Assembly: GCA_002703245.1 (NCBI GenBank)
Contig: NZTV01000006.1
Span: 1-64,000, forward strand
Direction: 5' to 3'
Source of the DNA: Microbacterium sp.
GTDB lineage: Bacteria; Actinomycetota; Actinomycetes; Actinomycetales; Microbacteriaceae
DNA length: 64,000 nucleotides
A program made the position numbers and the translations under genes. Numbering within the stretch: position 1 is the stretch's first letter; the number at the start of each line of letters is the position of its first letter. This document shows, piece after piece, positions 1 to 64,000 of the stretch. The notes under the pieces were generated by a model. That model saw only the letters and a list, made by a program, of their open reading frames with translations. It made no database searches and was not told the DNA's origin.

Positions 1-1194
1 GGCGCCGCGGGTGCCCGCCGCCTGGAAGCCCGAGAAGAGGATGAGGTTCTTCCCATCCGGCGCGAAGCGCTTGAGATGGTGGAGCACGCGGCCGCCCGTC
101 GCCATTCCACTGGCCGAGATGATGACCTTAGGGGCGGGGTTGGCGGTGAGTTCTTTGGATTCTTCCACTTCGCGCACATAGTGCGCGACCCCGCACGCCG
201 CTTCACACTCGGCGCGTGTCAGGCGATGCTCGTCCATGAAATCGCACATCAGCCCGCTCGCGTTGATCGCCAGCGGGCTGTCGAGGAAGATCGGGATGTC
301 GCGCAGACGGCCTTCGGCGCGCAGCCGGGAAAAATGGTAGAGCAGGGACTGGACGCGGCCCACGGCGAAGGCGGGGATCACCACGGTCCCGCCACGCTTG
401 ACGCACCGTTCGACATGGTCCCCCAGGGTCTTGGTCGGATCGACCTGTTCGTGGCGGCGATCGCCATAGGTGGATTCCACGAGGACATAATCGGCACGGG
501 CAGGTGGCTCGGGATCCTTCATGACTGCGTCGCCATAGCGCCCGACATCACCTGAGAAGAGGATCGTGCGGCCCTTCCAATCGATCTCGATCGAGGCGGC
601 GCCGAGGATGTGGCCGGCGCGATGATAGCGCGCCCTGATGCCGTCCGCGATCGGGTGCCACGCCCCGAACTCGACCGTGCGGAACAGCTGCAGCGCAAGG
701 CGGGCGTCAGCCTGCGTGTAGAGCGGCAGCGCGGGCTGGTGCCTGGAAAAGCCGTGGCGATTGGCGAACTCCGCATCCTTTTCCTGGAGGTGCCCGCTGT
801 CGGGGAGCAGAAGCTCGCACAAAGCTTCGGTCGCCCGGGTGCTGAGGACGGTCCCGTCCCAGTCAAGGCGCGCCATGCGTGGCAGCGCGCCGGAATGATC
901 AAGATGCGCGTGCGTCAGCAGCAACAGGCCGACATCGGCAACCTCGGGCGCGATCGGCGCCCAATTGAGGCGGCGCAAATCCCTCGGACCCTGGAACAGG
1001 CCTGAATCGACCACGACCTGCGTATCGCCGTCGTCCACCAGATAGCGCGACCCTGTCACCGTTTCCGATGCGCCGAGGAACGCGACGCCAAGGCCGTCGG
1101 CAGGTCGCGTGGCGAGGTCGATCCTTGCTTCCCGTTCGAGCAGGTTCACCCCGACATGGCCGCGGGAATGATGCTTTTTCCTTTTCTTGTGCAT
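1..1194 (-). CDS. MBL-fold RNA exonuclease-like metallo-hydrolase (partial)
   Basis: The reading frame runs leftward from an ATG at 1194 and is still open at the window edge, so the C-terminus is missing (398 residues seen). The translation has the beta-lactamase-fold start GASETVTGSRYL, the metal-binding motif LTHAHLDHSG, then FSGDVGRYGD, and near the edge the HHLKRFAPDGKNLILFSGFQ region typical of the beta-CASP/RNA-specificity half. This is the Ysh1/CPSF73-like bacterial family (RNase J relatives, about 450 residues), predicted to use two metal ions to cleave RNA. The N-terminus is very basic (HKKRKKHH). The upstream sequence contains an AGAGGCAGG stretch that may serve as ribosome binding site. 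The family assignment is firm; the substrate is unknown. Confidence 0.85.
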   Translation of the reverse strand, partial: MHKKRKKHHSRGHVGVNLLEREARIDLATRPADGLGVAFLGASETVTGSRYLVDDGDTQVVVDSGLFQGPRDLRRLNWAPIAPEVADVGLLLLTHAHLDHSGALPRMARLDWDGTVLSTRATEALCELLLPDSGHLQEKDAEFANRHGFSRHQPALPLYTQADARLALQLFRTVEFGAWHPIADGIRARYHRAGHILGAASIEIDWKGRTILFSGDVGRYGDAVMKDPEPPARADYVLVESTYGDRRHEQVDPTKTLGDHVERCVKRGGTVVIPAFAVGRVQSLLYHFSRLRAEGRLRDIPIFLDSPLAINASGLMCDFMDEHRLTRAECEAACGVAHYVREVEESKELTANPAPKVIISASGMATGGRVLHHLKRFAPDGKNLILFSGFQAAGTRGA

Positions 1195-1446
1195 GAACTC
1201 TGGCCTGCCTCTCACGCTTATTGTCCTTAGCGCAGCATTGGTGGACGACCAGCGCACGCCTATACGCAAAAGCCGCAGAATGACGGCCGCGTCATGACCA
1301 CTGCGTAACGCCGATAGGGATGGTGAGGTTTGTGAACCAGCCGGCATCGCCTTCTTGGGCGAATGACGGACTTCGGTCTCTACTTATACCTTGCTCCCGG
1401 GACTCGGATCTATGCTCGCAAGACATTGGCGAGAGAAGAGCGGCAT

Positions 1447-1716
1447 ATGGACGGGCATGACCATCGCATGCGCAAGCGTGGAAAGATCGTTTTGATCGGC
1501 TTCCTGCTAGTCGCGGGCTTTTTCCTCATCACCGAGCACACCGCACATTTCCTGGGTGTGTTGCCCTATCTGATCCTGCTCGCCTGTCCGCTCATGCACC
1601 TGTTCATGCATCACGGTCATGGCGGCCATCAGCATGGCCATGACCAGATGCCGGGTGCTGTCCCGACCGGACTGCCTGCGAATTCGAACGAGCGCGTGGA
1701 AGGGGGGCCGCGATGA
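1447..1716 (+). CDS. DUF2933-type small membrane protein, His-rich tail
   Basis: A small protein of 89 residues with a basic N-terminus, two closely spaced hydrophobic segments (IVLIGFLLVAGFFLITEH and the LPYLILLACPLMHLFM region) and a histidine-rich tail (HHGHGGHQHGHD). This matches the DUF2933 family seen next to metal-resistance genes. An upstream in-frame ATG at 1363 exists, but the start at 1447 has the AGAGAAGAG-like ribosome binding site and begins at the conserved MDGHDH. It overlaps the next gene by 4 bases (ATGA), so the two are probably translated together. Metal binding by the tail is inference. Confidence 0.75.
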   Translation: MDGHDHRMRKRGKIVLIGFLLVAGFFLITEHTAHFLGVLPYLILLACPLMHLFMHHGHGGHQHGHDQMPGAVPTGLPANSNERVEGGPR

Positions 1717-2441
1717 CGCATACCGATTATGGCTATGGTCTTTGGGGGCTGGCGCTGGTCAACGCCTCCGTGTTCATCCTATTCGCGTACAGCTTCTTCA
1801 AACCCGCCACCGGGCGCGACTGGCGCAGCTTCGGCGCATTCAGCGCATTCATCGTTGCACTCTTCGCCGAAATGTATGGCTTCCCGCTCACCATCTTCTT
1901 GCTCTCGGGTTGGCTCCAGTCGCATTTCCCCGGCCTCGACTGGTGGAGCCACGATGCCGGCCATCTGCTCGAGATGATGTTCGGCTGGAGGGTCAACCCA
2001 CATTTTGGCCCGTTCCATCTTGCCAGCTTCGTGCTGATCGGCGCGGGCTTCTGGCTGATCTCGGCCGGATGGGCGCCGCTTCACGCAGCCCAGCGCGTTC
2101 ACAAGCCCGCAACGACGGGAATCTATGCCAAGGTTCGCCATCCGCAATATATCGGGTTCATCCTCGTGATGCTCGGATTTCTGCTGCAATGGCCGACGTT
2201 ACTGACGCTCGCCATGTTTCCGGTGTTGGTGGTGATGTATATTCGCCTTGCCCGGCATGAGGAGAAGGCGGCGCTCGCGGAATTTGGCCAGGCATATCGT
2301 GCGTATATGGACCGCGTACCCGCCTTTGTTCCGCGGCTACGTGGTCGGTCGGCTCGTTTCTCCGACTCCAACCCCGCTCGGGGGGAGGCGGCAGGTAAGG
2401 CGATGAGGCCCGAAGAGCAAGCTCCGCCGCGCCGAGGCTGA
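1713..2441 (+). CDS. Isoprenylcysteine carboxylmethyltransferase-family membrane methyltransferase
   Basis: An integral membrane protein of 242 residues with about five hydrophobic segments. The C-terminal half carries the ICMT/PEMT signature: VRHPQYIGFILVMLGF, then LARHEEKAALAEFGQAYRAY and VPAFVPR. These residues bind S-adenosylmethionine at the membrane in the family. Bacterial members are widespread and their substrate is usually unknown; they often travel with DUF2933 proteins near heavy-metal genes, as here. The tail after residue 210 is Arg/Pro-rich and looks less conserved. Translation is coupled to the preceding gene by an ATGA overlap. Confidence 0.82.
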   Translation: MTHTDYGYGLWGLALVNASVFILFAYSFFKPATGRDWRSFGAFSAFIVALFAEMYGFPLTIFLLSGWLQSHFPGLDWWSHDAGHLLEMMFGWRVNPHFGPFHLASFVLIGAGFWLISAGWAPLHAAQRVHKPATTGIYAKVRHPQYIGFILVMLGFLLQWPTLLTLAMFPVLVVMYIRLARHEEKAALAEFGQAYRAYMDRVPAFVPRLRGRSARFSDSNPARGEAAGKAMRPEEQAPPRRG

Positions 2442-2853
2442 GGGGTTGGACGCTTCGCCGCGTATTATATTCGAACGGTGACGCACGCATCAGGCGCGTT
2501 GCACTGCGGTACTTTGATTTGTCGGGAGTAGCTTCACTTGATTTGGCGGATCGCGTGACATGAAATCCGTCGTGGTGCCCCAGAGTCGTCCCTCATCGGA
2601 CCTTCGCGCATCGGCAAATCGTGATGTCAAAAAGCGCCTTCCCTCATCTGCTCTTCACTGGGACGAAGACGTACCAAGGCAGTGGTGGTCACAAGTTCGG
2701 CCGCTCGCCGCCGCCGTTCGCGCACGCCCTCCGCAATTGTCCATGAGCGGGTCGGCGACCCTCCAAGCACCGCCAAGCCGGGCCCGACGGAACCGCGAAC
2801 GGCGTAGCTGACTCAGTCCGGCCCTGCGCCTTTTAGGGTGAGAAAGTAACTGG
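2442..2853. other. Gene-free stretch
   Basis: 412 bases between the methyltransferase gene and the HxlR regulator. Short reading frames in both directions here have unlikely composition and no good ribosome binding site. I see no convincing promoter, repeat or RNA gene. It may be the scar of an earlier rearrangement, but nothing in the sequence proves that. Confidence 0.4.
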
Positions 2854-3195
2854 ATGTGCATCGAGTCAGAAAGACAGCTTTTTCAAGCGATAGACCCTGC
2901 GGCGGCCGACGCGATATTCCATACATTGAGTGCCCGATGGGTGTTGCACATCCTGGTAGCCCTGAGCAAAGACGAGCTGCGATTTACATCCATTCGTCGA
3001 GCCATACCGAAAATCAGCGCTAATGTGCTCACGGTCCGCCTACGGGAATTGGAAGGCGTATCTCTGGTCTCGCGAATGATGTCGCCACCGCCTGAATCCT
3101 ATCAACTCTATGGCTTGGGGCCATTGGCGCATGGTTTGAGACCTGCGCTCCAACATCTGGAGCAATGGAGGACTAAGCTCAGCTTACTCGAATGA
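2854..3195 (+). CDS. HxlR-family winged-helix transcriptional regulator
   Basis: 113 residues, the usual HxlR length. It shows the family pattern: a near N-terminal Cys (residue 2), then LSARWVLHILVAL, RFTSIRRAIPKISANVLTVRLREL (recognition helix region) and a wing followed by YQLYGLGPLAHGLRPAL. HxlR proteins are dimeric winged-helix regulators, some responding to aldehydes or oxidation. The ribosome binding site is weak. The target is not evident; no divergent gene shares its promoter. Odd detail: the usual Gly-Lys-Trp before the first helix is Ala-Arg-Trp here. Confidence 0.8.
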   Translation: MCIESERQLFQAIDPAAADAIFHTLSARWVLHILVALSKDELRFTSIRRAIPKISANVLTVRLRELEGVSLVSRMMSPPPESYQLYGLGPLAHGLRPALQHLEQWRTKLSLLE

Positions 3196-3219
3196 AATGC
3201 AGCGTTTTAGGTCGATGCT

Positions 3220-3684
3220 TTATCGTCGACTGCGTTGAGACCACTCAACAGTGGATTTCCTGCTCCCCCGTGGTTGGCCCCTCGGCAGGAGAACAGCCGC
3301 GATCTCATCGTAGCTGATCGGGTGGACACGGTCGCTCGTGCGGAAACGCGCGATGTCCAACGTGTCGTCGCCGAACGTCACAGCAATCGAGTTTATGAGA
3401 TAGGCTCGCTCCCGGGAGTAGGGCAGCATCCAGATCACTCGTTTTGTCGCGATATTTTGGCGTAGTCTGGTCAGTTTGAGCGTTAGCTGTCGGCTCGGCT
3501 GATCGTTGGATCCGACGGCGAGGACGGTGGTGCCATATAGCCTGGCGGGTTTACGCCACGCCAGTATCTGGTCGATGGTAGCGCCTGCCTCGACCACCGA
3601 ATCGCACCCACTGGCGTATCGGTTATTGATCGCTCCCGACAGTCCGACGCCAATGCTGTCACCGATAACAAGGCACGCGAACAT
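3220..3684 (-). CDS. SGNH/GDSL hydrolase-like protein
   Basis: About 154 residues starting MFACLVIGDSIGVGLSG. It has the block I serine (GDSIGVGL), block III AVGSND, and a C-terminal DRVHPISYDEIA that supplies the Asp and His of the SGNH hydrolase triad, so an esterase/lipase-like active site is plausible. The open frame extends to 3804, but it would then overlap the next gene; the internal ATG at 3684 has a GAGG six bases upstream and starts right before the conserved block. Its C-terminus is Arg/Ser-rich. Substrate unknown. Confidence 0.65.
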   Translation of the reverse strand: MFACLVIGDSIGVGLSGAINNRYASGCDSVVEAGATIDQILAWRKPARLYGTTVLAVGSNDQPSRQLTLKLTRLRQNIATKRVIWMLPYSRERAYLINSIAVTFGDDTLDIARFRTSDRVHPISYDEIAAVLLPRGQPRGSRKSTVEWSQRSRR

Positions 3685-3754
3685 GCACATCCTCGTGTAG
3701 AGAGGCGACTGAGATTGCCGGACGGTACAGAACTTGGAACCAACTCGGCCTTGC

Positions 3755-4078
3755 TTAGTCTTCCATTGCCATAACGTGTGCAGCAAGCGCCGACACGTCG
3801 GCATGGCCTAGGATATAGGATGCACCCGTCTCGGAAAAGAATAGTTTGACGCGCTGCTCTTCTGAGGCGGGGGTAGAGGTCAGCACCGCCACGTCAGAAT
3901 TCTTCCAGAAGGCGTCGACAAAATTTACAAGTTCAGACCAGGCCTTATCACTGTCGTCGTGAACCGTGATGCGCTCTCGCCCACGATAGAGTATCACAAG
4001 AACCGATACCTGCATGACACCTTGAAGCTCGCCCTGTGTACCTACCAATTTATGAACTGTCTCCAGGCTGCTGACCAT
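3755..4078 (-). CDS. Hypothetical protein
   Basis: 107 residues from an ATG at 4078, transcribed with and just before the SGNH-like gene. Composition is that of a small soluble alpha/beta protein (SVLVILYRGRERITVHDD, then WSELVNFVDAFW). I do not recognise a family. The two leftward genes probably form a small operon. Confidence 0.5.
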   Translation of the reverse strand: MVSSLETVHKLVGTQGELQGVMQVSVLVILYRGRERITVHDDSDKAWSELVNFVDAFWKNSDVAVLTSTPASEEQRVKLFFSETGASYILGHADVSALAAHVMAMED

Positions 4079-4232
4079 GCTAAGCCCGACGCCGTTCGAG
4101 ATCGCTGAAAATCGTCTCCAAATTGGAGCAACTTTGCGTGTGTAGTCGATTGATTGCGACTGGTGTAAGTCTCATGGAAACGACGGCCGTGGTCGACTGA
4201 TACGACCAGAGCGGATGGAAGGGTTGTGAACC

Positions 4233-4502
4233 GTGGAACATCTTTCGGCCGCGGAGCTTCAGAATTGGATCGCGCTCTATGCCGCTGCGGGGCTTTGCTG
4301 CGCCCTTGCTCTTATCATGTCCTTGGGTTTCATCACCGTCGAGCTGTGCCGCGAACGGACATGGGAAACGGTCACCACGCCGAGGAACCTGCTCCGGCTC
4401 ATCCCTAAAACCTGGTGGAGATGGCAGAAGCTGTACCTGCTTTCGACCCCTGTTACGCTTGCCATCGTGAGTGCATTCGCCATGACATTGTCTTGGCCTT
4501 AG
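4233..4502 (+). CDS. Small membrane protein, unknown function
   Basis: 89 residues from a GTG start, with two hydrophobic segments (about residues 11-37 and 66-86) separated by a basic loop (ELCRERTWETV...RLIPKTWWRWQK). The layout suggests a hairpin membrane protein with its loop in the cytoplasm. It is convergent with the long gene to its right (stops 15 bases apart). No family recognised; its place beside conjugation accessory genes is the only hint of function. Confidence 0.5.
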   Translation: MEHLSAAELQNWIALYAAAGLCCALALIMSLGFITVELCRERTWETVTTPRNLLRLIPKTWWRWQKLYLLSTPVTLAIVSAFAMTLSWP

Positions 4503-4517
4503 GGCTACGCCCTTCCA

Positions 4518-5816
4518 TCAGGATCGGTAGAACGCTTCGACGATCAGGCGCCAGATTTGTTCATCCTCAACGTCCTTCGGCGTGATTGAAAGAACGGGAG
4601 CGATCTGTTCAAGGCTCCGGCGAGCAGCCAGCTTCGGGATACGTAGCTCGACGCTCGTCTCCTCTAGAGCTTGCACTATGAATCGTCGAATCTCACCAGT
4701 AAGACGCGAGCGCGCTTCGAGGAGGAATTCCGGTCGACAGCTTCCAAGCGGGGTCAGCCGGTCAAAAACTGGCTTCTCAATTGCTAGTTCGATGCCATCT
4801 TGCATGAGGCGGTGCCTCGATCGGAGGAGGGCTCTCAACAAGGTCCTATGGAAATTGCTATCGACCGGTATGAACCTCAGACCCGAATAAATCGGTTGGG
4901 CGTAGGCTCGCAGTGGCGCATAGCCTTGCGCTTCGGGATATTGGCCGATAACGACAATCACCAGATACGGCCCTGTGATCGAGTTATCCCGCACCGATGG
5001 CGACTGGACGCGATTGGCGACTGCGATCGGCTCGGATCCTGCCGGAAAGATCGTGGAGCCTTTGAACGACTTGGCAAAGATCGTGAGAAAGCCTTGGGGT
5101 GCATGGCCGCGCGGCCATCGGCGAGATAGCGCTCGGATGCCTGCGAAGGCCCGCCTGCTGTGAAGCGCGTCGCCGTGAGTCCAGAGAACACGATCGAGTT
5201 CGATTCCAGGGGCAACTTCGATCCTCGCGGCGGCCGCTGCGAGCAGCTTGAACTCCGCGCCGATGGCACGCTCTGACGGCTCCTGATCGCTGGGGACGGC
5301 AATGTTGAGACCGGCATTGGCGATCAGCCTCCAGAGCAGGCGGGCGAGGCGCGGAACGGAAGCACTTCGCGTGCGGTCGTCGCTGGCGTCGTCATCTGGT
5401 CGTTGAGCGAGCTTTTCCGGCGCCGGGCGCAGAACCTCGAAATAGCCGACGGGGGGGTCTGCCGGCGTCTGGGCTCTCCGCGTTTCCGTGATGCGGTTCG
5501 TGGCTTGGTCCCGAAAGAAGGGACAGGACGAAACGTGTTCGGGCCGGTTTGTGCTTGTGAGCCGCCGCAGGTAATAGGTCTCCGCTTCCGACAGGAACGC
5601 GGGTGTCAAAATGGGTGGTGCCTGTTTGGTGCCACGGCAGTTGCAGGCAATCCACTTCGAGCCGATACGCGCCTGCTGCACCAACGTGATGCCGGCCTCT
5701 TCGTCATGTCGGGATCCTTTACCGATGTACCAGCGCACGAGAGCCGCCCGAAGGGGGAGCGGAAGGGGGATGCGAGCGGCGTCAAGTCCGTCGCTATGGC
5801 GATCAATCAACCACAT
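4518..5816 (-). CDS. Hypothetical plasmid protein with Cys-rich N-terminal part
   Basis: 432 residues. The N-terminal 130 residues carry a CNC pair (WIACNCRG) and HVSSCPFFRDQ, which could form a zinc site; the remainder alternates hydrophobic strands (GPYLVIVVIGQYPE) and helices. The overall plan, with a short Cys motif, a Tyr-Leu-Arg-Arg segment, a CPF motif and a long C-terminal domain, recalls DUF1173 proteins of conjugative plasmids, but I am not certain of that link. ATG at 5816 with only a weak ribosome binding site. It is divergent from the lytic transglycosylase gene. Confidence 0.55.
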   Translation of the reverse strand: MWLIDRHSDGLDAARIPLPLPLRAALVRWYIGKGSRHDEEAGITLVQQARIGSKWIACNCRGTKQAPPILTPAFLSEAETYYLRRLTSTNRPEHVSSCPFFRDQATNRITETRRAQTPADPPVGYFEVLRPAPEKLAQRPDDDASDDRTRSASVPRLARLLWRLIANAGLNIAVPSDQEPSERAIGAEFKLLAAAAARIEVAPGIELDRVLWTHGDALHSRRAFAGIRALSRRWPRGHAPQGFLTIFAKSFKGSTIFPAGSEPIAVANRVQSPSVRDNSITGPYLVIVVIGQYPEAQGYAPLRAYAQPIYSGLRFIPVDSNFHRTLLRALLRSRHRLMQDGIELAIEKPVFDRLTPLGSCRPEFLLEARSRLTGEIRRFIVQALEETSVELRIPKLAARRSLEQIAPVLSITPKDVEDEQIWRLIVEAFYRS

Positions 5817-5927
5817 GGACTAACCTGTCGAAGCGGGTTTCGATCCGATCGTCCCTGAAGCGTTCAGGATTGACAACAATATTCGCCCTGACCTCCACTC
5901 CCCATGAGCACGGCTAGGAGGTGCGAA

Positions 5928-6908
5928 ATGAGATCAATCTTGCTCGTGGCGGTCGCCCTATCCGTTGCCTTTCATGGCTCGGAAGCCGGTGCCAGCCAAA
6001 AAGGCAGGGAGCGCAGGTCGGTGGAGGTGATCGTGATGGGGACGGAGCCAGCGCCGAGGGGATCTGCTGTCGATGCCACAGCTCCGCGCGCAGAGGATAA
6101 CGGAGGCAATCGTCAAGTGACGGCTTCCAATTCGCTTCCTACGGCATTTCGGACCCATGACCTGAGCAGGCGTTGGGTCGCCTTTGAGATGGCGAACAGC
6201 TTCGCTGCGGCGACAGCGCAAACCGATCCCAATGACCAGGATCCCTTTGCGCATGTAGGAGTCGCGTCAACTGCGCCTCTTCAGTCGCAGGACGCCGTGT
6301 CATTCACTTCCCCAATAGCAATCCCAGGTTGGATGCGCGAGGGTGTGGTCTTCTCGAGTGTTCCAACGAGTAGTGCGCCGGGCTGCGCCCCAAGCGGCTA
6401 TCGACCGGCGAGTTTCCTTGATTCCCGCACCGAATATAGACGATCCGGATACTATGAGATGATGAGCAGCATCGCTTGTGAGTACGGCATTCCGGTCGGC
6501 CTCTTCGATGCGATGATCATCCGGGAGAGCGGTTACAAGGCAGGGATCTATTCGCCAAAGAACGCTTTCGGATTGACGCAGCTCATGCCCGGCACGGCCG
6601 CCGACCTTGGAGTCAATCGCTACGACGTCGAGCAGAATCTGCGAGGCGGGGCGCGATACCTCCGGCAGCAGCTCGATCGCTTCGGACAGGTCCACCTGGC
6701 TCTTGCAGCCTATAATGCCGGACCGAGCCGCGTGAGGGACGGGATGCTGCCGCGGATCGCCGAGACCCAGGCCTATGTCGATAACGTGCTTCTAAATTGG
6801 CGACGTTTGGCGGCGCTGCCGCCGCGGGCGACGGTCCAGGTCATGTCGGAGCTCGCTGCCGTGCGGCAGCAGCACAGAGCCCGAAGGGTAACAGTTTTTT
6901 CGTACTAG
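5928..6908 (+). CDS. Lytic transglycosylase (SLT domain), VirB1-like
   Basis: 326 residues: an N-terminal signal peptide (MRSILLVAVALSVAFHG), a low-complexity linker, and a C-terminal SLT domain. The catalytic Glu200 lies in IIRESGY; AFGLTQLMPGTA and LALAAYNAGPSRV complete the family signature. It cleaves peptidoglycan glycan strands with formation of 1,6-anhydro ends, opening the wall for the conjugation channel. The start at 5928 has a strong AGGAGGTGCGAA leader, so the ATG 24 bases upstream is not used. It lies 1.5 kb ahead of the tra operon but is separated from it by two leftward genes. Confidence 0.88.
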   Translation: MRSILLVAVALSVAFHGSEAGASQKGRERRSVEVIVMGTEPAPRGSAVDATAPRAEDNGGNRQVTASNSLPTAFRTHDLSRRWVAFEMANSFAAATAQTDPNDQDPFAHVGVASTAPLQSQDAVSFTSPIAIPGWMREGVVFSSVPTSSAPGCAPSGYRPASFLDSRTEYRRSGYYEMMSSIACEYGIPVGLFDAMIIRESGYKAGIYSPKNAFGLTQLMPGTAADLGVNRYDVEQNLRGGARYLRQQLDRFGQVHLALAAYNAGPSRVRDGMLPRIAETQAYVDNVLLNWRRLAALPPRATVQVMSELAAVRQQHRARRVTVFSY

Positions 6909-7483
6909 GCGAGAAGCGGATCGAGCAAGTCCGTGGCCATCGTCGACATCCACAAGAGCAGGCTGAGGGTGGAAATCTGAGCGAGTTGTACCCGCCGAGC
7001 CATCACGGCACTGACCTCCTTGACTAGCTTCTCAACTACCGCTTGTCGTAGCGGCCCGGCCCACTCCTTGCGTACCTCTGTGCCATCCATCCCTTCGATT
7101 TCGTCGAGCGCCGCCACGAGCATCGCCGGGAGGCCTTTGAATAACTCGGCGAGCATCACAAGCGAGGTTTGGAAGCGCTCGTCGAGGAAGAGGGCTGGAT
7201 CACTGTAGGTCTCGATCGCGATCATGGCTTGCACGATGTTGATGTCCAGGGCGGCCAAAACCTGCTGGAGTTCATACACGAACATCGGCGCGCGCTTAGC
7301 GGGATCACTGTGAAGTAGGAGACCGAGACGCGTTTTGCTGATGCCGGTCTTCAGCGCCAGCTTGCGTTGGCCTACATTCTGTTCAGACATTGCTTCGAGG
7401 ATCAGCGGGATGAAGTCCCACTGCTCGACCCTGGCCGGAACGCAGCCATCGTCGGAAGCTTCGATATGGGCAAGCGATGACAA
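6905..7483 (-). CDS. HTH regulator-like protein
   Basis: About 192 residues, with a helix-turn-helix-like segment (GQRKLALKTGISKTRLGLLL) followed by a helical region, and a long helical C-terminal half (LVMLAELFKGLPAMLVAALDEI). The start is uncertain: TTG at 7483 is preceded by AAAAGGGGG at good spacing; a TTG at 7543 would add 20 residues with a poor leader. It overlaps the end of the transglycosylase gene by 4 bases (convergent). Candidate regulator of the tra operon and a possible binder of the dyads at 8210-8292; that role is inference. Confidence 0.55.
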   Translation of the reverse strand: MSSLAHIEASDDGCVPARVEQWDFIPLILEAMSEQNVGQRKLALKTGISKTRLGLLLHSDPAKRAPMFVYELQQVLAALDINIVQAMIAIETYSDPALFLDERFQTSLVMLAELFKGLPAMLVAALDEIEGMDGTEVRKEWAGPLRQAVVEKLVKEVSAVMARRVQLAQISTLSLLLWMSTMATDLLDPLLA

Positions 7484-7584
7484 GTCATGGCCCCCTTTTG
7501 CACGCAAGGCCTGAAACGAAACACACAGGCAGTGACTTAGCAAGCCTCTGCATTTTGTGCGCCTGCAGCAAAAGCCAGCAGCAA

Positions 7585-8049
7585 CTATCTTAGCGGGACT
7601 ATCTTGTCGTTACCCAGTTCTTCGCTGATCGCAGATTTTCGTGGCGGATTATCTGTGCCCTCCAATCCCAGTCGCTCAAGAACGCGCGCAGCTTTCTGGC
7701 CGACCACGTAGTGGAAGAGCATGATCGAAAGTGTGTCCCCCAAGCTTATTTCGGACCCAAGCCCCTCAGAGATGAGCTTCTTTACTGCATCCAGGCTGTC
7801 GGCACTTGATCTGGTGATGGTCAGATCGATTCGAATGTCGCCTGTTGTAGGGATCGCCGACAGATGCTCCCGGATTGTTTCAGGTGCATGGTCCTCCAGC
7901 GCACACGGCAACCCGATCCGATCGGAAACCAGATTTCCGAGGGTCTGATAGCACCTGGTTTCGTTCGAACGCAGGCGCAGGCTCTCCGTCGTCAAATTGA
8001 AGAAATGCTCCGATATGTCGAGCGCGAGGGTGCACTGATCTCCTGTCAT
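7585..8049 (-). CDS. Hypothetical protein in tra regulatory position
   Basis: 154 residues with ATG at 8049 preceded by AGGTG. It is divergent from the pilin gene across a 377-base region that contains the dyad array. The sequence is mixed alpha/beta (LALDISEHFFNLTTESLRLRSNET, then DIRIDLTITRSSADSLDAVKKL). I do not recognise the family. Its position suggests a regulatory or accessory transfer role, without proof. It probably shares a transcript with the HTH gene downstream. Confidence 0.5.
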   Translation of the reverse strand: MTGDQCTLALDISEHFFNLTTESLRLRSNETRCYQTLGNLVSDRIGLPCALEDHAPETIREHLSAIPTTGDIRIDLTITRSSADSLDAVKKLISEGLGSEISLGDTLSIMLFHYVVGQKAARVLERLGLEGTDNPPRKSAISEELGNDKIVPLR

Positions 8050-8209
8050 GGCACCTGCACCTGGCTATCCTCCATCCTTAGCTGTGGTTCGATAACGTAG
8101 ACACGATTAAGCCGGGCTGACGGGATCCCCCCGAATCCGGTTAGCGATTCTAACTTCGCCCGTCATTGATCGCAATTAGAGGCGCGGACGCCGAATCAAA
8201 AATTCGTCT

Positions 8210-8292
8210 GCCCCGAGAAATGGGGCGGCGTGCCCCAGATAGTGGGGCGAGCTGCCCCGCATGCCGGGGCGCGCCGCCCCGGCCATCGGGGC
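8210..8292. promoter_or_regulatory. Four 17-bp GCCCC-N7-GGGGC dyads with 22-bp period
   Basis: Four perfect inverted repeats of the form GCCCC-N7-GGGGC at 8210-8226, 8232-8248, 8254-8270 and 8276-8292. Their starts are exactly 22 bases apart (5-base spacers GGCGT, GAGCT, GCGCC). The N7 cores differ (GAGAAAT, AGATAGT, GCATGCC, GGCCATC), so only the arms are conserved. The array lies 160 bases upstream of the leftward gene starting at 8049 and 134 bases upstream of the pilin start. Two-turn spacing puts all sites on one DNA face, as expected for a multi-site operator. An origin iteron role is an alternative. Confidence 0.7.
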
Positions 8293-8426
8293 AGGGTCCG
8301 ATCAGACTCACATAAAATTCGTTTGCGAGACCGTGCCGTCGGGAACTGCGTTGCCGCCGATCGCTCGCCGGGACCACCCTTCAATTGGGCGCGGGTCAGT
8401 CGCGTTCCGTTTGAAGGGAAACTCTC

Positions 8427-8747
8427 ATGCAGTCTGTCATAAAGTACAGCGGTCGTGCGGAGCTGGCGATCTTCGCTTTGGTCGCACTCGCGTTCGCGCT
8501 CCTGCTCTTTGCCGGCCCGGCCCTCGCCGGTGCCGACACGACGTTCGATACGGCGCTCACGAAGTTCACCGACTTCCTCGAAGGGTCGGGCGGCAAGATC
8601 ATCACCGTCCTGTCGCTCGCGGGCGGCATCGTCGCGTTGGCCTCAGGCCGCTTCTCGATGGGCCAGATCGCCATTCCTGTCGGCGTCGGTGTGGGTGCCG
8701 GGACCGGCATTCCGATCGTCACCTCCACCGTCACGGCAACAATCTGA
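8427..8747 (+). CDS. traA: F-type conjugative pilin (TraA-like)
   Basis: 106 residues with a long leader: a basic start, a hydrophobic stretch (LAIFALVALAFALLLFAG) and a likely cleavage after PALAGA. The mature part has two hydrophobic helices (IITVLSLAGGIVALASG and IAIPVGVGVGAGTGIP) with a small polar turn, the standard layout of the VirB2/TraA pilin family. First gene of the transfer operon; leader GAAGGGAAACTCTC before ATG. The S26-type peptidase encoded downstream could process it. Assignment rests on layout and position more than on sequence identity. Confidence 0.8.
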   Translation: MQSVIKYSGRAELAIFALVALAFALLLFAGPALAGADTTFDTALTKFTDFLEGSGGKIITVLSLAGGIVALASGRFSMGQIAIPVGVGVGAGTGIPIVTSTVTATI

Positions 8748-8805
8748 ACAGTCCAAGGGTCGGCCGGAATAGCAGATCCGGTCGGCCTGCGGGGAGGGTG
8801 GTGAT

Positions 8806-9096
8806 ATGGCCGCGGACAAGTACGTCGTTCCGTCTCATCTGGATGATCCCGAGCTAATCGGGCTGTGGACGCTGGATGAGTTCCTAGCGATGGTTTTGCC
8901 ATTCGTCTGGGGTATCCTGTCTCAGCATATTCTCATTGGCATGTTGCTTGCGGGCGCAGGCTGGTGGGGACTGAAGAAGGCTAAGGCAGGACGGGCGATC
9001 TCCTGGCTGCTTCACATGGCCTACTGGCATCTTCCGGCCGGCTTCACCGGCATGAAGGCCACACCGCCCTCCTATCTCCGGCTGATGGCGGGCTGA
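8806..9096 (+). CDS. traL: Type IV conjugative transfer protein TraL
   Basis: 96 residues. The N-terminus (YVVPSHLDDPELIGLWTLDE) is typical of TraL, followed by two hydrophobic segments and a C-terminal region. TraL is a VirB3-like inner-membrane component needed for pilus assembly. It follows the pilin gene by 58 bases and ends one base before traE, the conserved F-type order A-L-E-K-B. A GGAGGGTGGTGAT leader precedes the start. Confidence 0.88.
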   Translation: MAADKYVVPSHLDDPELIGLWTLDEFLAMVLPFVWGILSQHILIGMLLAGAGWWGLKKAKAGRAISWLLHMAYWHLPAGFTGMKATPPSYLRLMAG

Positions 9097-9097
9097 G

Positions 9098-9664
9098 ATG
9101 GAAATCTCCTACACCCACGCTCAAAGCCAGCGGGTCCTGAAGCAGCGCAACCTGCTTGTGATCGTCGCCGGCGTCCTTGGCAGCCTGTGCGCCATCCTCG
9201 GTCTTGTGACAGTCACGCGCGACAGGGAGATTGTCCTTCAACCGATCCTGGCATCGCCGTTGGTCGTGAACTCTTCAGGTGTCTCGCGGCAGTATCTCGA
9301 GCTGGTCACCCGCGACACCGCGGTGCTGACGCTCGATCGCAGCCCGGCGAATCTCGAATACTGGATGAAGTCGGTACTCGATATCACCGCGCCCAGCGCG
9401 CAAGGAAAGATCCGCGCCGACCTGATGAAGATCGTCAACGAGCAGCGCGGCTCGTCGATCGCCCAGTTCTTCACCATCCAGACTATGGAGCTGGATACGA
9501 AGAATCTGCGGTCGACCGTCACCGGCGACCTGCACACGATCGTCGGCAACAAGGTCGTCTCCAGCGAGCGCCGCTCCTTCCGCTTCGATTGGCAATATTC
9601 CGGACTGTCCCTGAAGCTCGTGGGCTTCGGAATGGTGACGACCGGCAAGGAAAAGGATCAGTGA
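9098..9664 (+). CDS. traE: Type IV conjugative transfer protein TraE
   Basis: 188 residues with one N-terminal membrane helix (LLVIVAGVLGSLCAILGLV) and a periplasmic domain, the VirB8-like plan of TraE. The family pattern 'T R D ... V L ... P' and a region with NEQRGSSIAQFFTIQTMELD fit. TraE forms part of the inner-membrane core of the F-type channel. The gene starts one base after traL ends, and its stop overlaps the traK start (TGATG), which points to coupled translation. Confidence 0.88.
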   Translation: MEISYTHAQSQRVLKQRNLLVIVAGVLGSLCAILGLVTVTRDREIVLQPILASPLVVNSSGVSRQYLELVTRDTAVLTLDRSPANLEYWMKSVLDITAPSAQGKIRADLMKIVNEQRGSSIAQFFTIQTMELDTKNLRSTVTGDLHTIVGNKVVSSERRSFRFDWQYSGLSLKLVGFGMVTTGKEKDQ

Positions 9665-10473
9665 TGTCGGTCTACATCATCGGCAGCGCCGCGACCGGCG
9701 CGGTCTTCCTGTCGCGCTATTATTGCATCGTGAGCCGGATGATCGGCGTTGCCCTAGTCGCCGTGAGCTTCTTCCTCATCACCTCCCCGGCTTGGGCGGA
9801 CCAGACGGTGATGGCAGCCGACGGCAGCCAGGTTGATTGCGCAGCGTCGGCAAAGGATCTCACCAGGATCAGCTTGGTCGAGGACGAGTTTGCGTCGGTC
9901 TCGAAGATCTCGACCGGCAATCCGCAGGATGACTTTTCCGTCGTCAACGAACCGGTGCGGGGAGACATCTACCTCTCGGTGCCGGAGGGCTTCGCGCGCC
10001 CGGCGCTTTCGTTCTTTGCGACCAGCAAGCGCGGCTACGTCTACAAGATCGTGTGCCGGATCGCCGGCGAGCAGGCCGTGCAGCTCTTCATCTCCAATCC
10101 GGCGATCGCGAAGGCCAACGTGGAGGAGAATGGGGCGCCCCAGGCGGTGGTTGCAACCAGCCCGCAGGAAGCGGCGGTCGTCCTCATCCAGGCGATGTAT
10201 TCAAACAGCGTCGCCGATGGCTACGAGATGCGCCAGCGCACTCTGCGGCCGGTCTATGTCGGCAATCTCAAGGTCCAGATGATCGCTGAATATCGGGGGT
10301 CGGAACTGACCGGCCGCGTGCTGCGCATAGAGAATCGCGGCGGGGAAGCCGTCACGCTGACGGAGAGCACGGTCGCGCCGAGCAGTGCGCTCGCCGTGTC
10401 GATCGCCGAGCCGAAGCTGGAACCTGGGAAGGTCACCACGGCCTACCTCGTCTCACAAACCGGGAGGCAGTGA
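9664..10473 (+). CDS. traK: Type-F conjugative transfer protein TraK (secretin-like)
   Basis: 269 residues from ATG at 9664 overlapping the traE stop; an internal ATG at 9739 with a cleaner signal peptide (MIGVALVAVSFFLITSPAWA) is an alternative start. The exported part is a beta-rich VirB9-like domain ending in a C-terminal region suited to bind TraV. TraK is the outer-ring component of the F-type core complex with TraV and TraB. The gene sits in its standard place between traE and traB. Confidence 0.85.
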   Translation: MSVYIIGSAATGAVFLSRYYCIVSRMIGVALVAVSFFLITSPAWADQTVMAADGSQVDCAASAKDLTRISLVEDEFASVSKISTGNPQDDFSVVNEPVRGDIYLSVPEGFARPALSFFATSKRGYVYKIVCRIAGEQAVQLFISNPAIAKANVEENGAPQAVVATSPQEAAVVLIQAMYSNSVADGYEMRQRTLRPVYVGNLKVQMIAEYRGSELTGRVLRIENRGGEAVTLTESTVAPSSALAVSIAEPKLEPGKVTTAYLVSQTGRQ

Positions 10474-10474
10474 C

Positions 10475-11815
10475 ATGGCCTGGAATGACTTCCTAAAACG
10501 CAATCGTGAGCCGTTGGATGGCAGCGATACTGAGGGCGTCTCGCCCATCTCGGCCGACCTGTCCGCGAACGAAAGCATCCGAAAAAAGCAGCGCATGCTG
10601 CTCGCCGGGGTCGCCGGCGTCGGCCTGGTGGCATCGTCCTTCTGGATCTTCGGCGGCGACGAGAAGGCGACCGGTACGAACGACGACGGGACCGCGAAGG
10701 TCGAGGTGTCGACCAAGGACATGGTCAACAAGAATCTCAACCAGCAGGAGTGGATGGCGCTCTCCGAAAACCAGATGCAATCGGTCGAGAATCAACTGAA
10801 ATCGGTCAACGGCCAGCAGCAACGCCTGGACCAGCTTTCGCAGCAGGTCGAACTGCTCAAGGGGGAAAATCAGGCGATGCGGGCGGACGGCTCGCGCGTC
10901 CTCTCGGCTTATCAGCAAGAGAATGAGGCGCTGCGCCGACAGGTGGCTTCCGCCCGAACTACGCCGGCGCCAGCGCCCGCGACCGGGCCGGGCGCGATGT
11001 ACGGGCCCAACGGGACCCAGGCCTATCAGCGTCCGGATGGGCCGAACGCGTCTGCCAATGGTCGCCCGATGCCGATGGGAGGCGCCGCCGAGGTCAAGCT
11101 GGTCAGTTTCCAGACCGCAGATGCCGGCAATGCCACGCGCGTCGCTAAGGGAACGACCACCTTCAGCGACAGCATCAACTATCTGCCGCCCAACAGCTTC
11201 GCCAGTGCCAAGGTCATAGTCGGCGTTGACGCGAGCGCCGGCGTCAACAGCCAGACCGACCCCTTGCCGGTCGTGCTTCGCGTCACTGGCCCGGCCCGTT
11301 CCGTCTATCAGAACGGGCGCCTCCTAACGACCAAGATCGAAGGCTGCCTCGTGAACGGTGCCGCCCGCGGCGAGCTCTCGAGCGAGAAGGTCTACGTCAA
11401 ACTGCAAAAGATGACGTGCCCGCAGCCTGGCGGGCGCTACGCCGTCTCCGAGGTCAAGGGGTTCATCGCCTTTGGCGGCAAGACAGGGGTGCGCGGCCGA
11501 GTGGTCAGCCGGGAAGGCTCGCTTGCCATGCAGGCGTTTCTGGCCGGTCTGGTCAGTGGTGGCGGCAACGCTCTCAACACCGCTTTCAATCAGCCGCTCG
11601 CCAGCATCAGCACCGACGGGGAGGGGGGCGTCAACCGCACGCCCAACTTCGGCAGCGTCGGCCTGCGCGCGCTCGGCGGCGGTGCCGCGGAATCGGGCAA
11701 GGACGTCTCGAAATATCTGATCGAGCGGGCCGAGCAATATCAGCCCGTGATCGAGATGCCGACCGGCATCGATGTCGAAATCGTTTTCCTGGAGGGTGTC
11801 TATGTCCGCAATTGA
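10475..11815 (+). CDS. traB: Conjugative transfer protein TraB (VirB10-like)
   Basis: 446 residues. Layout: a cytoplasmic N-terminus, one membrane helix (MLLAGVAGVGLVASSFWIFGG, near residues 46-63), a coiled-coil-prone Gln-rich stretch (ENQMQSVENQLKSVNGQQQR), a Pro/Ala linker, and the C-terminal VirB10 beta-barrel domain (about residues 210-440, including VVLRVTGPARSVYQNGR and KGFIAFGGKTGVRGRVVSR). TraB spans inner membrane to outer core and couples ATP use to channel opening. Its start lies one base after the traK stop, and its end overlaps the next gene. Confidence 0.92.
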   Translation: MAWNDFLKRNREPLDGSDTEGVSPISADLSANESIRKKQRMLLAGVAGVGLVASSFWIFGGDEKATGTNDDGTAKVEVSTKDMVNKNLNQQEWMALSENQMQSVENQLKSVNGQQQRLDQLSQQVELLKGENQAMRADGSRVLSAYQQENEALRRQVASARTTPAPAPATGPGAMYGPNGTQAYQRPDGPNASANGRPMPMGGAAEVKLVSFQTADAGNATRVAKGTTTFSDSINYLPPNSFASAKVIVGVDASAGVNSQTDPLPVVLRVTGPARSVYQNGRLLTTKIEGCLVNGAARGELSSEKVYVKLQKMTCPQPGGRYAVSEVKGFIAFGGKTGVRGRVVSREGSLAMQAFLAGLVSGGGNALNTAFNQPLASISTDGEGGVNRTPNFGSVGLRALGGGAAESGKDVSKYLIERAEQYQPVIEMPTGIDVEIVFLEGVYVRN

Positions 11816-12680
11816 TCGTCTGCGAAAGCTGCGCGCGTTCGCTCGCCCGGCGCCGATTGTAGCGGCCGCTGCCGCGCTCGGCGTTGCCGGAATCGCTCTT
11901 GCAGCCGATGTCGCCGGCAAGGATGACGCCAAGGTCAGCCTGCTCCTGAAGACCAGGCTTCCGAAGACGCCGATCAACAAGCTCGATTGCGATAAGATCG
12001 ACGGGCTGTGCGAAGTCACCTCGGGCGCGAACCTCTTCTACGTCAATCATGGCGCGCGCTATCTGATCATCGGTCGTGTCTACGATATGGAGACGCGCCA
12101 AGACCTGACCGCGGCGCGGCTGCTCGAGATCAATCCGGACATGCTGGTGGGCGGGGCCGCCAAGGCGAACGCCGCGGTATCCGATGACGGCGAGGCTGGC
12201 GAAATCGCAGCGACGGCGCGCGGTGTCGGCAAGACATCCGCGCCGGTCCGCCCCGTCTCGCTCAACCTGTCTGGGCTTCCGGCCGACGGGGCCATTGTCT
12301 GGGGCAACCGGTCGGCCAAACAGAGCATCACCATCTTCACGGACTTCCGTTGCGGTTATTGCAGGGCGCTCGCCAGCGTCTTGCGCGGCATGGATGTGAA
12401 GGTGGTCGAGCGTCCGATCTCGGTCCTCGGTAGCCGCGACATCGCCGACCGCGTCTATTGCTCCAAAAACCAGGAACAGGCGCTGCATGCCGCCTATGCC
12501 GGTGAGCCATTCAAAGCGCCGGCGAGCTGCGACACCAAGGGGCTCGATGCAAACGAGCGCTTCGCGCGCGAGCATGGGCTTAATGCGACGCCAATCATCG
12601 TTCGGGGTGATGGCGCCGTCCTGGAAGGATATCGGCCCAAGGAGTTTCTCGAGGCCTGGCTGCAGGGGACGCGGTCGTGA
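11802..12680 (+). CDS. DsbC-type thiol:disulfide interchange protein
   Basis: 292 residues. The start at 11802 has GGAGGGTGTCT just upstream and gives a signal-like N-terminus (IVAAAAALGVAGIALAADV). The C-terminal half is a thioredoxin-fold domain with FTDFRCGYCRAL, a CGYC active site near residue 182, and the cis-Pro loop (NATPIIV). DsbC proteins isomerise disulfides in the periplasm; here the likely clients are the Cys-rich TraN, TraU, TraH and TraV. It overlaps the traB end by 14 bases and the traV start by 4 bases. Confidence 0.85.
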   Translation: MSAIDRLRKLRAFARPAPIVAAAAALGVAGIALAADVAGKDDAKVSLLLKTRLPKTPINKLDCDKIDGLCEVTSGANLFYVNHGARYLIIGRVYDMETRQDLTAARLLEINPDMLVGGAAKANAAVSDDGEAGEIAATARGVGKTSAPVRPVSLNLSGLPADGAIVWGNRSAKQSITIFTDFRCGYCRALASVLRGMDVKVVERPISVLGSRDIADRVYCSKNQEQALHAAYAGEPFKAPASCDTKGLDANERFAREHGLNATPIIVRGDGAVLEGYRPKEFLEAWLQGTRS

Positions 12681-13672
12681 CGGCGCGGCACGCCCTGTCG
12701 CTGCGCGGCTGCGCGATCGCCGCTCTGTCCCTGCTTGGCGGGTGCGCCACGTTCGGCAGCAATGTGAAGGGAAGTTTTTCCTGTAAAGCGCCCGATGGCA
12801 TCTGCGCGCCATCGTCCTCGATCGACGATCGAGCACTCGCGATGATCACCGGAGAGGGCACTGTCGAGCGTTCATCGCCGGCCAGCAGCGGGCCGGCCAG
12901 GCAGTCTGCACCCAGATCCTCGCACATCGCCTTTTTAGGACAAGCGCCGGCACCTCAGATCGATGCGCGCCGTACCCAGGAGCGCGTGCTGCGCATTGTC
13001 TTTCAGCCATATATCGATGAGCGTGGCCGCCTTCATGAGGTGACGGCAGTCCATGCCGTGGTGCAAAGCGGGGAATGGCAACAACAATTCCTCGTCAATG
13101 CAACAGCGATACCGGACCGAGATGCGATTGTCGCTGCTGAGCAGCCGGAATCGCTCGCCGAAGCGGTCGATCGAGCGGAACTGGCAAGCCGAGCGACGGG
13201 CGGCGTCGACCCCAATCTACCCGATCCTGCGGCCGTCGCGGCAGCCCGCGCCCGTGCAGCCGACCCGGTCAAAGCGATCAAGGACGATGTTGCGACCCGT
13301 CTAGCCCCCAAGGCGGGCCGCACACCGACGCCCCCGGCCACTAACGTCTCCTCCAGGCGCGCGGAATCGCGCAGCGTCGAGGGAGCAGTGCCGGGGGCGC
13401 CGACTATCGAAGCGAAGGTGCCGCCGCTCGCAACGGCAGACAAAGCCTCGGCCGGGACCGCCCCGGCGCCGGAGGGCGCAGACAGTGCGACCGCGATCGG
13501 CGAAGCAATCACGCGGGTGAGAGGCTCTACCGAATACCAGGCGCGCTCGGCTCAGGCAGCGAGCGACGCGAAGGCAGCAGCTCTGCCCGGATCGACGCCG
13601 ACACCCGAGCCCAAGACGAAGCCCACCGTGCGCGCGGCGAACTTCCCGGCCGCTGCTCCAGAGGAAAATTGA
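12677..13672 (+). CDS. traV: Conjugative transfer lipoprotein TraV
   Basis: 331 residues from a GTG overlapping the preceding stop. The N-terminus is a lipoprotein signal (AIAALSLLGGCATFGSNV, lipobox LLGGC), followed by the TraV pattern FSCKAPDGICAPSSS with two more cysteines. The C-terminal third is Pro/Ala/Thr-rich, making the protein longer than F TraV (about 170 residues). TraV anchors the TraK/TraB core ring in the outer membrane. Standard position before traC. Confidence 0.85.
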   Translation: MTARHALSLRGCAIAALSLLGGCATFGSNVKGSFSCKAPDGICAPSSSIDDRALAMITGEGTVERSSPASSGPARQSAPRSSHIAFLGQAPAPQIDARRTQERVLRIVFQPYIDERGRLHEVTAVHAVVQSGEWQQQFLVNATAIPDRDAIVAAEQPESLAEAVDRAELASRATGGVDPNLPDPAAVAAARARAADPVKAIKDDVATRLAPKAGRTPTPPATNVSSRRAESRSVEGAVPGAPTIEAKVPPLATADKASAGTAPAPEGADSATAIGEAITRVRGSTEYQARSAQAASDAKAAALPGSTPTPEPKTKPTVRAANFPAAAPEEN

Positions 13673-13673
13673 G

Positions 13674-16265
13674 ATGGCGAGCGGCTTCCTCGATGAGTTG
13701 CTGTCCGGTATCTTCGGCGACAGCAAGCGACCGGACACCCAGCGGCCGGACCTGGTGGTCCCGATGCTTGCGCATTGGCTCCCTTATCGAAGCTTCGACC
13801 CGAAGACCGGTATCTTCTACAATAGCGCCTCGCGCGGCTTCGTGATCGAGGCCGCGCCGCTGGTCGGCGCGGACGAGCGGACGGGTGAGATCCTGGCGCA
13901 GTTCCTGTCCGAAGGCATTCCCGCGCCCGGCTGCCTTCAGATTCACCAATGGATGTCGCCGCGCATCGGCGAGCAGCTCTCGAAATGGTATCTGCCCCGC
14001 TACTCGGCGCGCGGCGTTTACGAACGGATGGCCAAGCACCGGGTCGACTTCCTGACGGACGGCGTCTGGAATTCGCTTTCAGCCGACGCGCCGTTTTGCC
14101 TTCGCCATCATCGGGTCGCGATATCCTACTCGACGCCGGAGTCCTCAAACATCACGATCGAGCAGATCGTATCGCTCATGGACGGGCTGATCTCGGCTCT
14201 TCAATCGGTGAACGTATCCGCCCGCAAGATGGACCCGGTCGCGCTCATCGGCTGGATCGACGATATCACGTCGCCGACCACCGCCGCTGGCGACGATGCG
14301 GTGAGCTACAACCCTCTCGACCCGATCGCCGATCAGGCGATCCGAAGGGATATCGAGCTGCATATCGAGCCGGACCGCATGTTGCTGCGGACCGAGCGCT
14401 TCCGGCCGACCGGAAAAACGCTGAAGGGCGCGCCGGAGATCGGGGAGATCTACCCCGACGTGTTCGATGTGCGCTCCTTCTCGGTGCGCAACCTGCCCAC
14501 GCGCTGGGCGCCATGGGACGTAACCCGGCTGATCGGCGACATCTTTACCGACAAGCTGCGCATGCCATGCCCCGTATCGACCAACCTGTGCATCGAGTTC
14601 CCGGACCCGCAGGCGTCGACCAACAAGGCCAGCTACAAGTTCATGCGAACGACCAGCCTGGCCGATTCCAAATCGTCCCGCTTCCTGCCGCAGCTCCGCG
14701 AGCAGTCGCAGGAGTGGCGACACGTCAATGAAGAGATCCGGCAGGGCAGGAAGCTCGTGCGCGTGTTCTTCAGCGTCACGTCGTTCTCGCCGAAAGGGCA
14801 GGGCGACAGCAACGAGCGAGTGCTGAAGTCGGTCTACCGTGCGGCGGGCTGGGATCTTCTCGATGACCGCTACCTGCAGGTGATGGGTCTGTTGTGCGCG
14901 ATGCCCATGACGATGGCCAATGGCCTGTCAAAGGATCTCGAGCGCATGAAGCGGATGCGCACTCTGCTCACGACGACGGCCGCAAATCTCGCGCCGCTGC
15001 AGGGGGAATATCTCGGCGGAAGCATTCCCCACCTGCTGCTGATCGGCCGGCGCGGACAGCCCTTCTTCTGGAGCCCCTTCGAGAATGCCGCCGGCAATCA
15101 CAACGTCGCCGTGTTCGGCAAATCGGGCTCCGGCAAGTCGGTCGCGCTGCAGGAATTATGCGGCTCGCTCTGCGGTGCCGGCGCGCGAGTGGTCGTGATC
15201 GACGACGGGCGTTCGTTCGAGCATTCGGCCAAACTTCAGGGCGGCGCCTTTGTCGAGTTCACCATGAGCTCGGGCTTCTGTCTCAATCCCTTCTCGATGA
15301 TCGACGAGGCCCAGGCCGCCGAAGACGAGGACTATCTCCTCGACTGCATGGCAATGCTGAAGGCCATCATCAATCAGATGTCCCGGCATATCAACCTGCT
15401 CGACGACACCGAGCGCGGGCTGATCGACGGTGCCGTGAACCAGGTCTGGGAGGCGCACGGCAGCCGCGGCTCGATCGATCTTGTCATCGAGGCGCTCGAG
15501 GCAACCGGAAACGGGCTGGCCGCGAACCTTGCGATCGCGATGCGGCCCTTCTCGTCGGGCGGCACCTACGGCCGCTTCTTTCAGGGCGAGGTCTCGTTCG
15601 AACTTTCGGCCCAGCTCACGGTCTTCGAGCTCTCCGATCTGTCTGCCCGTGAGGAGCTGCGCAGCGTCGTCCTGACGGCGATCATGTTCATGTCGCAGCA
15701 GATGATGCGCAAGCTGGATCGTTCGATCCCGAAAGCGCTACTCCTCGACGAAGCATGGCAGATGCTCCGCGGCGGGGCGATGGCCGATTTCATCGAGACC
15801 TACGCGCGTACCTGCCGGAAATATGGCGCATCGCTGGTCACGGCGACGCAATCGCTGAACGACTATTACAAATCGGCCGGATCGGTCGCGGCGCTCGAAA
15901 ATTCCGACTGGTTCGTGATCCTCCAGCAAAAGCCGGAGACGATCGCAGACTTCAAGAAGCATGACCGCTTCGAGATGGACGATCACACCGATGCGCTGTT
16001 GCGATCCTTGAAGCGCAACGGCTTCGAATATTCGGACATCATGATCAAAGGGCCCGACACCCTCGCTGTCGGCCGCCTGGTCCTCGACCCCTATTCCGCA
16101 GCGCTGTTCTCCTCGAGTCCGAAGACTTTTGCGGCGATCGACGCTCTGATCGCCGAGGGCCTCAGCATGGACGAGGCGATCGAGCGGATCGCGTTTCCGA
16201 ACAATCCCGAAAAGTGGGTCAGCAATCTCGTCCCGGAGGACGAGATCGCGATCGCGGCGGAGTAG
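13674..16265 (+). CDS. traC: Type-F conjugation ATPase TraC (VirB4 family)
   Basis: 863 residues, full family length. Walker A is FGKSGSGKS at about residue 481; Walker B is LLLDEAW near residue 690. The N-terminal half shows the TraC_F/VirB4 domain (ending with TMANGLSKDLERMKRMRTLL). TraC is the cytoplasmic hexameric ATPase that energises pilus assembly at the inner-membrane entry of the channel. The start lies one base after the traV stop. No sign of truncation or frameshift. Confidence 0.95.
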   Translation: MASGFLDELLSGIFGDSKRPDTQRPDLVVPMLAHWLPYRSFDPKTGIFYNSASRGFVIEAAPLVGADERTGEILAQFLSEGIPAPGCLQIHQWMSPRIGEQLSKWYLPRYSARGVYERMAKHRVDFLTDGVWNSLSADAPFCLRHHRVAISYSTPESSNITIEQIVSLMDGLISALQSVNVSARKMDPVALIGWIDDITSPTTAAGDDAVSYNPLDPIADQAIRRDIELHIEPDRMLLRTERFRPTGKTLKGAPEIGEIYPDVFDVRSFSVRNLPTRWAPWDVTRLIGDIFTDKLRMPCPVSTNLCIEFPDPQASTNKASYKFMRTTSLADSKSSRFLPQLREQSQEWRHVNEEIRQGRKLVRVFFSVTSFSPKGQGDSNERVLKSVYRAAGWDLLDDRYLQVMGLLCAMPMTMANGLSKDLERMKRMRTLLTTTAANLAPLQGEYLGGSIPHLLLIGRRGQPFFWSPFENAAGNHNVAVFGKSGSGKSVALQELCGSLCGAGARVVVIDDGRSFEHSAKLQGGAFVEFTMSSGFCLNPFSMIDEAQAAEDEDYLLDCMAMLKAIINQMSRHINLLDDTERGLIDGAVNQVWEAHGSRGSIDLVIEALEATGNGLAANLAIAMRPFSSGGTYGRFFQGEVSFELSAQLTVFELSDLSAREELRSVVLTAIMFMSQQMMRKLDRSIPKALLLDEAWQMLRGGAMADFIETYARTCRKYGASLVTATQSLNDYYKSAGSVAALENSDWFVILQQKPETIADFKKHDRFEMDDHTDALLRSLKRNGFEYSDIMIKGPDTLAVGRLVLDPYSAALFSSSPKTFAAIDALIAEGLSMDEAIERIAFPNNPEKWVSNLVPEDEIAIAAE

Positions 16266-16270
16266 CAGGG

Positions 16271-16630
16271 ATGGCGACGCATCCGGTCCCGACCACCGCC
16301 CGGCGATACATCGGGTTCACGCGCCATGAATGGCAGACCATGCTTCATTTCCTGCTGCATGGGCTCGGCTTTGTCGCGTCGACGATGCTCATCACCTGGG
16401 GCCTCTTCTGCCTCTTCTTCCTCGCGATCGGCGGCTTCTCGTTCGATGGTTTCGTCCATCAGCTCAATAATTTCACGACGCGCTACGTTGCCGCGGACCC
16501 GGCGCGCACCGCCGCCTTCCTCAACATGTTCGCGATCGCGCACATGATCCTTTCCACCGCCGTCGTCGCTCTTCGCGCCAATCGCATCCTTCCGCAGCGT
16601 GCGGATGAGGGAGTTCCGCCTCATGGCTGA
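16271..16630 (+). CDS. Small membrane protein of the tra operon
   Basis: 119 residues, starting 5 bases after traC (ATG at 16271, leader GAGTAGCAGGG). Two hydrophobic segments (about residues 28-58 and 82-100) and a conserved-looking N-terminus (TARRYIGFTRHEWQTMLHF). No F-plasmid counterpart recognised; the position corresponds to that of small trb/orf genes between traC and trbI. It overlaps trbI by 8 bases, so it is very likely translated and probably a membrane accessory of the channel. Confidence 0.6.
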   Translation: MATHPVPTTARRYIGFTRHEWQTMLHFLLHGLGFVASTMLITWGLFCLFFLAIGGFSFDGFVHQLNNFTTRYVAADPARTAAFLNMFAIAHMILSTAVVALRANRILPQRADEGVPPHG

Positions 16631-17297
16631 CCAACCCCAACTCGACCTTCCTCCCCCTTCCGCGCCTGAGACCCGAGCAGCGAAGCGCAGGGTCGGTTTT
16701 GGCGGCTTCACGCGCGTCCAGATGCTGATCCTGTTGCTGCTCGTCGCTGCGATCATCTGGGGAATGTGGGTGACGCGGGCACTGACCCAGTCGAAACAAG
16801 ACCATATCGTTTCGGCACGGTTGTCGGCGCTGGTCGGCGACTATGTCGAGGCACAGCGCTTCTCAGGCTCGCCGCCCGACCGCGTGCGCGCCGAGATGCA
16901 GGCGTTCATGTCCTCGCTCGACAAGGAACTGCAGCGCAGGAGCCAAGACGGCCAGATCGTGCTTGTCGGTGAAGCCGTGCTCACCAAGAACGTGCCGGAC
17001 ATCACCGACAGCCTGAAAATGGCGGTCTTTGCCTCGGGCGTTCCCGAACCCAAGCGTATGTCCGTCGAGGAATTGCAGCGGATGCAGGAGCTCTCGGCTG
17101 CCCAATCGGCGCTGGCCGCCTCGCGTGCAGCACCGCTGGCGGCGCCGGGGGCAACCATCGATCCGATGGCTGGCGTCCCCGGCGCCAGCCCTCAGGTGCC
17201 CGCGGGCCAGGCTTTTCCGGCCCAGCCAATCCCGCCGCAGATTCCCGGTGCGTCCGTCTCGACGTTCGGAGGACCTGATGGCAACGGCGGCCAATAG
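16623..17297 (+). CDS. trbI: Type-F conjugative transfer protein TrbI
   Basis: 224 residues with a Pro-rich cytoplasmic start, one membrane helix (MLILLLLVAAIIWGMWV, about residues 32-48) and a periplasmic part. The segment QIVLVGEAVLTKNVPDITD matches the TrbI_Ftype domain, which resembles the end of TraW. The C-terminus is a Pro/Ala/Gly-rich tail, longer than in F TrbI (128 residues). TrbI influences pilus retraction in F. It overlaps both neighbours, the preceding gene by 8 bases and the peptidase gene by 20. Confidence 0.8.
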   Translation: MADQPQLDLPPPSAPETRAAKRRVGFGGFTRVQMLILLLLVAAIIWGMWVTRALTQSKQDHIVSARLSALVGDYVEAQRFSGSPPDRVRAEMQAFMSSLDKELQRRSQDGQIVLVGEAVLTKNVPDITDSLKMAVFASGVPEPKRMSVEELQRMQELSAAQSALAASRAAPLAAPGATIDPMAGVPGASPQVPAGQAFPAQPIPPQIPGASVSTFGGPDGNGGQ

Positions 17298-17814
17298 GGT
17301 GGAAGCCCTGCGTTGGCGTCCCCGCACGCGCATGTGGGGGATGCTGGCGGTGGCCGTCGCCGGGACGCTTGGCTTCGGCGCGATCGGCGAATGGCGTGAT
17401 GGCCACGCCCTTTTGATCAACACGACGGACTCGCTCCCGAATTGGGCGTTTCTCATCCAGCGCCACAAGCTGCCGGCACGCGGCGACTATGTGTTCTTCG
17501 ATCCGCCGCCCGGCGAGCTCCTCCGCCGCCATTTCGGCGCGAAGCCACAGATGTTCGGGAAGATCGCCTACGGCGTGCCCGGCGACATCATCAGCCATAT
17601 CGGCCGGACGGTCGCCGTGAATGGTCACCCGGTCGCGCAGATGAAGCCCTTCACACGCTTCGGCGAGCCGCTGACTCCTGGCGCCACCGGACGGGTGCCG
17701 GCCGGATGCTATTTCGCGGCGACGCCTCACAAGGACGGCTTCGACAGCCGTTACGGCGAAATTGGCTTCGTCTGCGGGCGCCAGATCATTGGGACAGGGG
17801 AGCCAATCCTATGA
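17278..17814 (+). CDS. S26-family signal peptidase (TraF-type pilin peptidase)
   Basis: 178 residues: a membrane helix near the N-terminus (MLAVAVAGTLGFGAIGEW), then a serine peptidase domain with TDSLPNWAFLI (the Ser-Leu-Pro catalytic site) and KIAYGVPGDIISHIGRTVAVNG (Lys-containing box D). These are marks of the plasmid TraF/Lep-like S26 peptidases that trim or cyclise pilin. In F-type systems of alphaproteobacteria the gene sits between trbI and traW, as here. The likely substrate is the pilin encoded at the operon start. ATG at 17278 overlaps trbI; the stop overlaps traW. Confidence 0.82.
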   Translation: MATAANRVEALRWRPRTRMWGMLAVAVAGTLGFGAIGEWRDGHALLINTTDSLPNWAFLIQRHKLPARGDYVFFDPPPGELLRRHFGAKPQMFGKIAYGVPGDIISHIGRTVAVNGHPVAQMKPFTRFGEPLTPGATGRVPAGCYFAATPHKDGFDSRYGEIGFVCGRQIIGTGEPIL

Positions 17815-18467
17815 GGATGCTTGTCACGAGCTGCGTGTGCGCGGTTGCGGCGCTAGGCGCGGCGCTCGTCTTTCCCCCGATGCGGTCGGAAGCGAAGGAT
17901 TATGGCCAGGCGGCACAGGCATTTCCGGTGATCGAGCCGGATCTGCTTTCGACGATCGAAGCCCGACTGCGCAGGGCCGAGGCGAGTGGCGAACTCGCGC
18001 GCACCAATGAGATGTTTGCCAAGCGCGTCGAGGCGAAGGTTCGGCGTCCTGATCCCGTGGCGGGGATAACCGCGGCGCGAGCGGCCCGAAGCTGGGACTT
18101 CGATCCTTCGGTCATGATGGAGCGCGACATTCGCGATCAGAAAGGAAACCTGATCGCCGCGGCCGGCCAGCGTATCAATCCGCTCGACTTCGTCTCGGTC
18201 CGACAGGACCTCGTCTTCATCGATGGTGACGACCCCGCGCAGACGGCGTGGGCCATCGAGCATTACTCCGACATCAAGGCCAAGATCATCCTGGTCAATG
18301 GCTCGCCGGTCGAGCTGATGACCGCGAAAAAGCGGCGTTTCTATTTCGACCAGGCAGGCAAGCTCACGACCCGGTTCGGCATCGAGCACACACCGGCAAT
18401 CGTCACCCAGGCCGGCAGGGTGATGCGCGTGTCCGAAGTCGCGCTCAAGCCCGGAAAAACAGGCTGA
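17811..18467 (+). CDS. traW: Type-F conjugative transfer protein TraW
   Basis: 218 residues with a signal peptide (VTSCVCAVAALGAALVFPP) and the TraW domain: SWDFDPSVMMERDIRDQKGN, then VFIDGDDPAQTAWAIEHY and IILVNGSPVELM, ending with FGIEHTPAIVTQAG. TraW is a periplasmic protein that works with TrbC in pilus assembly. Its ATG overlaps the peptidase stop (ATGA) and its stop overlaps the next start (TGATG). Confidence 0.9.
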   Translation: MRMLVTSCVCAVAALGAALVFPPMRSEAKDYGQAAQAFPVIEPDLLSTIEARLRRAEASGELARTNEMFAKRVEAKVRRPDPVAGITAARAARSWDFDPSVMMERDIRDQKGNLIAAAGQRINPLDFVSVRQDLVFIDGDDPAQTAWAIEHYSDIKAKIILVNGSPVELMTAKKRRFYFDQAGKLTTRFGIEHTPAIVTQAGRVMRVSEVALKPGKTG

Positions 18468-18736
18468 TGCCACCTTGGCTAGACATGCTTCGCACGCCGA
18501 TGGCGGCCCCCGAGACCGGCGCGCTGCGACGTCTGCGCCTGATTTGGCAGATGCTTTGTCTGATGCTCGGCGCCGCGATTATTGGCCTGCAGCCGCTATC
18601 GCTCGCCTTCGGGCGGGCGGCGCCATGCGCGATCGCAGTACTTCTGCTTGCCAATATCTGCACGACCGCCGTCTACCTCGCGCGGAAGCATCGCGCCGAC
18701 ACCTCATTTCTGGAAGCAAGCGGGGAGGAGCAATGA
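18467..18736 (+). CDS. Small membrane protein of the tra operon
   Basis: 89 residues, start overlapping the traW stop and end overlapping traU. Two hydrophobic helices (LIWQMLCLMLGAAIIGLQPL and APCAIAVLLLANICTTAVY). I do not recognise an F-plasmid homologue. The four-base overlaps on both sides show it belongs to the transfer operon; a channel-assembly or pilus accessory role is inference. Confidence 0.6.
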   Translation: MPPWLDMLRTPMAAPETGALRRLRLIWQMLCLMLGAAIIGLQPLSLAFGRAAPCAIAVLLLANICTTAVYLARKHRADTSFLEASGEEQ

Positions 18737-19755
18737 TGCATAGCGCGCGATGGGCTCTGCGGCTCCTCCTGACGATGATCGCCGCCTTCATTCTCGCGCC
18801 GAGCGCTCAGGCGGCGGGACCGACCTGTCACGGGAAGTTCGTCAACCCGATCACCGATGTCTGTTGGTCGTGCCTCTTCCCGCTGTCGGTGGGCGGCCTC
18901 AAGATCTGGCCGAGCGGCCGGCCGGATACAGCCAATCCGGCTTCGCCTATTTGCGCCTGCGGCAGCCCCATTCCTCGGATCGGTATCTCCGTCGGTTTCT
19001 GGGAACCAGCGCGCCTCGCGGACGTGACCATGAAGCCTTGGTGCTTTCCGAACCTTGGTGGTATCCGCATCGCACCCGGCTTCGACATCGGACAGGGCTA
19101 TTTGGCCGGCCCGTCGATGGTGGGCGGCCGCTCCCAGAGCACGGCCAAATGGCACGTCCATTGGTATGTGTACCCGCTCCTCTACTGGATGGAAATCCTG
19201 ACCGACTTCGTCTGCTTCGAGCAGGCAAGTTTCGATATCGCGTACATGACCGAGATCGACCCGCTCTGGCAGGACGACTCGCTGACAGCACTTATCAACC
19301 CGGAAGCCATCGTTTTTGCCAATCCGATCGCCCAGGTTGCCTGCGCCGGAGACTGCATCGCCGGCACCGCCCATTTGCCGCTCGATCCGCTATTCTGGTG
19401 CGCTGGCTGCCAGGGCAGCATGTATCCGCTCAATGGAAACGTGCCGTCGTCGATCGGCCACGTTCAGTCCTCGCGGCTCGCGCTGTCGCGCTTTGCGTAC
19501 AAGATGCACCGCGAGGCGCTGGCGTGGGGAACGATGGGGTCGGCGGGCCTCTGCAAGAAGTACCTCATGCCGATCATGCGGAAGCAGCAATACCGCTTTC
19601 AGATGGTCAATCCGATCCCGACCGTGAGCGGTCGCTTCGCTTGCTCCGCGATCGGGGCATCCACCATGCCGCCCGACGCAGGCCGCGCCTATCCCGCCGG
19701 TGGCGAGGACATGGGCTACCTGGTCTGGCGCAAACGCAACTGCTGCGTTCTCTAG
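18733..19755 (+). CDS. traU: Conjugative transfer protein TraU
   Basis: 340 residues with a signal peptide (LRLLLTMIAAFILAPSAQAA) and the Cys-rich TraU domain: CHGKFVNPITDVCWSCLFPL, later PICACGSPIPRIGISVGFWEP and FWCAGCQGSMYPLNG. TraU is a periplasmic protein needed for DNA transfer and stable mating pairs. The many cysteines explain the DsbC-type gene in the operon. Two adjacent ATGs (18733 and 18736) follow a GGGGAGGAGC leader; either could be used. Confidence 0.93.
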   Translation: MMHSARWALRLLLTMIAAFILAPSAQAAGPTCHGKFVNPITDVCWSCLFPLSVGGLKIWPSGRPDTANPASPICACGSPIPRIGISVGFWEPARLADVTMKPWCFPNLGGIRIAPGFDIGQGYLAGPSMVGGRSQSTAKWHVHWYVYPLLYWMEILTDFVCFEQASFDIAYMTEIDPLWQDDSLTALINPEAIVFANPIAQVACAGDCIAGTAHLPLDPLFWCAGCQGSMYPLNGNVPSSIGHVQSSRLALSRFAYKMHREALAWGTMGSAGLCKKYLMPIMRKQQYRFQMVNPIPTVSGRFACSAIGASTMPPDAGRAYPAGGEDMGYLVWRKRNCCVL

Positions 19756-19767
19756 GGGGGCCTTTCG

Positions 19768-20514
19768 ATGCGCGGATATCTTTGGGCTTCTACTGCTGTT
19801 CTCGGCATCGCCAGCATATCGGCGGTGCTTGCGCAGAGCGTCGATGGGATCGACGTTCAGGCGATCAAGAAGCGCTCAGCCGAGCTTCAGGCTGATGCCG
19901 AGGCGTTCGTCAATCAGGTGAAGGACAGGGGTGATGCGTTCCGCGAGGAGGCGGCCAATGTGAATGACGGTGGCATGGCCAACATGCAGCGCGTTGCGAA
20001 GACCGATCTGCCCAAGGGGCCCGCTGGTCCGGTCGACTTCGACGAAATCGTAGCGGGCGCCGCGTCGAACGCGACGGTGGGGAAGGGCGAAGCACCCCAG
20101 TTCATAGTGTTTGCCAGCCTGTCGATGCCGCCACAGGCGCTCAAGCAATTGATCGGCGATACCGCGCGCGCGGGCGGTGTGGTCGTCTTCCGGGGCTTTC
20201 CGAACAATTCGATGAAGGAGTTTTCGTCCGCCCTCGGGAAGATCGTGACCCGGCAGGACGATTTCGCCAATGTCGGTATTGATCCGCGCCTCTTCCGCGC
20301 TTTCGACGTCCAAGCTGTTCCGACCTATATCGCCGTCTCGTCCGATTTCGACCTTTGCGCCGGTTTCTCGTGCCAGACCAAGGTTCCGCCCCACGACCGT
20401 CTCATTGGCAACGTCTCGGTTGAATATGCGCTCGAGCAGTTTGCCGAGGGGAATGGCCCGGGTGCCCGCGTCGCCGCCGTTGGGCTCTCCAACATGCGCA
20501 AGGTCAATCGGTGA
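19768..20514 (+). CDS. trbC: Type-F pilin assembly protein TrbC
   Basis: 248 residues with a signal peptide (WASTAVLGIASISAVLAQ). The C-terminal half is the TrbC_Ftype domain, thioredoxin-like: FIVFASLSMPPQALKQLI, GVVVFRGFPNNSMKEF, IDPRLFRAFDVQAVPTYI. TrbC partners with TraW in the periplasm. It starts 12 bases after traU, with a GGGGGGCC leader; the stop overlaps the traN GTG. Confidence 0.88.
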   Translation: MRGYLWASTAVLGIASISAVLAQSVDGIDVQAIKKRSAELQADAEAFVNQVKDRGDAFREEAANVNDGGMANMQRVAKTDLPKGPAGPVDFDEIVAGAASNATVGKGEAPQFIVFASLSMPPQALKQLIGDTARAGGVVVFRGFPNNSMKEFSSALGKIVTRQDDFANVGIDPRLFRAFDVQAVPTYIAVSSDFDLCAGFSCQTKVPPHDRLIGNVSVEYALEQFAEGNGPGARVAAVGLSNMRKVNR

Positions 20515-22346
20515 GGTCGATCCCCGCCTCGGCTGCGCTCGTTGTCGCGCTGATGGTCGTAACGCCGGCGCTGGCGCAAACGACCGTCGAGGAGGCGCGG
20601 GAGCAGGGCAAGGAGCTCGGCACCCAGAAGCGCAACGATCCGACGCTCGTACCGTCGAGTGACGCCCAGGCGGCAGCGGTCCCCGGCTATTCCGGCCCGA
20701 GCCTGCCCGAAGGTTCCTATTTCGACGATCCCGAGCGACTTGAGGCGGCCGGTCAATCGGCGAAGTCCTCGAACGAGCAATATCGCATCACGACGGACGC
20801 CGATCGGACGCGCGCGACGTTCAGCAATTCGGAGATCTTGGCGGCCACGCAGAGGGCGACGTCGGTTGAGAACGATCCATCCACCTATCTGGCCGGTGAA
20901 GATTATAGCGGCGGTGGCGGGTCTTGTGTGCCGTTGCCACCGGCGGTTGGGAACGCAGGCTACTACGAAGCGACCTGCAATCAGGGCACGAAGATCGAGG
21001 ACCAGCCGCGCTCCTGCTCGATCACGATGGTGCCGGAGACGACGACGGTCGACGCCTTCAAATTCTTTGTGGTTCCCAACAGCGCCTACGGCACCCCGTT
21101 CGCACGGTACGATTCGATGGCGCCGCATATAACGGCCGGGACATGCCGTCCGACTGGCGTGGTGATGCAGGCGTGCGCCGCCCATCGCATCTACGGCGTT
21201 TCGACGAACAAATTTTGCGACGATTACAACGCCACCGAATATGTTTGCTCCCAGGACCTGACGGGAATTGCCTTCCTCCCTAGCCCGATTACCGGACGGG
21301 ATTGGCATGCCAAAACGACCGACACGCAGGTCACCGTCAAGAGGGCCGACGGCTGTGGACCTCTTACAGCGGATGCCATGTGCACGGCCGATCCTGCGGG
21401 GGAGATTTGCACCGAGGGCCCGGAGACCCGCGTCATCAATGGGGTGCCGATAACCCAGGCATGCTGGGCGTGGAAAAGAGACTTCACCTGCCACACGCTG
21501 ACTCCCGCCAGCGACTGCGGCGACCTCGAGAGCAATCGGGCCTGCACCTATTTGCGGACCGAATGCCTTGATGACGAACCGAACGGCGGCGCATGTCAGG
21601 TCGAAAACCGGGTTTATAAATGCCCGACGCCCTTGAGTGGGACCAGCGACGCACCGCAATATATTTGCGGCGACGATGTCTACTGCATCAACGGTGATTG
21701 CGAGCCGATCGTTCGCGAGGCGTCGACCGAATTCAAGGATGCGCTCGTCGCCTTGCATTCGATCGACCAGGCCGGTGAGGAGTTCGACGAGACCAATTTC
21801 ACGGTCTTCAAGGGCAATCGCGAGACCTGTCACAAGCCGGTGTTCGGGCTCATCAACTGCTGCGCCGGCAAAACGTCAGGCCTGCTGACGGTCGGTGCAG
21901 GCGCAGCCGCACTGGCCGGCGGGCCTGCGGCGATCGCCGCGTTGGCGACGCCCTTCCTGACCCTGTTCGCTTGTTCGCAGGACGAGATGAAGCTCGACAT
22001 CAAGGATCGGATGGGTCTGTGCCACAATCTCGGAACCTATTGCTCATCGAAGATCCTCGGCATCTGCACAACGAAGCGGACCGCCTATTGCTGCTTTGAA
22101 AGCAAGCTCAGCCGCGTGCTTCAGGAACAGGGCCGGCCACAGCTCGGCAAGCCTTGGGGGAGCGCCAAAAAGGAAACGTGTCAGGGCTTCACCGTCGACG
22201 AATTTGCCCGCCTCGACCTCTCCGTCATGAATTTCACCGAGGTGTATGCGGACTTCATGGATGCGGCGAAGCTGCCTGACGAAGTCCAGACGATGACGGA
22301 CATCCAGGCGAAAATTCAGTCCTACTACGACCTCCACGGAAAATGA
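20511..22346 (+). CDS. traN: Mating-pair stabilisation protein TraN
   Basis: 611 residues from a GTG overlapping the trbC stop, with signal peptide ALVVALMVVTPALAQ. The body is very Cys-rich (for example CINGDCEPI, INCCAGKTSG, YCSSKILGICTTKRTAYCCF), typical of TraN, the outer-membrane adhesin that stabilises the donor-recipient pair and shapes recipient preference. The C-terminal third, with CHKPVFGLINCC and RVLQEQGRPQLGKPWG, is the conserved part. Length is as in F (about 600). Confidence 0.92.
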   Translation: MRSIPASAALVVALMVVTPALAQTTVEEAREQGKELGTQKRNDPTLVPSSDAQAAAVPGYSGPSLPEGSYFDDPERLEAAGQSAKSSNEQYRITTDADRTRATFSNSEILAATQRATSVENDPSTYLAGEDYSGGGGSCVPLPPAVGNAGYYEATCNQGTKIEDQPRSCSITMVPETTTVDAFKFFVVPNSAYGTPFARYDSMAPHITAGTCRPTGVVMQACAAHRIYGVSTNKFCDDYNATEYVCSQDLTGIAFLPSPITGRDWHAKTTDTQVTVKRADGCGPLTADAMCTADPAGEICTEGPETRVINGVPITQACWAWKRDFTCHTLTPASDCGDLESNRACTYLRTECLDDEPNGGACQVENRVYKCPTPLSGTSDAPQYICGDDVYCINGDCEPIVREASTEFKDALVALHSIDQAGEEFDETNFTVFKGNRETCHKPVFGLINCCAGKTSGLLTVGAGAAALAGGPAAIAALATPFLTLFACSQDEMKLDIKDRMGLCHNLGTYCSSKILGICTTKRTAYCCFESKLSRVLQEQGRPQLGKPWGSAKKETCQGFTVDEFARLDLSVMNFTEVYADFMDAAKLPDEVQTMTDIQAKIQSYYDLHGK

Positions 22347-22412
22347 GGCGGGTCAGATGTGCACCACGCCGGGGGGAGGCCGTCCGAAGCCAGAAAGTCA
22401 GGGAGAATGATC

Positions 22413-22643
22413 ATGTCGATGCCGCTTCTTGAGCTGCCCGTCATCGCGGCAGCGCTGCTGCTTCAGCCAGCGCACGAGAGCCCGTCGCCGCGCCCGCCGT
22501 GCGCCTCCCGGCACGCCGCAACGGTGGCCGATTGCTGTGTTCATTTACCGGATTGGGAAGCGCGCAAAGAAAGCCCGCCCCGCGAACGCCCTGCACAGTC
22601 GCCCGGTAAGGCCGAGGGAGGGACGGAACATGGCAATTCTTGA
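22413..22643 (+). CDS. Possible small protein between traN and traF
   Basis: 76 residues filling the only large gap in the operon. ATG at 22413 has GGGAG seven bases upstream; third codon positions are mostly G or C, as in the neighbours. The N-terminus is hydrophobic (LLELPVIAAALLLQP), the rest Pro/Arg/Cys-rich. It would overlap traF by 14 bases. No family recognised; it could also be a chance frame. Confidence 0.4.
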   Translation: MSMPLLELPVIAAALLLQPAHESPSPRPPCASRHAATVADCCVHLPDWEARKESPPRERPAQSPGKAEGGTEHGNS

Positions 22644-23457
22644 CCGGACGGTGATCCTTGCGGCAGCTCTCTCGGCGGCGATTTGGGCGCCCGCGCTTGC
22701 CCAGGACGCGCCCGCGGCCCGAAATGATACCATCGAGCAGGATCGGCCGGACGAATTCTACTGCGGCGAGCGCAGGCTGGGGCAGTGGTTCTATTGCGCG
22801 AAGCCAAAGCCGATGGACAACGCCAAGCCGGCGACGCCTGTCGAAGCGGATCGCGCCACGGATCGGATCGCCGCGATCGCCAAGCAACTCGACGAGCTGA
22901 AGGCCAAGGCCATCCTCGAGCCGACGGAAGCGAACGTCATCAACTATATCCGCTTCCAGCGCGAACAGCTCGATCGCGCGTCGACATTCTCGGACACCTG
23001 GCAACGCGCGCTCTGGCAGAACCCGGACCTCGACTATACGCTGCAACGCCCGGTTTCGACGGTCGGCAAGCGTCTGTGGCTCGATAATCGGAAGGCCGAC
23101 CGCGATGCTGTCCTCACCAGCCTCGGCCAGCGCTACGGGCTGTTCTATTTCTATGCCCAAAGTTGCGGCGCGTGCGAGGTGTTCGCGCCGATCCTGCGAT
23201 CGGTCACCGATAGTCATCGGATGACGGTGATGGCCGTATCCATGGACGGCGGGCCGAGCAGGGATTTTCCGAATTACGTCGTCGATTCCGGGCAGCGGGC
23301 ACGAATGGGTGTGCCGGGCAATGAAACGCCTGCGCTGGTCCTGTTCGATACCCAGACCAAGCGGACGATTCCGGTCGGCTACGGCGTGCTCAGCGCCGAC
23401 GAAATCATGGACCGCATCTTCATGCTGACCAACACCAAGGTCGGGAGCGACTATTGA
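22630..23457 (+). CDS. traF: Conjugal transfer protein TraF (thioredoxin-like)
   Basis: 275 residues with a signal peptide (VILAAALSAAIWAPALAQ), the TraF N-terminal pattern EFYCGERRLGQWFYC, a helical region, and a C-terminal thioredoxin-like domain. A CGAC motif lies in FYFYAQSCGACEVFAP near residue 178, so this TraF may be redox-active, unlike F TraF, which lacks the Cys pair. TraF acts in the periplasm with TraH in pilus assembly. The stop overlaps the traH start. Confidence 0.9.
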   Translation: MAILDRTVILAAALSAAIWAPALAQDAPAARNDTIEQDRPDEFYCGERRLGQWFYCAKPKPMDNAKPATPVEADRATDRIAAIAKQLDELKAKAILEPTEANVINYIRFQREQLDRASTFSDTWQRALWQNPDLDYTLQRPVSTVGKRLWLDNRKADRDAVLTSLGQRYGLFYFYAQSCGACEVFAPILRSVTDSHRMTVMAVSMDGGPSRDFPNYVVDSGQRARMGVPGNETPALVLFDTQTKRTIPVGYGVLSADEIMDRIFMLTNTKVGSDY

Positions 23458-24911
23458 TGACACAGGCAAAAAAGGGCGTCCTGCGCCGGAAGTTCGGCTC
23501 TGGTCTGGCGTTAATCGCAGCTTCCCATTTCGCGATCGTCGGCGTCGCGCACGCTGATGTCGCGTCTGAGATGAACGGCTTCTTCAACGATGCCGGTGGC
23601 GCCGCAAATGTCACCGGGCCGACGGCATTCCAGGGTCAGTCCGCGGGCTATTACTCGCTTGGCAACGTGTGGACCCGCTTTCCGCAGAAGAGCGTCTCGC
23701 CGTTCAATCTGCAGCTTCCGAGCGCGCGGGCGGGCTGCGGCGGCATCGACCTGTTCGCAGGCAGCTTCTCCTTCATCAACGCCTCGGAAATCGTGGCGAT
23801 GTTGAAGGCGACCGCCAACAATGCCCTTGGTTTCGCCTTCAAGCTCGCGATCGATTCCGTTTCGCCAGAGATCGGGAAGGTAATGGATGAGTTCAGCCAG
23901 AAGGCGCAGCTTCTCAACCAGATGAATATATCGAGCTGCGAGACGGCGCAGGCGCTGGTCGGTGGAATCTGGCCGCAGATGGAAACCACCCGCTCGACGA
24001 TCTGCGAGGCGGTCGGCAACAGCCAGGGCATATTCTCCGATTGGGCCGCTTCACGGCAAGGCTGCAACAACGGCAACCGCCGGGACAGCACAATCGCTGG
24101 CAATACCGATGCGAGCATGAAGGACCAGCTCGTCGGCGAGCCACACAACTACACTTGGGAGGCGCTGAAGAAGTCCGCCAAATTCGGGGCGTTCGACCAG
24201 TCATTCTCCGAATATATCATGACGCTCGTCGGCACGGTGATCACCACGCCATCAACCGATCCGAGCGTAGGCGGGAAGGTCATCATGTTCGGGCCCGCCG
24301 AGGAGGCGGTGGTTACGGCGCTGCTCGACGGCACGGCGAACGCACCGGCGGTGAAGATGCTCAAGTGCAACGACACGGATTGCTACGATGTCGGTGAGCA
24401 GACCCTGACGGTGCCGGCCTCGTCGGCGTTGCGGCCGCGGATCGCAGGGATGATCCGCTCGATGAGCAGCAAGATCAGGACGGACACCGCGCTCGACGGT
24501 TCGGAGAAGCAGCTCCTCAACCTCGCGACCGTACCGCTCTACAAGATCCTGTCAGTCCAGGCCTATGCGCATTACGCGCTGACCGACGGCGAAATCGAAA
24601 CGCTCTCAGAGATCGTCGCAGTCGATCTGCTGGCCGCGATGCTCGATAACATGCTCGATCGCGTCGAGCAGGCGCAGACTCACTATCAGACGTTCGACCA
24701 GGCCACCGCGACGCAGTGGAAACAGCAAATCGCTGCGACGCGGCAGAAATTCGCGCAGCGTGACGTGAAGCTCTCCAACAAGCTGCAGGTGACGATGCAG
24801 ATCATCGATCGCAGCATCATGCTCGAATCCACGCTCCAGAATTCGATGACGCCGGGCATGGCGTCCGCGCTCAATTTCTCGCGCGGGGTGAACGCACAAG
24901 GGCTGAATTAG
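23457..24911 (+). CDS. traH: Conjugal transfer protein TraH
   Basis: 484 residues from the ATG at 23457 (a TTG directly before it is also in frame). Signal peptide LALIAASHFAIVGVAHA; then the TraH pattern SLGNVWTRFPQKSVSPFNLQLPSARAGCGGIDLFAGSFSFIN (seen at about residues 70-110) and SSCETAQALVGG. TraH is a periplasmic protein of pilus assembly in the TraF-TraH-TraG group. The overlap with traF implies coupled translation. Confidence 0.93.
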   Translation: MTQAKKGVLRRKFGSGLALIAASHFAIVGVAHADVASEMNGFFNDAGGAANVTGPTAFQGQSAGYYSLGNVWTRFPQKSVSPFNLQLPSARAGCGGIDLFAGSFSFINASEIVAMLKATANNALGFAFKLAIDSVSPEIGKVMDEFSQKAQLLNQMNISSCETAQALVGGIWPQMETTRSTICEAVGNSQGIFSDWAASRQGCNNGNRRDSTIAGNTDASMKDQLVGEPHNYTWEALKKSAKFGAFDQSFSEYIMTLVGTVITTPSTDPSVGGKVIMFGPAEEAVVTALLDGTANAPAVKMLKCNDTDCYDVGEQTLTVPASSALRPRIAGMIRSMSSKIRTDTALDGSEKQLLNLATVPLYKILSVQAYAHYALTDGEIETLSEIVAVDLLAAMLDNMLDRVEQAQTHYQTFDQATATQWKQQIAATRQKFAQRDVKLSNKLQVTMQIIDRSIMLESTLQNSMTPGMASALNFSRGVNAQGLN

Positions 24912-24929
24912 GGCAGGGGAGCCGGCGCG

Positions 24930-27743
24930 ATGCTCGAGGTCTTTACGGTCGGGGGCGGGGAATATCTCGTCAACACCTTCAACGCCGTCGCTGCCTGGTC
25001 CGGGGGAGGTGGATACCGCTCGCTCCTCCGCGTCGTGATGGTGATGGGGCTCATCTACTCTCTGCTCGTCGTCGCCTTCACGATGAACTTTCGCGTGTGG
25101 ATGAACTGGTTTCTGCAATCGACGGCGATCTATCTCTGCCTCATGGTGCCGACCATCGACGTGAAGGTCACCGACCGGATCAATCCGTCACTGGCACCGG
25201 CAACGGTCGCGAACGTGCCGCTCGGGCTTGGTGTTCTGGCAAGTTTCACCACGCAGATTGGCGACTGGCTGACGCGGACGGCCGAGACCGTTTTCGTGAT
25301 GCCGAGCGAGCTCAACTATTCGACCAACGGCATGGTCTATGGCGCGCGCCTGTTCGACGCCACTCGCAACTTCGTGATCCGCGATGCCGAGTTCTCGACC
25401 AATCTTGAGGAGCATTTCAAGAAATGCGTCTTCGGGGACGTGATGCTCTACCGGAAGTCGCTGACCGTCCTGGCGCAATCGAAGGATCTCTGGGCGGAAA
25501 TCGGTCCCGGCTCGGAAGCCCGATCGCAGGAATGGCTCGAACGGCAGGGCGATGGGACCGTCACCAGCGCGATCGTCACCTGCCGGCAGGCTTACGACAT
25601 GCTAAATGCGCGGTGGGCGCCGATGATCGAGGCGAACACGCCGTTCTGGGGGAAGGAGCTTTACCCGAAGCTGAGCAACGCGCTGGCGGCCGACAAGCTG
25701 AGGCACGATCTGCCGATCGCCAATGCCGCGTTCACCGGCTCGGGCAGCAACTACAGCGATTCCATGCGGCAGAACACGGCGATCAACGCCTTCATGCAAG
25801 CCCGCAACAGCATGGCGGGCGGATCGGGCGCGGCGACGATCGACACCTTCGCGCAGACCCGCGCCGACATTCAGGCACGCAACACTTATAATTCGATCGC
25901 ACAGCAGGCGATGGCCTGGGTGCCCATCCTCAACATCGTGCTGACCGTGGTCTTCTTCGCGATGTTCCCGGTGATATTCCCATTGTTCCTGATGCCGCAA
26001 ACGGGTCTCGCGACCCTGAAGGGCTATGCGATGGGCTTCTTCTATCTCGCAGCCTGGGGGCCTCTCTATGTCATCCTGCACATGATCTGCATGACAAGAG
26101 CCGAGGCCGCCGCCGCGGGGGTCGCGCCCGGCGGCGTCACGCTGGGCACCTATGCCGGCATCGGCGCCGTGAATGGAGAGACTGCGACGATCGCCGGCTT
26201 CATGCTGATGAGCATCCCATTTCTCGCCGCGGGTCTTGCACGGGGCGCGATGTCGATCGCGGGCCAGGCGACCTCGATGCTTGCGCCGGCACAGAACGCC
26301 GCCGAGGCTGCCGCGCTGGAACAGACCACGGGAAACTATTCTTACGGCAATGTGAGCTGGGCGAATGCGACGTCGAACATGCGCCAGAGCGACCAATGGT
26401 CGATTGCGCCGAGTTTCACGGGCGGTGCGACCAGCGTGGGTTGGCGCCAGGACAACGGCGCCGTGGTGTCGGGCTTCGGCAATGGACAAGATGTCATCGA
26501 CATGTCGGGCGCGATCTCGCGGCTGGGGTTCACGCCAACCATGAACAGCGGCACCGTCGCGGAATGGCGGGAAATGTCGAGCGCGGCGCATCGCCAAGCG
26601 CAAGCGTGGGAGAATGCCGCGCAGGATATTCTGACCAGCACACACACGAACCGAAGTGCGTTTGGGGTCTCGTCCGAGCGATCCAGAGGCTTTGAATCTG
26701 GAAGCGGGTCCACCGCAAATACAAATGTCGAGAAGTTCGATCGTGTTACCGGGTCGAGCTCGCAGGGCCTAGAGGAGCGCTCCTCGACCGGGTTGACCGA
26801 TCGGATCTCGATGGGCCGTGATCGGTCAGCCGGCACGCTCGATCAGGTGACCGGCGGGATCAATGGCGGCATCGGCGGCGGCGGAGGTCGTAAGGGTGGC
26901 GGTGGGCGGGCAGGCGGCGGGGGACTTCTTCCCAATGTCGGCGGTTCCCTTGGGGTCAGCAAGACCGGGCAACAGGTCGACAATCTTCGCTATGGCACGG
27001 ATCAAACGCGTTCCTCCGACAGCTCCAGCTCGTCTTCAAGCGGTGTGCGCGACGAGCACTCCAACGGCAGCGGAGCTAGCACATCCGACGGCACTTATGT
27101 TCGTTCAGGCTCGTTCAGCCGGTCATCGGTGACGTCATCGTCCTCGGTGAGCACCGAGGACGCCCTTTCGCGGGCACGATCCTATTCCGAGGCCGCGCGG
27201 CGTATGGAAGAGCTATCGCAATCCCTCGCGCGCGATGCGAGCTTCGCCGAATCGCACGGGATGCAGCTCAGCGAGAATATGAGCCAGGATCTTGCGCAAT
27301 GGTACAGGCTGCAACAGGCCCTTCATCCCAACCTTGATGCGCCCGAGCTTTGGGCGACCGACTTAACGCCGCAGAAGCGCGCGGTCCGTGACCAATTGAT
27401 TCAACAGTGGGCACAGGAAAAACGAGACGCGCTTTGGTCCGAGATCAGCGGCGATATCAAGGACCCGTCGCTGGTCGACGTGTCGCGGATCGATCTCGAC
27501 GCCGGCGATGTGCGCGGCTCCTATAATCCGCGCGGGGTTAGCGGGATCGGTAGCGGTGGGGGAGGCGGCGACCCTGGCGCCGCTGCCCGCATGATCGCTG
27601 ATGGACAGGCGAAGCTGGACGGTGATCGGGCGGCAGCGGAAGCCGCCCGTAACAATCGCGGTGGCGCGAATGTTGATCTACAATCCGAGGTCGGCCGCGA
27701 ACTCAATCGCGGTTTCTTCACCGATCCGAACTTGCGGAAGTAA
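24930..27743 (+). CDS. traG: Conjugal transfer mating-pair protein TraG
   Basis: 937 residues. The N-terminal half is the TraG_N membrane domain with several helices (SLLRVVMVMGLIYSLLVVAF; later the MAWVPILNIVLTVVFFAMF region and YAMGFFYLAAWGPLYVILHM). The C-terminal half is hydrophilic, with Gly-rich runs and a Ser-rich run (SSDSSSSSSSGVRDE) around residues 640-710 and a helical end. TraG supports pilus assembly and mating-pair stabilisation; in F its C-terminal part acts in entry exclusion with TraS. Last gene of the operon, 18 bases after traH. Confidence 0.9.
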   Translation: MLEVFTVGGGEYLVNTFNAVAAWSGGGGYRSLLRVVMVMGLIYSLLVVAFTMNFRVWMNWFLQSTAIYLCLMVPTIDVKVTDRINPSLAPATVANVPLGLGVLASFTTQIGDWLTRTAETVFVMPSELNYSTNGMVYGARLFDATRNFVIRDAEFSTNLEEHFKKCVFGDVMLYRKSLTVLAQSKDLWAEIGPGSEARSQEWLERQGDGTVTSAIVTCRQAYDMLNARWAPMIEANTPFWGKELYPKLSNALAADKLRHDLPIANAAFTGSGSNYSDSMRQNTAINAFMQARNSMAGGSGAATIDTFAQTRADIQARNTYNSIAQQAMAWVPILNIVLTVVFFAMFPVIFPLFLMPQTGLATLKGYAMGFFYLAAWGPLYVILHMICMTRAEAAAAGVAPGGVTLGTYAGIGAVNGETATIAGFMLMSIPFLAAGLARGAMSIAGQATSMLAPAQNAAEAAALEQTTGNYSYGNVSWANATSNMRQSDQWSIAPSFTGGATSVGWRQDNGAVVSGFGNGQDVIDMSGAISRLGFTPTMNSGTVAEWREMSSAAHRQAQAWENAAQDILTSTHTNRSAFGVSSERSRGFESGSGSTANTNVEKFDRVTGSSSQGLEERSSTGLTDRISMGRDRSAGTLDQVTGGINGGIGGGGGRKGGGGRAGGGGLLPNVGGSLGVSKTGQQVDNLRYGTDQTRSSDSSSSSSSGVRDEHSNGSGASTSDGTYVRSGSFSRSSVTSSSSVSTEDALSRARSYSEAARRMEELSQSLARDASFAESHGMQLSENMSQDLAQWYRLQQALHPNLDAPELWATDLTPQKRAVRDQLIQQWAQEKRDALWSEISGDIKDPSLVDVSRIDLDAGDVRGSYNPRGVSGIGSGGGGGDPGAAARMIADGQAKLDGDRAAAEAARNNRGGANVDLQSEVGRELNRGFFTDPNLRK

Positions 27744-27751
27744 AGGACCGG

Positions 27752-27955
27752 TCAGAGCGTCAGGTAAAGATAGGCACCCGTCGCCACGAGCAGGACAAGC
27801 GAAATCACGCCACCGATCAGGCGGCCACGCGAAAGCTCGCTAGTATCGTCATCGCTCTCGTCGGAATTGATCTCATGCGGCATCGGATCGGCCGGCCTAT
27901 AGATTGGGCCGCCGGGTAGATCTTTGGTGAATGCGTATGTGATCGTATCAAACAT
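27752..27955 (-). CDS. Small single-pass membrane protein
   Basis: 67 residues, leftward, convergent with traG (8 bases between stops). An acidic middle (SDESDDDTSE) is followed by one C-terminal membrane helix (LIGGVISLVLLVATGAYLYL). The tail-anchored layout suggests a small membrane accessory protein. No family recognised. It could be related to exclusion or to the neighbouring tra genes, but nothing shows this. Confidence 0.5.
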   Translation of the reverse strand: MFDTITYAFTKDLPGGPIYRPADPMPHEINSDESDDDTSELSRGRLIGGVISLVLLVATGAYLYLTL

Positions 27956-28125
27956 GGGCGACTTTCTACCGCCGACATCATATCATTGAGTAACTTCGCA
28001 TTCAAACCGGAATAGGCCGATGCGGACACGTGCCACAATCGCAAATTCTGTTAAACCAATTTTGAAAAGAGACATTCTCGCGCAAGTTAGAAACGAGACT
28101 CTCGCTGGCGATAGGGCTGCCCAAC

Positions 28126-28193
28126 CGTCGTTATGAGCCGGGGCAGTGTGGAGCCCTCCACACAGCTCAACGCTGCCCCGGCTCATAACGACG
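28126..28193. repeat. Nested palindrome with perfect 21-bp arms
   Basis: Arms at 28126-28146 and 28173-28193 are perfect reverse complements (beginning CGTCGTTATGAGCCGGGGC) around a 26-base centre. The centre holds a second palindrome at 28146-28163, GTGTGGAG-CC-CTCCACAC. It lies in the gap between the sod stop (28287) and the start of the small leftward gene (27955), at the junction of the transfer operon and the metal island. It has no T-run, so it is not a classical terminator on either strand. A strong mRNA 3'-end hairpin for the chr operon or a recombination/mobile-element end are both possible. Confidence 0.6.
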
Positions 28194-28286
28194 CTCGCTG
28201 TCGACAAACCAAAGGAACCATCGCTCTGCGATGAGCTCCCTCAATATTGAACAGACAGAGCGAAAGCTTCGTTGGCGGGCGTCTTT

Positions 28287-29012
28287 TTAACCGCCACCGA
28301 AATGGCTGGCCAACGTGTCGGCATGGCTCCACGCGATCGATCGCATGAACGCATCGACGTAGTCTCCTGCCTTGGCGCCGTAATCCATCGCGTAGGCATG
28401 CTCGTACATGTCGAGCGCGAGGAGCGGCGTGCTCCCGGCGAGGGTCGCGGTGTGGTCGGAGGCCCATTGGTTGGTCAGCCGGTTGTCGCGGTGGCTCCAC
28501 TGGAGCAGCACCCAGCCCGATCCTCCGCCGAGTGCCTTGCCCATCCCGGTGAACTCCGCTGCCCAGCGATCGAAGCTGCCGAAGTCACGCTCGATCAGCT
28601 GGCCAAGCATGCGACCCGGGCGCGACGTTCCGCCAAGGCCAGCGAAGTAGAGCTCGTGCAGAATCATCGAATTCCAGGCGATCAGTTCCTCGCGCTTGAG
28701 GCCGTTGACCGTGAACCCCGGCGCCTTGATCGGATCGATCCCCGCGAACTGCGTGCTGATCGCCCCGAGCCGCTTCACCGCGCCGACGTAGTTGTTGTCG
28801 TGATGACTGACGAGCAGCCGCTCGGACAAGCCGGTGATCGACTTCGGATCGAACGGCAGCGGAACGGGCTGCGGCGCGAACGCTTTGCCGGCGGGACCGG
28901 CCGCGGCCGGAGCCTGTGCCACGGCTTCGGCCGAACCGAGGGCGGCGGCACCAAGAGTCACCATCGCGCCGGCGGCGAGAAGGTTGCGGCGATCAATCGT
29001 GGGGTCAGTCAT
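28287..29012 (-). CDS. Tat-exported Fe/Mn superoxide dismutase (ChrC-like)
   Basis: 241 residues. The N-terminus has a twin-arginine signal (DRRNLLAAGAMVTLGAAALG), then a Fe/Mn-SOD fold with SHHDNNYVGAVKRL, ILHELYFAGLGG, GWVLLQWSHRDNRL and the metal-ligand motif DMYEHAYAMDY. It follows chrA by 31 bases in the same direction. SOD-like genes (chrC) are a known third member of chromate operons and deal with the superoxide made during Cr(VI) reduction. The export signal points to the periplasm. The first HHxxH motif is altered (HHDNN), so activity is likely but not certain. Confidence 0.85.
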   Translation of the reverse strand: MTDPTIDRRNLLAAGAMVTLGAAALGSAEAVAQAPAAAGPAGKAFAPQPVPLPFDPKSITGLSERLLVSHHDNNYVGAVKRLGAISTQFAGIDPIKAPGFTVNGLKREELIAWNSMILHELYFAGLGGTSRPGRMLGQLIERDFGSFDRWAAEFTGMGKALGGGSGWVLLQWSHRDNRLTNQWASDHTATLAGSTPLLALDMYEHAYAMDYGAKAGDYVDAFMRSIAWSHADTLASHFGGG

Positions 29013-29043
29013 GGGCGTCTCCTTTGGAAATGGCTGTGGCCGG

Positions 29044-30459
29044 TCATCCGACCAGCCCGGCGAGGTGAAGGGCGACGCCTGCGGCCGAAGCGCCGCCGAG
29101 CGTCAGGCAGATACCGACCTTCAGGCGGAACATGGCGATGATCGCCGCAAGCGAGATGGCGAGCGCCCACGGATCGACGCTGGTCAGCATCGGCATGTCG
29201 AACTCGATCGGGCCGGCCCGCAGCGGCCGCACCTGCCGGAAGATCGTGTGGATCGCGAACCAGACGGCAAGGTTGAGCACTACGCCGACGACAGCCGCGG
29301 TGATCGCCGCGAGCGCGCCGGAGAGCGCCTTGTTGCCGCGCATCCGCTCGATGAACGGCGCGCCGAGGAAGATCCACAGGAAGCAGGGAATGAACGTTAC
29401 CCAGGTTGCGAGCAGTCCGCCGAGCGTCCCCGCGAGCAACGGAGAGAGCATCCCCGGATTGCGATAGGCGCCCATGAACCCGACGAACTGGAGCACCATG
29501 ATCAGTGGTCCGGGCGTCGTCTCGGCCATACCGAGACCGTCGAGCATCTCGGTCGGGCTGAGCCAGTGATAGCCCTCGACCGCCTGCTGCGCGACATAGG
29601 CGAGCACCGCGTAAGCACCACCGAACGTCACCACCGCCATGGTCGAGAAGAAGGTGGCGATCTGGCTGAACACATTGGTCCGCCCGAGGAGCAATAAGAG
29701 CACCGCAACCGGTGCCAGCCACAGCACCATCCAGACGACCGCCTGGCGCAGCGACTGACGAATCGTGGGATTGGCGTGCGCGGGCAGCGCCTCGCCGAGC
29801 AGCGTGTCGGCATCCTCGACGATCTCGCCCTTGGCCGCGCCGTGCCCGCCGCCGACCTGGAACGCGGCGATCCCCGCGCGCCCACCGAAATAGCCGATCA
29901 GGCCAGCGCCGAGCACGATGACCGGGAACGGCACGCCGAGGAAGAAGATGAGCAGGAATGCCAGCACTGCCAACCCGCGCATGATGGTGTTCTTGAGTGC
30001 GCGGCTGCCGATCCGCACGACCGCCTGCAACACCACCGCGAGCACCGCGCACTTGAGGCCGAAGAACAAGGCAGAGACGATGCCGACCCGGCCGTAGAGC
30101 GCGTAGATCCAGCTCAAGGCCATGATCGAGACCGCGCCGGGCAGCACGAACAGCGCGCCGGCGACAATGCCGCCACGCGTCTTGTGCATCAGCCAGCCGA
30201 TATAGGTAGCGAGCTGCTGCGCCTCGGGACCGGGAAGCAGCATGCAATAGTTGAGCGCGTGCAGGAACCGATGCTCGCCGATCCAGCGTTTCTCGTCGAC
30301 GAGGATGCGGTGCATCACCGCGATCTGCCCGGCGGGACCGCCGAACGAGAGCGCGGCGATGCGCAGCCAGACCCAGAAGGCTTCGCCAAGTGTGACCGGC
30401 GCGACCGGTCCCGGCTGCCGCGACGACGCGACGCCCACTTCCACGGATGCGGTGCTCAT
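29044..30459 (-). CDS. chrA: Chromate efflux transporter ChrA
   Basis: 471 residues with two homologous CHR domains, about ten hydrophobic helices in all. The first domain has FWVWLRIAALSFGGPAGQIA and LPGPEAQQLATYIGW; the second repeats this as FSTMAVVTFGGAYAVLAYVA and TTPGPLIMVLQFVGFMGAY. This is the long-chain ChrA type, which extrudes chromate from the cytoplasm using the proton motive force. It overlaps chrB by 4 bases and is followed by the sod gene, so chrB-chrA-sod is one leftward operon. Confidence 0.95.
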   Translation of the reverse strand: MSTASVEVGVASSRQPGPVAPVTLGEAFWVWLRIAALSFGGPAGQIAVMHRILVDEKRWIGEHRFLHALNYCMLLPGPEAQQLATYIGWLMHKTRGGIVAGALFVLPGAVSIMALSWIYALYGRVGIVSALFFGLKCAVLAVVLQAVVRIGSRALKNTIMRGLAVLAFLLIFFLGVPFPVIVLGAGLIGYFGGRAGIAAFQVGGGHGAAKGEIVEDADTLLGEALPAHANPTIRQSLRQAVVWMVLWLAPVAVLLLLLGRTNVFSQIATFFSTMAVVTFGGAYAVLAYVAQQAVEGYHWLSPTEMLDGLGMAETTPGPLIMVLQFVGFMGAYRNPGMLSPLLAGTLGGLLATWVTFIPCFLWIFLGAPFIERMRGNKALSGALAAITAAVVGVVLNLAVWFAIHTIFRQVRPLRAGPIEFDMPMLTSVDPWALAISLAAIIAMFRLKVGICLTLGGASAAGVALHLAGLVG

Positions 30460-31307
30460 GCCGTCACCGGCTTCGCGCGCGCGCCTTTCGGTTGATGCGA
30501 GACCCAGTCATGGGTCTCCCCGGTCGCATCGCGGCACCAGCGATAGAGCGCGTCATAGACGAGCATTCCGGCGTCGAGTTGTTCGAGATCGTCGGCATAC
30601 ATGCGCGACAGACCGAGCGACAGCGCGACCAGCCCCGCTGCCTCGGGAATGATATCGGGACGCCCGGTATCGGCGCCGCGCACGATCATGGCGAGATGGG
30701 CAAGCGGCTTGACCCCGGCCAGGCCGAGCCCGTCGAGCATCACGTCAAAGGTGCAGCGATCGCCGTCGTGGCTCCAGCGGATGCCGTCGCCCTCGATGTC
30801 GAACGGCGCCGCACCGAACCGGTCTGCGACCCCGACCACCTCGCCGGGCGCAACGAACAGGAAGACCGCGTTCGGATCGACGAAGCGGCGGATCAACCAA
30901 GGGCAAGCGATGCGATCGACCTTCGGCCGCGCGCGTGTGACCCACACGGTACGACCCTGCGGATCGCGCGTTGGCAGGATCGCTTCGGGCACCAGCGGAT
31001 AACCGGCATCGACCCACGCCTTGACGCCGCCGTCGAGTGCTTCAGCTTCCGCGCCATCCTGCCGCAACCATGCGGCAGCGCCCTGGCTGAGCTTGTGGCC
31101 TTGCCAGCACGCGACCACGACCGGCCTGCCGCGGAAGCCGCCCGCCCAGTTGGCGACCTCGGCCCAGGGTCGGCGCATCGCACCGGGAATGAGGCGCGGA
31201 TCGGCGGCGAAGTCTTCGTCGGTGCGAACATCGATGATGACCGGCGCCTTGGGCGTGCCGATCAGGCGAAATAGTTTGTCGACTTGGATGGAATTGAGCG
31301 CAGGCAT
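30456..31307 (-). CDS. chrB: ChrB: rhodanese domain plus chromate-resistance domain
   Basis: 283 residues. Residues 1-110 are a rhodanese-like domain (VIIDVRTDEDFAADPRLIPG) with Cys67 in VVACWQGHK; the rest is the ChrB domain (VWVTRARPKVDRIACPWLIRRF, DGDRCTFDVML). ChrB proteins act as chromate-sensing regulators of chr operons. An in-frame ATG at 31328 exists, but ATG at 31307 is preceded by AAGGA at proper spacing. Unlike the classical ChrB, the N-terminal half is rhodanese-type, a known variant. Confidence 0.88.
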   Translation of the reverse strand: MPALNSIQVDKLFRLIGTPKAPVIIDVRTDEDFAADPRLIPGAMRRPWAEVANWAGGFRGRPVVVACWQGHKLSQGAAAWLRQDGAEAEALDGGVKAWVDAGYPLVPEAILPTRDPQGRTVWVTRARPKVDRIACPWLIRRFVDPNAVFLFVAPGEVVGVADRFGAAPFDIEGDGIRWSHDGDRCTFDVMLDGLGLAGVKPLAHLAMIVRGADTGRPDIIPEAAGLVALSLGLSRMYADDLEQLDAGMLVYDALYRWCRDATGETHDWVSHQPKGARAKPVTA

Positions 31308-31310
31308 GAT

Positions 31311-31337
31311 GCGTCCTTGAGTTATCAAGAAGGACGC
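31311..31337 (-). promoter_or_regulatory. Inverted repeat over the chrB ribosome binding site
   Basis: Arms GCGTCCTT (31311-31318) and AAGGACGC (31330-31337) are perfect complements with an 11-base loop. Read on the minus strand the hairpin lies directly before the chrB ATG and buries the AAGGA ribosome binding site in the stem. It could act as a translation brake or be a DNA operator for ChrB; the sequence does not separate the two. Confidence 0.5.
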
Positions 31338-31443
31338 GATGCTTCAGCCTGTCGCCTCATGGGGTGATCGCGATCCCCATGCCGCGAATAAGCCTCCGGA
31401 GCCCGCGACTGTCAAGAAAGCTCTGCGCAAGAAAGCGCATTGG

Positions 31444-31713
31444 TCAGAGATATTTGGAGATCGCGCGGAACTGCGCGATCGCCTCCGCCGGTCCTTCACC
31501 CTCCTCGGCATGGACGAGGCAATGGTCGATATGATCGTTGATCAGTGCCTTCTTCGCGCTGGCGATCGCGCTTTCGACCGCCTGGAGCTGCTGCGCGATA
31601 TCGACGCACGGCCGCTCCTCCTCGATCATCCCGACGATGCTTTTCAGGTGACCAGCGGCACGGTTCAGCCGCTTGATGATCGCCGGATGATTGGAGTGTG
31701 CATAGTGGGCCAT
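31444..31713 (-). CDS. CsoR/RcnR-family metal-sensing repressor
   Basis: 89 residues starting MAHYAHSNHPAIIKRLNRAA. It has the all-helical CsoR/RcnR plan with metal-ligand fingerprint Cys36 (ERPCVDIAQQL), His61 and Cys65 (NDHIDHCLVHA), plus His3 as in RcnR. In the family, metal binding releases the repressor from a G-tract operator. Such an operator lies just upstream (31752-31795). It is divergent from the NreB-like exporter, so a nickel/cobalt role (like DmeR, InrS, RcnR) is more likely than copper. The frame extends upstream to 31824 across the operator, but that start is unlikely. Confidence 0.85.
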   Translation of the reverse strand: MAHYAHSNHPAIIKRLNRAAGHLKSIVGMIEEERPCVDIAQQLQAVESAIASAKKALINDHIDHCLVHAEEGEGPAEAIAQFRAISKYL

Positions 31714-31751
31714 GAGATAGCATCGCATGCAGGCGACCGACTGTCGAGAAA

Positions 31752-31795
31752 ATATCCCCCTGGGGGGATAGACATGTATCCCCCCAGGGGGATAT
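31752..31795. promoter_or_regulatory. Double G-tract operator of CsoR/RcnR type
   Basis: ATATCCCCCTGGGGGGATA at 31752-31770 and its exact reverse complement at 31777-31795 are separated by GACATG. Each 19-bp half is itself nearly palindromic and has the C-tract/G-tract form of CsoR, InrS and RcnR operators. Two tetramer sites between the repressor gene (left) and exporter gene (right) imply shared control of both promoters. The right half ends only 9 bases before the exporter GTG. Confidence 0.85.
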
Positions 31796-31804
31796 GGGGC
31801 GGGC

Positions 31805-33142
31805 GTGCTTACCGTGCTCGCCAACCGGACCTATCGTCATCTTTTCCTCGCCCAGCTCATCGCGCTGGTCGGGACCGGCCTGGCGACGGTCGCCCTCGGC
31901 CTGCTCGCTTATGACATCGCCGGTGGTGATGCGGGCGCGGTGCTTGGCACGGCGCTGGCGATCAAGATGGTCGCCTATATCGGCGTTGGTCCGATCGCCG
32001 GCGCGTTCGCCGACCGCGTGCCGCGCAAGGCGCTGCTGGTCGCGCTCGATCTGGTCCGCGCGGCGGTCGCGATCTGCCTGCCGTTCGTCAGCGAGGTCTG
32101 GCAGGTTTATGTCTTGATCTTCGTGCTGCAGGCCGCGTCCGCAGGGTTCACGCCGACGTTCCAGGCAACCATCCCCGACGTGCTCCCCGACGAGGGCGAC
32201 TATACCCGCGCTCTGTCGCTGTCCCGGCTGGCCTATGACATGGAGAGCCTGACCAGCCCGATGCTCGCGGCGGCATTGCTGACGATCATCAATTTCCACT
32301 GGCTGTTCTCGGGGACCGCGATCGGGTTCCTCGCCTCGGCGGCTTTGGTGGTCTCATCAGGCCTCGCCAGGAGCGCCGCTTCACCGAAGGCCGATACTGG
32401 CATCTACGACAAGACGACCCGCGGAATCCGTATCTATCTCAAGACACCGCGCCTGCGCGGCCTGCTCGCGGTGACGCTTGCTGCGGCCGCGGCGAGCGCG
32501 ATGGTCATCGTCAACACCGTCGTCATCGTCCGCGGACTCGGCTTCGGCCAGTCGCAGGTCGCCCTGGCGCTTGCCGCCTATGGCGGCGGCTCGATGCTCG
32601 CGGCGCTGCTGTTGCCGCGCGTTCTCGATCGTATTGCCGATCGCGCGGTGATGGTGAGTGCCGCCGCCTTGCTGACCGTCATGCTCGCCGGCCTCGCCAC
32701 ATGGGGCGCGACCGCGGGCGGCGGGCGGATTGGCTGGACGGTGCTGTTGCTCACATGGCCGCTGCTCGGCATCGCCTATTCGATGAGCGTCACGCCATCG
32801 GGGCGCCTGCTGCGTCGCTCGGCCAGCGCCGGAGACCGGCCCGCGCTGTTCGCCGCCCAGTTCGCGCTCAGCCATGTTTGTTGGCTGATCGCCTATCCGC
32901 TGGTCGGCCAGCTTGGCGCGACGATTGGAATGCCCGCGGCGCTGACCGCGATGGCAGGTCTCTCCGGGATCGGGTTCTTTGCAGCCGTCGCGCTATGGCC
33001 GAAGAGCGATCCGCAAGAGATCGCGCATGATCACGAGACGCTTGGCCCGGACCATCCGCATCTTCGCCAAGATCATAGCGGCGGCAACCAGAGCCATGTC
33101 TTCGTGATCGACGATCTGCACCAGCATTGGCCGCGCCAATGA
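31805..33142 (+). CDS. MFS metal exporter with His-rich tail (NreB-like)
   Basis: 445 residues with about 12 hydrophobic helices and the MFS loop motif (GAFADRVPRKALLVALD). The C-terminus is histidine-rich (HDHETLGPDHPHLRQDH, then DLHQHW), a mark of NreB-type nickel exporters, where the tail binds metal. Start is GTG at 31805 (or in-frame GTG at 31814), only 9 bases beyond the operator and without a clear ribosome binding site, so the transcript may be leaderless. Control by the divergent CsoR/RcnR-type repressor is likely. Nickel as substrate is inference from tail and context. Confidence 0.8.
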   Translation: MLTVLANRTYRHLFLAQLIALVGTGLATVALGLLAYDIAGGDAGAVLGTALAIKMVAYIGVGPIAGAFADRVPRKALLVALDLVRAAVAICLPFVSEVWQVYVLIFVLQAASAGFTPTFQATIPDVLPDEGDYTRALSLSRLAYDMESLTSPMLAAALLTIINFHWLFSGTAIGFLASAALVVSSGLARSAASPKADTGIYDKTTRGIRIYLKTPRLRGLLAVTLAAAAASAMVIVNTVVIVRGLGFGQSQVALALAAYGGGSMLAALLLPRVLDRIADRAVMVSAAALLTVMLAGLATWGATAGGGRIGWTVLLLTWPLLGIAYSMSVTPSGRLLRRSASAGDRPALFAAQFALSHVCWLIAYPLVGQLGATIGMPAALTAMAGLSGIGFFAAVALWPKSDPQEIAHDHETLGPDHPHLRQDHSGGNQSHVFVIDDLHQHWPRQ

Positions 33143-33191
33143 TCGCGCGTTCGTCTTGTGAGTTCACAGCTCTCGCGATAGGTCTTGTCGT

Positions 33192-33569
33192 ATGACAGCA
33201 ATGTCGATCTCCACGCGGCGCTTCGGCTCCGGTGGCGCGCTCGGGCGCGTCGCCGCGCTTATGGCGTTGTTCGCAATGATCGGCGTGCTGGCGCTATCGA
33301 CGTGGCACGATGGCATGCCGCACAGCCATGCCGCAGTTCATGCAACCAGTGTCGATCGCGATCATCACGAGCATGCGCCAAGCAAGACGCCCGACATGGC
33401 GGATGTCCTGCACATGGCGGCGCACGCCGTGATCCAGACGATCGATGTACCGCGCCAGCCCGTGCTGGCTGCGATGCTCAAGCCGGTGCCGCTCCAGTGG
33501 AGCATTGCCGGCCCGCAGGCGCCCGGCGCGATCCACCCCGACGGACTCCTGAGACCCCCGCGAGGCTGA
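33192..33569 (+). CDS. His-rich exported protein upstream of czcCBA
   Basis: 125 residues with a hydrophobic N-terminal segment (VAALMALFAMIGVLALS) and a His-rich periplasmic part (WHDGMPHSHAAVHATS and DRDHHEHAP). Small His-rich proteins of this kind precede RND metal-efflux operons (compare CzcI or CnrX-like positions), and may buffer or sense metal in the periplasm. ATG at 33192, with a second ATG at 33201. It lies 54 bases before the czcC-like gene. No family firmly recognised. Confidence 0.6.
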   Translation: MTAMSISTRRFGSGGALGRVAALMALFAMIGVLALSTWHDGMPHSHAAVHATSVDRDHHEHAPSKTPDMADVLHMAAHAVIQTIDVPRQPVLAAMLKPVPLQWSIAGPQAPGAIHPDGLLRPPRG

Positions 33570-33623
33570 AGTCGCGCGCCCGTCTGGCGCGCCCGATCTT
33601 CAAGCCTTCAAGGGGAAATACCG

Positions 33624-34892
33624 ATGCAAGCCTTTCGAGGCCGGCTGCCGCGGCGTGCGGTTGCCGGCATGCTGGCCGCGACCTGCCTCATGGCGGTCGC
33701 CCAGAGCGCCTATGCGCAGGTAGCGCCGCCATTCGCCACGCTGCTGCGTGAAAGCGAGGACGCTCCGCGGCTCGCGGTAAGCGAAGCCGGCGTCCGCCAG
33801 GCCGAAGGGCTGCGCGATCAGGCGCGCGCACGGCCCAATCCGAGTATCAATGTGATGACCGAGAATGTGGCGGGATCGTCACCCTATTCCGGGTTCGGGC
33901 GCGCCGAGACGACGCTGCAATATAGCCAGCCGATCGAACTGGGCGGAAAGCGCTCGGCACGGATCGCTGCCGGAGAAGCCGGCGTGGTCGCGTCGCGTGC
34001 TCGCGACCGCGATGCCCGGGTCGTTTTCGCCTATGATCTCGCACGCGCCTACGCCGCCGCCGAAATCGGTGACCGGCGCGTTGGCCTTGCCGAAGACGAA
34101 GTCGAGGAAGCGCAGAGCGACCTGAAGGCAGCCGAAGCGCTGGTCGGTGCGGGCAAGGAAACGCGGCTCCGCGCGCTCCAGGCACGCTCGGCGCTCAACG
34201 AGGTCAGCGCCCAGCTCGATCTCGCCAAAGCGAACCGCATCTCCGCTTATGTCCGGCTGTCGGCACTGGTCGGAGCGGATGCGCCATTTGCCAGCCTCGC
34301 TGAATCGCTGCTCGATACCGGTCCCAGCCCGGACATGGTTGGCCCAGTCGATCCGACGGCCAGTCCCGCGCTGCTCGTCGCCGAAGCCGAACGCGCGGCC
34401 GCAGCGCGCCGGCTCGATGTCGAAAGCCGCCGTGCGACACCCGACATCACCGCGAGCGTGGGCGTGCGCCGCTTGGAATATGAGGGTGCGACCGCGGTGC
34501 TCGGCGGCGTGACCATTCCGCTTCACCTGTTCGACCGCAACCGCGGCAACATCGCCGCCTCGCGCGCCGAGGTCGATGCCGCCGAAGCCCGGCTTGCGGT
34601 GCTACGCGCCGAGGCCCGTGCCGAAGCGCAATCGGCGGCCGCCGAGCTCTCCGCCGCTGAAAGCCGGGTGACCGCCGCGCGCGGCGCGCTTGCCACCGCC
34701 GACGAGACCTATCGTCTCGCCCGCATCGCCTATGAGGCAGGCAAGTCGCCGCTCGTCGAACTGCTCGCCGCCCGCCACGGTCTCGGCACCGCCCGCAGCA
34801 CCGTTCTCGACGCCGAAACCGCCCGGTTCGAAGCGCGCGCACGCCTAGCCCGCCTCGCTGGCCGCACCATCACGGGGGAACCCATCCAATGA
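33624..34892 (+). CDS. czcC: TolC-family outer-membrane efflux protein (CzcC-like)
   Basis: 422 residues with a signal peptide (AVAGMLAATCLMAVAQSAYA) and the two-fold repeat of long helices typical of the OEP family (LREAEDAPRLAV-like start; ARPNPSINVMTENVAG; LARIAYEAGKSPLVELLAARHGLG). It forms the outer-membrane tunnel of a tripartite heavy-metal efflux pump. The start has AAGGGGAAATACCG upstream. It overlaps the next gene by 4 bases. Confidence 0.85.
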   Translation: MQAFRGRLPRRAVAGMLAATCLMAVAQSAYAQVAPPFATLLRESEDAPRLAVSEAGVRQAEGLRDQARARPNPSINVMTENVAGSSPYSGFGRAETTLQYSQPIELGGKRSARIAAGEAGVVASRARDRDARVVFAYDLARAYAAAEIGDRRVGLAEDEVEEAQSDLKAAEALVGAGKETRLRALQARSALNEVSAQLDLAKANRISAYVRLSALVGADAPFASLAESLLDTGPSPDMVGPVDPTASPALLVAEAERAAAARRLDVESRRATPDITASVGVRRLEYEGATAVLGGVTIPLHLFDRNRGNIAASRAEVDAAEARLAVLRAEARAEAQSAAAELSAAESRVTAARGALATADETYRLARIAYEAGKSPLVELLAARHGLGTARSTVLDAETARFEARARLARLAGRTITGEPIQ

Positions 34893-36037
34893 ACGCCAAT
34901 CAGAAACTCACTGCCGGCGCTGCGCTGGCGCTCGTGCTGGCTGCCGGCGCCGGGTTCGGCATTGCTCGCCTGACCGCTCCCACACCACAGGTCGAAGCAG
35001 CCGCCGAACAATCGGCCGCGCCATCGGACAGCGTCGCGATGACCGCCGAGGCGATCAAGACCTCGCAGATCTCGGTCGCGCCCGCTGCCTCGGGCGAACT
35101 CGACGCGGCGATCGCGGCATCCGCAACGCTCGAGGCGACGCCCGACGCGGAGGCGGTGCTGACCTCGCGCGCCGCCGGCACGGTGAGCCGCATCTTCAAG
35201 CGGATCGGCGATCCCATTCGCGCCGGCGAGACGCTGGCGCTGGTCGAGAGTCGCGATGCCTCGGCGATCGCCGCAGACCAGTCTGCTGCCTCCGCGCGGG
35301 TGACGCTCGCGGCCCGGCAACTGGCGCGCGAGCGCAGCCTGCTCGCGCAGGGCGTCTCGCCGCGCGCGGACTATGAAACGGCTGAAGCCAACCTCGCGGT
35401 CGCCCGCGCCGACGCAATGCGCGCCAGCGCTGCCGCCGGCGCAACGCGGGTCGCGCGTGACGGGCGATCGGTGGTGGTAGCCAGCCCGGTCTCAGGTCGT
35501 GTCACCGCAGCTCCCGCCAACCTTGGCCAGTTCGTTTCGGCCGAGACCGAGCTGTTCCGAGTGGCCGATCCCAGCCGTCTCCAGATCACGGCGAGCCTGC
35601 CGTCGGCCGATGCGCCGCGTGTCCGTGCGGGAGATCGCGTCGAACTCAGCCTGGCTGACGGCCAGATCATCGAAGGCCGGGTGCGGTCTTCGACGGGCGT
35701 GGTCGATCCCGACACGCGCGGTGCGACGGTGGTCATCGAACCAAGTGCCGGCGTGTCGATGCTGGCACCCGGCCAGCTCATACAGGCCCGCATCTTCGGC
35801 AGCGGTGGCGCCGCCAAGGATGGCGTGATGGTGCCGCAGGACGCGGTCCAGACCGTCGGCGACCGAACGGTCGTGTTCGTCCGCACGGCGAACGGCTTCA
35901 AGGCGACCAATGTGGAGGTCGGCAGCCGCAGCGGCGGACTGGTTGCAATCGTATCTGGGCTAAAGGCCGGCACGCCGATTGCGACTATCAACGCCTTCCT
36001 GCTCAAGGCCGAACTCGAGAAGGAGTCGGCGGAATGA
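34889..36037 (+). CDS. czcB: RND efflux periplasmic adaptor (CzcB-like)
   Basis: 382 residues: an N-terminal membrane/signal segment (ALALVLAAGAGFGIARL), a lipoyl-like hairpin domain (AAGTVSRIFKRIGDPIRAGETLALVES), an alpha-hairpin, a beta-barrel part (VASPVSGRVTAAPANLGQFV) and a C-terminal region (MVPQDAVQTVGDRTVVFVRT). The adaptor joins CzcA to the outer-membrane tunnel and may bind metal. Start and stop overlap neighbours by 4 bases (ATGA), so czcCBA is one translationally coupled unit. Confidence 0.88.
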   Translation: MNANQKLTAGAALALVLAAGAGFGIARLTAPTPQVEAAAEQSAAPSDSVAMTAEAIKTSQISVAPAASGELDAAIAASATLEATPDAEAVLTSRAAGTVSRIFKRIGDPIRAGETLALVESRDASAIAADQSAASARVTLAARQLARERSLLAQGVSPRADYETAEANLAVARADAMRASAAAGATRVARDGRSVVVASPVSGRVTAAPANLGQFVSAETELFRVADPSRLQITASLPSADAPRVRAGDRVELSLADGQIIEGRVRSSTGVVDPDTRGATVVIEPSAGVSMLAPGQLIQARIFGSGGAAKDGVMVPQDAVQTVGDRTVVFVRTANGFKATNVEVGSRSGGLVAIVSGLKAGTPIATINAFLLKAELEKESAE

Positions 36038-39000
36038 TCGGCCGCATCCTCCAACTCTCGGTGCGCGGCCGCTGGCTGGTTGCGTGTCTCACCCTGCTGG
36101 TCGTCGCGTTCGGCGCCTGGCAGATCACCAAGCTGCCAATCGACGCGGTGCCCGATGTCACCAACCGGCAGGTGCAGATCAGCACCTTTGCGCCGACGCT
36201 TGGACCGGTAGATATCGAGAAGCAGGTGACCTTCCCGGTCGAGACAGCGCTCGCCGGAATTCCGGGCCTGCAGATGACCAGGTCCTTCTCGCGCAATGGC
36301 TTCAGCCAGGTGACGGCGGTGTTCGAGGACACGACCGACATCTATTTCGCGCGACAGCAGGTAACCGAGCGTCTCGCCCAGGCCAAGGACAGCCTGCCTG
36401 CCGGCATCCAGCCCAACCTCGCACCGCTCAGCACCGGGCTTGGCGAGATCTTCTTCTATTCGGTCGCGTTCCGGCATCCCGACGGCAAGGGCGGCGCCGA
36501 ACATACCGACGGCAAGCCCGGCTGGCAGTCCAACGGGAGTTACCTGACGCCCGAGGGCGAGCGGCTCACCACCGAACTCGCCAAGGCAGCCTATCTGCGC
36601 ACGGTGCAGGACTGGATCATCCGTCCGCAGATGCGCAACGTGAAAGGCGTCGCCGGCGTCGATTCAAACGGCGGCTATGTGAAGCAATATCTGGTCGAGC
36701 CGAACCTCAATGCGCTTTCGACCTACGGCCTATCGATCACCGACCTCGCCGATGCGCTGGAGAAGGCGAACCTTTCGGCCGGCTCCAACTATGTCCGGCG
36801 CGCGGGCGAGAGCTTCCTCGTCCGCGCCGATGCGCGGCTCAGATCGATCGACGAGATCGAGCAGGCCGTCGTCGCGACCCGCGCGGGCGTCCCCGTGCGC
36901 GTCAAGGATGTCGGTCAGGTCGTCATCGGCGGCGCGGTGCGGACCGGTTCGGGCAGCCGCATGGGATCGGAAGCGGTCATCTCGACTGTGCTGATGCTGG
37001 TCGGCGAGAACAGCCGCATCGTCGCCAACAGCGCGGCCGAGCGGCTCACCGAAATCAACAAGGCCCTTCCACCTGACGTTTTCGCCGAGCCGGTCTATAA
37101 CCGCTCGAAACTGGTCAACGCGACTATTGCCACGGTCGAGAAGAACCTGGTCGAAGGCGCGCTGCTCGTCATCGTCATCCTGTTCCTGCTGCTCGGCAAT
37201 GTCCGCGCCGCGCTGATCACGGCGGCGGTCATCCCGATCACCATGCTGATGACGGCGGCGGGCATGAATGGGCTCGGCGTATCAGGTAATTTGATGAGCC
37301 TCGGCGCGCTCGATTTCGGCCTGATCGTCGACGGTGCGGTCATCATCGTCGAGAATGCGCTCAGGCGCCTTGCGGAGCGGCAGGAGCATGAAGGCCGTCT
37401 GCTCACGCTCGAGGAGCGGATGGGCGAGACGATCGAGGCGGCGCAGGAGATGGTCCGGCCGACCGTCTATGGTCAGCTGATCATCTTCCTCGTGTTCGTG
37501 CCGCTGCTCACCTTCCAGGGGGTCGAGGGCAAGACCTTCTCGCCGATGGCGATCACGCTCATGGTCGCGCTGGCCAGCGCATTCGTGCTGTCGATCACCT
37601 TCGTGCCCGCCATGATCGCGATCGTCATCAAGGGCCGGGTCAGCGAGACCGAGGTCAAGCCGATCCGCTGGTTCAAGGAGAAATACGCCCCGCTGCTCGA
37701 CAAGGCGGTCGCGCGCCCGATGCCGTTCATTCTCGGTGGGGTCGGCGTGTTTGCCGCGGCTGTGTTCGCGTTCGGGTTCCTCGGTGAGGAGTTCATGCCG
37801 CAGCTCGACGAGAAGGACATCACCGTCACCAACTTCCGCGTGCCCTCCGCATCGATCGACCAGTCGACCCAGATGCAGCTGCAGATCGAAAACGCCCTGA
37901 AGACGCTGCCCGAGGGGGCGCTGGTCTTCTCGAAGAACGGCAACGCCGATCTCGGCACCGACCCGATGCCACCCAATGCCTCGGACACCTATGTGATCCC
38001 CAAGCCCGAGAGCGAATGGCCCGCCGAGGTCAAAACCAAGGAGGATATCCTGCGGCGGATCGAGGAGCGGATGAAGCCGCTGATCGGCAACCGCACCGAG
38101 ATCCAGCAGCCGATCCAGATGCGGTTCAACGAGCTGATCGCGGGCGTGCGCGCCGATGTCGCGGTCAAGCTTTACGGCGACGATCTTGATGCGATGAGCG
38201 CGCAGGCCAAGCGCATCGCCGGCGTATTGCGCACGATACCCGGCGCGGGCGACGTCAGCGCCGAACAGACTGACGGTGCGCCGACCTTCGATGTGAAGAT
38301 CGATCGGCTCGCGGCGGCGCGCTACGGACTGACGGTTGAGGAGGTCGCCAGTACCGTCGCCGCAGCACTGGGAGGCCGTGAGGCGGGGCTGTTGTTTGAA
38401 GGTGACCGGCGATTCTCGGTGGTCGTTCGCTTGCCCGACGCCCAGCGCGACGATCTTGAAACGCTCGGCGCCATCCCGGTGATGCTGCCCGCGGCCGATG
38501 GCCAGATTGCCCGCTCGATCCCGCTGCGCGAAGTGGCGCGGTTCAGCTACACCCAGGGGCTGAACCAGATCAGCCGCGAGAACGGCAAGCGCATGGTGGT
38601 CGTGCAGGTCAACGTCCGCGGCCGAGATCTGGGCGGATTTGTGCAGGAAGCGCAGGCGAAGATCGGCAACCTCGATCTTCCGCCCGGCATGTATACAGCC
38701 TGGGGCGGCACATTCGAAAGCCTGCAATCGGCCCGGCTGCGCTTGCTGATCGTCGTGCCAATCTGCTTCGTTGCCATCTACGCACTGCTCTACATGGCAC
38801 TCGGCGGGCTCGTGCCGGCAGCGATCGTCTTTAGCGCGGTGCCGATGGCGCTCGCCGGCGGCGTGTTCGCGCTGCTCCTGCGCGGCATCCCGTTTTCGAT
38901 CACCGCGGCGGTCGGGTTTATCGCGCTGTCGGGCGTGGCGGTGCTCAACGGCCTTGTCATGATGAGCGCGATCCGCAAGCGACGCGAAGAAGGGGCGGGC

Positions 39001-39270
39001 GAGGAAGACGCCATCGTCAGTGGCGCGATGCAGCGCGTGCGCCCCGTGTTGATGACGGCGTTAGTCGCCAGTCTCGGATTTGTGCCGATGGCATTGGCAA
39101 CCGGTACGGGTGCCGAAGTCCAGCGGCCGCTCGCGACCGTGGTCATCGGCGGACTGATCACCTCGACCGTGCTCACATTGCTCGTTTTGCCGGCGATCAC
39201 GGCTCTTGCTGCTCGGTGGCAAGTCCGCCGTGATCAACGATCCAAGATCGACGCCGCTGTCCAGAGTTAA
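36034..39270 (+). CDS. czcA: Heavy-metal RND efflux pump (CzcA family)
   Basis: 1078 residues, full length for the family (about 1060), with 12 predicted membrane helices. The helix-IV signature DFGLIVDGAVIIVEN (Asp427 onward) is that of the HME-RND class for divalent cations (Zn, Co, Cd or Ni). Other marks are KLPIDAVPDVTNRQVQI near the start and GVAVLNGLVMMSAIRKRR near the end. It uses the proton gradient to expel metal from periplasm or cytoplasm. Substrate cannot be fixed from sequence; the neighbouring NreB-like and RcnR-like genes favour nickel/cobalt. Confidence 0.93.
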   Translation: MIGRILQLSVRGRWLVACLTLLVVAFGAWQITKLPIDAVPDVTNRQVQISTFAPTLGPVDIEKQVTFPVETALAGIPGLQMTRSFSRNGFSQVTAVFEDTTDIYFARQQVTERLAQAKDSLPAGIQPNLAPLSTGLGEIFFYSVAFRHPDGKGGAEHTDGKPGWQSNGSYLTPEGERLTTELAKAAYLRTVQDWIIRPQMRNVKGVAGVDSNGGYVKQYLVEPNLNALSTYGLSITDLADALEKANLSAGSNYVRRAGESFLVRADARLRSIDEIEQAVVATRAGVPVRVKDVGQVVIGGAVRTGSGSRMGSEAVISTVLMLVGENSRIVANSAAERLTEINKALPPDVFAEPVYNRSKLVNATIATVEKNLVEGALLVIVILFLLLGNVRAALITAAVIPITMLMTAAGMNGLGVSGNLMSLGALDFGLIVDGAVIIVENALRRLAERQEHEGRLLTLEERMGETIEAAQEMVRPTVYGQLIIFLVFVPLLTFQGVEGKTFSPMAITLMVALASAFVLSITFVPAMIAIVIKGRVSETEVKPIRWFKEKYAPLLDKAVARPMPFILGGVGVFAAAVFAFGFLGEEFMPQLDEKDITVTNFRVPSASIDQSTQMQLQIENALKTLPEGALVFSKNGNADLGTDPMPPNASDTYVIPKPESEWPAEVKTKEDILRRIEERMKPLIGNRTEIQQPIQMRFNELIAGVRADVAVKLYGDDLDAMSAQAKRIAGVLRTIPGAGDVSAEQTDGAPTFDVKIDRLAAARYGLTVEEVASTVAAALGGREAGLLFEGDRRFSVVVRLPDAQRDDLETLGAIPVMLPAADGQIARSIPLREVARFSYTQGLNQISRENGKRMVVVQVNVRGRDLGGFVQEAQAKIGNLDLPPGMYTAWGGTFESLQSARLRLLIVVPICFVAIYALLYMALGGLVPAAIVFSAVPMALAGGVFALLLRGIPFSITAAVGFIALSGVAVLNGLVMMSAIRKRREEGAGEEDAIVSGAMQRVRPVLMTALVASLGFVPMALATGTGAEVQRPLATVVIGGLITSTVLTLLVLPAITALAARWQVRRDQRSKIDAAVQS

Positions 39271-39303
39271 CGGCGGGCCACGAAGGCTACACTACCGAGG
39301 AGT

Positions 39304-39328
39304 GGACGGTCAGCTAAGTTGACCGTCC
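39304..39328 (+). terminator. Stem-loop after czcA
   Basis: Perfect 9-bp arms GGACGGTCA and TGACCGTCC around a 7-base loop, 34 bases after the czcA stop. No T-run follows, so it is either a weak or Rho-assisted terminator or an mRNA-stabilising hairpin for the czcCBA transcript. Confidence 0.45.
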
Positions 39329-39531
39329 GCTGGTTGGCGGGATAAGTCGGGCTTCGAAGAGCAGCATTGGATCGCGGCAGGGGCGTCCTCAAGAGACGAG
39401 TCTCATTTGGAAATTGCGGAGGTGTCTCTTTTCGAAGTTGCGCTTACAAATTCTTAGAGCGATAATAAGAATTATGTTAAATATCAATATCTTATAAGAA
39501 TATCAGTCCCGATACAACGCGGAGACCTTTC

Positions 39532-39750
39532 ATGGAAGTCCGATTGAGCGCGACACCTAAAGGCAACGGATTTCAGGCAACGGTCGCATTGCCCGATGGG
39601 GTATCGATCAGCTCGGCCGAATCCTATCCCACCGAAGCCGAAGCGATCACCGCGGCGGCCGTGAAGTTGTTGGAGATGCCCGATCGCCTGATGCGCGCGA
39701 CCGCAGTAGAAGCCGATCTTGCGATCAGCGGCAGCTCATCGCCGGCGTAG
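39532..39750 (+). CDS. Small hypothetical protein
   Basis: 72 residues, start ATG at 39532 with GGAGACCTTTC upstream. Preceded by an unusually AT-rich stretch (about 39450-39510) that probably holds its promoter. The sequence (EVRLSATPKGNGFQATVAL, then ESYPTEAEAITAAAVKLLEM) reads as a beta-hairpin followed by a helix, a HicB-like or UPF-like small fold. Convergent with, and overlapping by 15 bases, the next gene. Function unknown. Confidence 0.6.
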   Translation: MEVRLSATPKGNGFQATVALPDGVSISSAESYPTEAEAITAAAVKLLEMPDRLMRATAVEADLAISGSSSPA

Positions 39751-40269
39751 CGCCGCCAAGGTGTCCGGCATGATCGTGTAGACTGCCTCGCGCTGGGCGC
39801 CGCGATTTTGATGATCCACCCGATAGCCCTGATAGTGGCGTCGCAGGAGGCCGCCCCGACATAGATCCGACACTGCGCGGCTGACATTGCAGCGGCCCGA
39901 TTGGCGAACCCGCTCACGGACCCTTTCTTCAATGACACGGTCAGCCTGTGTCGGATCGGCCGGTAGTTCGTCAGCCTGCTCAAGTGCCGACCGCACGGTT
40001 TCGATCGTCGAACGGCGCCAGGGTGTACGCTGCGCGATCGGAGCCAGCGCATCGCACAGCCAGTCGCGGACAGGCACGGCGTCGCCGTTCACCATCACGC
40101 TCGGTCCAGCCCTGCCCTTTTCGTCAGCGACTTCCTCCAGGAGCTGGAGGAGCATGTAGGAGAATTTTGGCCGCGGCGAAGCTGCGGCGATCGCCGCCAA
40201 AAGCCCCGGCGTGTCCATCCCTCGCGCGGGTTCGACGGATGCTTCGAATAGGTCTGCCTGATGGAACAT
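39736..40269 (-). CDS. Hypothetical winged-helix-like protein
   Basis: 177 residues. The C-terminal part (VSRAVSDLCRGGLLRRHYQGYRV, then REAVYTIMPDTLAAL) looks like a winged helix-turn-helix, and the middle has VMVNGDAVPVRDWLCDALAP. It is divergent from the imuA operon across 174 bases that hold the LexA box. A regulatory function is plausible, but the family is not recognised. ATG at 40269 has no clear ribosome binding site. Confidence 0.55.
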   Translation of the reverse strand: MFHQADLFEASVEPARGMDTPGLLAAIAAASPRPKFSYMLLQLLEEVADEKGRAGPSVMVNGDAVPVRDWLCDALAPIAQRTPWRRSTIETVRSALEQADELPADPTQADRVIEERVRERVRQSGRCNVSRAVSDLCRGGLLRRHYQGYRVDHQNRGAQREAVYTIMPDTLAALRRR

Positions 40270-40397
40270 AGCATGAATCTACTATGCACTTTGGTGGATG
40301 TGAATCCCACAAAGGACCGAAGGCGCTTTTTTTCTGGCGGATTCCACAGGCTTCGGAAGCGGTGCATTTGAGCTGCTTGACTCATCGCCGGGAACAG

Positions 40398-40412
40398 GAA
40401 CAAATAAGGAAC
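40398..40412. promoter_or_regulatory. LexA box (SOS) upstream of imuA
   Basis: GAAC-AAATAAG-GAAC, an exact match to the alphaproteobacterial LexA operator (direct repeat GAAC-N7-GAAC, reverse of GTTC-N7-GTTC). It lies 31 bases before the imuA start, where LexA would block the promoter until DNA damage. Confidence 0.85.
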
Positions 40413-40443
40413 GAATCAACGAGTCCCGAGTCTCCTGAATGCC

Positions 40444-41175
40444 ATGCGTCAATCAACCGTCCTTGAAGATTTGCGAGCGCGCATCGCGCGTATCGAGGGC
40501 GTAGGCGTTCAGCGCGAAGCGATCCCGTTCGGCATCGACGAACTGGATCAGCGATTGCCGGGCGGAGGCATTGCTGCAGGTGCTCTCCATGAAATGATGG
40601 GCAGTCCCGATCTCGCGGACGAGGCGAGTGCGACGGTCTTTCTGGCGGGAATCCTGGCGCGAATGGAAGGTCCCGTCTTCTGGTGCCTGCGCTGGCGCGA
40701 CCTGTTTGCCCCTGCCCTTCATCTCGCCGGTCTTCATCCAGATCGGGTCATCTATGTCGAGGCCGGCAGCGACACCAATGTCCTGCTCGCGATGGAGGAG
40801 TGCCTGCATCACCCTGGCATCGCCGGTGTGGTTGGCGAAGTCGGGAAATATTCGACTACTGCATCGAAGCGCCTGCAATTGGCGGCGGAAAGCTCGGGTG
40901 TAGCGGCCTTCGTGTTTCGTCGCGCGGCGAAGGCCGAACAGGTCGCCGAAGGGACGGCAGCGATGACACGCTGGCGGATCACCGCTTCACCAAGCGAAGA
41001 TCTCGGTCTGCCGAGCCTGGGTCGCCCTCGCTGGCATGTGGATTTGGAACGTGTGCGCGGTGGTAATCCGCACGCCTGGATCGTGGAGGCGTGCGATGCG
41101 ACGGGTCGTATCGCTCTTCCTGCCGCACTGGTCGACCGACCGGCTGCGGCGGAAGATCGCAAAATTGTCGCCTGA
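40444..41175 (+). CDS. imuA: ImuA (RecA/SulA-like mutasome protein)
   Basis: 243 residues. It has the ImuA pattern: AIPFGIDELDQRLPGGGIAAGALHEMMG near the N-terminus (seen at about residues 28-55), WCLRWRDLFAPALHLAGLHPDR, then EVGKYSTTASKRLQLAAESSG and a C-terminal RVRGGNPHAWIVE. ImuA is a RecA-related protein that supports error-prone translesion synthesis with ImuB and DnaE2. It lies just after the LexA box and overlaps imuB by 80 bases. Confidence 0.92.
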   Translation: MRQSTVLEDLRARIARIEGVGVQREAIPFGIDELDQRLPGGGIAAGALHEMMGSPDLADEASATVFLAGILARMEGPVFWCLRWRDLFAPALHLAGLHPDRVIYVEAGSDTNVLLAMEECLHHPGIAGVVGEVGKYSTTASKRLQLAAESSGVAAFVFRRAAKAEQVAEGTAAMTRWRITASPSEDLGLPSLGRPRWHVDLERVRGGNPHAWIVEACDATGRIALPAALVDRPAAAEDRKIVA

Positions 41176-42652
41176 GTGCCGTGACGGCCTGGTCCTTGAT
41201 CTTCCGCTGGTGACCGCGGTGCCCGATCACGGCAGGAAAGTCATTGCTGCCGTCGATGCCGAGGCTAAGGCGCTCGGTGTCCGCGTCGGCATGACCGTGA
41301 CGAAGGCCCGAGCGTTTGCCCCTGAATTGCAGGTCGTCGATGCCGACCCGGAGGGCGACCTGCAGGGACTTCGCGATCTCGCGCTATGGGCGGGCCGCCG
41401 ATACTCACCCTTCGTATCACCGGATGCGCCCGACGGAATCTGGCTCGACATCACCGGCTGCGCGGGTCTCTTTGGCACCGAGAAGGCGCTGCTCAAGGAT
41501 CTCCATCGCCGTGTTGCCGCGTCGGGGCTGGCTCTGCAGATCGCTGTGGCCGACACTGCAGGCTGCGCCCATGCCGTTGCGCGGCATGTACCCGCCGGCC
41601 GGCCGGTCACGATCGAGCCGGGCGGACACCGCACTGCCATTTCCATCCTGCCGATATCGGCGTTGCGATTGCCAGGACGCGAGGTCGAAGGTTTGCGCAA
41701 GCTCGGATTTGAGCGGATCGAACAGCTCATCGGTGCGCCGCGCGGCCCTCTCGCCAAACGGTTCGGCCGCGAATTGCATCGGCGGCTGGATCAGGCGCTC
41801 GGCTTCGTGCCCGAGCCGATCGAGCCGATCTACCCTGAACATCTGCCGCGGGCCCGTCGAGGTTTCATGGAGCCGATCGCGACACCTGAAGCCTTCGCCC
41901 AGGTGATCGGCGATCTCGTTGCCGATGTGGTGGGGCAGCTCACCTGTATCGGCAAGGGTGCTCGCCGATTGGATTGCTATTTCCACCGTGTGGACGGCCA
42001 CAATCAGGCGATCCGCATCGGGACCGCAACCGCATCCCGCGACGCAGGCCATCTCGCGAAATTGCTGTGCGCTAAGATCGAGACGGTCGAGCCAGGGCTT
42101 GGCATTGAGGCAATGACCCTCGTGACGCCGCTGGCTGACGCGCTCGCGGCCCAACAGGATGAAGGGTTGGAAAGCCCGCGACGCGGGCCGAACCTCGCCT
42201 CTCTGGTCGATGCGCTCGCCAACCGTTTTGGTCCACGGAGCCTGCATCGGGCGGCACCGCACGCGAGCAGTATGCCTGAGCGCTCGATCACCACGATGCC
42301 CGCCCTTGCGAAAGATAGCGGCGCCCAGTGGGACGATGACCTCCCTCGCCCCGCCCGCATGTTGGATCGACCCGAGCCAATCGACGTGGTCGCCCTGCTG
42401 CCAGACGATGCCCCTCGCCTCTTCGTGTGGCGTCGAAAGCGCTATCGGGTGACCCGAGGCGATGGTCCGGAACGCTTGCACGGCGAATGGTGGCGCGAGA
42501 GCGGCAATGAGGCCGACAAGGCGCTGATCGTCCGGGATTATTATCAGGTCGAGACCGAGACAGGCGGTCGGTACTGGCTGTTCCGGCTCGGTGACGGCGT
42601 AAATCCGGCTACGGGCACCATGCGCTGGTTCATCCACGGTGCGTTCGCATGA
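41096..42652 (+). CDS. imuB: ImuB (Y-family polymerase-like protein)
   Basis: 518 residues. N-terminal [16 protein letters not shown] and then the Y-family-like palm region with [18 protein letters not shown] and the thumb/finger part [28 protein letters not shown]; the C-terminus has [23 protein letters not shown]. ImuB lacks polymerase activity in characterised members and links DnaE2 to the beta clamp. The start at 41096 has GGAGGCGTGCG upstream, inside the end of imuA. The stop overlaps dnaE2 by 4 bases. Confidence 0.92.
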
Positions 42653-44745
42653 GCGAGGTCGACGCCAACTATGTCGAGCTGCAGGTTACGACGCACTTCA
42701 GCTTCCTGAGGGGCGCATCATCCCCCGAGGAGCTGTTCGCCGCGGCCGCATTGCTCGGATTGCCTGCTCTCGGCGTCGTTGATCGAGGATCGGTCGCCGG
42801 CATCGTCCGGGCCTGGGATGCCGAACGGACCACCGGCGTTCGTGCCATCATCGGATGCAGGATCGATCTGAGCGACGGCACGGCGCTACTGCTCTATCCG
42901 ACGGATCGCGCAGCCTATGGCCGAATGTGCCGACTGCTCAGCATCGGCAAAGAACGCGGCGGCAAGGGAGCCTGTCATCTCGACTGGTCGGATGTCGAAC
43001 AATGGAATGACGGGCTCATCGCGATCCTGAGTCCTGACCGGGCAGACGTCGGCACCGAGGCCGCCCTTGCGCGGACGAAACGGATTTTCGCCGACCGTGC
43101 CTATCTGGCTCTGACGATCCGGCGGCGACCGAAAGATGCGATCCGGCTGCGTGATCTCGCGAACCTGGCGGCTGCGGCTCGCGTTCCTACGGTCGCGACC
43201 AATGACGTGCTCTACCACGCGGCGGAGCGCCACATGCTGCAGGATGTTGTCACTTGCATCCGGGAGAAATGCACGATCGACGAATTGGGCGCTCGGCGCG
43301 AGCGGTTCGCCGATCGGCATCTCAAGACCGGCCAGGAAATGGAGCGGCTGTTCCGTCGCTATCTCAAGGATGCGTCGCCCGTCTCTCGCACGCTCGAGAT
43401 CGCAGCGCGGTGCAGTTTCAGCCTTGAGGAGCTCCGTTACCAATATCCGGATGAGATCAATGTGCCCGGCCGGACGCCGCAGGAGGAGCTGGAGCGGCTG
43501 ACCTGGGAGAAAGCCCCCGACCGCTATCCCGAGGGGGTCGATGACAAGGTGCGCTCGCAACTGGTGCACGAACTGAAGCTCATCGCGGACCTTGAGTATG
43601 CGCCCTATTTCCTGACCGTCCATTCCATCGTGACCGAAGCGCGGCGGCGCGAGATTATCTGCCAGGGACGTGGGTCGGCCGCGAACAGTGCCGTTTGCTA
43701 CGTGCTGGGCATCACCTCGATCGATCCGGTGCGCTCGGAATTGCTGTTCGAGCGTTTCGTGTCGGCCGAGCGGCGCGAGCCGCCCGATATCGACGTCGAT
43801 TTCGAGCATGAGCGCCGGGAGGAAGTGATCCAGTGGATTTATGAGACTTATGGGCGGACGCACTCGGCGCTGACGGCCGTCGTGACCCGCTATCGCGCGC
43901 GGGGCGCGGTCCGCGAAGTCGGCAAGGCGCTCGGCCTGAGCGAGGACATGACGGCGGGTCTGGCCGGGTCCGTCTGGGGATGGAGCCAGGATGGCGTCGA
44001 GGAAAAACACGCGGAAGAGCTCAATCTGGACCTCGCCGACCGGCGCCTGGTGCTGACCCTGGAATTGGCCCGTCAGCTCATCAATACGCCGCGCCATTTG
44101 TCGCAGCATCCTGGCGGATTCGTGCTGACGCGCGATCGGCTTGACGAACTGGTGCCCATCGAGCCGGCTGCGATGGAAGATCGACAGGTGATCGAATGGG
44201 ACAAAGACGATATCGATCTCCTGGGCTTCATGAAGGTCGATGTCCTGGCGCTGGGCATGTTGTCGTGCATGCGGCGGGCGTTCGAGTTCATGGAGAATGA
44301 CAAGGGCCTGAAGCTCGATCTCGCGACCATCCCCGCCGAGGATCCGGCGACCTACGCGATGATCCGCAAGGCCGATACCTTGGGTGTCTTCCAGATCGAG
44401 AGCCGCGCACAGATGGCGTCCATTCCGTTGATGGCGCCGCGCACCTTCTATGATCTGGTCATTCAGGTGGCGATCGTGCGCCCCGGGCCGATCCAGGGCG
44501 ATATGGTCCACCCTTATCGTCGCCGGCGCAACGGCGAGGAGGCCGTCACCTATCCGACCGAGGAACTGCGGCGCGTGCTCGAGAAGACCTTGGGGGTGCC
44601 GCTGTTTCAGGAGCAGGCGATGCGCGTGGCCATCGAATGCGCTGGCTTCACACCGAGCGAAGCGGATCTGCTTCGGCGCGCGATGGCGACGTTCAAGCTT
44701 GTCCGCCGTCAGCGCCAATGGCACAGATTTGAGGTTGTGATGTAA
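42649..44745 (+). pseudogene. dnaE2: dnaE2 (ImuC), 3' end lost at an IS3-family insertion
   Basis: Residues 1-683 read as an error-prone DNA polymerase III alpha chain: PHP start ([21 protein letters not shown]), [42 protein letters not shown], and [19 protein letters not shown]. The homology stops at RRAMATFK, where the IS starts at 44700; the last 15 residues come from the IS. Normal DnaE2 has about 1050-1100 residues, so the fingers end, beta-binding and OB regions are missing. The protein is very likely inactive, which would disable the mutasome. The missing 3' part is not found after the IS. Confidence 0.9.
44700..44728 (+). repeat. Left terminal inverted repeat of the IS
   Basis: Begins TGTCCGCCGTCAG and ends GGCACAGAT. 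It pairs with 46200-46228 (21 of 29 positions), fixing the left end of the element inside dnaE2. Confidence 0.8.
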
Positions 44746-44784
44746 GGAGGATTTGGGCTTCGTCGTAGTGACGAAGGAACGAAG

Positions 44785-45177
44785 ATGAAGCCCAAATCCT
44801 CAAGCGTAAAATCGGCCCGCAAACCCAAGGCGTCGGCCGAACAGGTGGTGAAGGATATCCGGCGCGCGACACGCCGGCATTTCTCGGCGGAGGACAAGAT
44901 CCGCGTGGTTCTGGAGGGCTTGCGCGGCGATGACAGCATCGCGGAGCTGTGCCGCAAGGAGGGCATTGCCCAGGGCTTGTATTATACTTGGTCAAAGGAG
45001 TTCATGGAGGCCGGGAAGCGTCGGCTGGCGGGCGACACCGCCCGTGCCGCGACGAGCGGCGAGGTACAGGATCTGCGCCGTGAGGCGCGTGCCCTGAAGG
45101 AGGCCGTCGCCGACCTCACGCTCGAAAACCGGCTGCTGAAAAAAAGCATGATCGCGGATGGGGGAGACCCCGAATGA
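44785..45177 (+). CDS. IS3-family transposase OrfA
   Basis: 130 residues with a basic start, a helix-turn-helix of the transposase_8 type (RHFSAEDKIRVVLEGLRGD, SIAELCRKEGIAQGLYYTW) and a C-terminal leucine-zipper-like coiled coil (LRREARALKEAVADLTLENR). It binds the IS ends. A run of seven A followed by G near its end (45139-45146) would allow a -1 frameshift into orfB to make the OrfAB transposase; no stop codon lies in the orfB frame between that site and the orfB ATG. Confidence 0.92.
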   Translation: MKPKSSSVKSARKPKASAEQVVKDIRRATRRHFSAEDKIRVVLEGLRGDDSIAELCRKEGIAQGLYYTWSKEFMEAGKRRLAGDTARAATSGEVQDLRREARALKEAVADLTLENRLLKKSMIADGGDPE

Positions 45178-46154
45178 GGTATCCGGGATCCGAGAAGCTG
45201 GAGATCATCCGCATCGTCGAGCAGTCGCACCTGCCGGCGAAGCGGACCCTCGACCAGTTGGGCGTCGCGCGGCGGACCTTCTACCGATGGTATGATCGCT
45301 ATCTCGAAGGCGGCCCCGAGGCGCTGGAGGATCGTCCTTCCGCGCCGAGCCGGGTCTGGAACCGCCTCCCCGGCGCCATTCAGGACCAGATCGTCGAGAT
45401 GGCACTGGAGCAGTCCGATCTGTCGCCCCGCGAACTGGCGGTGCGCTTCACCGATGAGAAGGACTATTTCGTCTCGGAATCAACGGTCTACCGCCTGCTC
45501 AAGGCGCATGACCTGATCACCAGCCCGGCCTTCGTCGTGGTCAAGGCGGCCGACGAGTTCCATCGCAAGACCAGCCGCCCGAACGAGATGTGGCAGACCG
45601 ATTTCACCTACTTCAAGATCATCGGCTGGGGATGGATGTACCTCTCCACCGTGCTCGACGATTTCTCGCGCTACATCATCGCCTGGAAGCTGTGCACCAC
45701 GATGCGGGCCGAGGACGTGACCGACACGCTGCAACTCGCGCTCGAAGCCTCAGGCTGCGACCACGCCACCGTCAGGCACAAACCAAAGCTGCTCAGCGAC
45801 AACGGACCGAGCTACATCGCCGGCGAACTCGCCGACTGGATCAAAGCCCATGACATGAGCCATGTTCGCGGCGCTCCGCTACATCCCCAGACCCAGGGCA
45901 AGATCGAGCGCTGGCACCAGACCCTGAAAAACCGCATCCTGCTGGAGCACTACTTCCTGCCTGGCGATCTCGAACGGCAGGTCGAGGCCTTCGTCGAGCA
46001 TTATAACCATCGCCGCTATCACGAGAGCCTCGACAACGTGACACCGGCCGACGCCTATTTCGGCAGGGCCGCCGCCATTATCGAACGGAGGAAACGCATC
46101 AAGCGAAAGACCATCGAACAGCGACGCTTGCTTCACCGCAAGCTCGCCGCCTAA
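45174..46154 (+). CDS. IS3-family transposase OrfB (DDE integrase domain)
   Basis: 326 residues: an HTH_21-like N-terminal part, then the rve integrase core with the DDE triad in WQTDFTYFK, LLSDNGPSYI and QGKIERWHQTLK, ending with HYNHRRYHESLDNVTPAD. It starts with an ATGA overlap on orfA but is probably mainly made as the OrfAB fusion by -1 frameshifting. It is full length, so the IS may still be active. Confidence 0.93.
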   Translation: MRYPGSEKLEIIRIVEQSHLPAKRTLDQLGVARRTFYRWYDRYLEGGPEALEDRPSAPSRVWNRLPGAIQDQIVEMALEQSDLSPRELAVRFTDEKDYFVSESTVYRLLKAHDLITSPAFVVVKAADEFHRKTSRPNEMWQTDFTYFKIIGWGWMYLSTVLDDFSRYIIAWKLCTTMRAEDVTDTLQLALEASGCDHATVRHKPKLLSDNGPSYIAGELADWIKAHDMSHVRGAPLHPQTQGKIERWHQTLKNRILLEHYFLPGDLERQVEAFVEHYNHRRYHESLDNVTPADAYFGRAAAIIERRKRIKRKTIEQRRLLHRKLAA

Positions 46155-46199
46155 ACATCAACCCCAGACGAGGCCCGATCTCCTCTTCTCTGCGCAACC

Positions 46200-46228
46200 A
46201 TCTGCGCCAAATGTCCCGACGACGGACA
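46200..46228 (-). repeat. Right terminal inverted repeat of the IS
   Basis: On the + strand it begins ATCTGCGCC and ends GACGACGGACA. The last base of the element is 46228; the SRAP remnant starts at the next base. Confidence 0.8.
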
Positions 46229-46672
46229 ATGCAAGAAATGGAAATGGTCGAGGCCCGGTGGGGCTCCAATCCACGCTTCAGCGGCGGGGCCTCCTTCCGC
46301 TTCGTGCGCTCGGAGGGCCAGATCTTCCCCAGCCAGCGCTGTCTGGTGCCCGCCTCGGAATTCCACATGACCGTTAGCGGCGGCAAGCAGTATCGGGTGC
46401 GGCTCGAAGACGGCAATTTCTTCTATCTCGCGGCGATCTGGGAGCCGGCCATGGCAGAGTGGCCCCTGTCCTTCCGGGTCATCACCGTCGCGGCCAATCC
46501 TGAAGTCAGCCACTATCAGGATCGACACGATGCCATCATCCTGCGCCGGCAACGCATGCAATGGCTCGACCACCTGCTCCCAGAGATCGACCTTCTCGAA
46601 ACACCGCCGGCCCGCACCTTCATCGTCGAGGAAATAAACGGCGGCCCGAGGCAGAAGAGGCTTGCCGTCTAG
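46229..46672 (+). pseudogene. SRAP (YedK/HMCES-like) gene lacking its 5' end
   Basis: About 147 residues of an SOS-response-associated peptidase domain: EARWGSNPRF, QIFPSQRCLVPASEFH, FFYLAAIWEPAM, FRVITVAANPEV and WLDHLLPEIDLLE. SRAP proteins crosslink abasic sites in single-stranded DNA with Cys2 directly after the initiator Met. That N-terminal segment is missing: the frame begins exactly at the IS right end and the upstream codons belong to the IS. The frame is otherwise intact, so the remnant may be translated from ATG at 46229 but should not have the crosslinking activity. Confidence 0.75.
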
Positions 46673-48300
46673 TCCGGGATCTGGATTTCCATCGCCGCCA
46701 TCTGAGCGATCAGCTCTGCCCTGGTGATCCGAACATCAAAGCGCCATTCAAGGAGCCGCACACCGTGGCGAGCCAGCAGCGCGCGCTTTTTCTCGTCGCG
46801 GAATTGCGTGAGCTTGAACCCCTCTTCGCCGCCGAAGAGCGTCACGGGCGCGTAGTGCTGCTGCCCCTGATACTCGATGGCGAGGCCCAGCTCCGGCACA
46901 TGGATATCGACGGACTGCATGCCGAGGAACGCCGGGCGCCATTGATGGACCGCGGAGGGCCATAGGGTTCGAACCAGATCGAGCAGCGCCACCTCGGACA
47001 CCCAGCCCCGTCCGATCTCGGGAATCGACCTCTCGCGGCGGAACGCCTCTTCGGCAGCGACCATGGCGGTCGCAAAGAACGCGGATGCCCCGGTGTCGGC
47101 GGCCCCGATGTTGATGGAGAAAATCCGGCCGCGCCGCGCACCGTGGTTCGTGAACTGCGCCATATGACGCCGATAGGCGGCCCAATCCGAAGCGGGCGGC
47201 ATGGGCGGTATCATGGTCGACCCGAAATCCGGCCGAAGCCTGATCATTTCCTCCAGGACAGGCGGCTCCAGCGTGAATTGCGCATCGAGATGGCCCAGGA
47301 ATGCCTCGAATTCCTCCAGCAGACGCCCCGCAATGAGCGATGATTCCGCATGTTTGCGCGCCAGTACGCGAATATCCTGCGCGCGCAGCGGCGATCCTGT
47401 CAGGAATCTGAGATAGATGACCTCGTCGAACAGAGGCTCACGATCGCGGCCGGGCACCGCCTCGACCAGCGTAAGTGCCTCGTCGAGCCGATCAGCCTGT
47501 GTGAGTTCAAGAACGCGCTGCCAATGCGGATCGGGATCCCAAGGTTCGCCATCGACATCCGGAAGATCACCTGGGAGGCCGGTGCCGTCAGCGCCACGCC
47601 ATTGGTCGCCAAGCAGGCGTGCCTGCAATCCGTAACTCCGGGCCCGTTGATTGTCTTCCCATACGCGGGCAGTCGGCAAGGCTGGATCGAGGGGATTGGG
47701 CGTCCAGGACTGACCTTGGGCGATTCCATCGGGCCGCATCACATAGCCGATGTCGAATCCCGCGGCGGCGTAATCAGCCATGGCGAGATCGCCGATAGCT
47801 TCAACGATGCGCTCGAACAGCCGGACCTGATCCTGACGGACCCCGATCGAGAGCAGGACGCGGCCACGCGCCGAGATCTGCCGGAAGATGCCCGGCGCAT
47901 GGACGGAAAGCTTAACGGCGCGTTGCCGCCGGATCCCCGGCCCTTCGAGGAAGTGAATGCGATGGGTAATGTCGTCGGGGAAGTCGGGATAGCTCAACGG
48001 CACCGGCTCCACCGCCTTGGGCACCCGCTTCTTGGGCGGCGCCTCCGGTCCATATTCTGTCAGCAGCTCACCGCAGAGCGCCGATAGTCGAGTGAAATGA
48101 ACGGCCGTTGCCGAGCCTGCCGCGCGTTTCCCTGCGAGCGTCGCGTAGAGTTTCTGCCACTTTGCCAGGTCCTTTCGATAGAATTCGCGGGACATCCGGC
48201 TGCGCAACGTATCCTCATGGAGCTTGGCTGCCTCACGGAACGCCTGAAGACCGGCATCTCCCTCTTCCGGTGACGGGGGCTTGAGCTCCACAGCGCGCAC
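46669..48300 (-). CDS. PD-(D/E)XK-like nuclease protein, partner of TIR-like gene
   Basis: 543 residues from a GTG at 48300, 4 bases after the stop of the TIR-like gene (a GTG at 48291 is also possible). The first 400 residues have no domain I recognise. The C-terminal 100 residues look like a restriction-endonuclease fold: SVDIHVPELGLAIEYQGQQHY (Asp465, Glu476) followed by FRDEKKRALLARHGVRLLEW (Asp502, Lys505), the 'EYxGxxH...D..K' form of the Vsr-like/PD-(D/E)XK group. The usual Lys after the Glu is Gln. As a two-gene unit with a TIR-like protein this suggests a defence function, with this protein as a DNA-cutting or sensing part. It ends convergently with the SRAP remnant (4-base overlap). 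Confidence 0.65.
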   Translation of the reverse strand: MRAVELKPPSPEEGDAGLQAFREAAKLHEDTLRSRMSREFYRKDLAKWQKLYATLAGKRAAGSATAVHFTRLSALCGELLTEYGPEAPPKKRVPKAVEPVPLSYPDFPDDITHRIHFLEGPGIRRQRAVKLSVHAPGIFRQISARGRVLLSIGVRQDQVRLFERIVEAIGDLAMADYAAAGFDIGYVMRPDGIAQGQSWTPNPLDPALPTARVWEDNQRARSYGLQARLLGDQWRGADGTGLPGDLPDVDGEPWDPDPHWQRVLELTQADRLDEALTLVEAVPGRDREPLFDEVIYLRFLTGSPLRAQDIRVLARKHAESSLIAGRLLEEFEAFLGHLDAQFTLEPPVLEEMIRLRPDFGSTMIPPMPPASDWAAYRRHMAQFTNHGARRGRIFSINIGAADTGASAFFATAMVAAEEAFRRERSIPEIGRGWVSEVALLDLVRTLWPSAVHQWRPAFLGMQSVDIHVPELGLAIEYQGQQHYAPVTLFGGEEGFKLTQFRDEKKRALLARHGVRLLEWRFDVRITRAELIAQMAAMEIQIPD

Positions 48301-48304
48301 CCGG

Positions 48305-49963
48305 TCAGTCGAACGACGGCGAGCCGTCGGCCCAGCCCGACGCCTGCCAGAGGATATTGAATTGCTCCTGCAGCTGCGGCTGCATCGGCGCGGCAAGATC
48401 GGTCACCTGAAGCTCAGGCAGGAACAGCTCGGGCTTTCGGATCTTGCGACCGCCACCGCGGGCGCGCGTCAACTGGACGTCTTCCACTCCCCGGAATGCG
48501 ATGGAAACGAGGCCGGAACCGGCCAGGCCCACGTCGGCGAGCACGGCGGCAAGACGCTCGAGATGGGCGGCGATCGATGCTTCCAGCTCGCGACCATTCA
48601 CCAGGATCTCGGGATCATCGTCGATCCGGGCGCCGATCATCGCCTCGAATTCAATCAGGCCGGGTCGAACAAGGCGCGTGCGCCACCGGGTCTCCGGGTT
48701 ATTTTCGGTCTGAATGAGCGGCAGGCCATAGCTCCACCATTGGCGCTCATCCGAATCTGACTGAACCCGGACCTGGCTGTCAGGCGGAAAGCGGAGCGCC
48801 GCAGCGAGGACGGTCTTTGGATCGAGAGCCGGCCGATCCATCGCAGCGAGCGGCACAATGCGCAGCGTCATGCTGGGCATGGCGACGATCTCGGGAAGCC
48901 CTCCTCGCATCCGGTCCGCCGCCAGCTCTGAAATCGCGGTCCGCGCGGCCTCCCAGCGGGGATCCACCTGCGGCGCCGTTGGCGCCGGCGGCGCGACACG
49001 AATTCGGGAGCGCCCAACCTTCTCGAACGCATCTATCGCGCCGATCAGCGTTCCGGCGCGCGCATTGAGTTCCCGGATCGCATCCAGGGTGACCTGCTGC
49101 GTGCCGTGCCGCACGTCATAGTCGGTCTTCGGCCAGACCATGTTGGGGTTCCGGTCCATCACATGGATGCGCTCATAGACCAGCTCCATGAGAGAGGTGT
49201 TCGCCGCGCGAAGCGCCATGGCGGCCTCCTGTAGCGCGGTGTCCTCGAAATCGAAGGCAGCGCCCGCCCAGGTAGCAGCCATATCATCGAGGGGATCGAG
49301 TGCCTTGCGCGGATAGGGCGTCCCGAAATTATGCTCGCGCAGGAACTGGCGCAGCAGCTCCGGGATTTGCTGGCGATACCGCTGCAACAGCTCAACATCA
49401 TGAGGGTGAGGTTCGGCCGGCGGCGCAGCCGCCATAAGAACCTCGTCGTCGAGAATCAGGCGAAGAGCGCTCTCCAGATCCTTCTGAAGCCCTGCCCGCG
49501 CCGCCTGGCGCTCCTCGTCGGTCGCGTCGGCCGGACAGTGGAAGAGGATCGGCCGTTTGAAATGGGTGAGGTCGAACGGAAGAGGATGCTCGTCGGGATG
49601 GCCCATCGCTGTGTTCATGACGCCGATCATCCTGCCCCACCCGCGCGATTTTAGCGCCCAGCCATGCTCGAGCAGGACATTGGGGTTGGGCGAGAGCTGG
49701 CCCTTGGCGCGCGTGGCAACGTGCGTGAGGTCGGACAGGAAGGCGACCGCCCGGTCGATCTTTCCGAAGATGGTGTCCGCGAGCGGCGGCATGCCCGGCA
49801 CATTCACAGTGTCGCGATCGGCGCGAAGCTCACGATCGGCGGGATCAACGTCGGCGTCCGCATTGACGGTTCGAATGGCGCGGTCCAGCGCCCACTGAAT
49901 CAAGCCGCGACCGATCCGGTTCTCCGTGTCGCTTTGCCAGGAATAGAAGATTTGGTGCGGCAT
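48305..49963 (-). CDS. TIR-like domain protein, putative defence gene
   Basis: 552 residues. The first 145 residues form a TIR-like or nucleotide-binding-like domain: HQIFYSWQSDTENRIGRGLI, then RADRDTVNVPGMPPLADTIF, VAFLSDLTHV, and NPNVLLEHGWALKSRGWGRM with Glu99 where TIR NADases have their catalytic Glu. Many bacterial proteins with FYSWQSD/NPNVLxELGxAL patterns sit in defence loci. The remaining 400 residues are unrecognised, helical then beta-rich, and may sense a trigger. ATG at 49963; weak ribosome binding site. It is the first gene of a two-gene unit with the nuclease-like gene. NAD cleavage is inference. Confidence 0.7.
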   Translation of the reverse strand: MPHQIFYSWQSDTENRIGRGLIQWALDRAIRTVNADADVDPADRELRADRDTVNVPGMPPLADTIFGKIDRAVAFLSDLTHVATRAKGQLSPNPNVLLEHGWALKSRGWGRMIGVMNTAMGHPDEHPLPFDLTHFKRPILFHCPADATDEERQAARAGLQKDLESALRLILDDEVLMAAAPPAEPHPHDVELLQRYRQQIPELLRQFLREHNFGTPYPRKALDPLDDMAATWAGAAFDFEDTALQEAAMALRAANTSLMELVYERIHVMDRNPNMVWPKTDYDVRHGTQQVTLDAIRELNARAGTLIGAIDAFEKVGRSRIRVAPPAPTAPQVDPRWEAARTAISELAADRMRGGLPEIVAMPSMTLRIVPLAAMDRPALDPKTVLAAALRFPPDSQVRVQSDSDERQWWSYGLPLIQTENNPETRWRTRLVRPGLIEFEAMIGARIDDDPEILVNGRELEASIAAHLERLAAVLADVGLAGSGLVSIAFRGVEDVQLTRARGGGRKIRKPELFLPELQVTDLAAPMQPQLQEQFNILWQASGWADGSPSFD

Positions 49964-50056
49964 TCAGGTAGCGATTCTCGTCGTTATGGTGGTCGCCCTC
50001 GCTAACATGCCTGCCTGGCCCAAGCATCATGGACGCACTTTCCCTCGTCGAATGAT

Positions 50057-50109
50057 TGTCATCAATGACACTCTACCAGGCGTTTCGGGGTAAAGTGTCA
50101 TTGATGGCA
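50057..50109. promoter_or_regulatory. Operator-like inverted repeat before the TIR-like gene
   Basis: Arms at 50057-50075 and 50091-50109 match as inverted repeats at 17 of 19 positions (core ATCAATGACACT / AGTGTCATTGAT is perfect) with a 15-base centre. Each arm also contains a smaller TGTCA-N4-TGACA-like dyad. It lies about 95-145 bases before the TIR-like ATG, in the only gap upstream of that unit, so it probably controls it. No regulator gene sits next to it. Confidence 0.6.
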
Positions 50110-50140
50110 TCTTAGGTTCTGGTGGGGCGGGCCGCCCCGG

Positions 50141-50777
50141 TCAAAGCGGCGCTGGTCGAGAGCCCATCATCCGCGTCTCCAGATTGCCGCCGGGCCGACG
50201 ATGCAGGTCGATGACGTGACCCATCGTCGGCGTGAACTCTATCAGACTGGCCACCGTCTCGTAGGATGTGTTCGGCCCGAAATAGCGCCTCGCGCCGTGC
50301 CACTTCCGCCCCTCGATCAGGCGGACCCGGTACGTACCCGCAGGCACCGGCAGGGACACCCGGTCATTGGCGGCAACATAGATCGACAGTGCATGGGCGT
50401 TCGTATCCGGGTCCACCAATTGCACCACCGTGTTGGAATCGGCTGCCTCGATCGTGAGATTGCTGCGTTTGATCAGACCGATAACATTGGCCCCAACCGT
50501 AACCGACCCGCTCCGGAAACGGCTGCGCCGGCTCGAGATCAGGAATCCAGCCATGACGCTGCGCGTCCCCATAGAATGGGATCAGGATCAGCAGCAGGCT
50601 CAGCACCGGCAGGGCGAAACGGACAGCGATCGCCGCCGCAGACGGTTGTCGGCGATATCGCTGGTGGCGCGGATCAAGCCAGGCCGCCTCGATCCGCCCC
50701 CTACCCTCGTTCCATCTCGTCCGGTTGGCGCGCTGTCTGTGGCGCGCTCGCATATAGTCGCGATCATCGATGCCCAT
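50141..50777 (-). pseudogene. Plasmid protein of unknown function, broken by a frameshift
   Basis: Two frames together read as one protein of about 210 residues. The first part (50777 to about 50520) starts MGIDDRDYMRARHRQRANR, has a membrane helix (FALPVLSLLLILIPFYG) and runs to DLEPAQPFPE. The second part continues one base out of frame (SGSVTVGANVIGL...) to HRRPGGNLETRMMG. Both halves have normal codon bias. The break lies near 50505-50520. It may be a true mutation, a sequencing error or, less likely, a programmed shift. Position beside the relaxase gene suggests a transfer-related accessory protein. Confidence 0.65.
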
Positions 50778-50822
50778 TGGACAGCCGCCTCCTGCCGAAT
50801 GTCCGGGCCGCCGACGTCCGGA

Positions 50823-51023
50823 TCAAAACCAACCGCCCTTGCGGCCTTCGCCCGCGTCACGAAGGTTTCGGCCGTCGATGGCGGAGCGGCGGATCTCCAG
50901 CTCGACCTCATCACCCTTGCGCCGGGTGCGGAAGTCCGCATTGCTGAGGCCGTTGCGCCGGGCATAGTCCTCGGCGGCCTTCTCGCTGCCGAACTTGCCG
51001 CCTTCGTCAAAATCCCATGCCAT
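50823..51023 (-). CDS. Small hypothetical protein next to the relaxase gene
   Basis: 66 residues, start ATG at 51023 with AAGGAGAGTG just upstream; the longer open frame to 51185 overlaps the relaxase gene and is not needed. The protein is charged and soluble (EKAAEDYARRNGLSNADFRTRR). It is the next gene after the relaxase in the same direction, 46 bases downstream. Function unknown. Confidence 0.6.
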   Translation of the reverse strand: MAWDFDEGGKFGSEKAAEDYARRNGLSNADFRTRRKGDEVELEIRRSAIDGRNLRDAGEGRKGGWF

Positions 51024-51069
51024 CGTCACTCTCCTTGCTTTCAGCCGGCACCGCGCCGACCGTTCGTCA

Positions 51070-54000
51070 TCAAAGATCAAGGCCCAGGCTGCGCTCGGGC
51101 AGCGGCGGCAGCAGGTCTGCCTTTTCGGGCTTGAGATCCGGGGGCGCCTTGAGGCCGTCGCCCTTGATCGGTGCTGCGGGCTCAAGCGGCCCGTCCGGAA
51201 GGGGGGGAAGATCGGCGAGGATGTCCGGCTGATCCGCGAGGTTGATCCCGTCGATCGGGCCGGGATCGAACTTCACCGGCTTGGCGCCGCCCTTCTTGCC
51301 GTCGATATCGAGGCGGCCGACCGTCTCTAGGGCCGAGGTCTTGTTGCCGGCATTGTGGTCGAGCTGGCGTTCGAGCTTTTCCTTATCGTCCACGATCATG
51401 GTGAGTTCGTCGCGCACCCGCGTCACGCCCACATTGAACAGGCGCTGGTTCGACAGGTTGCGCTCATGGCTGTCCATGACCGTGATCGCCTTGTCGGTGG
51501 TGATGCCCTGCGCCATGTGCATGTTGAGCGCGTAGGCGAGGTCCAAACGCGAGAGCATCGGATCGCCCGGCGCCAATGTCAGGGGCTGATTGCCCGCCGT
51601 CTCGACGGTGATGCCCGAGGCATCGGCCGAGATGATCCGGGCGAGCGCCGCGTTGTGCAGGTCGCGCGGCTTGTCGTTCGCGGTCCAGCGGATGCGATCC
51701 CCCTCGCGGACATGCAGATCCTTCTTCTCGGTGAGTTCGAGCCGGTCCCGCTTTTCGGTGGGCGAGAGGCGCTGCGGGTCGAAGCGAATCTTGCGGCGCC
51801 CATCGACCAGTTCGACCTTGCCCGAGGGCAGCACCCTGGAGACGTCATAGCGTCCCTGCGCGAGCCCGACGTCCTGCGCGCCGCCGCGGCCGACATCGAG
51901 GGTGAGGCCGGGCCGATAGCTGGCGGCGTAGCGAAGCTCCTCGCGGGTCAGGTTCACGCGGTCATAGACGATGAGATGGATGCCCTCGCCCCGCACGGTG
52001 CCCTCGGCGGCAAGGCCGTCCTGGATGCGCTGGTTGATGATGGCGCGGGACTCCCGGCCAGACGCAAACACCTGGGTCGCGGCACGGTCGTCCGCCCCCA
52101 GCGCGAGCCACCTGTCGGCGGCCTCTTCGGGCGGGTTCGCGCTTTCGTGGACGTTATCGCCCAGCACCTTCATCGCCTCGCCCGCCTTACCGACATTGGC
52201 GAGCGCGGCGACGGTGCGCAGCGTGTCGGTCCGCTGACGGATATTCTCGTCCATTCGGGCCATCGTGCCGCCGGCGGCCTGGATCATCGCGAAGGACTTG
52301 CCGGCGTCGATCGAGGAGAGCTGCTGGCGATCGCCAACCAGCACGAGCTTGTCGATGCCGAGCGCCTCGACGATGCTGTGAAGCTTCAGCATGTCGGCGC
52401 TGGAGACCATCGAGGTCTCGTCCACGACCAGCATCGCGCCGCCGAGCCGCTCGCGCGCCTCCTCGTAGCGCGGCGTATCGCGCTCGGTCAGGTAGCGCTC
52501 GTTGGCGAGCACGAACGAGGCGATCGTCTGGCTCTTGATCCCGGCCCCTTCGGCGAGGTCGGCGACCATCTTGTTCTGGAAGGCCAGGCCCAGCACATCC
52601 TTGCCTTCGCCTTCCGCGATCCGGGCAACCGCCTGCAGCATGGTCGACTTCCCGGCGCCGGCGACGCCCTGGACAGTCACGGTCCGATCTTCGGAGGAGA
52701 GGATCAGGGTCGCGGCTGCGAGCTGCCCCGCATTGAGCGGGCGATCGGCGACCTCCTGCAGGCGGGCGGGCCCATCCTGCGCGGGGAGTATCGGCACCGC
52801 CTTGCCCACGCCCGCATCGACCGCCTTGAGAACGGCTTCCTCGGTGCGCAGCGCCTCCTGGGTGGTCACCATCCGGACGCCCTTGTCGCCGGCGCGGGCG
52901 ACACCGGGGATTAGCTGGCGGTTGTCGTAGAGCTGCTCGATCCGGTGCTCGACCGTCTCGATGGTGACGCCCTTCAGGCCGAGGTCCAGCGCGGTCTTGG
53001 AGAGCTTGTTGACGTCGAACGCCGCCTCGCGTTCGGCGAGGATGCGGACGGCCGAGGCTACCGCCAATTGCGTCCGGGCGACGGCCGGCGATTTGGTGGC
53101 GCGGGCAAGGCCGCTGTCGATCAGCGGATCGGGCGAGCGAAGGAAGCCGCCGATGAGATCGCGCGCGCCGGCGATCGCGTCGGTGACCGCCCGGAAGCCC
53201 CGCTCCAGCTTGTTGTCGGCGGCGCCCTGCCCTGCCCGGGCCAGCGCCGAGGCGAGCAGTCCTTTGCCGTCGAACCCGAGCTCCGCCGCCTTGTCGATCC
53301 ATCCTTTGAGGAGCCCGTCGCGGTCCTCGACATTGAGCTTGGGATCGCGGGTGGTGGTGGTCACGCCGTCGCGCCCCTTGGCCGAGACGATGCCGAGCTC
53401 GGCCGCCTTCTCGAGGATCGCCTCGCGCCGTTGGCTGAAGGCATCGATGATCGCCTTGGGCACGCCCATGATCTCGAACGTGCCGTGCTTGCCCTTGAGC
53501 TCGACCTGGTAGCCGAGCTTCTCCAGCCCGGCGCGCAGGTAGGCGTGGTAGATCGCCCCGACGACCGCGTTATTCGACCAGATCTTGTCGGCGTGCAGCG
53601 CCTGCCATTTGCCGTCGGGCATCTGGGTCAGATTGGCGATGACGGAGTGGACATGGGCCTGCGGATCGAGCGCGCGACTGGTGTCGTGCTGGAACAGCGC
53701 ATAGACGAGCTTGCCGGTCGGCACCGGCACCTTGCGACCCTCGACGTCCTTGCGCCCTTCGGCGAGATTCTTCTCGACCCAGGCCATGGTTTTCTGGACC
53801 GCGACCATGTTGGCGGCGAGCACCCGCTTGTCGCCGGCGACATAGGCCATGACCGACACGGACTTGGGCGCGGAGAAGGTGAGGTCGACACCGTTGCGCC
53901 GGTTTTCGACCTGGGCGACGCCCTCTCCGCTCGGCAGGACGCCGCTCAGAATCTGCTCGAAGCTTTCGCGGCTGACTTCGCCTTCAAGCGCGAGGGCTTC

Positions 54001-54129
54001 GGCCCCTGCCCCGCCCCAGGCACTGACCTCGGAGGAGCCATCGGCCGTGTAGTAATTGTCCTTGAAGTCGTCCTTCGCGAAATAGTTCGCGGCGCCTGAT
54101 GCGGAACGGACGGCGGCGACCGAGAGCAT
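51070..54129 (-). CDS. traI: MOBF conjugative relaxase-helicase (TraI/TrwC family)
   Basis: 1019 residues. N-terminal relaxase domain: tyrosine pair DNYYTADG (Tyr26-Tyr27), and the HUH metal site with His148 in FQHDTSRALDP and His159/His161 in AHVHSVIANL. Then an SF1 helicase part with Walker A VQGVAGAGKSTML near residue 487 and AMLVVDETSMVSSADML. It nicks oriT, stays bound to the 5' end and unwinds the plasmid. Length is close to TrwC of R388 (966) and far shorter than F TraI (1756). It ends 46 bases before the small gene and starts 3 bases after traD. Confidence 0.95.
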   Translation of the reverse strand: MLSVAAVRSASGAANYFAKDDFKDNYYTADGSSEVSAWGGAGAEALALEGEVSRESFEQILSGVLPSGEGVAQVENRRNGVDLTFSAPKSVSVMAYVAGDKRVLAANMVAVQKTMAWVEKNLAEGRKDVEGRKVPVPTGKLVYALFQHDTSRALDPQAHVHSVIANLTQMPDGKWQALHADKIWSNNAVVGAIYHAYLRAGLEKLGYQVELKGKHGTFEIMGVPKAIIDAFSQRREAILEKAAELGIVSAKGRDGVTTTTRDPKLNVEDRDGLLKGWIDKAAELGFDGKGLLASALARAGQGAADNKLERGFRAVTDAIAGARDLIGGFLRSPDPLIDSGLARATKSPAVARTQLAVASAVRILAEREAAFDVNKLSKTALDLGLKGVTIETVEHRIEQLYDNRQLIPGVARAGDKGVRMVTTQEALRTEEAVLKAVDAGVGKAVPILPAQDGPARLQEVADRPLNAGQLAAATLILSSEDRTVTVQGVAGAGKSTMLQAVARIAEGEGKDVLGLAFQNKMVADLAEGAGIKSQTIASFVLANERYLTERDTPRYEEARERLGGAMLVVDETSMVSSADMLKLHSIVEALGIDKLVLVGDRQQLSSIDAGKSFAMIQAAGGTMARMDENIRQRTDTLRTVAALANVGKAGEAMKVLGDNVHESANPPEEAADRWLALGADDRAATQVFASGRESRAIINQRIQDGLAAEGTVRGEGIHLIVYDRVNLTREELRYAASYRPGLTLDVGRGGAQDVGLAQGRYDVSRVLPSGKVELVDGRRKIRFDPQRLSPTEKRDRLELTEKKDLHVREGDRIRWTANDKPRDLHNAALARIISADASGITVETAGNQPLTLAPGDPMLSRLDLAYALNMHMAQGITTDKAITVMDSHERNLSNQRLFNVGVTRVRDELTMIVDDKEKLERQLDHNAGNKTSALETVGRLDIDGKKGGAKPVKFDPGPIDGINLADQPDILADLPPLPDGPLEPAAPIKGDGLKAPPDLKPEKADLLPPLPERSLGLDL

Positions 54130-54132
54130 GGA

Positions 54133-56427
54133 TCAGATCCCCATGTCGAGATCGTCCTGGTCACGGCCCGCGGCGAAGCCCTGACGCAGTTCGATGAGGG
54201 TCTGATCCTCGACTTGCGGCGCCTGCGGTGACGGTCCGCGCCGGTCGTCGGCGGGCCGCTGGCCGGTCTCCTGCTGGGCGTCCCTGCCGCGCGCGCCGTC
54301 CTCCTTGCCGCCGCCCGCTCCCTTCGCCTGCGGGGGCACCGGCCGGTCATCGCTACGCGGGGCGGTACGATGGGTTTCGGCGGCCTGGTCCTCGCTCGGC
54401 GACTGCAGGATCCGCGCCGCCATTTCCTTCGCAAGATTGGTTGGCTCGACCACCTCATCCACGATCTGGACGGCGCCGTCCCTGCCGCCGGCCTCACCGC
54501 CCTCCTCGTCGAAAATCTCCTCCCCGCGCTTGGACCGGACGGGCTGCATCACGGGACGCTTCAGGAAGCCCGGCGCCACGATGGGGTAGTTCTTCCATTC
54601 GAGAAGGATGCGCGCGGCCGGGAAACCGTCGGGGAATTTCACGAACCCGTGCATCGAGGGCAGGTTGGTGATGTCGTCGGGGATCACGAGGGGCTCGACC
54701 TGCTTGCGCGGAGTCAGGGTCGAGGCGTCGCGATTGTTGTTGTAGCCGTAGCTATAGGCCTCATCCATCTGCCGCACTTCGCGGTTGCCGATGTACTGCG
54801 AGCACTCCTCGGCGGTCTTGAACTCGCTGGTCGCGAGGATGAGCTTGGAGCGGGCGAGCGAGGCGAGATTTCGCGCGCCTTCCTCGCCATAGACCTCGAC
54901 GAGCTTCTGGAAGCTGTGGAGCCCCAGGATCATTGCGCCGCCGAAGTTCCGCGCGGTCTGCAGGCCCTTCTCGATCGCAGGCAGGCGGTGCAGCGCGCCG
55001 ACCTCATCGAACATGAACCAGGTCCGCAAGCTGCGCGTGCGCGGCAGCGTCATGAGGCTGGTGATGGCGATGTTCATCCAGAGCGTCAGCAGCGGCCGGT
55101 TCATCTCCAGATCGTCGTAGTCGGAGGTGACGAACAGGATCGATCCGGGCGCGCGCTCGGTGGTCATCCAGTGCCGGATCGAGAACGGCTCTCCTTCGTC
55201 GGGCAGGAAACGCAGGACCTGCGCATTGGTGTTGAAGACGGCGCGGATCGATTCCGCCATGCGGGCCGCTTCCGGGGCGGTCAGCGGGTCGGCGATGGTG
55301 TTCGCGAGGAAGCGATGCACCCGCTTCAAATCGGCGGTCATCAGGTTCTCGGCGAGCGCCAGGTTGGTGGTCTGGCCGCGCTCCTGAAGCCGGACGCACA
55401 TCTCGATGAACAGGGTGCGGGCCGCGAGCGCCCAGAAGGGCTCGGACGAGCCGCCATCGGAGGGAATGAGCGCCGCGGCGGCCGACGTGAAATGGCTGTA
55501 GGTCGAGCAGTCGTTGAAGATCGACCAGGCCGGGCAGCGCTGGTCCATCGGGTTCAGGATCGTGTCGCGCATGGGATCGTAGAAGGCTTCGACATAGGCG
55601 CCGGTGAGATCGAAGATCACGGCGCTGTCCTGGCGCTGGCGCATCTGGCTGACCAGACTCCTGAGCTCGGTGGTCTTGCCCGCGCCGGTGGTGCCGATCA
55701 GCATGGAATGGGACTGCTCGAGGCGGTGCGGATAGGGGATGCCGGCGAGCGTATAGGGATGGTGGATGCCGCCCGCCTTCCGTGTCGCGAACGGCAATTT
55801 GAGCACGGCGGCGGACGAGCGGCCGGGGAAGAACTCGCGCGCGTCCTCCGCGAATTTTTCCGCATTGTGCTGCGCGATTTCGGAGACCAGCACGGCGCGA
55901 TCGACCAGCATGGCGCCGCGCTCATGGCGTTCCTGAAGGATCGAACGCCCACGCCTGCGCGAGATGTCGACGAACCAGATGGTGAGTGGCGCGACCACGA
56001 AAACCGAGACGAGGATCGAGCCGATCAGCGCCCGGATGGTGGTCTCCCAGGCCTGCTGCACGGCCGGGATATAGGGCACCACGGGCATGACCGTTTTGTA
56101 GATCTCGCCATTGGGCAGGGTGACGTTGACGCGCTTGTTGGGATTGAGGTCGACCCAGTTCCAGAGCGCCGAATAGATCTTCATGCAGACGAGCTGGAAT
56201 CCGTGCTCGTCGAGGCGGATCGAGAGGATGACGAACCAGGCCGCGAGGAAGGCGAAGAACCAGACCATGATGGGCAGCCGCGCGCCCGAAAACCACATCA
56301 GCATCTCGTGGGTGAGAAGCTGTGAGCCGCGGGTGAAATTGCCCGAGTTTCGCTGCACGCGGCCGCGCGCAGAGTGGTGGGTCAGCGGGATGTTTTTCCC
56401 GTTCGAGCGGATGTCCTCACGCGCCAT
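54133..56427 (-). CDS. traD: Type IV coupling protein TraD
   Basis: 764 residues from ATG at 56427, inside the end of the preceding gene. Two N-terminal membrane helices (MVWFFAFLAAWFVILSI and LIGSILVSVFVVAPLTIWF), then a FtsK-like motor domain with Walker A MLIGTTGAGKTTEL near residue 242 and Walker B WFMFDEVGALHRL. The C-terminal 120 residues are Glu/Arg/Pro-rich and probably disordered. It couples the relaxosome to the F-type channel and pumps DNA. An in-frame upstream ATG at 56460 is within the RHH gene and unlikely. Confidence 0.94.
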   Translation of the reverse strand: MAREDIRSNGKNIPLTHHSARGRVQRNSGNFTRGSQLLTHEMLMWFSGARLPIMVWFFAFLAAWFVILSIRLDEHGFQLVCMKIYSALWNWVDLNPNKRVNVTLPNGEIYKTVMPVVPYIPAVQQAWETTIRALIGSILVSVFVVAPLTIWFVDISRRRGRSILQERHERGAMLVDRAVLVSEIAQHNAEKFAEDAREFFPGRSSAAVLKLPFATRKAGGIHHPYTLAGIPYPHRLEQSHSMLIGTTGAGKTTELRSLVSQMRQRQDSAVIFDLTGAYVEAFYDPMRDTILNPMDQRCPAWSIFNDCSTYSHFTSAAAALIPSDGGSSEPFWALAARTLFIEMCVRLQERGQTTNLALAENLMTADLKRVHRFLANTIADPLTAPEAARMAESIRAVFNTNAQVLRFLPDEGEPFSIRHWMTTERAPGSILFVTSDYDDLEMNRPLLTLWMNIAITSLMTLPRTRSLRTWFMFDEVGALHRLPAIEKGLQTARNFGGAMILGLHSFQKLVEVYGEEGARNLASLARSKLILATSEFKTAEECSQYIGNREVRQMDEAYSYGYNNNRDASTLTPRKQVEPLVIPDDITNLPSMHGFVKFPDGFPAARILLEWKNYPIVAPGFLKRPVMQPVRSKRGEEIFDEEGGEAGGRDGAVQIVDEVVEPTNLAKEMAARILQSPSEDQAAETHRTAPRSDDRPVPPQAKGAGGGKEDGARGRDAQQETGQRPADDRRGPSPQAPQVEDQTLIELRQGFAAGRDQDDLDMGI

Positions 56428-56707
56428 GATATTGCACCAGGCGCTTGTCGGTTTCGGCAACGAGGCGGTCGCGAAGCTCAGGATATTGCTCGCGCAGAAT
56501 GACGTCGAGCACGAGCTGCTGGAACTCGCTGATCCGGGCCAGGCGGCGCTGGCTCGCGGTCAGCACGTCGGAGGATGAAAGGAAGACATTGAGGGCCGAC
56601 CGGATGACGTCGGCGACGCTCAATTTCTGTTCGGCGGCGATCACGCTGAGGCGGTCCCATTGGGCGCGCTCCAGGCGGACGTTGTAATGCCGGTAACTGG
56701 TAGCCAA
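56417..56707 (-). CDS. Ribbon-helix-helix relaxosome accessory protein (TrwA-like position)
   Basis: About 96 residues. The start is a TTG (56707; another TTG at 56713), preceded by CTAGGAGG. N-terminal YRHYNVRLERAQWDRLSVIAAEQKLSVADVIRSALNVFL is the strand-helix-helix of CopG-like proteins (about residues 4-45); the rest is a helical oligomer part. Order oriT-RHH-TraD-relaxase equals trwA-trwB-trwC of R388, where TrwA binds oriT, helps nicking and represses its own operon. It overlaps traD by 11 bases. Confidence 0.75.
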   Translation of the reverse strand: MATSYRHYNVRLERAQWDRLSVIAAEQKLSVADVIRSALNVFLSSSDVLTASQRRLARISEFQQLVLDVILREQYPELRDRLVAETDKRLVQYHGA

Positions 56708-56808
56708 GACCAACCTCCTAGCAGGGAGGCTGGTGGGGACTGAAGAATGGCTCTATTTATAGCCGAGCGACCCGGTTCCGGCAAGTTGATCGTCATGGAC
56801 CAGCAGGC

Positions 56809-56954
56809 CGTAGTCTCACAGACTACGCGCGAATGGCTGATTTCCGCCGTTTTTGCCCGCCCACCAGCTCGTACTACAACGTAGTCTCCTTTCCTTCCGC
56901 GCTAACCCGTTGTGAAACAACGGAACTCATGCACCTTCAGGTGCGTAGGGTGTG
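56809..56954 (+). other. Predicted origin of transfer (oriT) with nic site
   Basis: Three hairpins in 140 bases: CGTAGTCT-CAC-AGACTACG at 56809-56827, CCGTTGT-GAA-ACAACGG near 56908-56924, and GCACCT-TC-AGGTGC at 56931-56944. The last is followed at once by GTAGGGTGTGCTAATC. In R388 the nic site follows a hairpin ending AGGTGC as GTATTGTCT/ATAG, and in F the core is GTGGGGTGT/GG; aligning both puts the nick here between 56953 and 56954 on the + strand. The region lies directly upstream of the RHH-traD-traI genes, as in R388. Confidence 0.7.
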
Positions 56955-57149
56955 CTAATCCCAAGAGCCCGATCCCCTGTCCCTGGGCCTGTTACGATGT
57001 CGTCGGAGAGGAGCCGGTTGCCGGGACCGGCGAGGTACGCGCCGCCGTGAGGCGGAACGCGCGAGGCCGGTGTCACCGATCCGATCAGGGCGCGAAAAGC
57101 CCCGATGCGCAGCATCAACGTCGGCCAAAGGGCCGCGTTGGAAAGGCGA

Positions 57150-57273
57150 GGATCGTGACCCGAAGGGCGGAGACAAGGCGCATGCCTTGGCTCCGTGAGG
57201 TTGGGCTCTCGTTGCCTGAAGGGCATCGGGAGCCCTAGCGAATAGAGCCGTCGTCGGGCGCAGGCCCGATGCG
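57150..57273 (+). repeat. Structured repeat, copy A
   Basis: Shares the blocks GATCGTGACCCG, AGGGCGGAGAC, GGCTCCG and GCGAATAGAGC with 61017-61124. Inside, GGAG-A-CAAGGC / GCCTTG-G-CTCC form a hairpin that is kept in the other copy through paired base changes. It ends 92 bases before the start of the small + strand gene at 57366, and the rest of the 650-base gap (56955-57365) has no gene. Confidence 0.55.
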
Positions 57274-57365
57274 CCCAGCCCCATGAATCTTCTTCTTCCT
57301 GCCCTCACCAACCAGCGCTATGTTCAGCCAGTTCATAGCCCGATTAGCCTTCACAAGAGGCACCT

Positions 57366-57584
57366 ATGGCAAAGACACTGGAACAGGAGAGACAGGCTCT
57401 CGAAGAGGATCAGCGCCGGCTGGAAGAGCGGCGCAGGAAGCTCGAAGAGAAAGAGCGCGAGCAGGCGATCGCGACGATCGAGAAATCCGGACTGCTGAAG
57501 CTTGAACCTAAGCGGCTCGCCGATCTGACGGCCCGCATCAAGACACTGGGTTTCGAGGAAGTCGAAAAGCGGCTCAAGGCCTGA
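57366..57584 (+). CDS. Small coiled-coil protein
   Basis: 72 residues, ATG at 57366. Residues 4-42 are a highly charged coiled coil (ERQALEEDQRRLEERRRKLE), followed by IEKSGLLKLEPKRLADLTAR. It is one of the few + strand genes right of oriT. A DNA-binding or plasmid-stability role would be a guess. The codon bias and the helical C-terminal part support a real gene. Confidence 0.65.
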   Translation: MAKTLEQERQALEEDQRRLEERRRKLEEKEREQAIATIEKSGLLKLEPKRLADLTARIKTLGFEEVEKRLKA

Positions 57585-57613
57585 ATCATCCCCCGCCGCG
57601 GCAACGCCGCGGC

Positions 57614-57692
57614 ACGGTCATGGGGGGCTCGATGCCCCCCGTGACCGTTCCTCTCCCAGCAAAAAAAGGGGAGAGGCCGCAGCCCCTCCCCT
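57614..57692 (-). terminator. Tandem hairpins ending the leftward gene at 57698
   Basis: On the minus strand, GGGGAGGGGCTGCGGCCTCTCC plus a run of eight T (57659-57692, T-run at 57660-57667) forms a classical Rho-independent terminator 6 bases after the stop of the gene at 57698-57925. Beyond it a second hairpin, ACGGTCATGGGGGGC with loop TCGAT (57614-57648), can terminate the convergent + strand gene. Confidence 0.75.
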
Positions 57693-57697
57693 ATCGT

Positions 57698-57925
57698 TCA
57701 GAATTCGTCGATGATGCCGCCCGGCGCGGTGTAGACGATCCGGTCGATCATCGCCTGTCCGAGCGCGCCGTAGTCGCCCTCGTCAATGGCGAGGAACCCC
57801 AGCTCATCGTCCTCGACCACATGCTGGTCGAAGTAGCTGTGCATCGCGCGGCGCTCGGCATTGGCGACGGCGGCGAAGTAGGCGGCGTGCTGATCGGCGG
57901 CGGCGATGTTCGTGATCGTCTGCAT
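57698..57925 (-). CDS. Small acidic hypothetical protein
   Basis: 75 residues, ATG at 57925 with AGGAGACGAAC upstream. Acidic and helical (AAADQHAAYFAAVANAERRAM, then YFDQHVVEDDELGFLAIDEGD). First leftward gene right of oriT; small acidic proteins early in a leading region can be DNA mimics or anti-restriction proteins, but I do not recognise this one. A terminator follows directly. Confidence 0.65.
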   Translation of the reverse strand: MQTITNIAAADQHAAYFAAVANAERRAMHSYFDQHVVEDDELGFLAIDEGDYGALGQAMIDRIVYTAPGGIIDEF

Positions 57926-58656
57926 GTTCGTCTCCTGTCGTCTTGAATGACAGGGGAATGGCGTCGGGCGGGCGGGACCGTGTCAGGCCTCGCCGGCTTG
58001 CCGGCGACCGCAAAGCGGCGGTGGGGGTCACGATTTTCTTCGGCGGCCACCGTCGTTCGAGATTGATGCGCAGCGCCCGATCCGCCGAAGAAAATGGTGG
58101 GGCCCCGCCGGGCTTGAGACGGTCTCGTCCGCCCGACAGAATGGGAAGACTGTGAGAGATTTTTCCTCTCGGGGAAGCGCCTCCGGCAAGGCGTAGCGGC
58201 GCGCGGACCGACGGGTCCGTGCGGCACGCGAGCGAGCCGGTGTCGTCACGATGAAACGCCGCCCCATCATGGCTTTTGCGAATTATGAGAACGGCGTGCA
58301 CGGACCCTTCACCGATCTCGGCCAGCGGGCGGAGCGGATGGACAATCCACTGATCCGGGAGGGTGCTGGACAGGGCCGAAACGACTTCGCCTTGGTGTCA
58401 CAGGAGGTCTGTGTTAGGCGCCGGATTGCGCTGCGAAGGCTGCGGCGCCGGGACTGGTAATCCCGTCGAGAAAGGCAGCTCGGTGTGATCTCACGCCGGG
58501 GTGCCTGCGCACATGTCCAGGTGCCTTGGCACTAAAAGCGTAGGCGCATGTCTCGACGTGTTACCAGCCCCGGCTCCCGCGCACGGCGCGGGAGCTCTCC
58601 GGGGAGGAGCGACGGCCCGGAAGCTCGCGAGGATGGACCGCGCTCGAGGTAGCGAT
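57926..58656. other. Long gene-poor stretch of the leading region
   Basis: 731 bases. It holds the inverted repeat at 58033-58095, a hairpin-plus-CCGGTGTC motif at about 58193-58250, and no convincing gene. A 69-residue frame at 58251-58460 has no ribosome binding site and an Arg-rich end. The rich secondary structure suggests single-strand promoters or replication priming sites. Confidence 0.45.
58033..58095. repeat. Inverted repeat with 14-bp arms, copy 1 of ATTTTCTT element
   Basis: ATTTTCTTCGGCGG (58033-58046) and its exact complement CCGCCGAAGAAAAT (58082-58095) around a 35-base centre, about 108 bases upstream of the leftward gene at 57925. The preceding GTGGGGG...CGATTTTCTT is repeated at 60781-60800. 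Candidate single-stranded promoter (Frpo/ssi-like) of the leading region. Confidence 0.5.
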
Positions 58657-58821
58657 ATGGACCTCTCGGAGACGGACCCGACGGTGACACGGGCGCTTGC
58701 GCTGGCATTGATGCGGCAGGCCAAAGAGTATCTGGCGGCGACAAACGATGTCGATGCCGCCGACCAATTGCAGCGCGCGATCGATACCCTGCTGACACCG
58801 CGAACGCCGGTCGCGGCATAG
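58657..58821 (+). CDS. Small hypothetical protein
   Basis: 54 residues, ATG at 58657 preceded by CGAGGTAGCGAT. Mostly helical (TRALALALMRQAKEYLAATND and ADQLQRAIDTLL), acidic N-terminus. The longer frame from 58501 has poor composition before this point. Convergent with the gene at 58894. Function unknown. Confidence 0.55.
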   Translation: MDLSETDPTVTRALALALMRQAKEYLAATNDVDAADQLQRAIDTLLTPRTPVAA

Positions 58822-58893
58822 GCTCGCAGCGGCATTGCGGGGCGCGCCGCGCGCGGCGACGCGCCCCTTCGCGACGTCTGGTCCGGGCGGAGG

Positions 58894-59472
58894 CTATGCC
58901 CATTCCAGACGGGAACTGTCGTCAAGATCTCCGGTCGCGATCAGGCGGTCGAGCCGGGACAGGTATGGGGCTGCACCCTGCGCTTCGACGCTGCGCCGGA
59001 TCGCGGGATCAGCGAGGCGGGCACGGACATTGTCGACCGGGATTTCGCCGACGCTCTCCGGTCGCAGTCCAAGCCCTTCGAGCAGCGCGAACGCATTCTG
59101 ATAGGCCAGATCGAGTTCGAGGCCGAGATCGGAGGTCAGCCCGACCGACAGGGTGATCGGGCCAGTGTCGCCCTCGCGATAGACGCTGACCCGGCGGCCG
59201 CGAAACTGGGCCTCATCCAGCACCGTGATGACATCGGTCTGATAGTCGAAGATGCGTGCGATGCTGGCGAGCGCCAGCGGGCAGACACGCGCCTCGAACC
59301 GATAGGAGAGATAGTCGTCCTCCGCGAAATCCGGATCCAGCAGGGTCATGTCGAGACGCTCGCCTTGGCCGCGCAGAAATTCCCGGAAGGCGGCGAGCTG
59401 GCGGGCGTTGATGACGGCGGTCTGGCGTTCCTGATGGTCGGCCGATGTGGTGATGCGAAACACAATGGACAT
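58894..59472 (-). CDS. Hypothetical leading-region protein
   Basis: 192 residues, ATG at 59472 with GGGAGGACGAG upstream. The longer open frame to 59928 runs through the terminator and antisense to the next gene, so the short start is right. Composition: MSIVFRITTSADHQERQTAV, YRFEARVCPLALASIARIFDY, then a helical C-terminus; acidic overall. No family recognised. It lies between the small + strand gene and the DUF2493 gene, in the same direction as most leading-region genes. Confidence 0.7.
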   Translation of the reverse strand: MSIVFRITTSADHQERQTAVINARQLAAFREFLRGQGERLDMTLLDPDFAEDDYLSYRFEARVCPLALASIARIFDYQTDVITVLDEAQFRGRRVSVYREGDTGPITLSVGLTSDLGLELDLAYQNAFALLEGLGLRPESVGEIPVDNVRARLADPAIRRSVEAQGAAPYLSRLDRLIATGDLDDSSRLEWA

Positions 59473-59595
59473 CTCGTCCTCCCTTGCTGAACGCAGCACC
59501 CGTCCCTTCTCCCCTCTGGCCGCCTGGCGGGGCGAAGTCGGTGCGAATGGTGGCCATTGCGCGAGCGCGCCAGCGCTCAGTCCCCCGCGGCGCGA

Positions 59596-59673
59596 AGGGG
59601 CTCGATGCCCCTGAGCGCCGCATGTCCCCGCAGAAAAAGATGGAGAGGCCCCGGCCGAAGCCGGAGCCCCTCC
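59596..59673 (-). terminator. Tandem hairpins ending the DUF2493 gene
   Basis: On the minus strand, GGAGGGGCTCCGGCTTCGGC and its partner arm form a hairpin followed by TCTTTTTC (59633-59673), a Rho-independent terminator 11 bases after the DUF2493 stop. Beyond it lies AGGGGC-TCGAT-GCCCCT (59596-59612), the same TCGAT-loop hairpin as near 57630, in the same relative place. Confidence 0.7.
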
Positions 59674-59683
59674 AAGCGAGCAC

Positions 59684-60658
59684 TCACGCGCTGCGCTGGG
59701 TGCGCTGGTGCGCGAGGCGGACGATGTGCAGCGGCACCCCCGCCTGCCGCAGCTTCTGGGCGAGGTTCTGCTGGATGCCCGAGCCTTCGCAGATGACGGC
59801 TTCCACCGGCTTGAGACCGAGAATGCGGTCATTGCGGACGAAGGCGGCGCGGTTGCCCTGACTGCGATCGAGGCGGAACTGGATGACCTTGACGCCGCGC
59901 GATGCCGCCCATGCGTGCGCCACGGCATCGCAGCCCTTCGCTTGCGCGGTGGTCGCGAGGATCAGCTCCGGGATGCGTGCCTTGATGCTGTCGAGACCGT
60001 TCCAGAGCAGGTCCACGTCCTCCCACACCTGACCACCGGAGAACGCCACGACCGGGCCTTCGGGGGCGAACTGCTCGCGGCGCTCCCGGGCTTTCGAGGC
60101 AAGATAGTCGCGGGCCTCGATCATCGATGCGGTAAGCGCGCTGGAAACCCGGCTTCCCCGCACCGGCGAGAAGGGCTTGCCGGTTTCGACCCGATAGACC
60201 TCGGCGGCATGGTCGCGCATGCATTCCATCGCCTCGCGGCAACCCTGGAGGGTCTGGCAGAGGAGCTGGGTGTCTTCGAGTTCGGTCGCGTAGATCTCGG
60301 ACGGATCATAGCTGCGTGCGAGATCGCCGAGCTTCTTGGCGGCGTCATCCTCGCGGCCCTCGATACGCTTCGCCACGACATGGAAGCTGTTGGCGAAACC
60401 CCACGCCAGATCGGCCGCAAACGGCTCCATGCGGGTGTCGCGCAGCACGTCGAACATGGTCTGCATCATCATCTCGGTGGCGGCCCGCACCTGCTCGGGA
60501 TCGGGCATGTCAAGTGCTTCGGGCGCTTCGACGATGCTGAGCTTGGCCATCTCGCTATGTTCGATGAACGCGCCCTCGTAGGTCTGGGTCAGTCCGTCAT
60601 TTTCACGCGACGCGGCGACGAAGCTGGCAAGGTCGGCGAAATTGTTGAAAGAAGTCAT
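59684..60658 (-). CDS. DUF2493 (SLOG-fold) protein
   Basis: 324 residues, ATG at 60658 with GGAGGCTTTT upstream. The N-terminal 200 residues are helical; the C-terminal part is the SLOG/DUF2493 domain with VVAFSGGQVWEDVDLLWNGL, GCDAVAHAWAASRGVKVIQF and a nucleotide-binding-like end (ICEGSGIQQNLAQKLRQAG). SLOG proteins bind nucleotides or nucleotide-derived signals. Such genes are common on sphingomonad plasmids, often beside ssb and DUF736, as here. The exact ligand is not known. Confidence 0.85.
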   Translation of the reverse strand: MTSFNNFADLASFVAASRENDGLTQTYEGAFIEHSEMAKLSIVEAPEALDMPDPEQVRAATEMMMQTMFDVLRDTRMEPFAADLAWGFANSFHVVAKRIEGREDDAAKKLGDLARSYDPSEIYATELEDTQLLCQTLQGCREAMECMRDHAAEVYRVETGKPFSPVRGSRVSSALTASMIEARDYLASKARERREQFAPEGPVVAFSGGQVWEDVDLLWNGLDSIKARIPELILATTAQAKGCDAVAHAWAASRGVKVIQFRLDRSQGNRAAFVRNDRILGLKPVEAVICEGSGIQQNLAQKLRQAGVPLHIVRLAHQRTQRSA

Positions 60659-60792
60659 AAAAGCCTCCGAACAAGTCGATCTCTCATCCGGGATTGGATG
60701 AAAGATGAAATCTCATCGGATGGGCCGACGGGGCTTTGTCAGGGACGCGGGGACAAGTCCCCGCGCCGCCTCGGCGGGGCGTGGGGGAACCG

Positions 60793-60833
60793 ATTTTCTT
60801 GGGGCCAGAGCGCAGCGACGGTCCCGGGAAAAT
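60793..60833. repeat. Inverted repeat, copy 2 of ATTTTCTT element
   Basis: ATTTTCTTGGGGCC (60793-60806) can pair with GGTCCCGGGAAAAT (60820-60833): 11 Watson-Crick pairs and 3 G-T pairs. It lies about 135 bases upstream of the DUF2493 start, the same relative place as copy 1 before its gene. Shared lead-in GTGGGGG...CGATTTTCTT. Confidence 0.45.
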
Positions 60834-61016
60834 TGGGGGGACCGCGCATCCTTGAGAAAGCCCCCCAAGGCACATCACACTACGGCGATGAAGCTTGTCT
60901 GATACCGAGATGTTAGAGAGAGAATTGGATTTGCCCCGGCCGCGCGGCGGCCGGGTTAACAGCAAATCGCTCCATACTGTCCCAGGAGAAACCCCCTCCC
61001 CATCACCCCCGCAAGG

Positions 61017-61124
61017 TGATCGTAACCCGGCAGGGCGGAGACGCGGCAAGGCCGTGGCTCCGGGAGCCGCAGGCGAGTAGAGCGCCGGTCCCGGCCTGAG
61101 CCTGTCGAAGGGCCGGGATGCGCC
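61017..61124 (+). repeat. Structured repeat, copy B
   Basis: Homologous to 57150-57273 (blocks GTGATCGTAACCCG, AGGGCGGAGAC, GGCTCCG, GCGAGTAGAGCG, GATGCGCC). It also holds the widespread intergenic motif CCTGAGCCTGTCGAAGGG. It lies 46 bases before the + strand gene at 61171, as copy A precedes 57366. The surrounding gap 60659-61170 has no convincing gene. Confidence 0.55.
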
Positions 61125-61170
61125 AAATGATCGAGCACCGACGCCGCAGGCAATGTTGAAGGAATGAAGA

Positions 61171-61527
61171 GTGAAGGCCCAGATTCAGGCGAACTATGAG
61201 GAGCGTCTATCGCGATATGCTGCACTGTTGCATGGCAATGAGCCACCGGGGCTGGTGGCGAAACTCGCCGTCTATCAGCAGCTCCTGCGGCAACGTGATA
61301 TTCATGGCGACCGCCTGTGGCAGATCGAGCCGATCCTCTATCCGCTGGCGGAGCAGGACGTGATCGCGCTGGTGAACAGCGTGATCAAGGTCGTCACCGA
61401 TCAGGAGTGGAAGCTCCGGGATGGGGCGAGCTTCCATGTCGGCGAGTTCTACGCGATCGGCGTCGAGAACATGGTCCACAACCTCGAGACGGGGCGACGC
61501 GCGAACTTCCCGGGCCAGTTGAGCTGA
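61171..61527 (+). CDS. Hypothetical protein
   Basis: 118 residues from a GTG with GAATGAAGA upstream. Helical (QIQANYEERLSRYAALLHGN, VAKLAVYQQLLRQRD), with a middle part LWQIEPILYPLAEQDVIALVN. It follows structured repeat B. Convergent with ssb. No family recognised, but codon bias and length support a real gene. Confidence 0.65.
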   Translation: MKAQIQANYEERLSRYAALLHGNEPPGLVAKLAVYQQLLRQRDIHGDRLWQIEPILYPLAEQDVIALVNSVIKVVTDQEWKLRDGASFHVGEFYAIGVENMVHNLETGRRANFPGQLS

Positions 61528-61530
61528 AGG

Positions 61531-61550
61531 GCGGCGCCCGCAGGCGCCGC
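61531..61550. terminator. Bidirectional hairpin between convergent genes
   Basis: GCGGCGCC-CGCA-GGCGCCGC, 8-bp perfect arms, between the stop of the + strand gene (61527) and the ssb stop (61560). No T-run on either side; its place suggests a shared terminator. Confidence 0.5.
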
Positions 61551-61559
61551 TCTACCGGG

Positions 61560-61880
61560 TCAGAAGAAGTCGATCTTGTCGGCGATGATCTCGCAGCCGT
61601 ACCGGGTGACTCCGTCGCGATCCTCCCAACTCGAATAGTGCAGCCGGCCGGTGATGGCGACGACATCGCCCTTCTTGCGCGAGGCGCCGGCCTTGCCGAG
61701 GCCGTTGAAGCAGGTGACCTTGTGGAACTCTGTCTCTTTGGCGGTGTAGCCGGTGGCGTCGTCGACATAGGTCTTGCCGTCCCTGAGCTTCACGCGATCG
61801 GTCGCGACAATGAGGGTGGTGACGGCGCCGCGGGTCTCGGGGTCCTTGGCGACGCGGCCGGCGAGATTGACGTTGTTCAT
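61560..61880 (-). CDS. ssb: Single-stranded DNA-binding protein (plasmid type, no acidic tail)
   Basis: 106 residues, ATG at 61880 with CGAGGAGCAC upstream. OB-fold pattern MNNVNLAGRVAKDPETR, KVTCFNGLGKAGASRKKGDVVAITGRL, then YGCEIIADKIDF. The conserved acidic C-terminal tip (DDDIPF) of housekeeping SSB is absent, so it may coat entering T-DNA without recruiting host partners. ssb genes are typical of plasmid leading regions (as on F), which supports the oriT orientation proposed here. Confidence 0.85.
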   Translation of the reverse strand: MNNVNLAGRVAKDPETRGAVTTLIVATDRVKLRDGKTYVDDATGYTAKETEFHKVTCFNGLGKAGASRKKGDVVAITGRLHYSSWEDRDGVTRYGCEIIADKIDFF

Positions 61881-62279
61881 GGTAGTGCTCCTCGTTGGGT
61901 CCAGCGGCCTTCCCGCCGGTGACACCGAAGAGCGGCGTGCGGAGAGGGTCCGCACCGTAGCGTCAGCGGAGGGGAACCCCTGGAGGGAGTTGGCGCGGGC
62001 AGCCGCGAAGCGGCAACACGGGCGACCGGATGGGGTTGCGGGACGTCTTCGTCTCGCCGCAGGTGTCAGGAACAGGCGAAGGAAGGCTGCTGGCCGCGGC
62101 GGGGCTCTACCCGATGGACGATCGCGCGGCGCGCTGCTCTTGACCCCGGCGCCGGCGGCGGAGCGCCCTCAGGAGTTCGTGCTCAGCAATCGGTCACGGG
62201 CAAGCCCGTTCGGCGAGGCCCGCTAGACGCAGCGATCGGGATTGAGGGCAGAGCCTCGTATTGCTCGGCCTCGGCGGCC
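61881..62279. other. Gene-free stretch upstream of ssb
   Basis: 399 bases. Near ssb, GTGCGGA-GAGGG-TCCGCAC forms a hairpin (61938-61956) next to CCGGTGACACCG; the same hairpin-plus-CCGGTGTC motif occurs at about 57030-57085 and 58193-58250. Frames crossing it on the + strand are Arg/Pro-rich and have no ribosome binding site. Probably the ssb control region. Confidence 0.4.
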
Positions 62280-62471
62280 TCAGGCGCGAAATGGCAGACG
62301 GAGTTTCGCGCGGCGGGACCTTTCGCGCGCGGTATCATGCTCATCAGCCCATCGGTCGGCGGCGATCTCTTCGTCCGTAGGTCGCGCGCCCGCGAGATCG
62401 GCCCGCTGCTTGTCGCTCAAGGTCTCGGCCGTGCTCACCGCCCGATTGCCGTGCCGCTGGTTCGTTCCCAT
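62280..62471 (-). CDS. Small hypothetical protein
   Basis: 63 residues, ATG at 62471, with GAGTGAGAACAC upstream. Charged and probably disordered (DKQRADLAGARPTDEEIAADR, then ERSRRAKLRLPFRA). It lies 65 bases after the toxin gene in the same direction. Function unknown. Confidence 0.5.
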   Translation of the reverse strand: MGTNQRHGNRAVSTAETLSDKQRADLAGARPTDEEIAADRWADEHDTARERSRRAKLRLPFRA

Positions 62472-62536
62472 GTGTTCTCACTCCGAAGTCGCGATGATCC
62501 GCGCCGCGTGGCAAATGCGGGCGCGGCCGATACTGG

Positions 62537-62974
62537 TCAGGAGGTACGCTTGACCTGCGTGACCTTGCCGGCGTCGTAGGCGGCGAGCCAGCGGGTGCGG
62601 ATGGTTTCGTAGAAGGCGGTTGGAAGCTGACCGTATGCAACCTCGCCCAATGGATCTCCGGGCACCGTCCGAAGATCGGGCCCGGGCCATTGAAAATAGT
62701 TGAGCTCCGTGAGGACGACCCACGAGCGATCATCATCGAGCCCGAGACGAACCTTCGTCGCGTGCGGAATTTCAACGGCAAGGCTCGTGTCGGACGGCGG
62801 CGTATGGGTCACTGGCAGGATGGTGACCATCTTGGCGCCTGCCTTATTTGTCGTCGCGAGCAGCACGGCGCAGGGACGGTCTTTGCTGCCTTCTTCGTGA
62901 CCTGCCTTTGCTTCATGGCTCCAGAGATACGAGTAGCGAATTACGAGGCCGGGAACTGGATCGGGAATTTGCAC
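62537..62974 (-). CDS. PemK/MazF-like toxin
   Basis: 145 residues. The pattern DRPCAVLLATTNKAGAKMVTILPVTHT, then SWVVLTELNYFQWPGPDLR and GQLPTAFYETIRTRWL, fits the PemK/MazF beta-barrel family, endoribonucleases that cut mRNA. It follows the Phd-type antitoxin by 3 bases. Antitoxin first, toxin second is the usual order and points to a plasmid-maintenance module. The Phd-PemK pairing is less common than MazE-MazF but is known. Confidence 0.75.
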   Translation of the reverse strand: MQIPDPVPGLVIRYSYLWSHEAKAGHEEGSKDRPCAVLLATTNKAGAKMVTILPVTHTPPSDTSLAVEIPHATKVRLGLDDDRSWVVLTELNYFQWPGPDLRTVPGDPLGEVAYGQLPTAFYETIRTRWLAAYDAGKVTQVKRTS

Positions 62975-62977
62975 TCG

Positions 62978-63238
62978 TCAGGACTCGACCTCGTGATCGA
63001 AGGCAGCGGCTTCTGCCGGCGCTCGCGCCGCTCGAACCCCCTCCACGATTTCCTCCGGCACGTCAGTCAACGTGAAGACCTCGCGATCGCGCCGCTTGAG
63101 CCGCTGATATTCGGCGGCCGACATCAACACGAGGCTATCGTGGCCATGATGCGTGATGGTAAGGGGCGCAACCAGCGCCTGGCGGCTGATGCGGCCGAAG
63201 GCCTTTGACGCCTCAACGGAACTGACAGTCTGGGGCAT
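62978..63238 (-). CDS. Phd/YefM-family antitoxin
   Basis: 86 residues. The N-terminal DNA-binding part (TVSSVEASKAFGRISRQALVAPLTITHHGHDSLVLMSAAEYQRLK, residues 4-48) has the Phd/YefM pattern; the acidic C-terminus (EAAAFDHEVES) would bind the toxin. Start ATG at 63238 with AGGAGAATCACC upstream. It should repress its own promoter; no clear palindrome is evident in the short region before it. Confidence 0.82.
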   Translation of the reverse strand: MPQTVSSVEASKAFGRISRQALVAPLTITHHGHDSLVLMSAAEYQRLKRRDREVFTLTDVPEEIVEGVRAARAPAEAAAFDHEVES

Positions 63239-63347
63239 GGTGATTCTCCTGTCCGGAAAGTACGGAGTTTCCGGATAAATTTCAAGTCCTCTCTGTCGCG
63301 CGCGCGAGGACGATAGCTGAGGACACGGTCACAGGGAAACGAAGGCA

Positions 63348-63377
63348 GGGCCCGCTTGCCGTGAGGCAAACGAGCCC
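63348..63377 (-). terminator. Hairpin after the DUF736 gene
   Basis: GGGCCCGCTTGCC and GGCAAACGAGCCC (11 of 13 pairs plus G-T pairs) with a 4-base loop, about 50 bases after the DUF736 stop on the minus strand. The following tract is only weakly T-rich, so terminator function is likely but not certain. Confidence 0.5.
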
Positions 63378-63428
63378 TGCGGGGTTGCCGCGCGCCGGAG
63401 GGACGCGCGCGGCAGGGAGAGAGGATCG

Positions 63429-63941
63429 TCAGTCGGCCATCTCGGGCGTGCGGCGACGGCGGCCATTGCCCTGCGCGGGCTCGCCGCCGAACGCGCCCTC
63501 GGCCGAGGATTCACCCAGGCCATCCGTACCGGCGAGGCCGTTCGGCTTGGCCGGCTCGTCCGCACCGGGCAGCGGCGGCAGGCTGTCGTCGGCCGGGGCG
63601 GTGTCGGTCGGCGCATCGCGGCGGCGGTTGGGACGCGACCAGACGATGTTGTACGAGCCGTCGTCCTGACGGAACGCCGAGATGTAGAGCGGCTTGTCGA
63701 GGCTGGGATCCTCGATCTTGCCGTTGAGGAACATTTCGCCGGTCGCATTGGACGCCAGCTCGAACAGTGAGCCGACCTGGACCCACTGGCGTGCCGCCGA
63801 GAGCGCGAGGATCTCGAACTTGGGCGCACGCGGATTGGCGGAATGGACGGTGCGAAGGGCGATGACGATCGCGACCGTGAGCGTCGAGATTTTGCCGGTG
63901 TAGGTGCCGCTGGCGTTCTGGGTGATGGTGCCGATGTTCAT
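63429..63941 (-). CDS. DUF736 family protein
   Basis: 170 residues, ATG at 63941 with AGGAGACTTCCC upstream; a longer open frame to 63986 is not needed. The N-terminal 110 residues match DUF736 (MNIGTITQNASGTYTGKIST, LFELASNATGEMFLNGKI, PLYISAFRQDDGSYNIVWSR). The C-terminal 60 residues are Pro/Gly/Ala-rich. DUF736 genes are marker genes of alphaproteobacterial plasmids and integrative elements, usually close to ssb and other leading-region genes. Function not established. Confidence 0.87.
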   Translation of the reverse strand: MNIGTITQNASGTYTGKISTLTVAIVIALRTVHSANPRAPKFEILALSAARQWVQVGSLFELASNATGEMFLNGKIEDPSLDKPLYISAFRQDDGSYNIVWSRPNRRRDAPTDTAPADDSLPPLPGADEPAKPNGLAGTDGLGESSAEGAFGGEPAQGNGRRRRTPEMAD

Positions 63942-64000
63942 GGGAAGTCTCCTGAGAAAGTGCGCTCGAACCCCTTGTCCGAACACCTTCTCTCACCCGC

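Follow-up and report, generated by a model that had tools for sequence, protein, structure and literature searches.

A TIR-like gene and a Vsr-type nuclease gene form a recurrent, facultative pair: a candidate defence cassette of conjugative plasmids

Several described systems come close to the locus reported here. TIR-STING (SfSTING) and CAP12/PycTIR (PF10137) carry a TIR fold with an N-x-x-x-E spacing, SPARTA (TIR-APAZ plus a short Argonaute) is a two-gene unit with an N-terminal TIR domain, and in Thoeris (ThsA/ThsB) a TIR gene adjoins an effector-type gene. DUF4062 (Swarozyc, PMC13174449) is reported to act as an NADase that phages activate, its C-terminal sensing domain being described as HTH/winged. 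On the nuclease side, Vsr and I-Bth0305I are the closest enzymes by fold. We have analysed a pair of genes, called A and B below, in a stretch of 64,000 nucleotides (the window), and have compared it with each of these systems.

The two long leftward genes of the initial annotation are both confirmed as open reading frames of the minus strand. The features of the locus are as follows:

48305 to 49963, minus strand: gene A, 552 residues from an ATG start, with a TIR-like domain, a middle segment and a C-terminal module
49448 to 49963, minus strand: residues 1–172 of A, the TIR-like domain (fold match, invariant Glu99)
48929 to 49447, minus strand: residues 173–345 of A, a mainly helical segment in the middle of A orthologues
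48308 to 48928, minus strand: residues 346–552 of A, the C-terminal module
46669 to 48291, minus strand: gene B, 540 residues from GTG 48291 (543 residues from GTG 48300)
47041 to 48291, minus strand: N-terminal part of B, to residue 420 (numbered from 48300), with no family match
46672 to 47040, minus strand: C-terminal Vsr/EDxHD-type nuclease domain of B, with Glu436, Asp465, Glu476, His482, Asp502 and Lys505
50057 to 50109: inverted repeat with 21-nt arms and an 11-nt loop, about 94–146 bp upstream of A

The inverted repeat is possibly an operator or the edge of a cassette. The spacing of 4 bases first given for the two genes holds if B starts at GTG 48300, while it becomes 13 bases with GTG 48291, and we favour the latter start because of the junction in seven other paired loci and the conserved start 'M.LKPP'. 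The layout is operon-like: in all eight loci compared, the window counted in, 7 to 13 bases separate the two genes. Residue numbers of B are counted here from GTG 48300, and those of the 18-sequence alignment are 3 lower.

The pair does lie, as had been noticed, between an IS-scarred SOS locus and transfer genes. One flank holds a partial SRAP gene, the IS and a dnaE2/imuB locus, in which the DnaE2 frame stops shortly before the IS. The other flank holds small frames without a Pfam match, followed by the genes of a TrwC-type relaxase and of a coupling protein of the TrwB/TraD type. The neighbours matched by Pfam in the window are SOS, IS and transfer genes and form no defence island, which speaks against a defence role.

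Scans of A and B with PADLOC, Pfam and NCBIfam gave no match above cut-off, only noise below it, and this includes the N-terminal 420 residues of B. A scan of 18 B sequences against PADLOC gave one weak match (PDC-S02, E 0.021), and searching the PDB by sequence gave nothing usable for either protein. The missing PADLOC match agrees with the first description of the pair as an undescribed candidate, and it also counts against a defence role. Among the open-licence papers listed in literature searches none describes the pair, which is weak evidence of absence.

The TIR-like start proposed for A is borne out by its predicted structure. The best match of the model is the TIR domain of SfSTING, a bacterial TIR-STING (7un8; Z 13.9, rmsd 2.3, 131 aligned residues), and Foldseek recovers the fold with an E value of 1.7e-4, while the whole-chain model of A is of low confidence (mean pLDDT 67). 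Glu99, within NPNVLLEHGWAL, is invariant in 21 of 21 aligned sequences, the window's own included. A weak profile match to PycTIR (E 0.16) places it opposite the Glu of the NVHLE stretch there, and the spacing from Asn95 to Glu99 equals that of N80 and E84 in the NADase site of SfSTING (PMC9402430). These residues suggest that A may cleave NAD+ through Glu99. Pfam at E≤1 finds no PF10137 (CAP12-PCTIR) match in A itself; six of seven TIR relatives come near that family, scoring 14.4 to 23.7 bits, below the cut-off of 24.7 bits, and the seventh (L003) gives none. A differs from TIR-STING and CAP12 in that no STING part is recognised in it and no cyclase in the scanned neighbours: Pfam finds no nucleotide cyclase, the gene expected beside a CBASS or Pycsar effector, among 10 neighbouring frames, three of which match nothing, two of these lying immediately upstream of A. 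The TIR domain also matches SPARTA (8qlp, Z 11.2), from which the pair would differ through B, a Vsr-type nuclease; the 18 B sequences show no match to an Argonaute family, with the fold of the N-terminal part of B being uncertain.

About 400 residues of each protein had been left unassigned in the initial annotation. This still applies to the N-terminal part of B, but A can be divided into the helical middle segment and a C-terminal module that recurs elsewhere. The middle segment is modelled with low confidence and is missing from the TIR-plus-module proteins L008, L087 and L088. Pieces of A found by tblastn extend to residue 259 in L101 and residue 246 in L104; the profile match of the middle segment to the helical tails of L083, L101, L103 and L104 (hhalign E 0.19) does not suffice to establish a relation. 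The C-terminal module is swapped between different partners, i.e., TIR with the middle segment, TIR alone, a DUF4062-like domain and an HNH-type domain. Since these last 200 residues of A recur behind other domains, they are probably a sensor or an adaptor. Profile comparison links the module to the tails of two groups of other TIR proteins (L084, L085 and L094, E 1.8e-5 over 181 columns; L079–L082 and L096, E 8.4e-4 over 82 columns), and gives E values of 0.33–0.49 with three further tails. We have also considered that it might correspond to the C-terminal part of AlbA_2/Schlafen-type proteins.

The module also brings A near to Swarozyc (PMC13174449), which A resembles in combining an N-terminal TIR-like domain, a putative NADase in A, with a C-terminal accessory domain. 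In Caulobacter henricii (L009) the module stands behind a DUF4062-like domain that scores 16.2 bits, below the Pfam cut-off of 24.7, and this protein also matches the PADLOC candidate PDC-S60 (E 5.5e-22). On the other hand, A has no DUF4062 match, and the likeness of its module to Swarozyc need not extend to the HTH/winged character of the sensing domain.

The C-terminal part of B was initially described as restriction-endonuclease-like, with Asp465, Glu476 and Asp502/Lys505 as its core and Gln in place of the usual Lys. The core fold and the catalytic-type residues have stood, and the type can be refined. Among PD-(D/E)XK-like folds, the model of the domain comes closest to the Vsr/EDxHD enzymes: the last 110 residues match Vsr endonuclease (1cw0; Z 9.0, rmsd 3.2, 106 aligned), 3hrl (Z 8.6) and the EDxHD homing endonuclease I-Bth0305I (3r3p; Z 8.2, rmsd 3.9, 96 aligned). 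Two mitoribosomal proteins also match the B model (Z 9.3 and 8.8), and the next row falls to 6.3; every re-aligned row with Z of at least 8 covers the nuclease part. Foldseek alone gives no PDB match at E≤0.001, and the whole-chain model is of low confidence (mean pLDDT 64). The positions named at first are correct, and Glu436, Asp465, Glu476, Gln478, His482, Asp502 and Lys505 are invariant in alignments of 6 and of 18 sequences. Glu436, Asp465, His482 and Asp502 may correspond to the Glu-Asp-x-His-Asp active site (EDxHD motif), and B presumably cuts nucleic acid.

B differs from Vsr and I-Bth0305I in its 420 further residues, which match no known family. In comparison with the N-terminal parts of other proteins carrying the same nuclease (10 of 13, namely those containing the string EYQG), the best values were E 0.041 in blastp and about 0.6 in hhalign. 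Since phage homing endonucleases are among the named relatives of the nuclease domain, B might be a selfish homing-type nuclease with A as a passenger or immunity protein. We regard this as very improbable: the flanks of B sites differ, the long N-terminal part keeps at least 55% identity across distant loci, and Pfam finds no DNA-binding repeat in B apart from a weak PF01035 match in 2 of 18 members (E 0.035 at best). No SIR2, SLOG or Macro domain is recognised in B, which would set it apart from Thoeris, as would the lack of a PADLOC match for A and B. As the models are weak, the absence of other folds in B proves nothing.

Both A and B have full-length relatives, and the pair recurs in other genomes. 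B was scanned across all genome contigs. Of the 22 genome loci with B, 12 have A immediately upstream, and so do 5 of the 10 plasmid records that carry a full-length B. The two genes lie mainly on plasmids from bacteria of soil and water, and most paired loci lie on a single sphingomonad conjugative-plasmid backbone. Overall, the pair is rare. A was found only in the window's own genome among 396 genomes of the order, and a search of 58 relatives added a single weak hit over residues 148–226 (G001, E 7e-4); among 394 genomes of the class, neither the module of A nor the N-terminal part of B was found outside the window's own genome. A gave no match in phage records or, as a single-sequence query, in viral contigs. 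Relatives have defence-type neighbours, which speak for a defence role: Shedu (adjoining L008), a TIR gene (adjoining L009), a SIR2 protein downstream of B (L036) and AbiE genes (adjoining L082).

For the paired genes, dN/dS is 0.07–0.12 in the seven comparisons with unsaturated dS, that is, the pair is under purifying selection. Each gene is also found alone: B without A in the other 10 of 22 genome loci (L028 among them offers only 360 bases upstream for inspection) and on two viral contigs (IMG/VR), whereas in Rhizobium etli it is A that lacks its partner. On the tree of B (22 rows, with the near-identical L012, L014–L017, L019 and L022 and the incomplete L034 and L035 dropped before counting), a clade without A falls inside the paired clade, and at least two changes between paired and A-less are required. 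Taken together, the solitary genes and the nested clade indicate a pair that is real but facultative. They argue against mutual dependence, and so weaken the initial idea of an obligate unit in which one gene senses and the other acts.

Part of the co-conservation is hitch-hiking, because relaxase-side DNA is common to the window and 11 of 12 paired genome loci. This DNA, together with the solitary genes and the label changes on the tree, favours a reading in which A and B are independent, share their plasmid location by descent and fill a cargo slot without joint function. We consider this reading a real, if minor, possibility, since the Glycocaulis pair has unrelated flanks, which share no DNA with those of the window, and since the short junction is kept in every locus compared.

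A single pathway of the Thoeris kind would have A sense infection and make an ADP-ribose-type messenger, which the N-terminal part of B binds to turn the nuclease on. The tight order of TIR gene then nuclease gene, the conserved TIR active-site residues and the large portion of B without a known family agree with it; the A-less loci, the two viral contigs and the nested clade speak against it, and no messenger-binding domain is recognised in B, with models too poor for exclusion. We therefore find it unlikely, and equally doubtful is a new immune pathway in which the TIR product or the C-terminal module switches on the Vsr/EDxHD-type nuclease via the N-terminal part of B, which would bind a messenger or a partner. 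The plasmid location and the two-gene layout would also suit a toxin-antitoxin or plasmid-maintenance module, but A and B are both large and enzyme-like, neither resembles a small antitoxin, and each occurs without the other, hence we give this explanation very little weight.

Based on the above analyses, we infer, with about even confidence, that A and B make up a defence cassette borne by mobile elements, a TIR NADase and a sensor-nuclease stacked as two layers. The small operon, mainly on sphingomonad conjugative plasmids, would protect both the plasmid and the host cell from phages or from competing mobile elements. A would be a one-protein immune effector: the C-terminal module, perhaps together with the middle segment, would sense a trigger derived from the invader, whereupon the TIR domain would cleave NAD+ via Glu99. 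B would be a second sensor-effector, with the N-terminal 420 residues recognising a target and the Vsr-type domain cutting nucleic acid. The two layers would not be locked into one complex; as each partner is also found alone, any joint working is putative.

This cassette adds a conjugative-plasmid TIR-plus-nuclease unit to the testable defence candidates. The C-terminal module, found behind domains as different as TIR, DUF4062-like and HNH-type, is a candidate for a sensor common to these proteins, and its trigger, once found with one protein, could be read across to the others. Because A and B occur both alone and together, they offer a natural test of cooperation between stacked effectors. 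A single pathway of the two genes, if real, would couple a TIR domain to DNA cutting in a system that conjugative plasmids spread.

The two genes lie on the minus strand of the window, as follows.

48305-49963, minus strand: gene A, an ORF of 552 aa
Ending at 46669, with the start at GTG 48300 or GTG 48291, minus strand: gene B, the ORF downstream of A

The spacing of 4 bases that the initial annotation gave for the pair would hold if B starts at GTG 48300, while GTG 48291 gives 13 bases. Since seven other paired loci show a B start of the 'M.LKPP' or a similar type 7 to 13 bases past the A stop, GTG 48291, i.e., the wider spacing, is favoured. The setting of the pair between an IS-marked SOS locus and transfer genes has been confirmed by Pfam scanning of the neighbours: a partial SRAP gene, an IS and the dnaE2/imuB locus are found at lower coordinates, and small frames (no Pfam match), followed by a TrwC-type relaxase and a TrwB/TraD-type coupling protein, at higher ones. 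The window lies on a conjugative-plasmid backbone common to other sphingomonads. In its plasmid-borne imuB/dnaE2-type mutagenesis locus (40444-46672), the DnaE2-like frame stops just short of an IS transposase made up of two ORFs; past the IS, the SRAP gene matches profile positions 92-182 only, of 214. Upstream of A, at 50057-50109, we observed a long inverted repeat with arms TGACACTnTACC, possibly an operator or a cassette edge. It is also present at L012, L015-L021 and L025 (L-numbers denote loci in other genomes, plasmids or viral contigs), with partly different arms in L020 and L021, and is absent from L003, L011, L023 and L024.

A was left unnamed by every family library searched. The model of its residues 1-172, with confidence of 66-93 in blocks of ten, matches the SfSTING TIR at a VIA-align Z of 13.9 (rmsd 2.3, 131 aligned), followed by lower rows for a flavodoxin fold (Z 11.7) and SPARTA TIR-APAZ (Z 11.2). 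Trp9, Gln10, Asp78, Asn93, Asn95, Glu99, Gly101, Ala103 and Pro-Phe-Asp 129-131 are invariant in 21 aligned sequences, the window's included. The NADase site of SfSTING is described as including S10, R78, N80 and E84 (PMC9402430), and the N80-E84 spacing equals that of Asn95-Glu99 in A. The fold match and the invariant Glu99 thus bear out the earlier reading that the first gene opens with a TIR-like domain. For PF10137, six of the seven scanned TIR relatives scored 14.4 to 23.7 bits, short of the 24.7-bit cut-off, and L003 and A itself gave no match; we therefore place the N-terminus of A in the CAP12/PycTIR neighbourhood, outside the PF10137 family.

For B, structural comparison of the C-terminal 110 residues gave matches to Vsr (Z 9.0), NGO0050 (Z 8.6) and I-Bth0305I (Z 8.2), as well as to two mitoribosomal proteins (Z 9.3 and 8.8), the next row being 6.3. 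The whole-chain model is weak (mean pLDDT 64); Foldseek alone found no PDB match at E<=0.001, and gave 13 viral-protein matches, some of them named restriction or homing endonucleases. Glu436, Asp465, Glu476, Gln478, His482, Asp502 and Lys505 are invariant in both 6 and 18 B sequences, and with the Vsr-type fold they support the restriction-endonuclease-like core previously proposed at the end of the second gene. Residues 1-420 gave no family, apart from weak matches to PF01035 in 2 of 18 B sequences, nor could they be matched clearly to the N-terminal regions of 10 further proteins that carry the same nuclease. The nuclease domain, which appears to be a mobile module, has sequence relatives that include homing endonucleases of phages and numerous proteins without a name. 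It also occurs in stand-alone proteins of ~390-410 aa (L107, L108, L110-L112) from Acinetobacter, Paracoccus, Rhizobium, Arthrobacter and a haloarchaeon; the N-terminal parts of L107, L111 and L112 have no clear relation to that of B.

The contig scan with the N-terminal part of B as the query yielded 22 genome loci. A lies directly upstream of B at 12 of them (L015-L025 and L034, where B is incomplete at the contig end), and was not found at the other 10 (L026-L033, L035, L036), of which L035 is degraded and L028, with 360 bases upstream only, is no full test. Full-length B is present in 10 plasmid records, with A adjoining in 5 and absent from 3 examined of the other 5. A coverage of at least 80% was seen in six plasmid records, i.e., the 5 beside B and that of R. 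etli, where no B exists within 5 kb; in R. ruizarguesonis, A is broken. The expected co-occurrence holds in part: the genes are together at 12/22 genome loci and in 5/10 plasmid records, but B showed no A beside it in 10/22, and A occurs without B in R. etli. Among 42 viral-contig loci, two carry B in full length, and the stretch examined contains no A (IMG/VR contigs L037:6001-7659 and L038:6001-7599); judged by eye from neighbouring frames these contigs look prophage-like, and B is perhaps cargo. At L026:6384-9617, B follows 13 bases behind a 234-aa gene without a Pfam family, which overlaps a metallo-beta-lactamase-fold gene; here the nuclease may have another partner.

In a tree of 22 B sequences, the paired label requires at least two changes, so A was lost or gained more than once; the A-less trio L026, L027 and L036 sits inside a fork (support 96/95) that also contains paired Bs, and the window's B group branches outside it. 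A may possibly signal to B, but this reading is disfavoured by the loci with B only. Inheritance of the two genes together without joint function stays in play, as almost all pairs sit on a single backbone. DNA on the relaxase side of the window recurs at 11 of the 12 paired genome loci, the exception being the Glycocaulis pair (L023), whose neighbours were judged by eye to be chromosomal in appearance. Purifying selection acts on A (dN/dS of 0.07-0.11) and on B (0.08-0.12), as measured in the seven paired comparisons with unsaturated dS.

The most informative region of A is its C-terminal module (346-552), whose occurrences elsewhere were traced by tblastn and profile. In Caulobacter henricii (L009), it stands behind a DUF4062-like domain (16.2 bits in Pfam, below the cut-off of 24.7; PADLOC candidate PDC-S60, E 5.5e-22); in Caulobacter FWC26 (L010), behind an HNH-type domain (HNH_2, 20.8 bits vs a cut-off of 21); and in Sinorhizobium (L008, adjoined by a Shedu-type gene) and viral contigs L087 and L088, behind a TIR that lacks the middle segment. 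Plasmid searches from the L009 and L087 modules returned the identical 10 records each. The module is a remote relative of the C-terminal regions of further TIR proteins (hhalign E 1.8e-5 over 181 columns), with E of 0.33-0.49 against three other tails. On the Caulobacter plasmid (L009:2718-5654), a canonical TIR gene ends directly before the DUF4062-like gene without a gap, so two NADase-type domains adjoin in successive genes. In Ruegeria (L082:2252-5266), the gene of a TIR relative of A shares 4 bases with the end of an AbiEi/AbiEii toxin-antitoxin pair, as if it were a third gene of the AbiE system. DUF4062 proteins are described as NADases that phages activate, the phage portal being sensed by a C-terminal accessory domain (PMC13174449), and by this analogy the module of A is likely a sensor.

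Comparison did not place the A-B pair in any of the named two-gene systems considered, and for several of them the evidence points neither way. Overall, we favour the reading that A and B would be two stacked effectors in one mobile cassette, each with its own sensor, where A is a predicted TIR NADase and B a predicted sensor-nuclease. Their proposed action would resemble that of TIR-based abortive-infection effectors and of nuclease defences.
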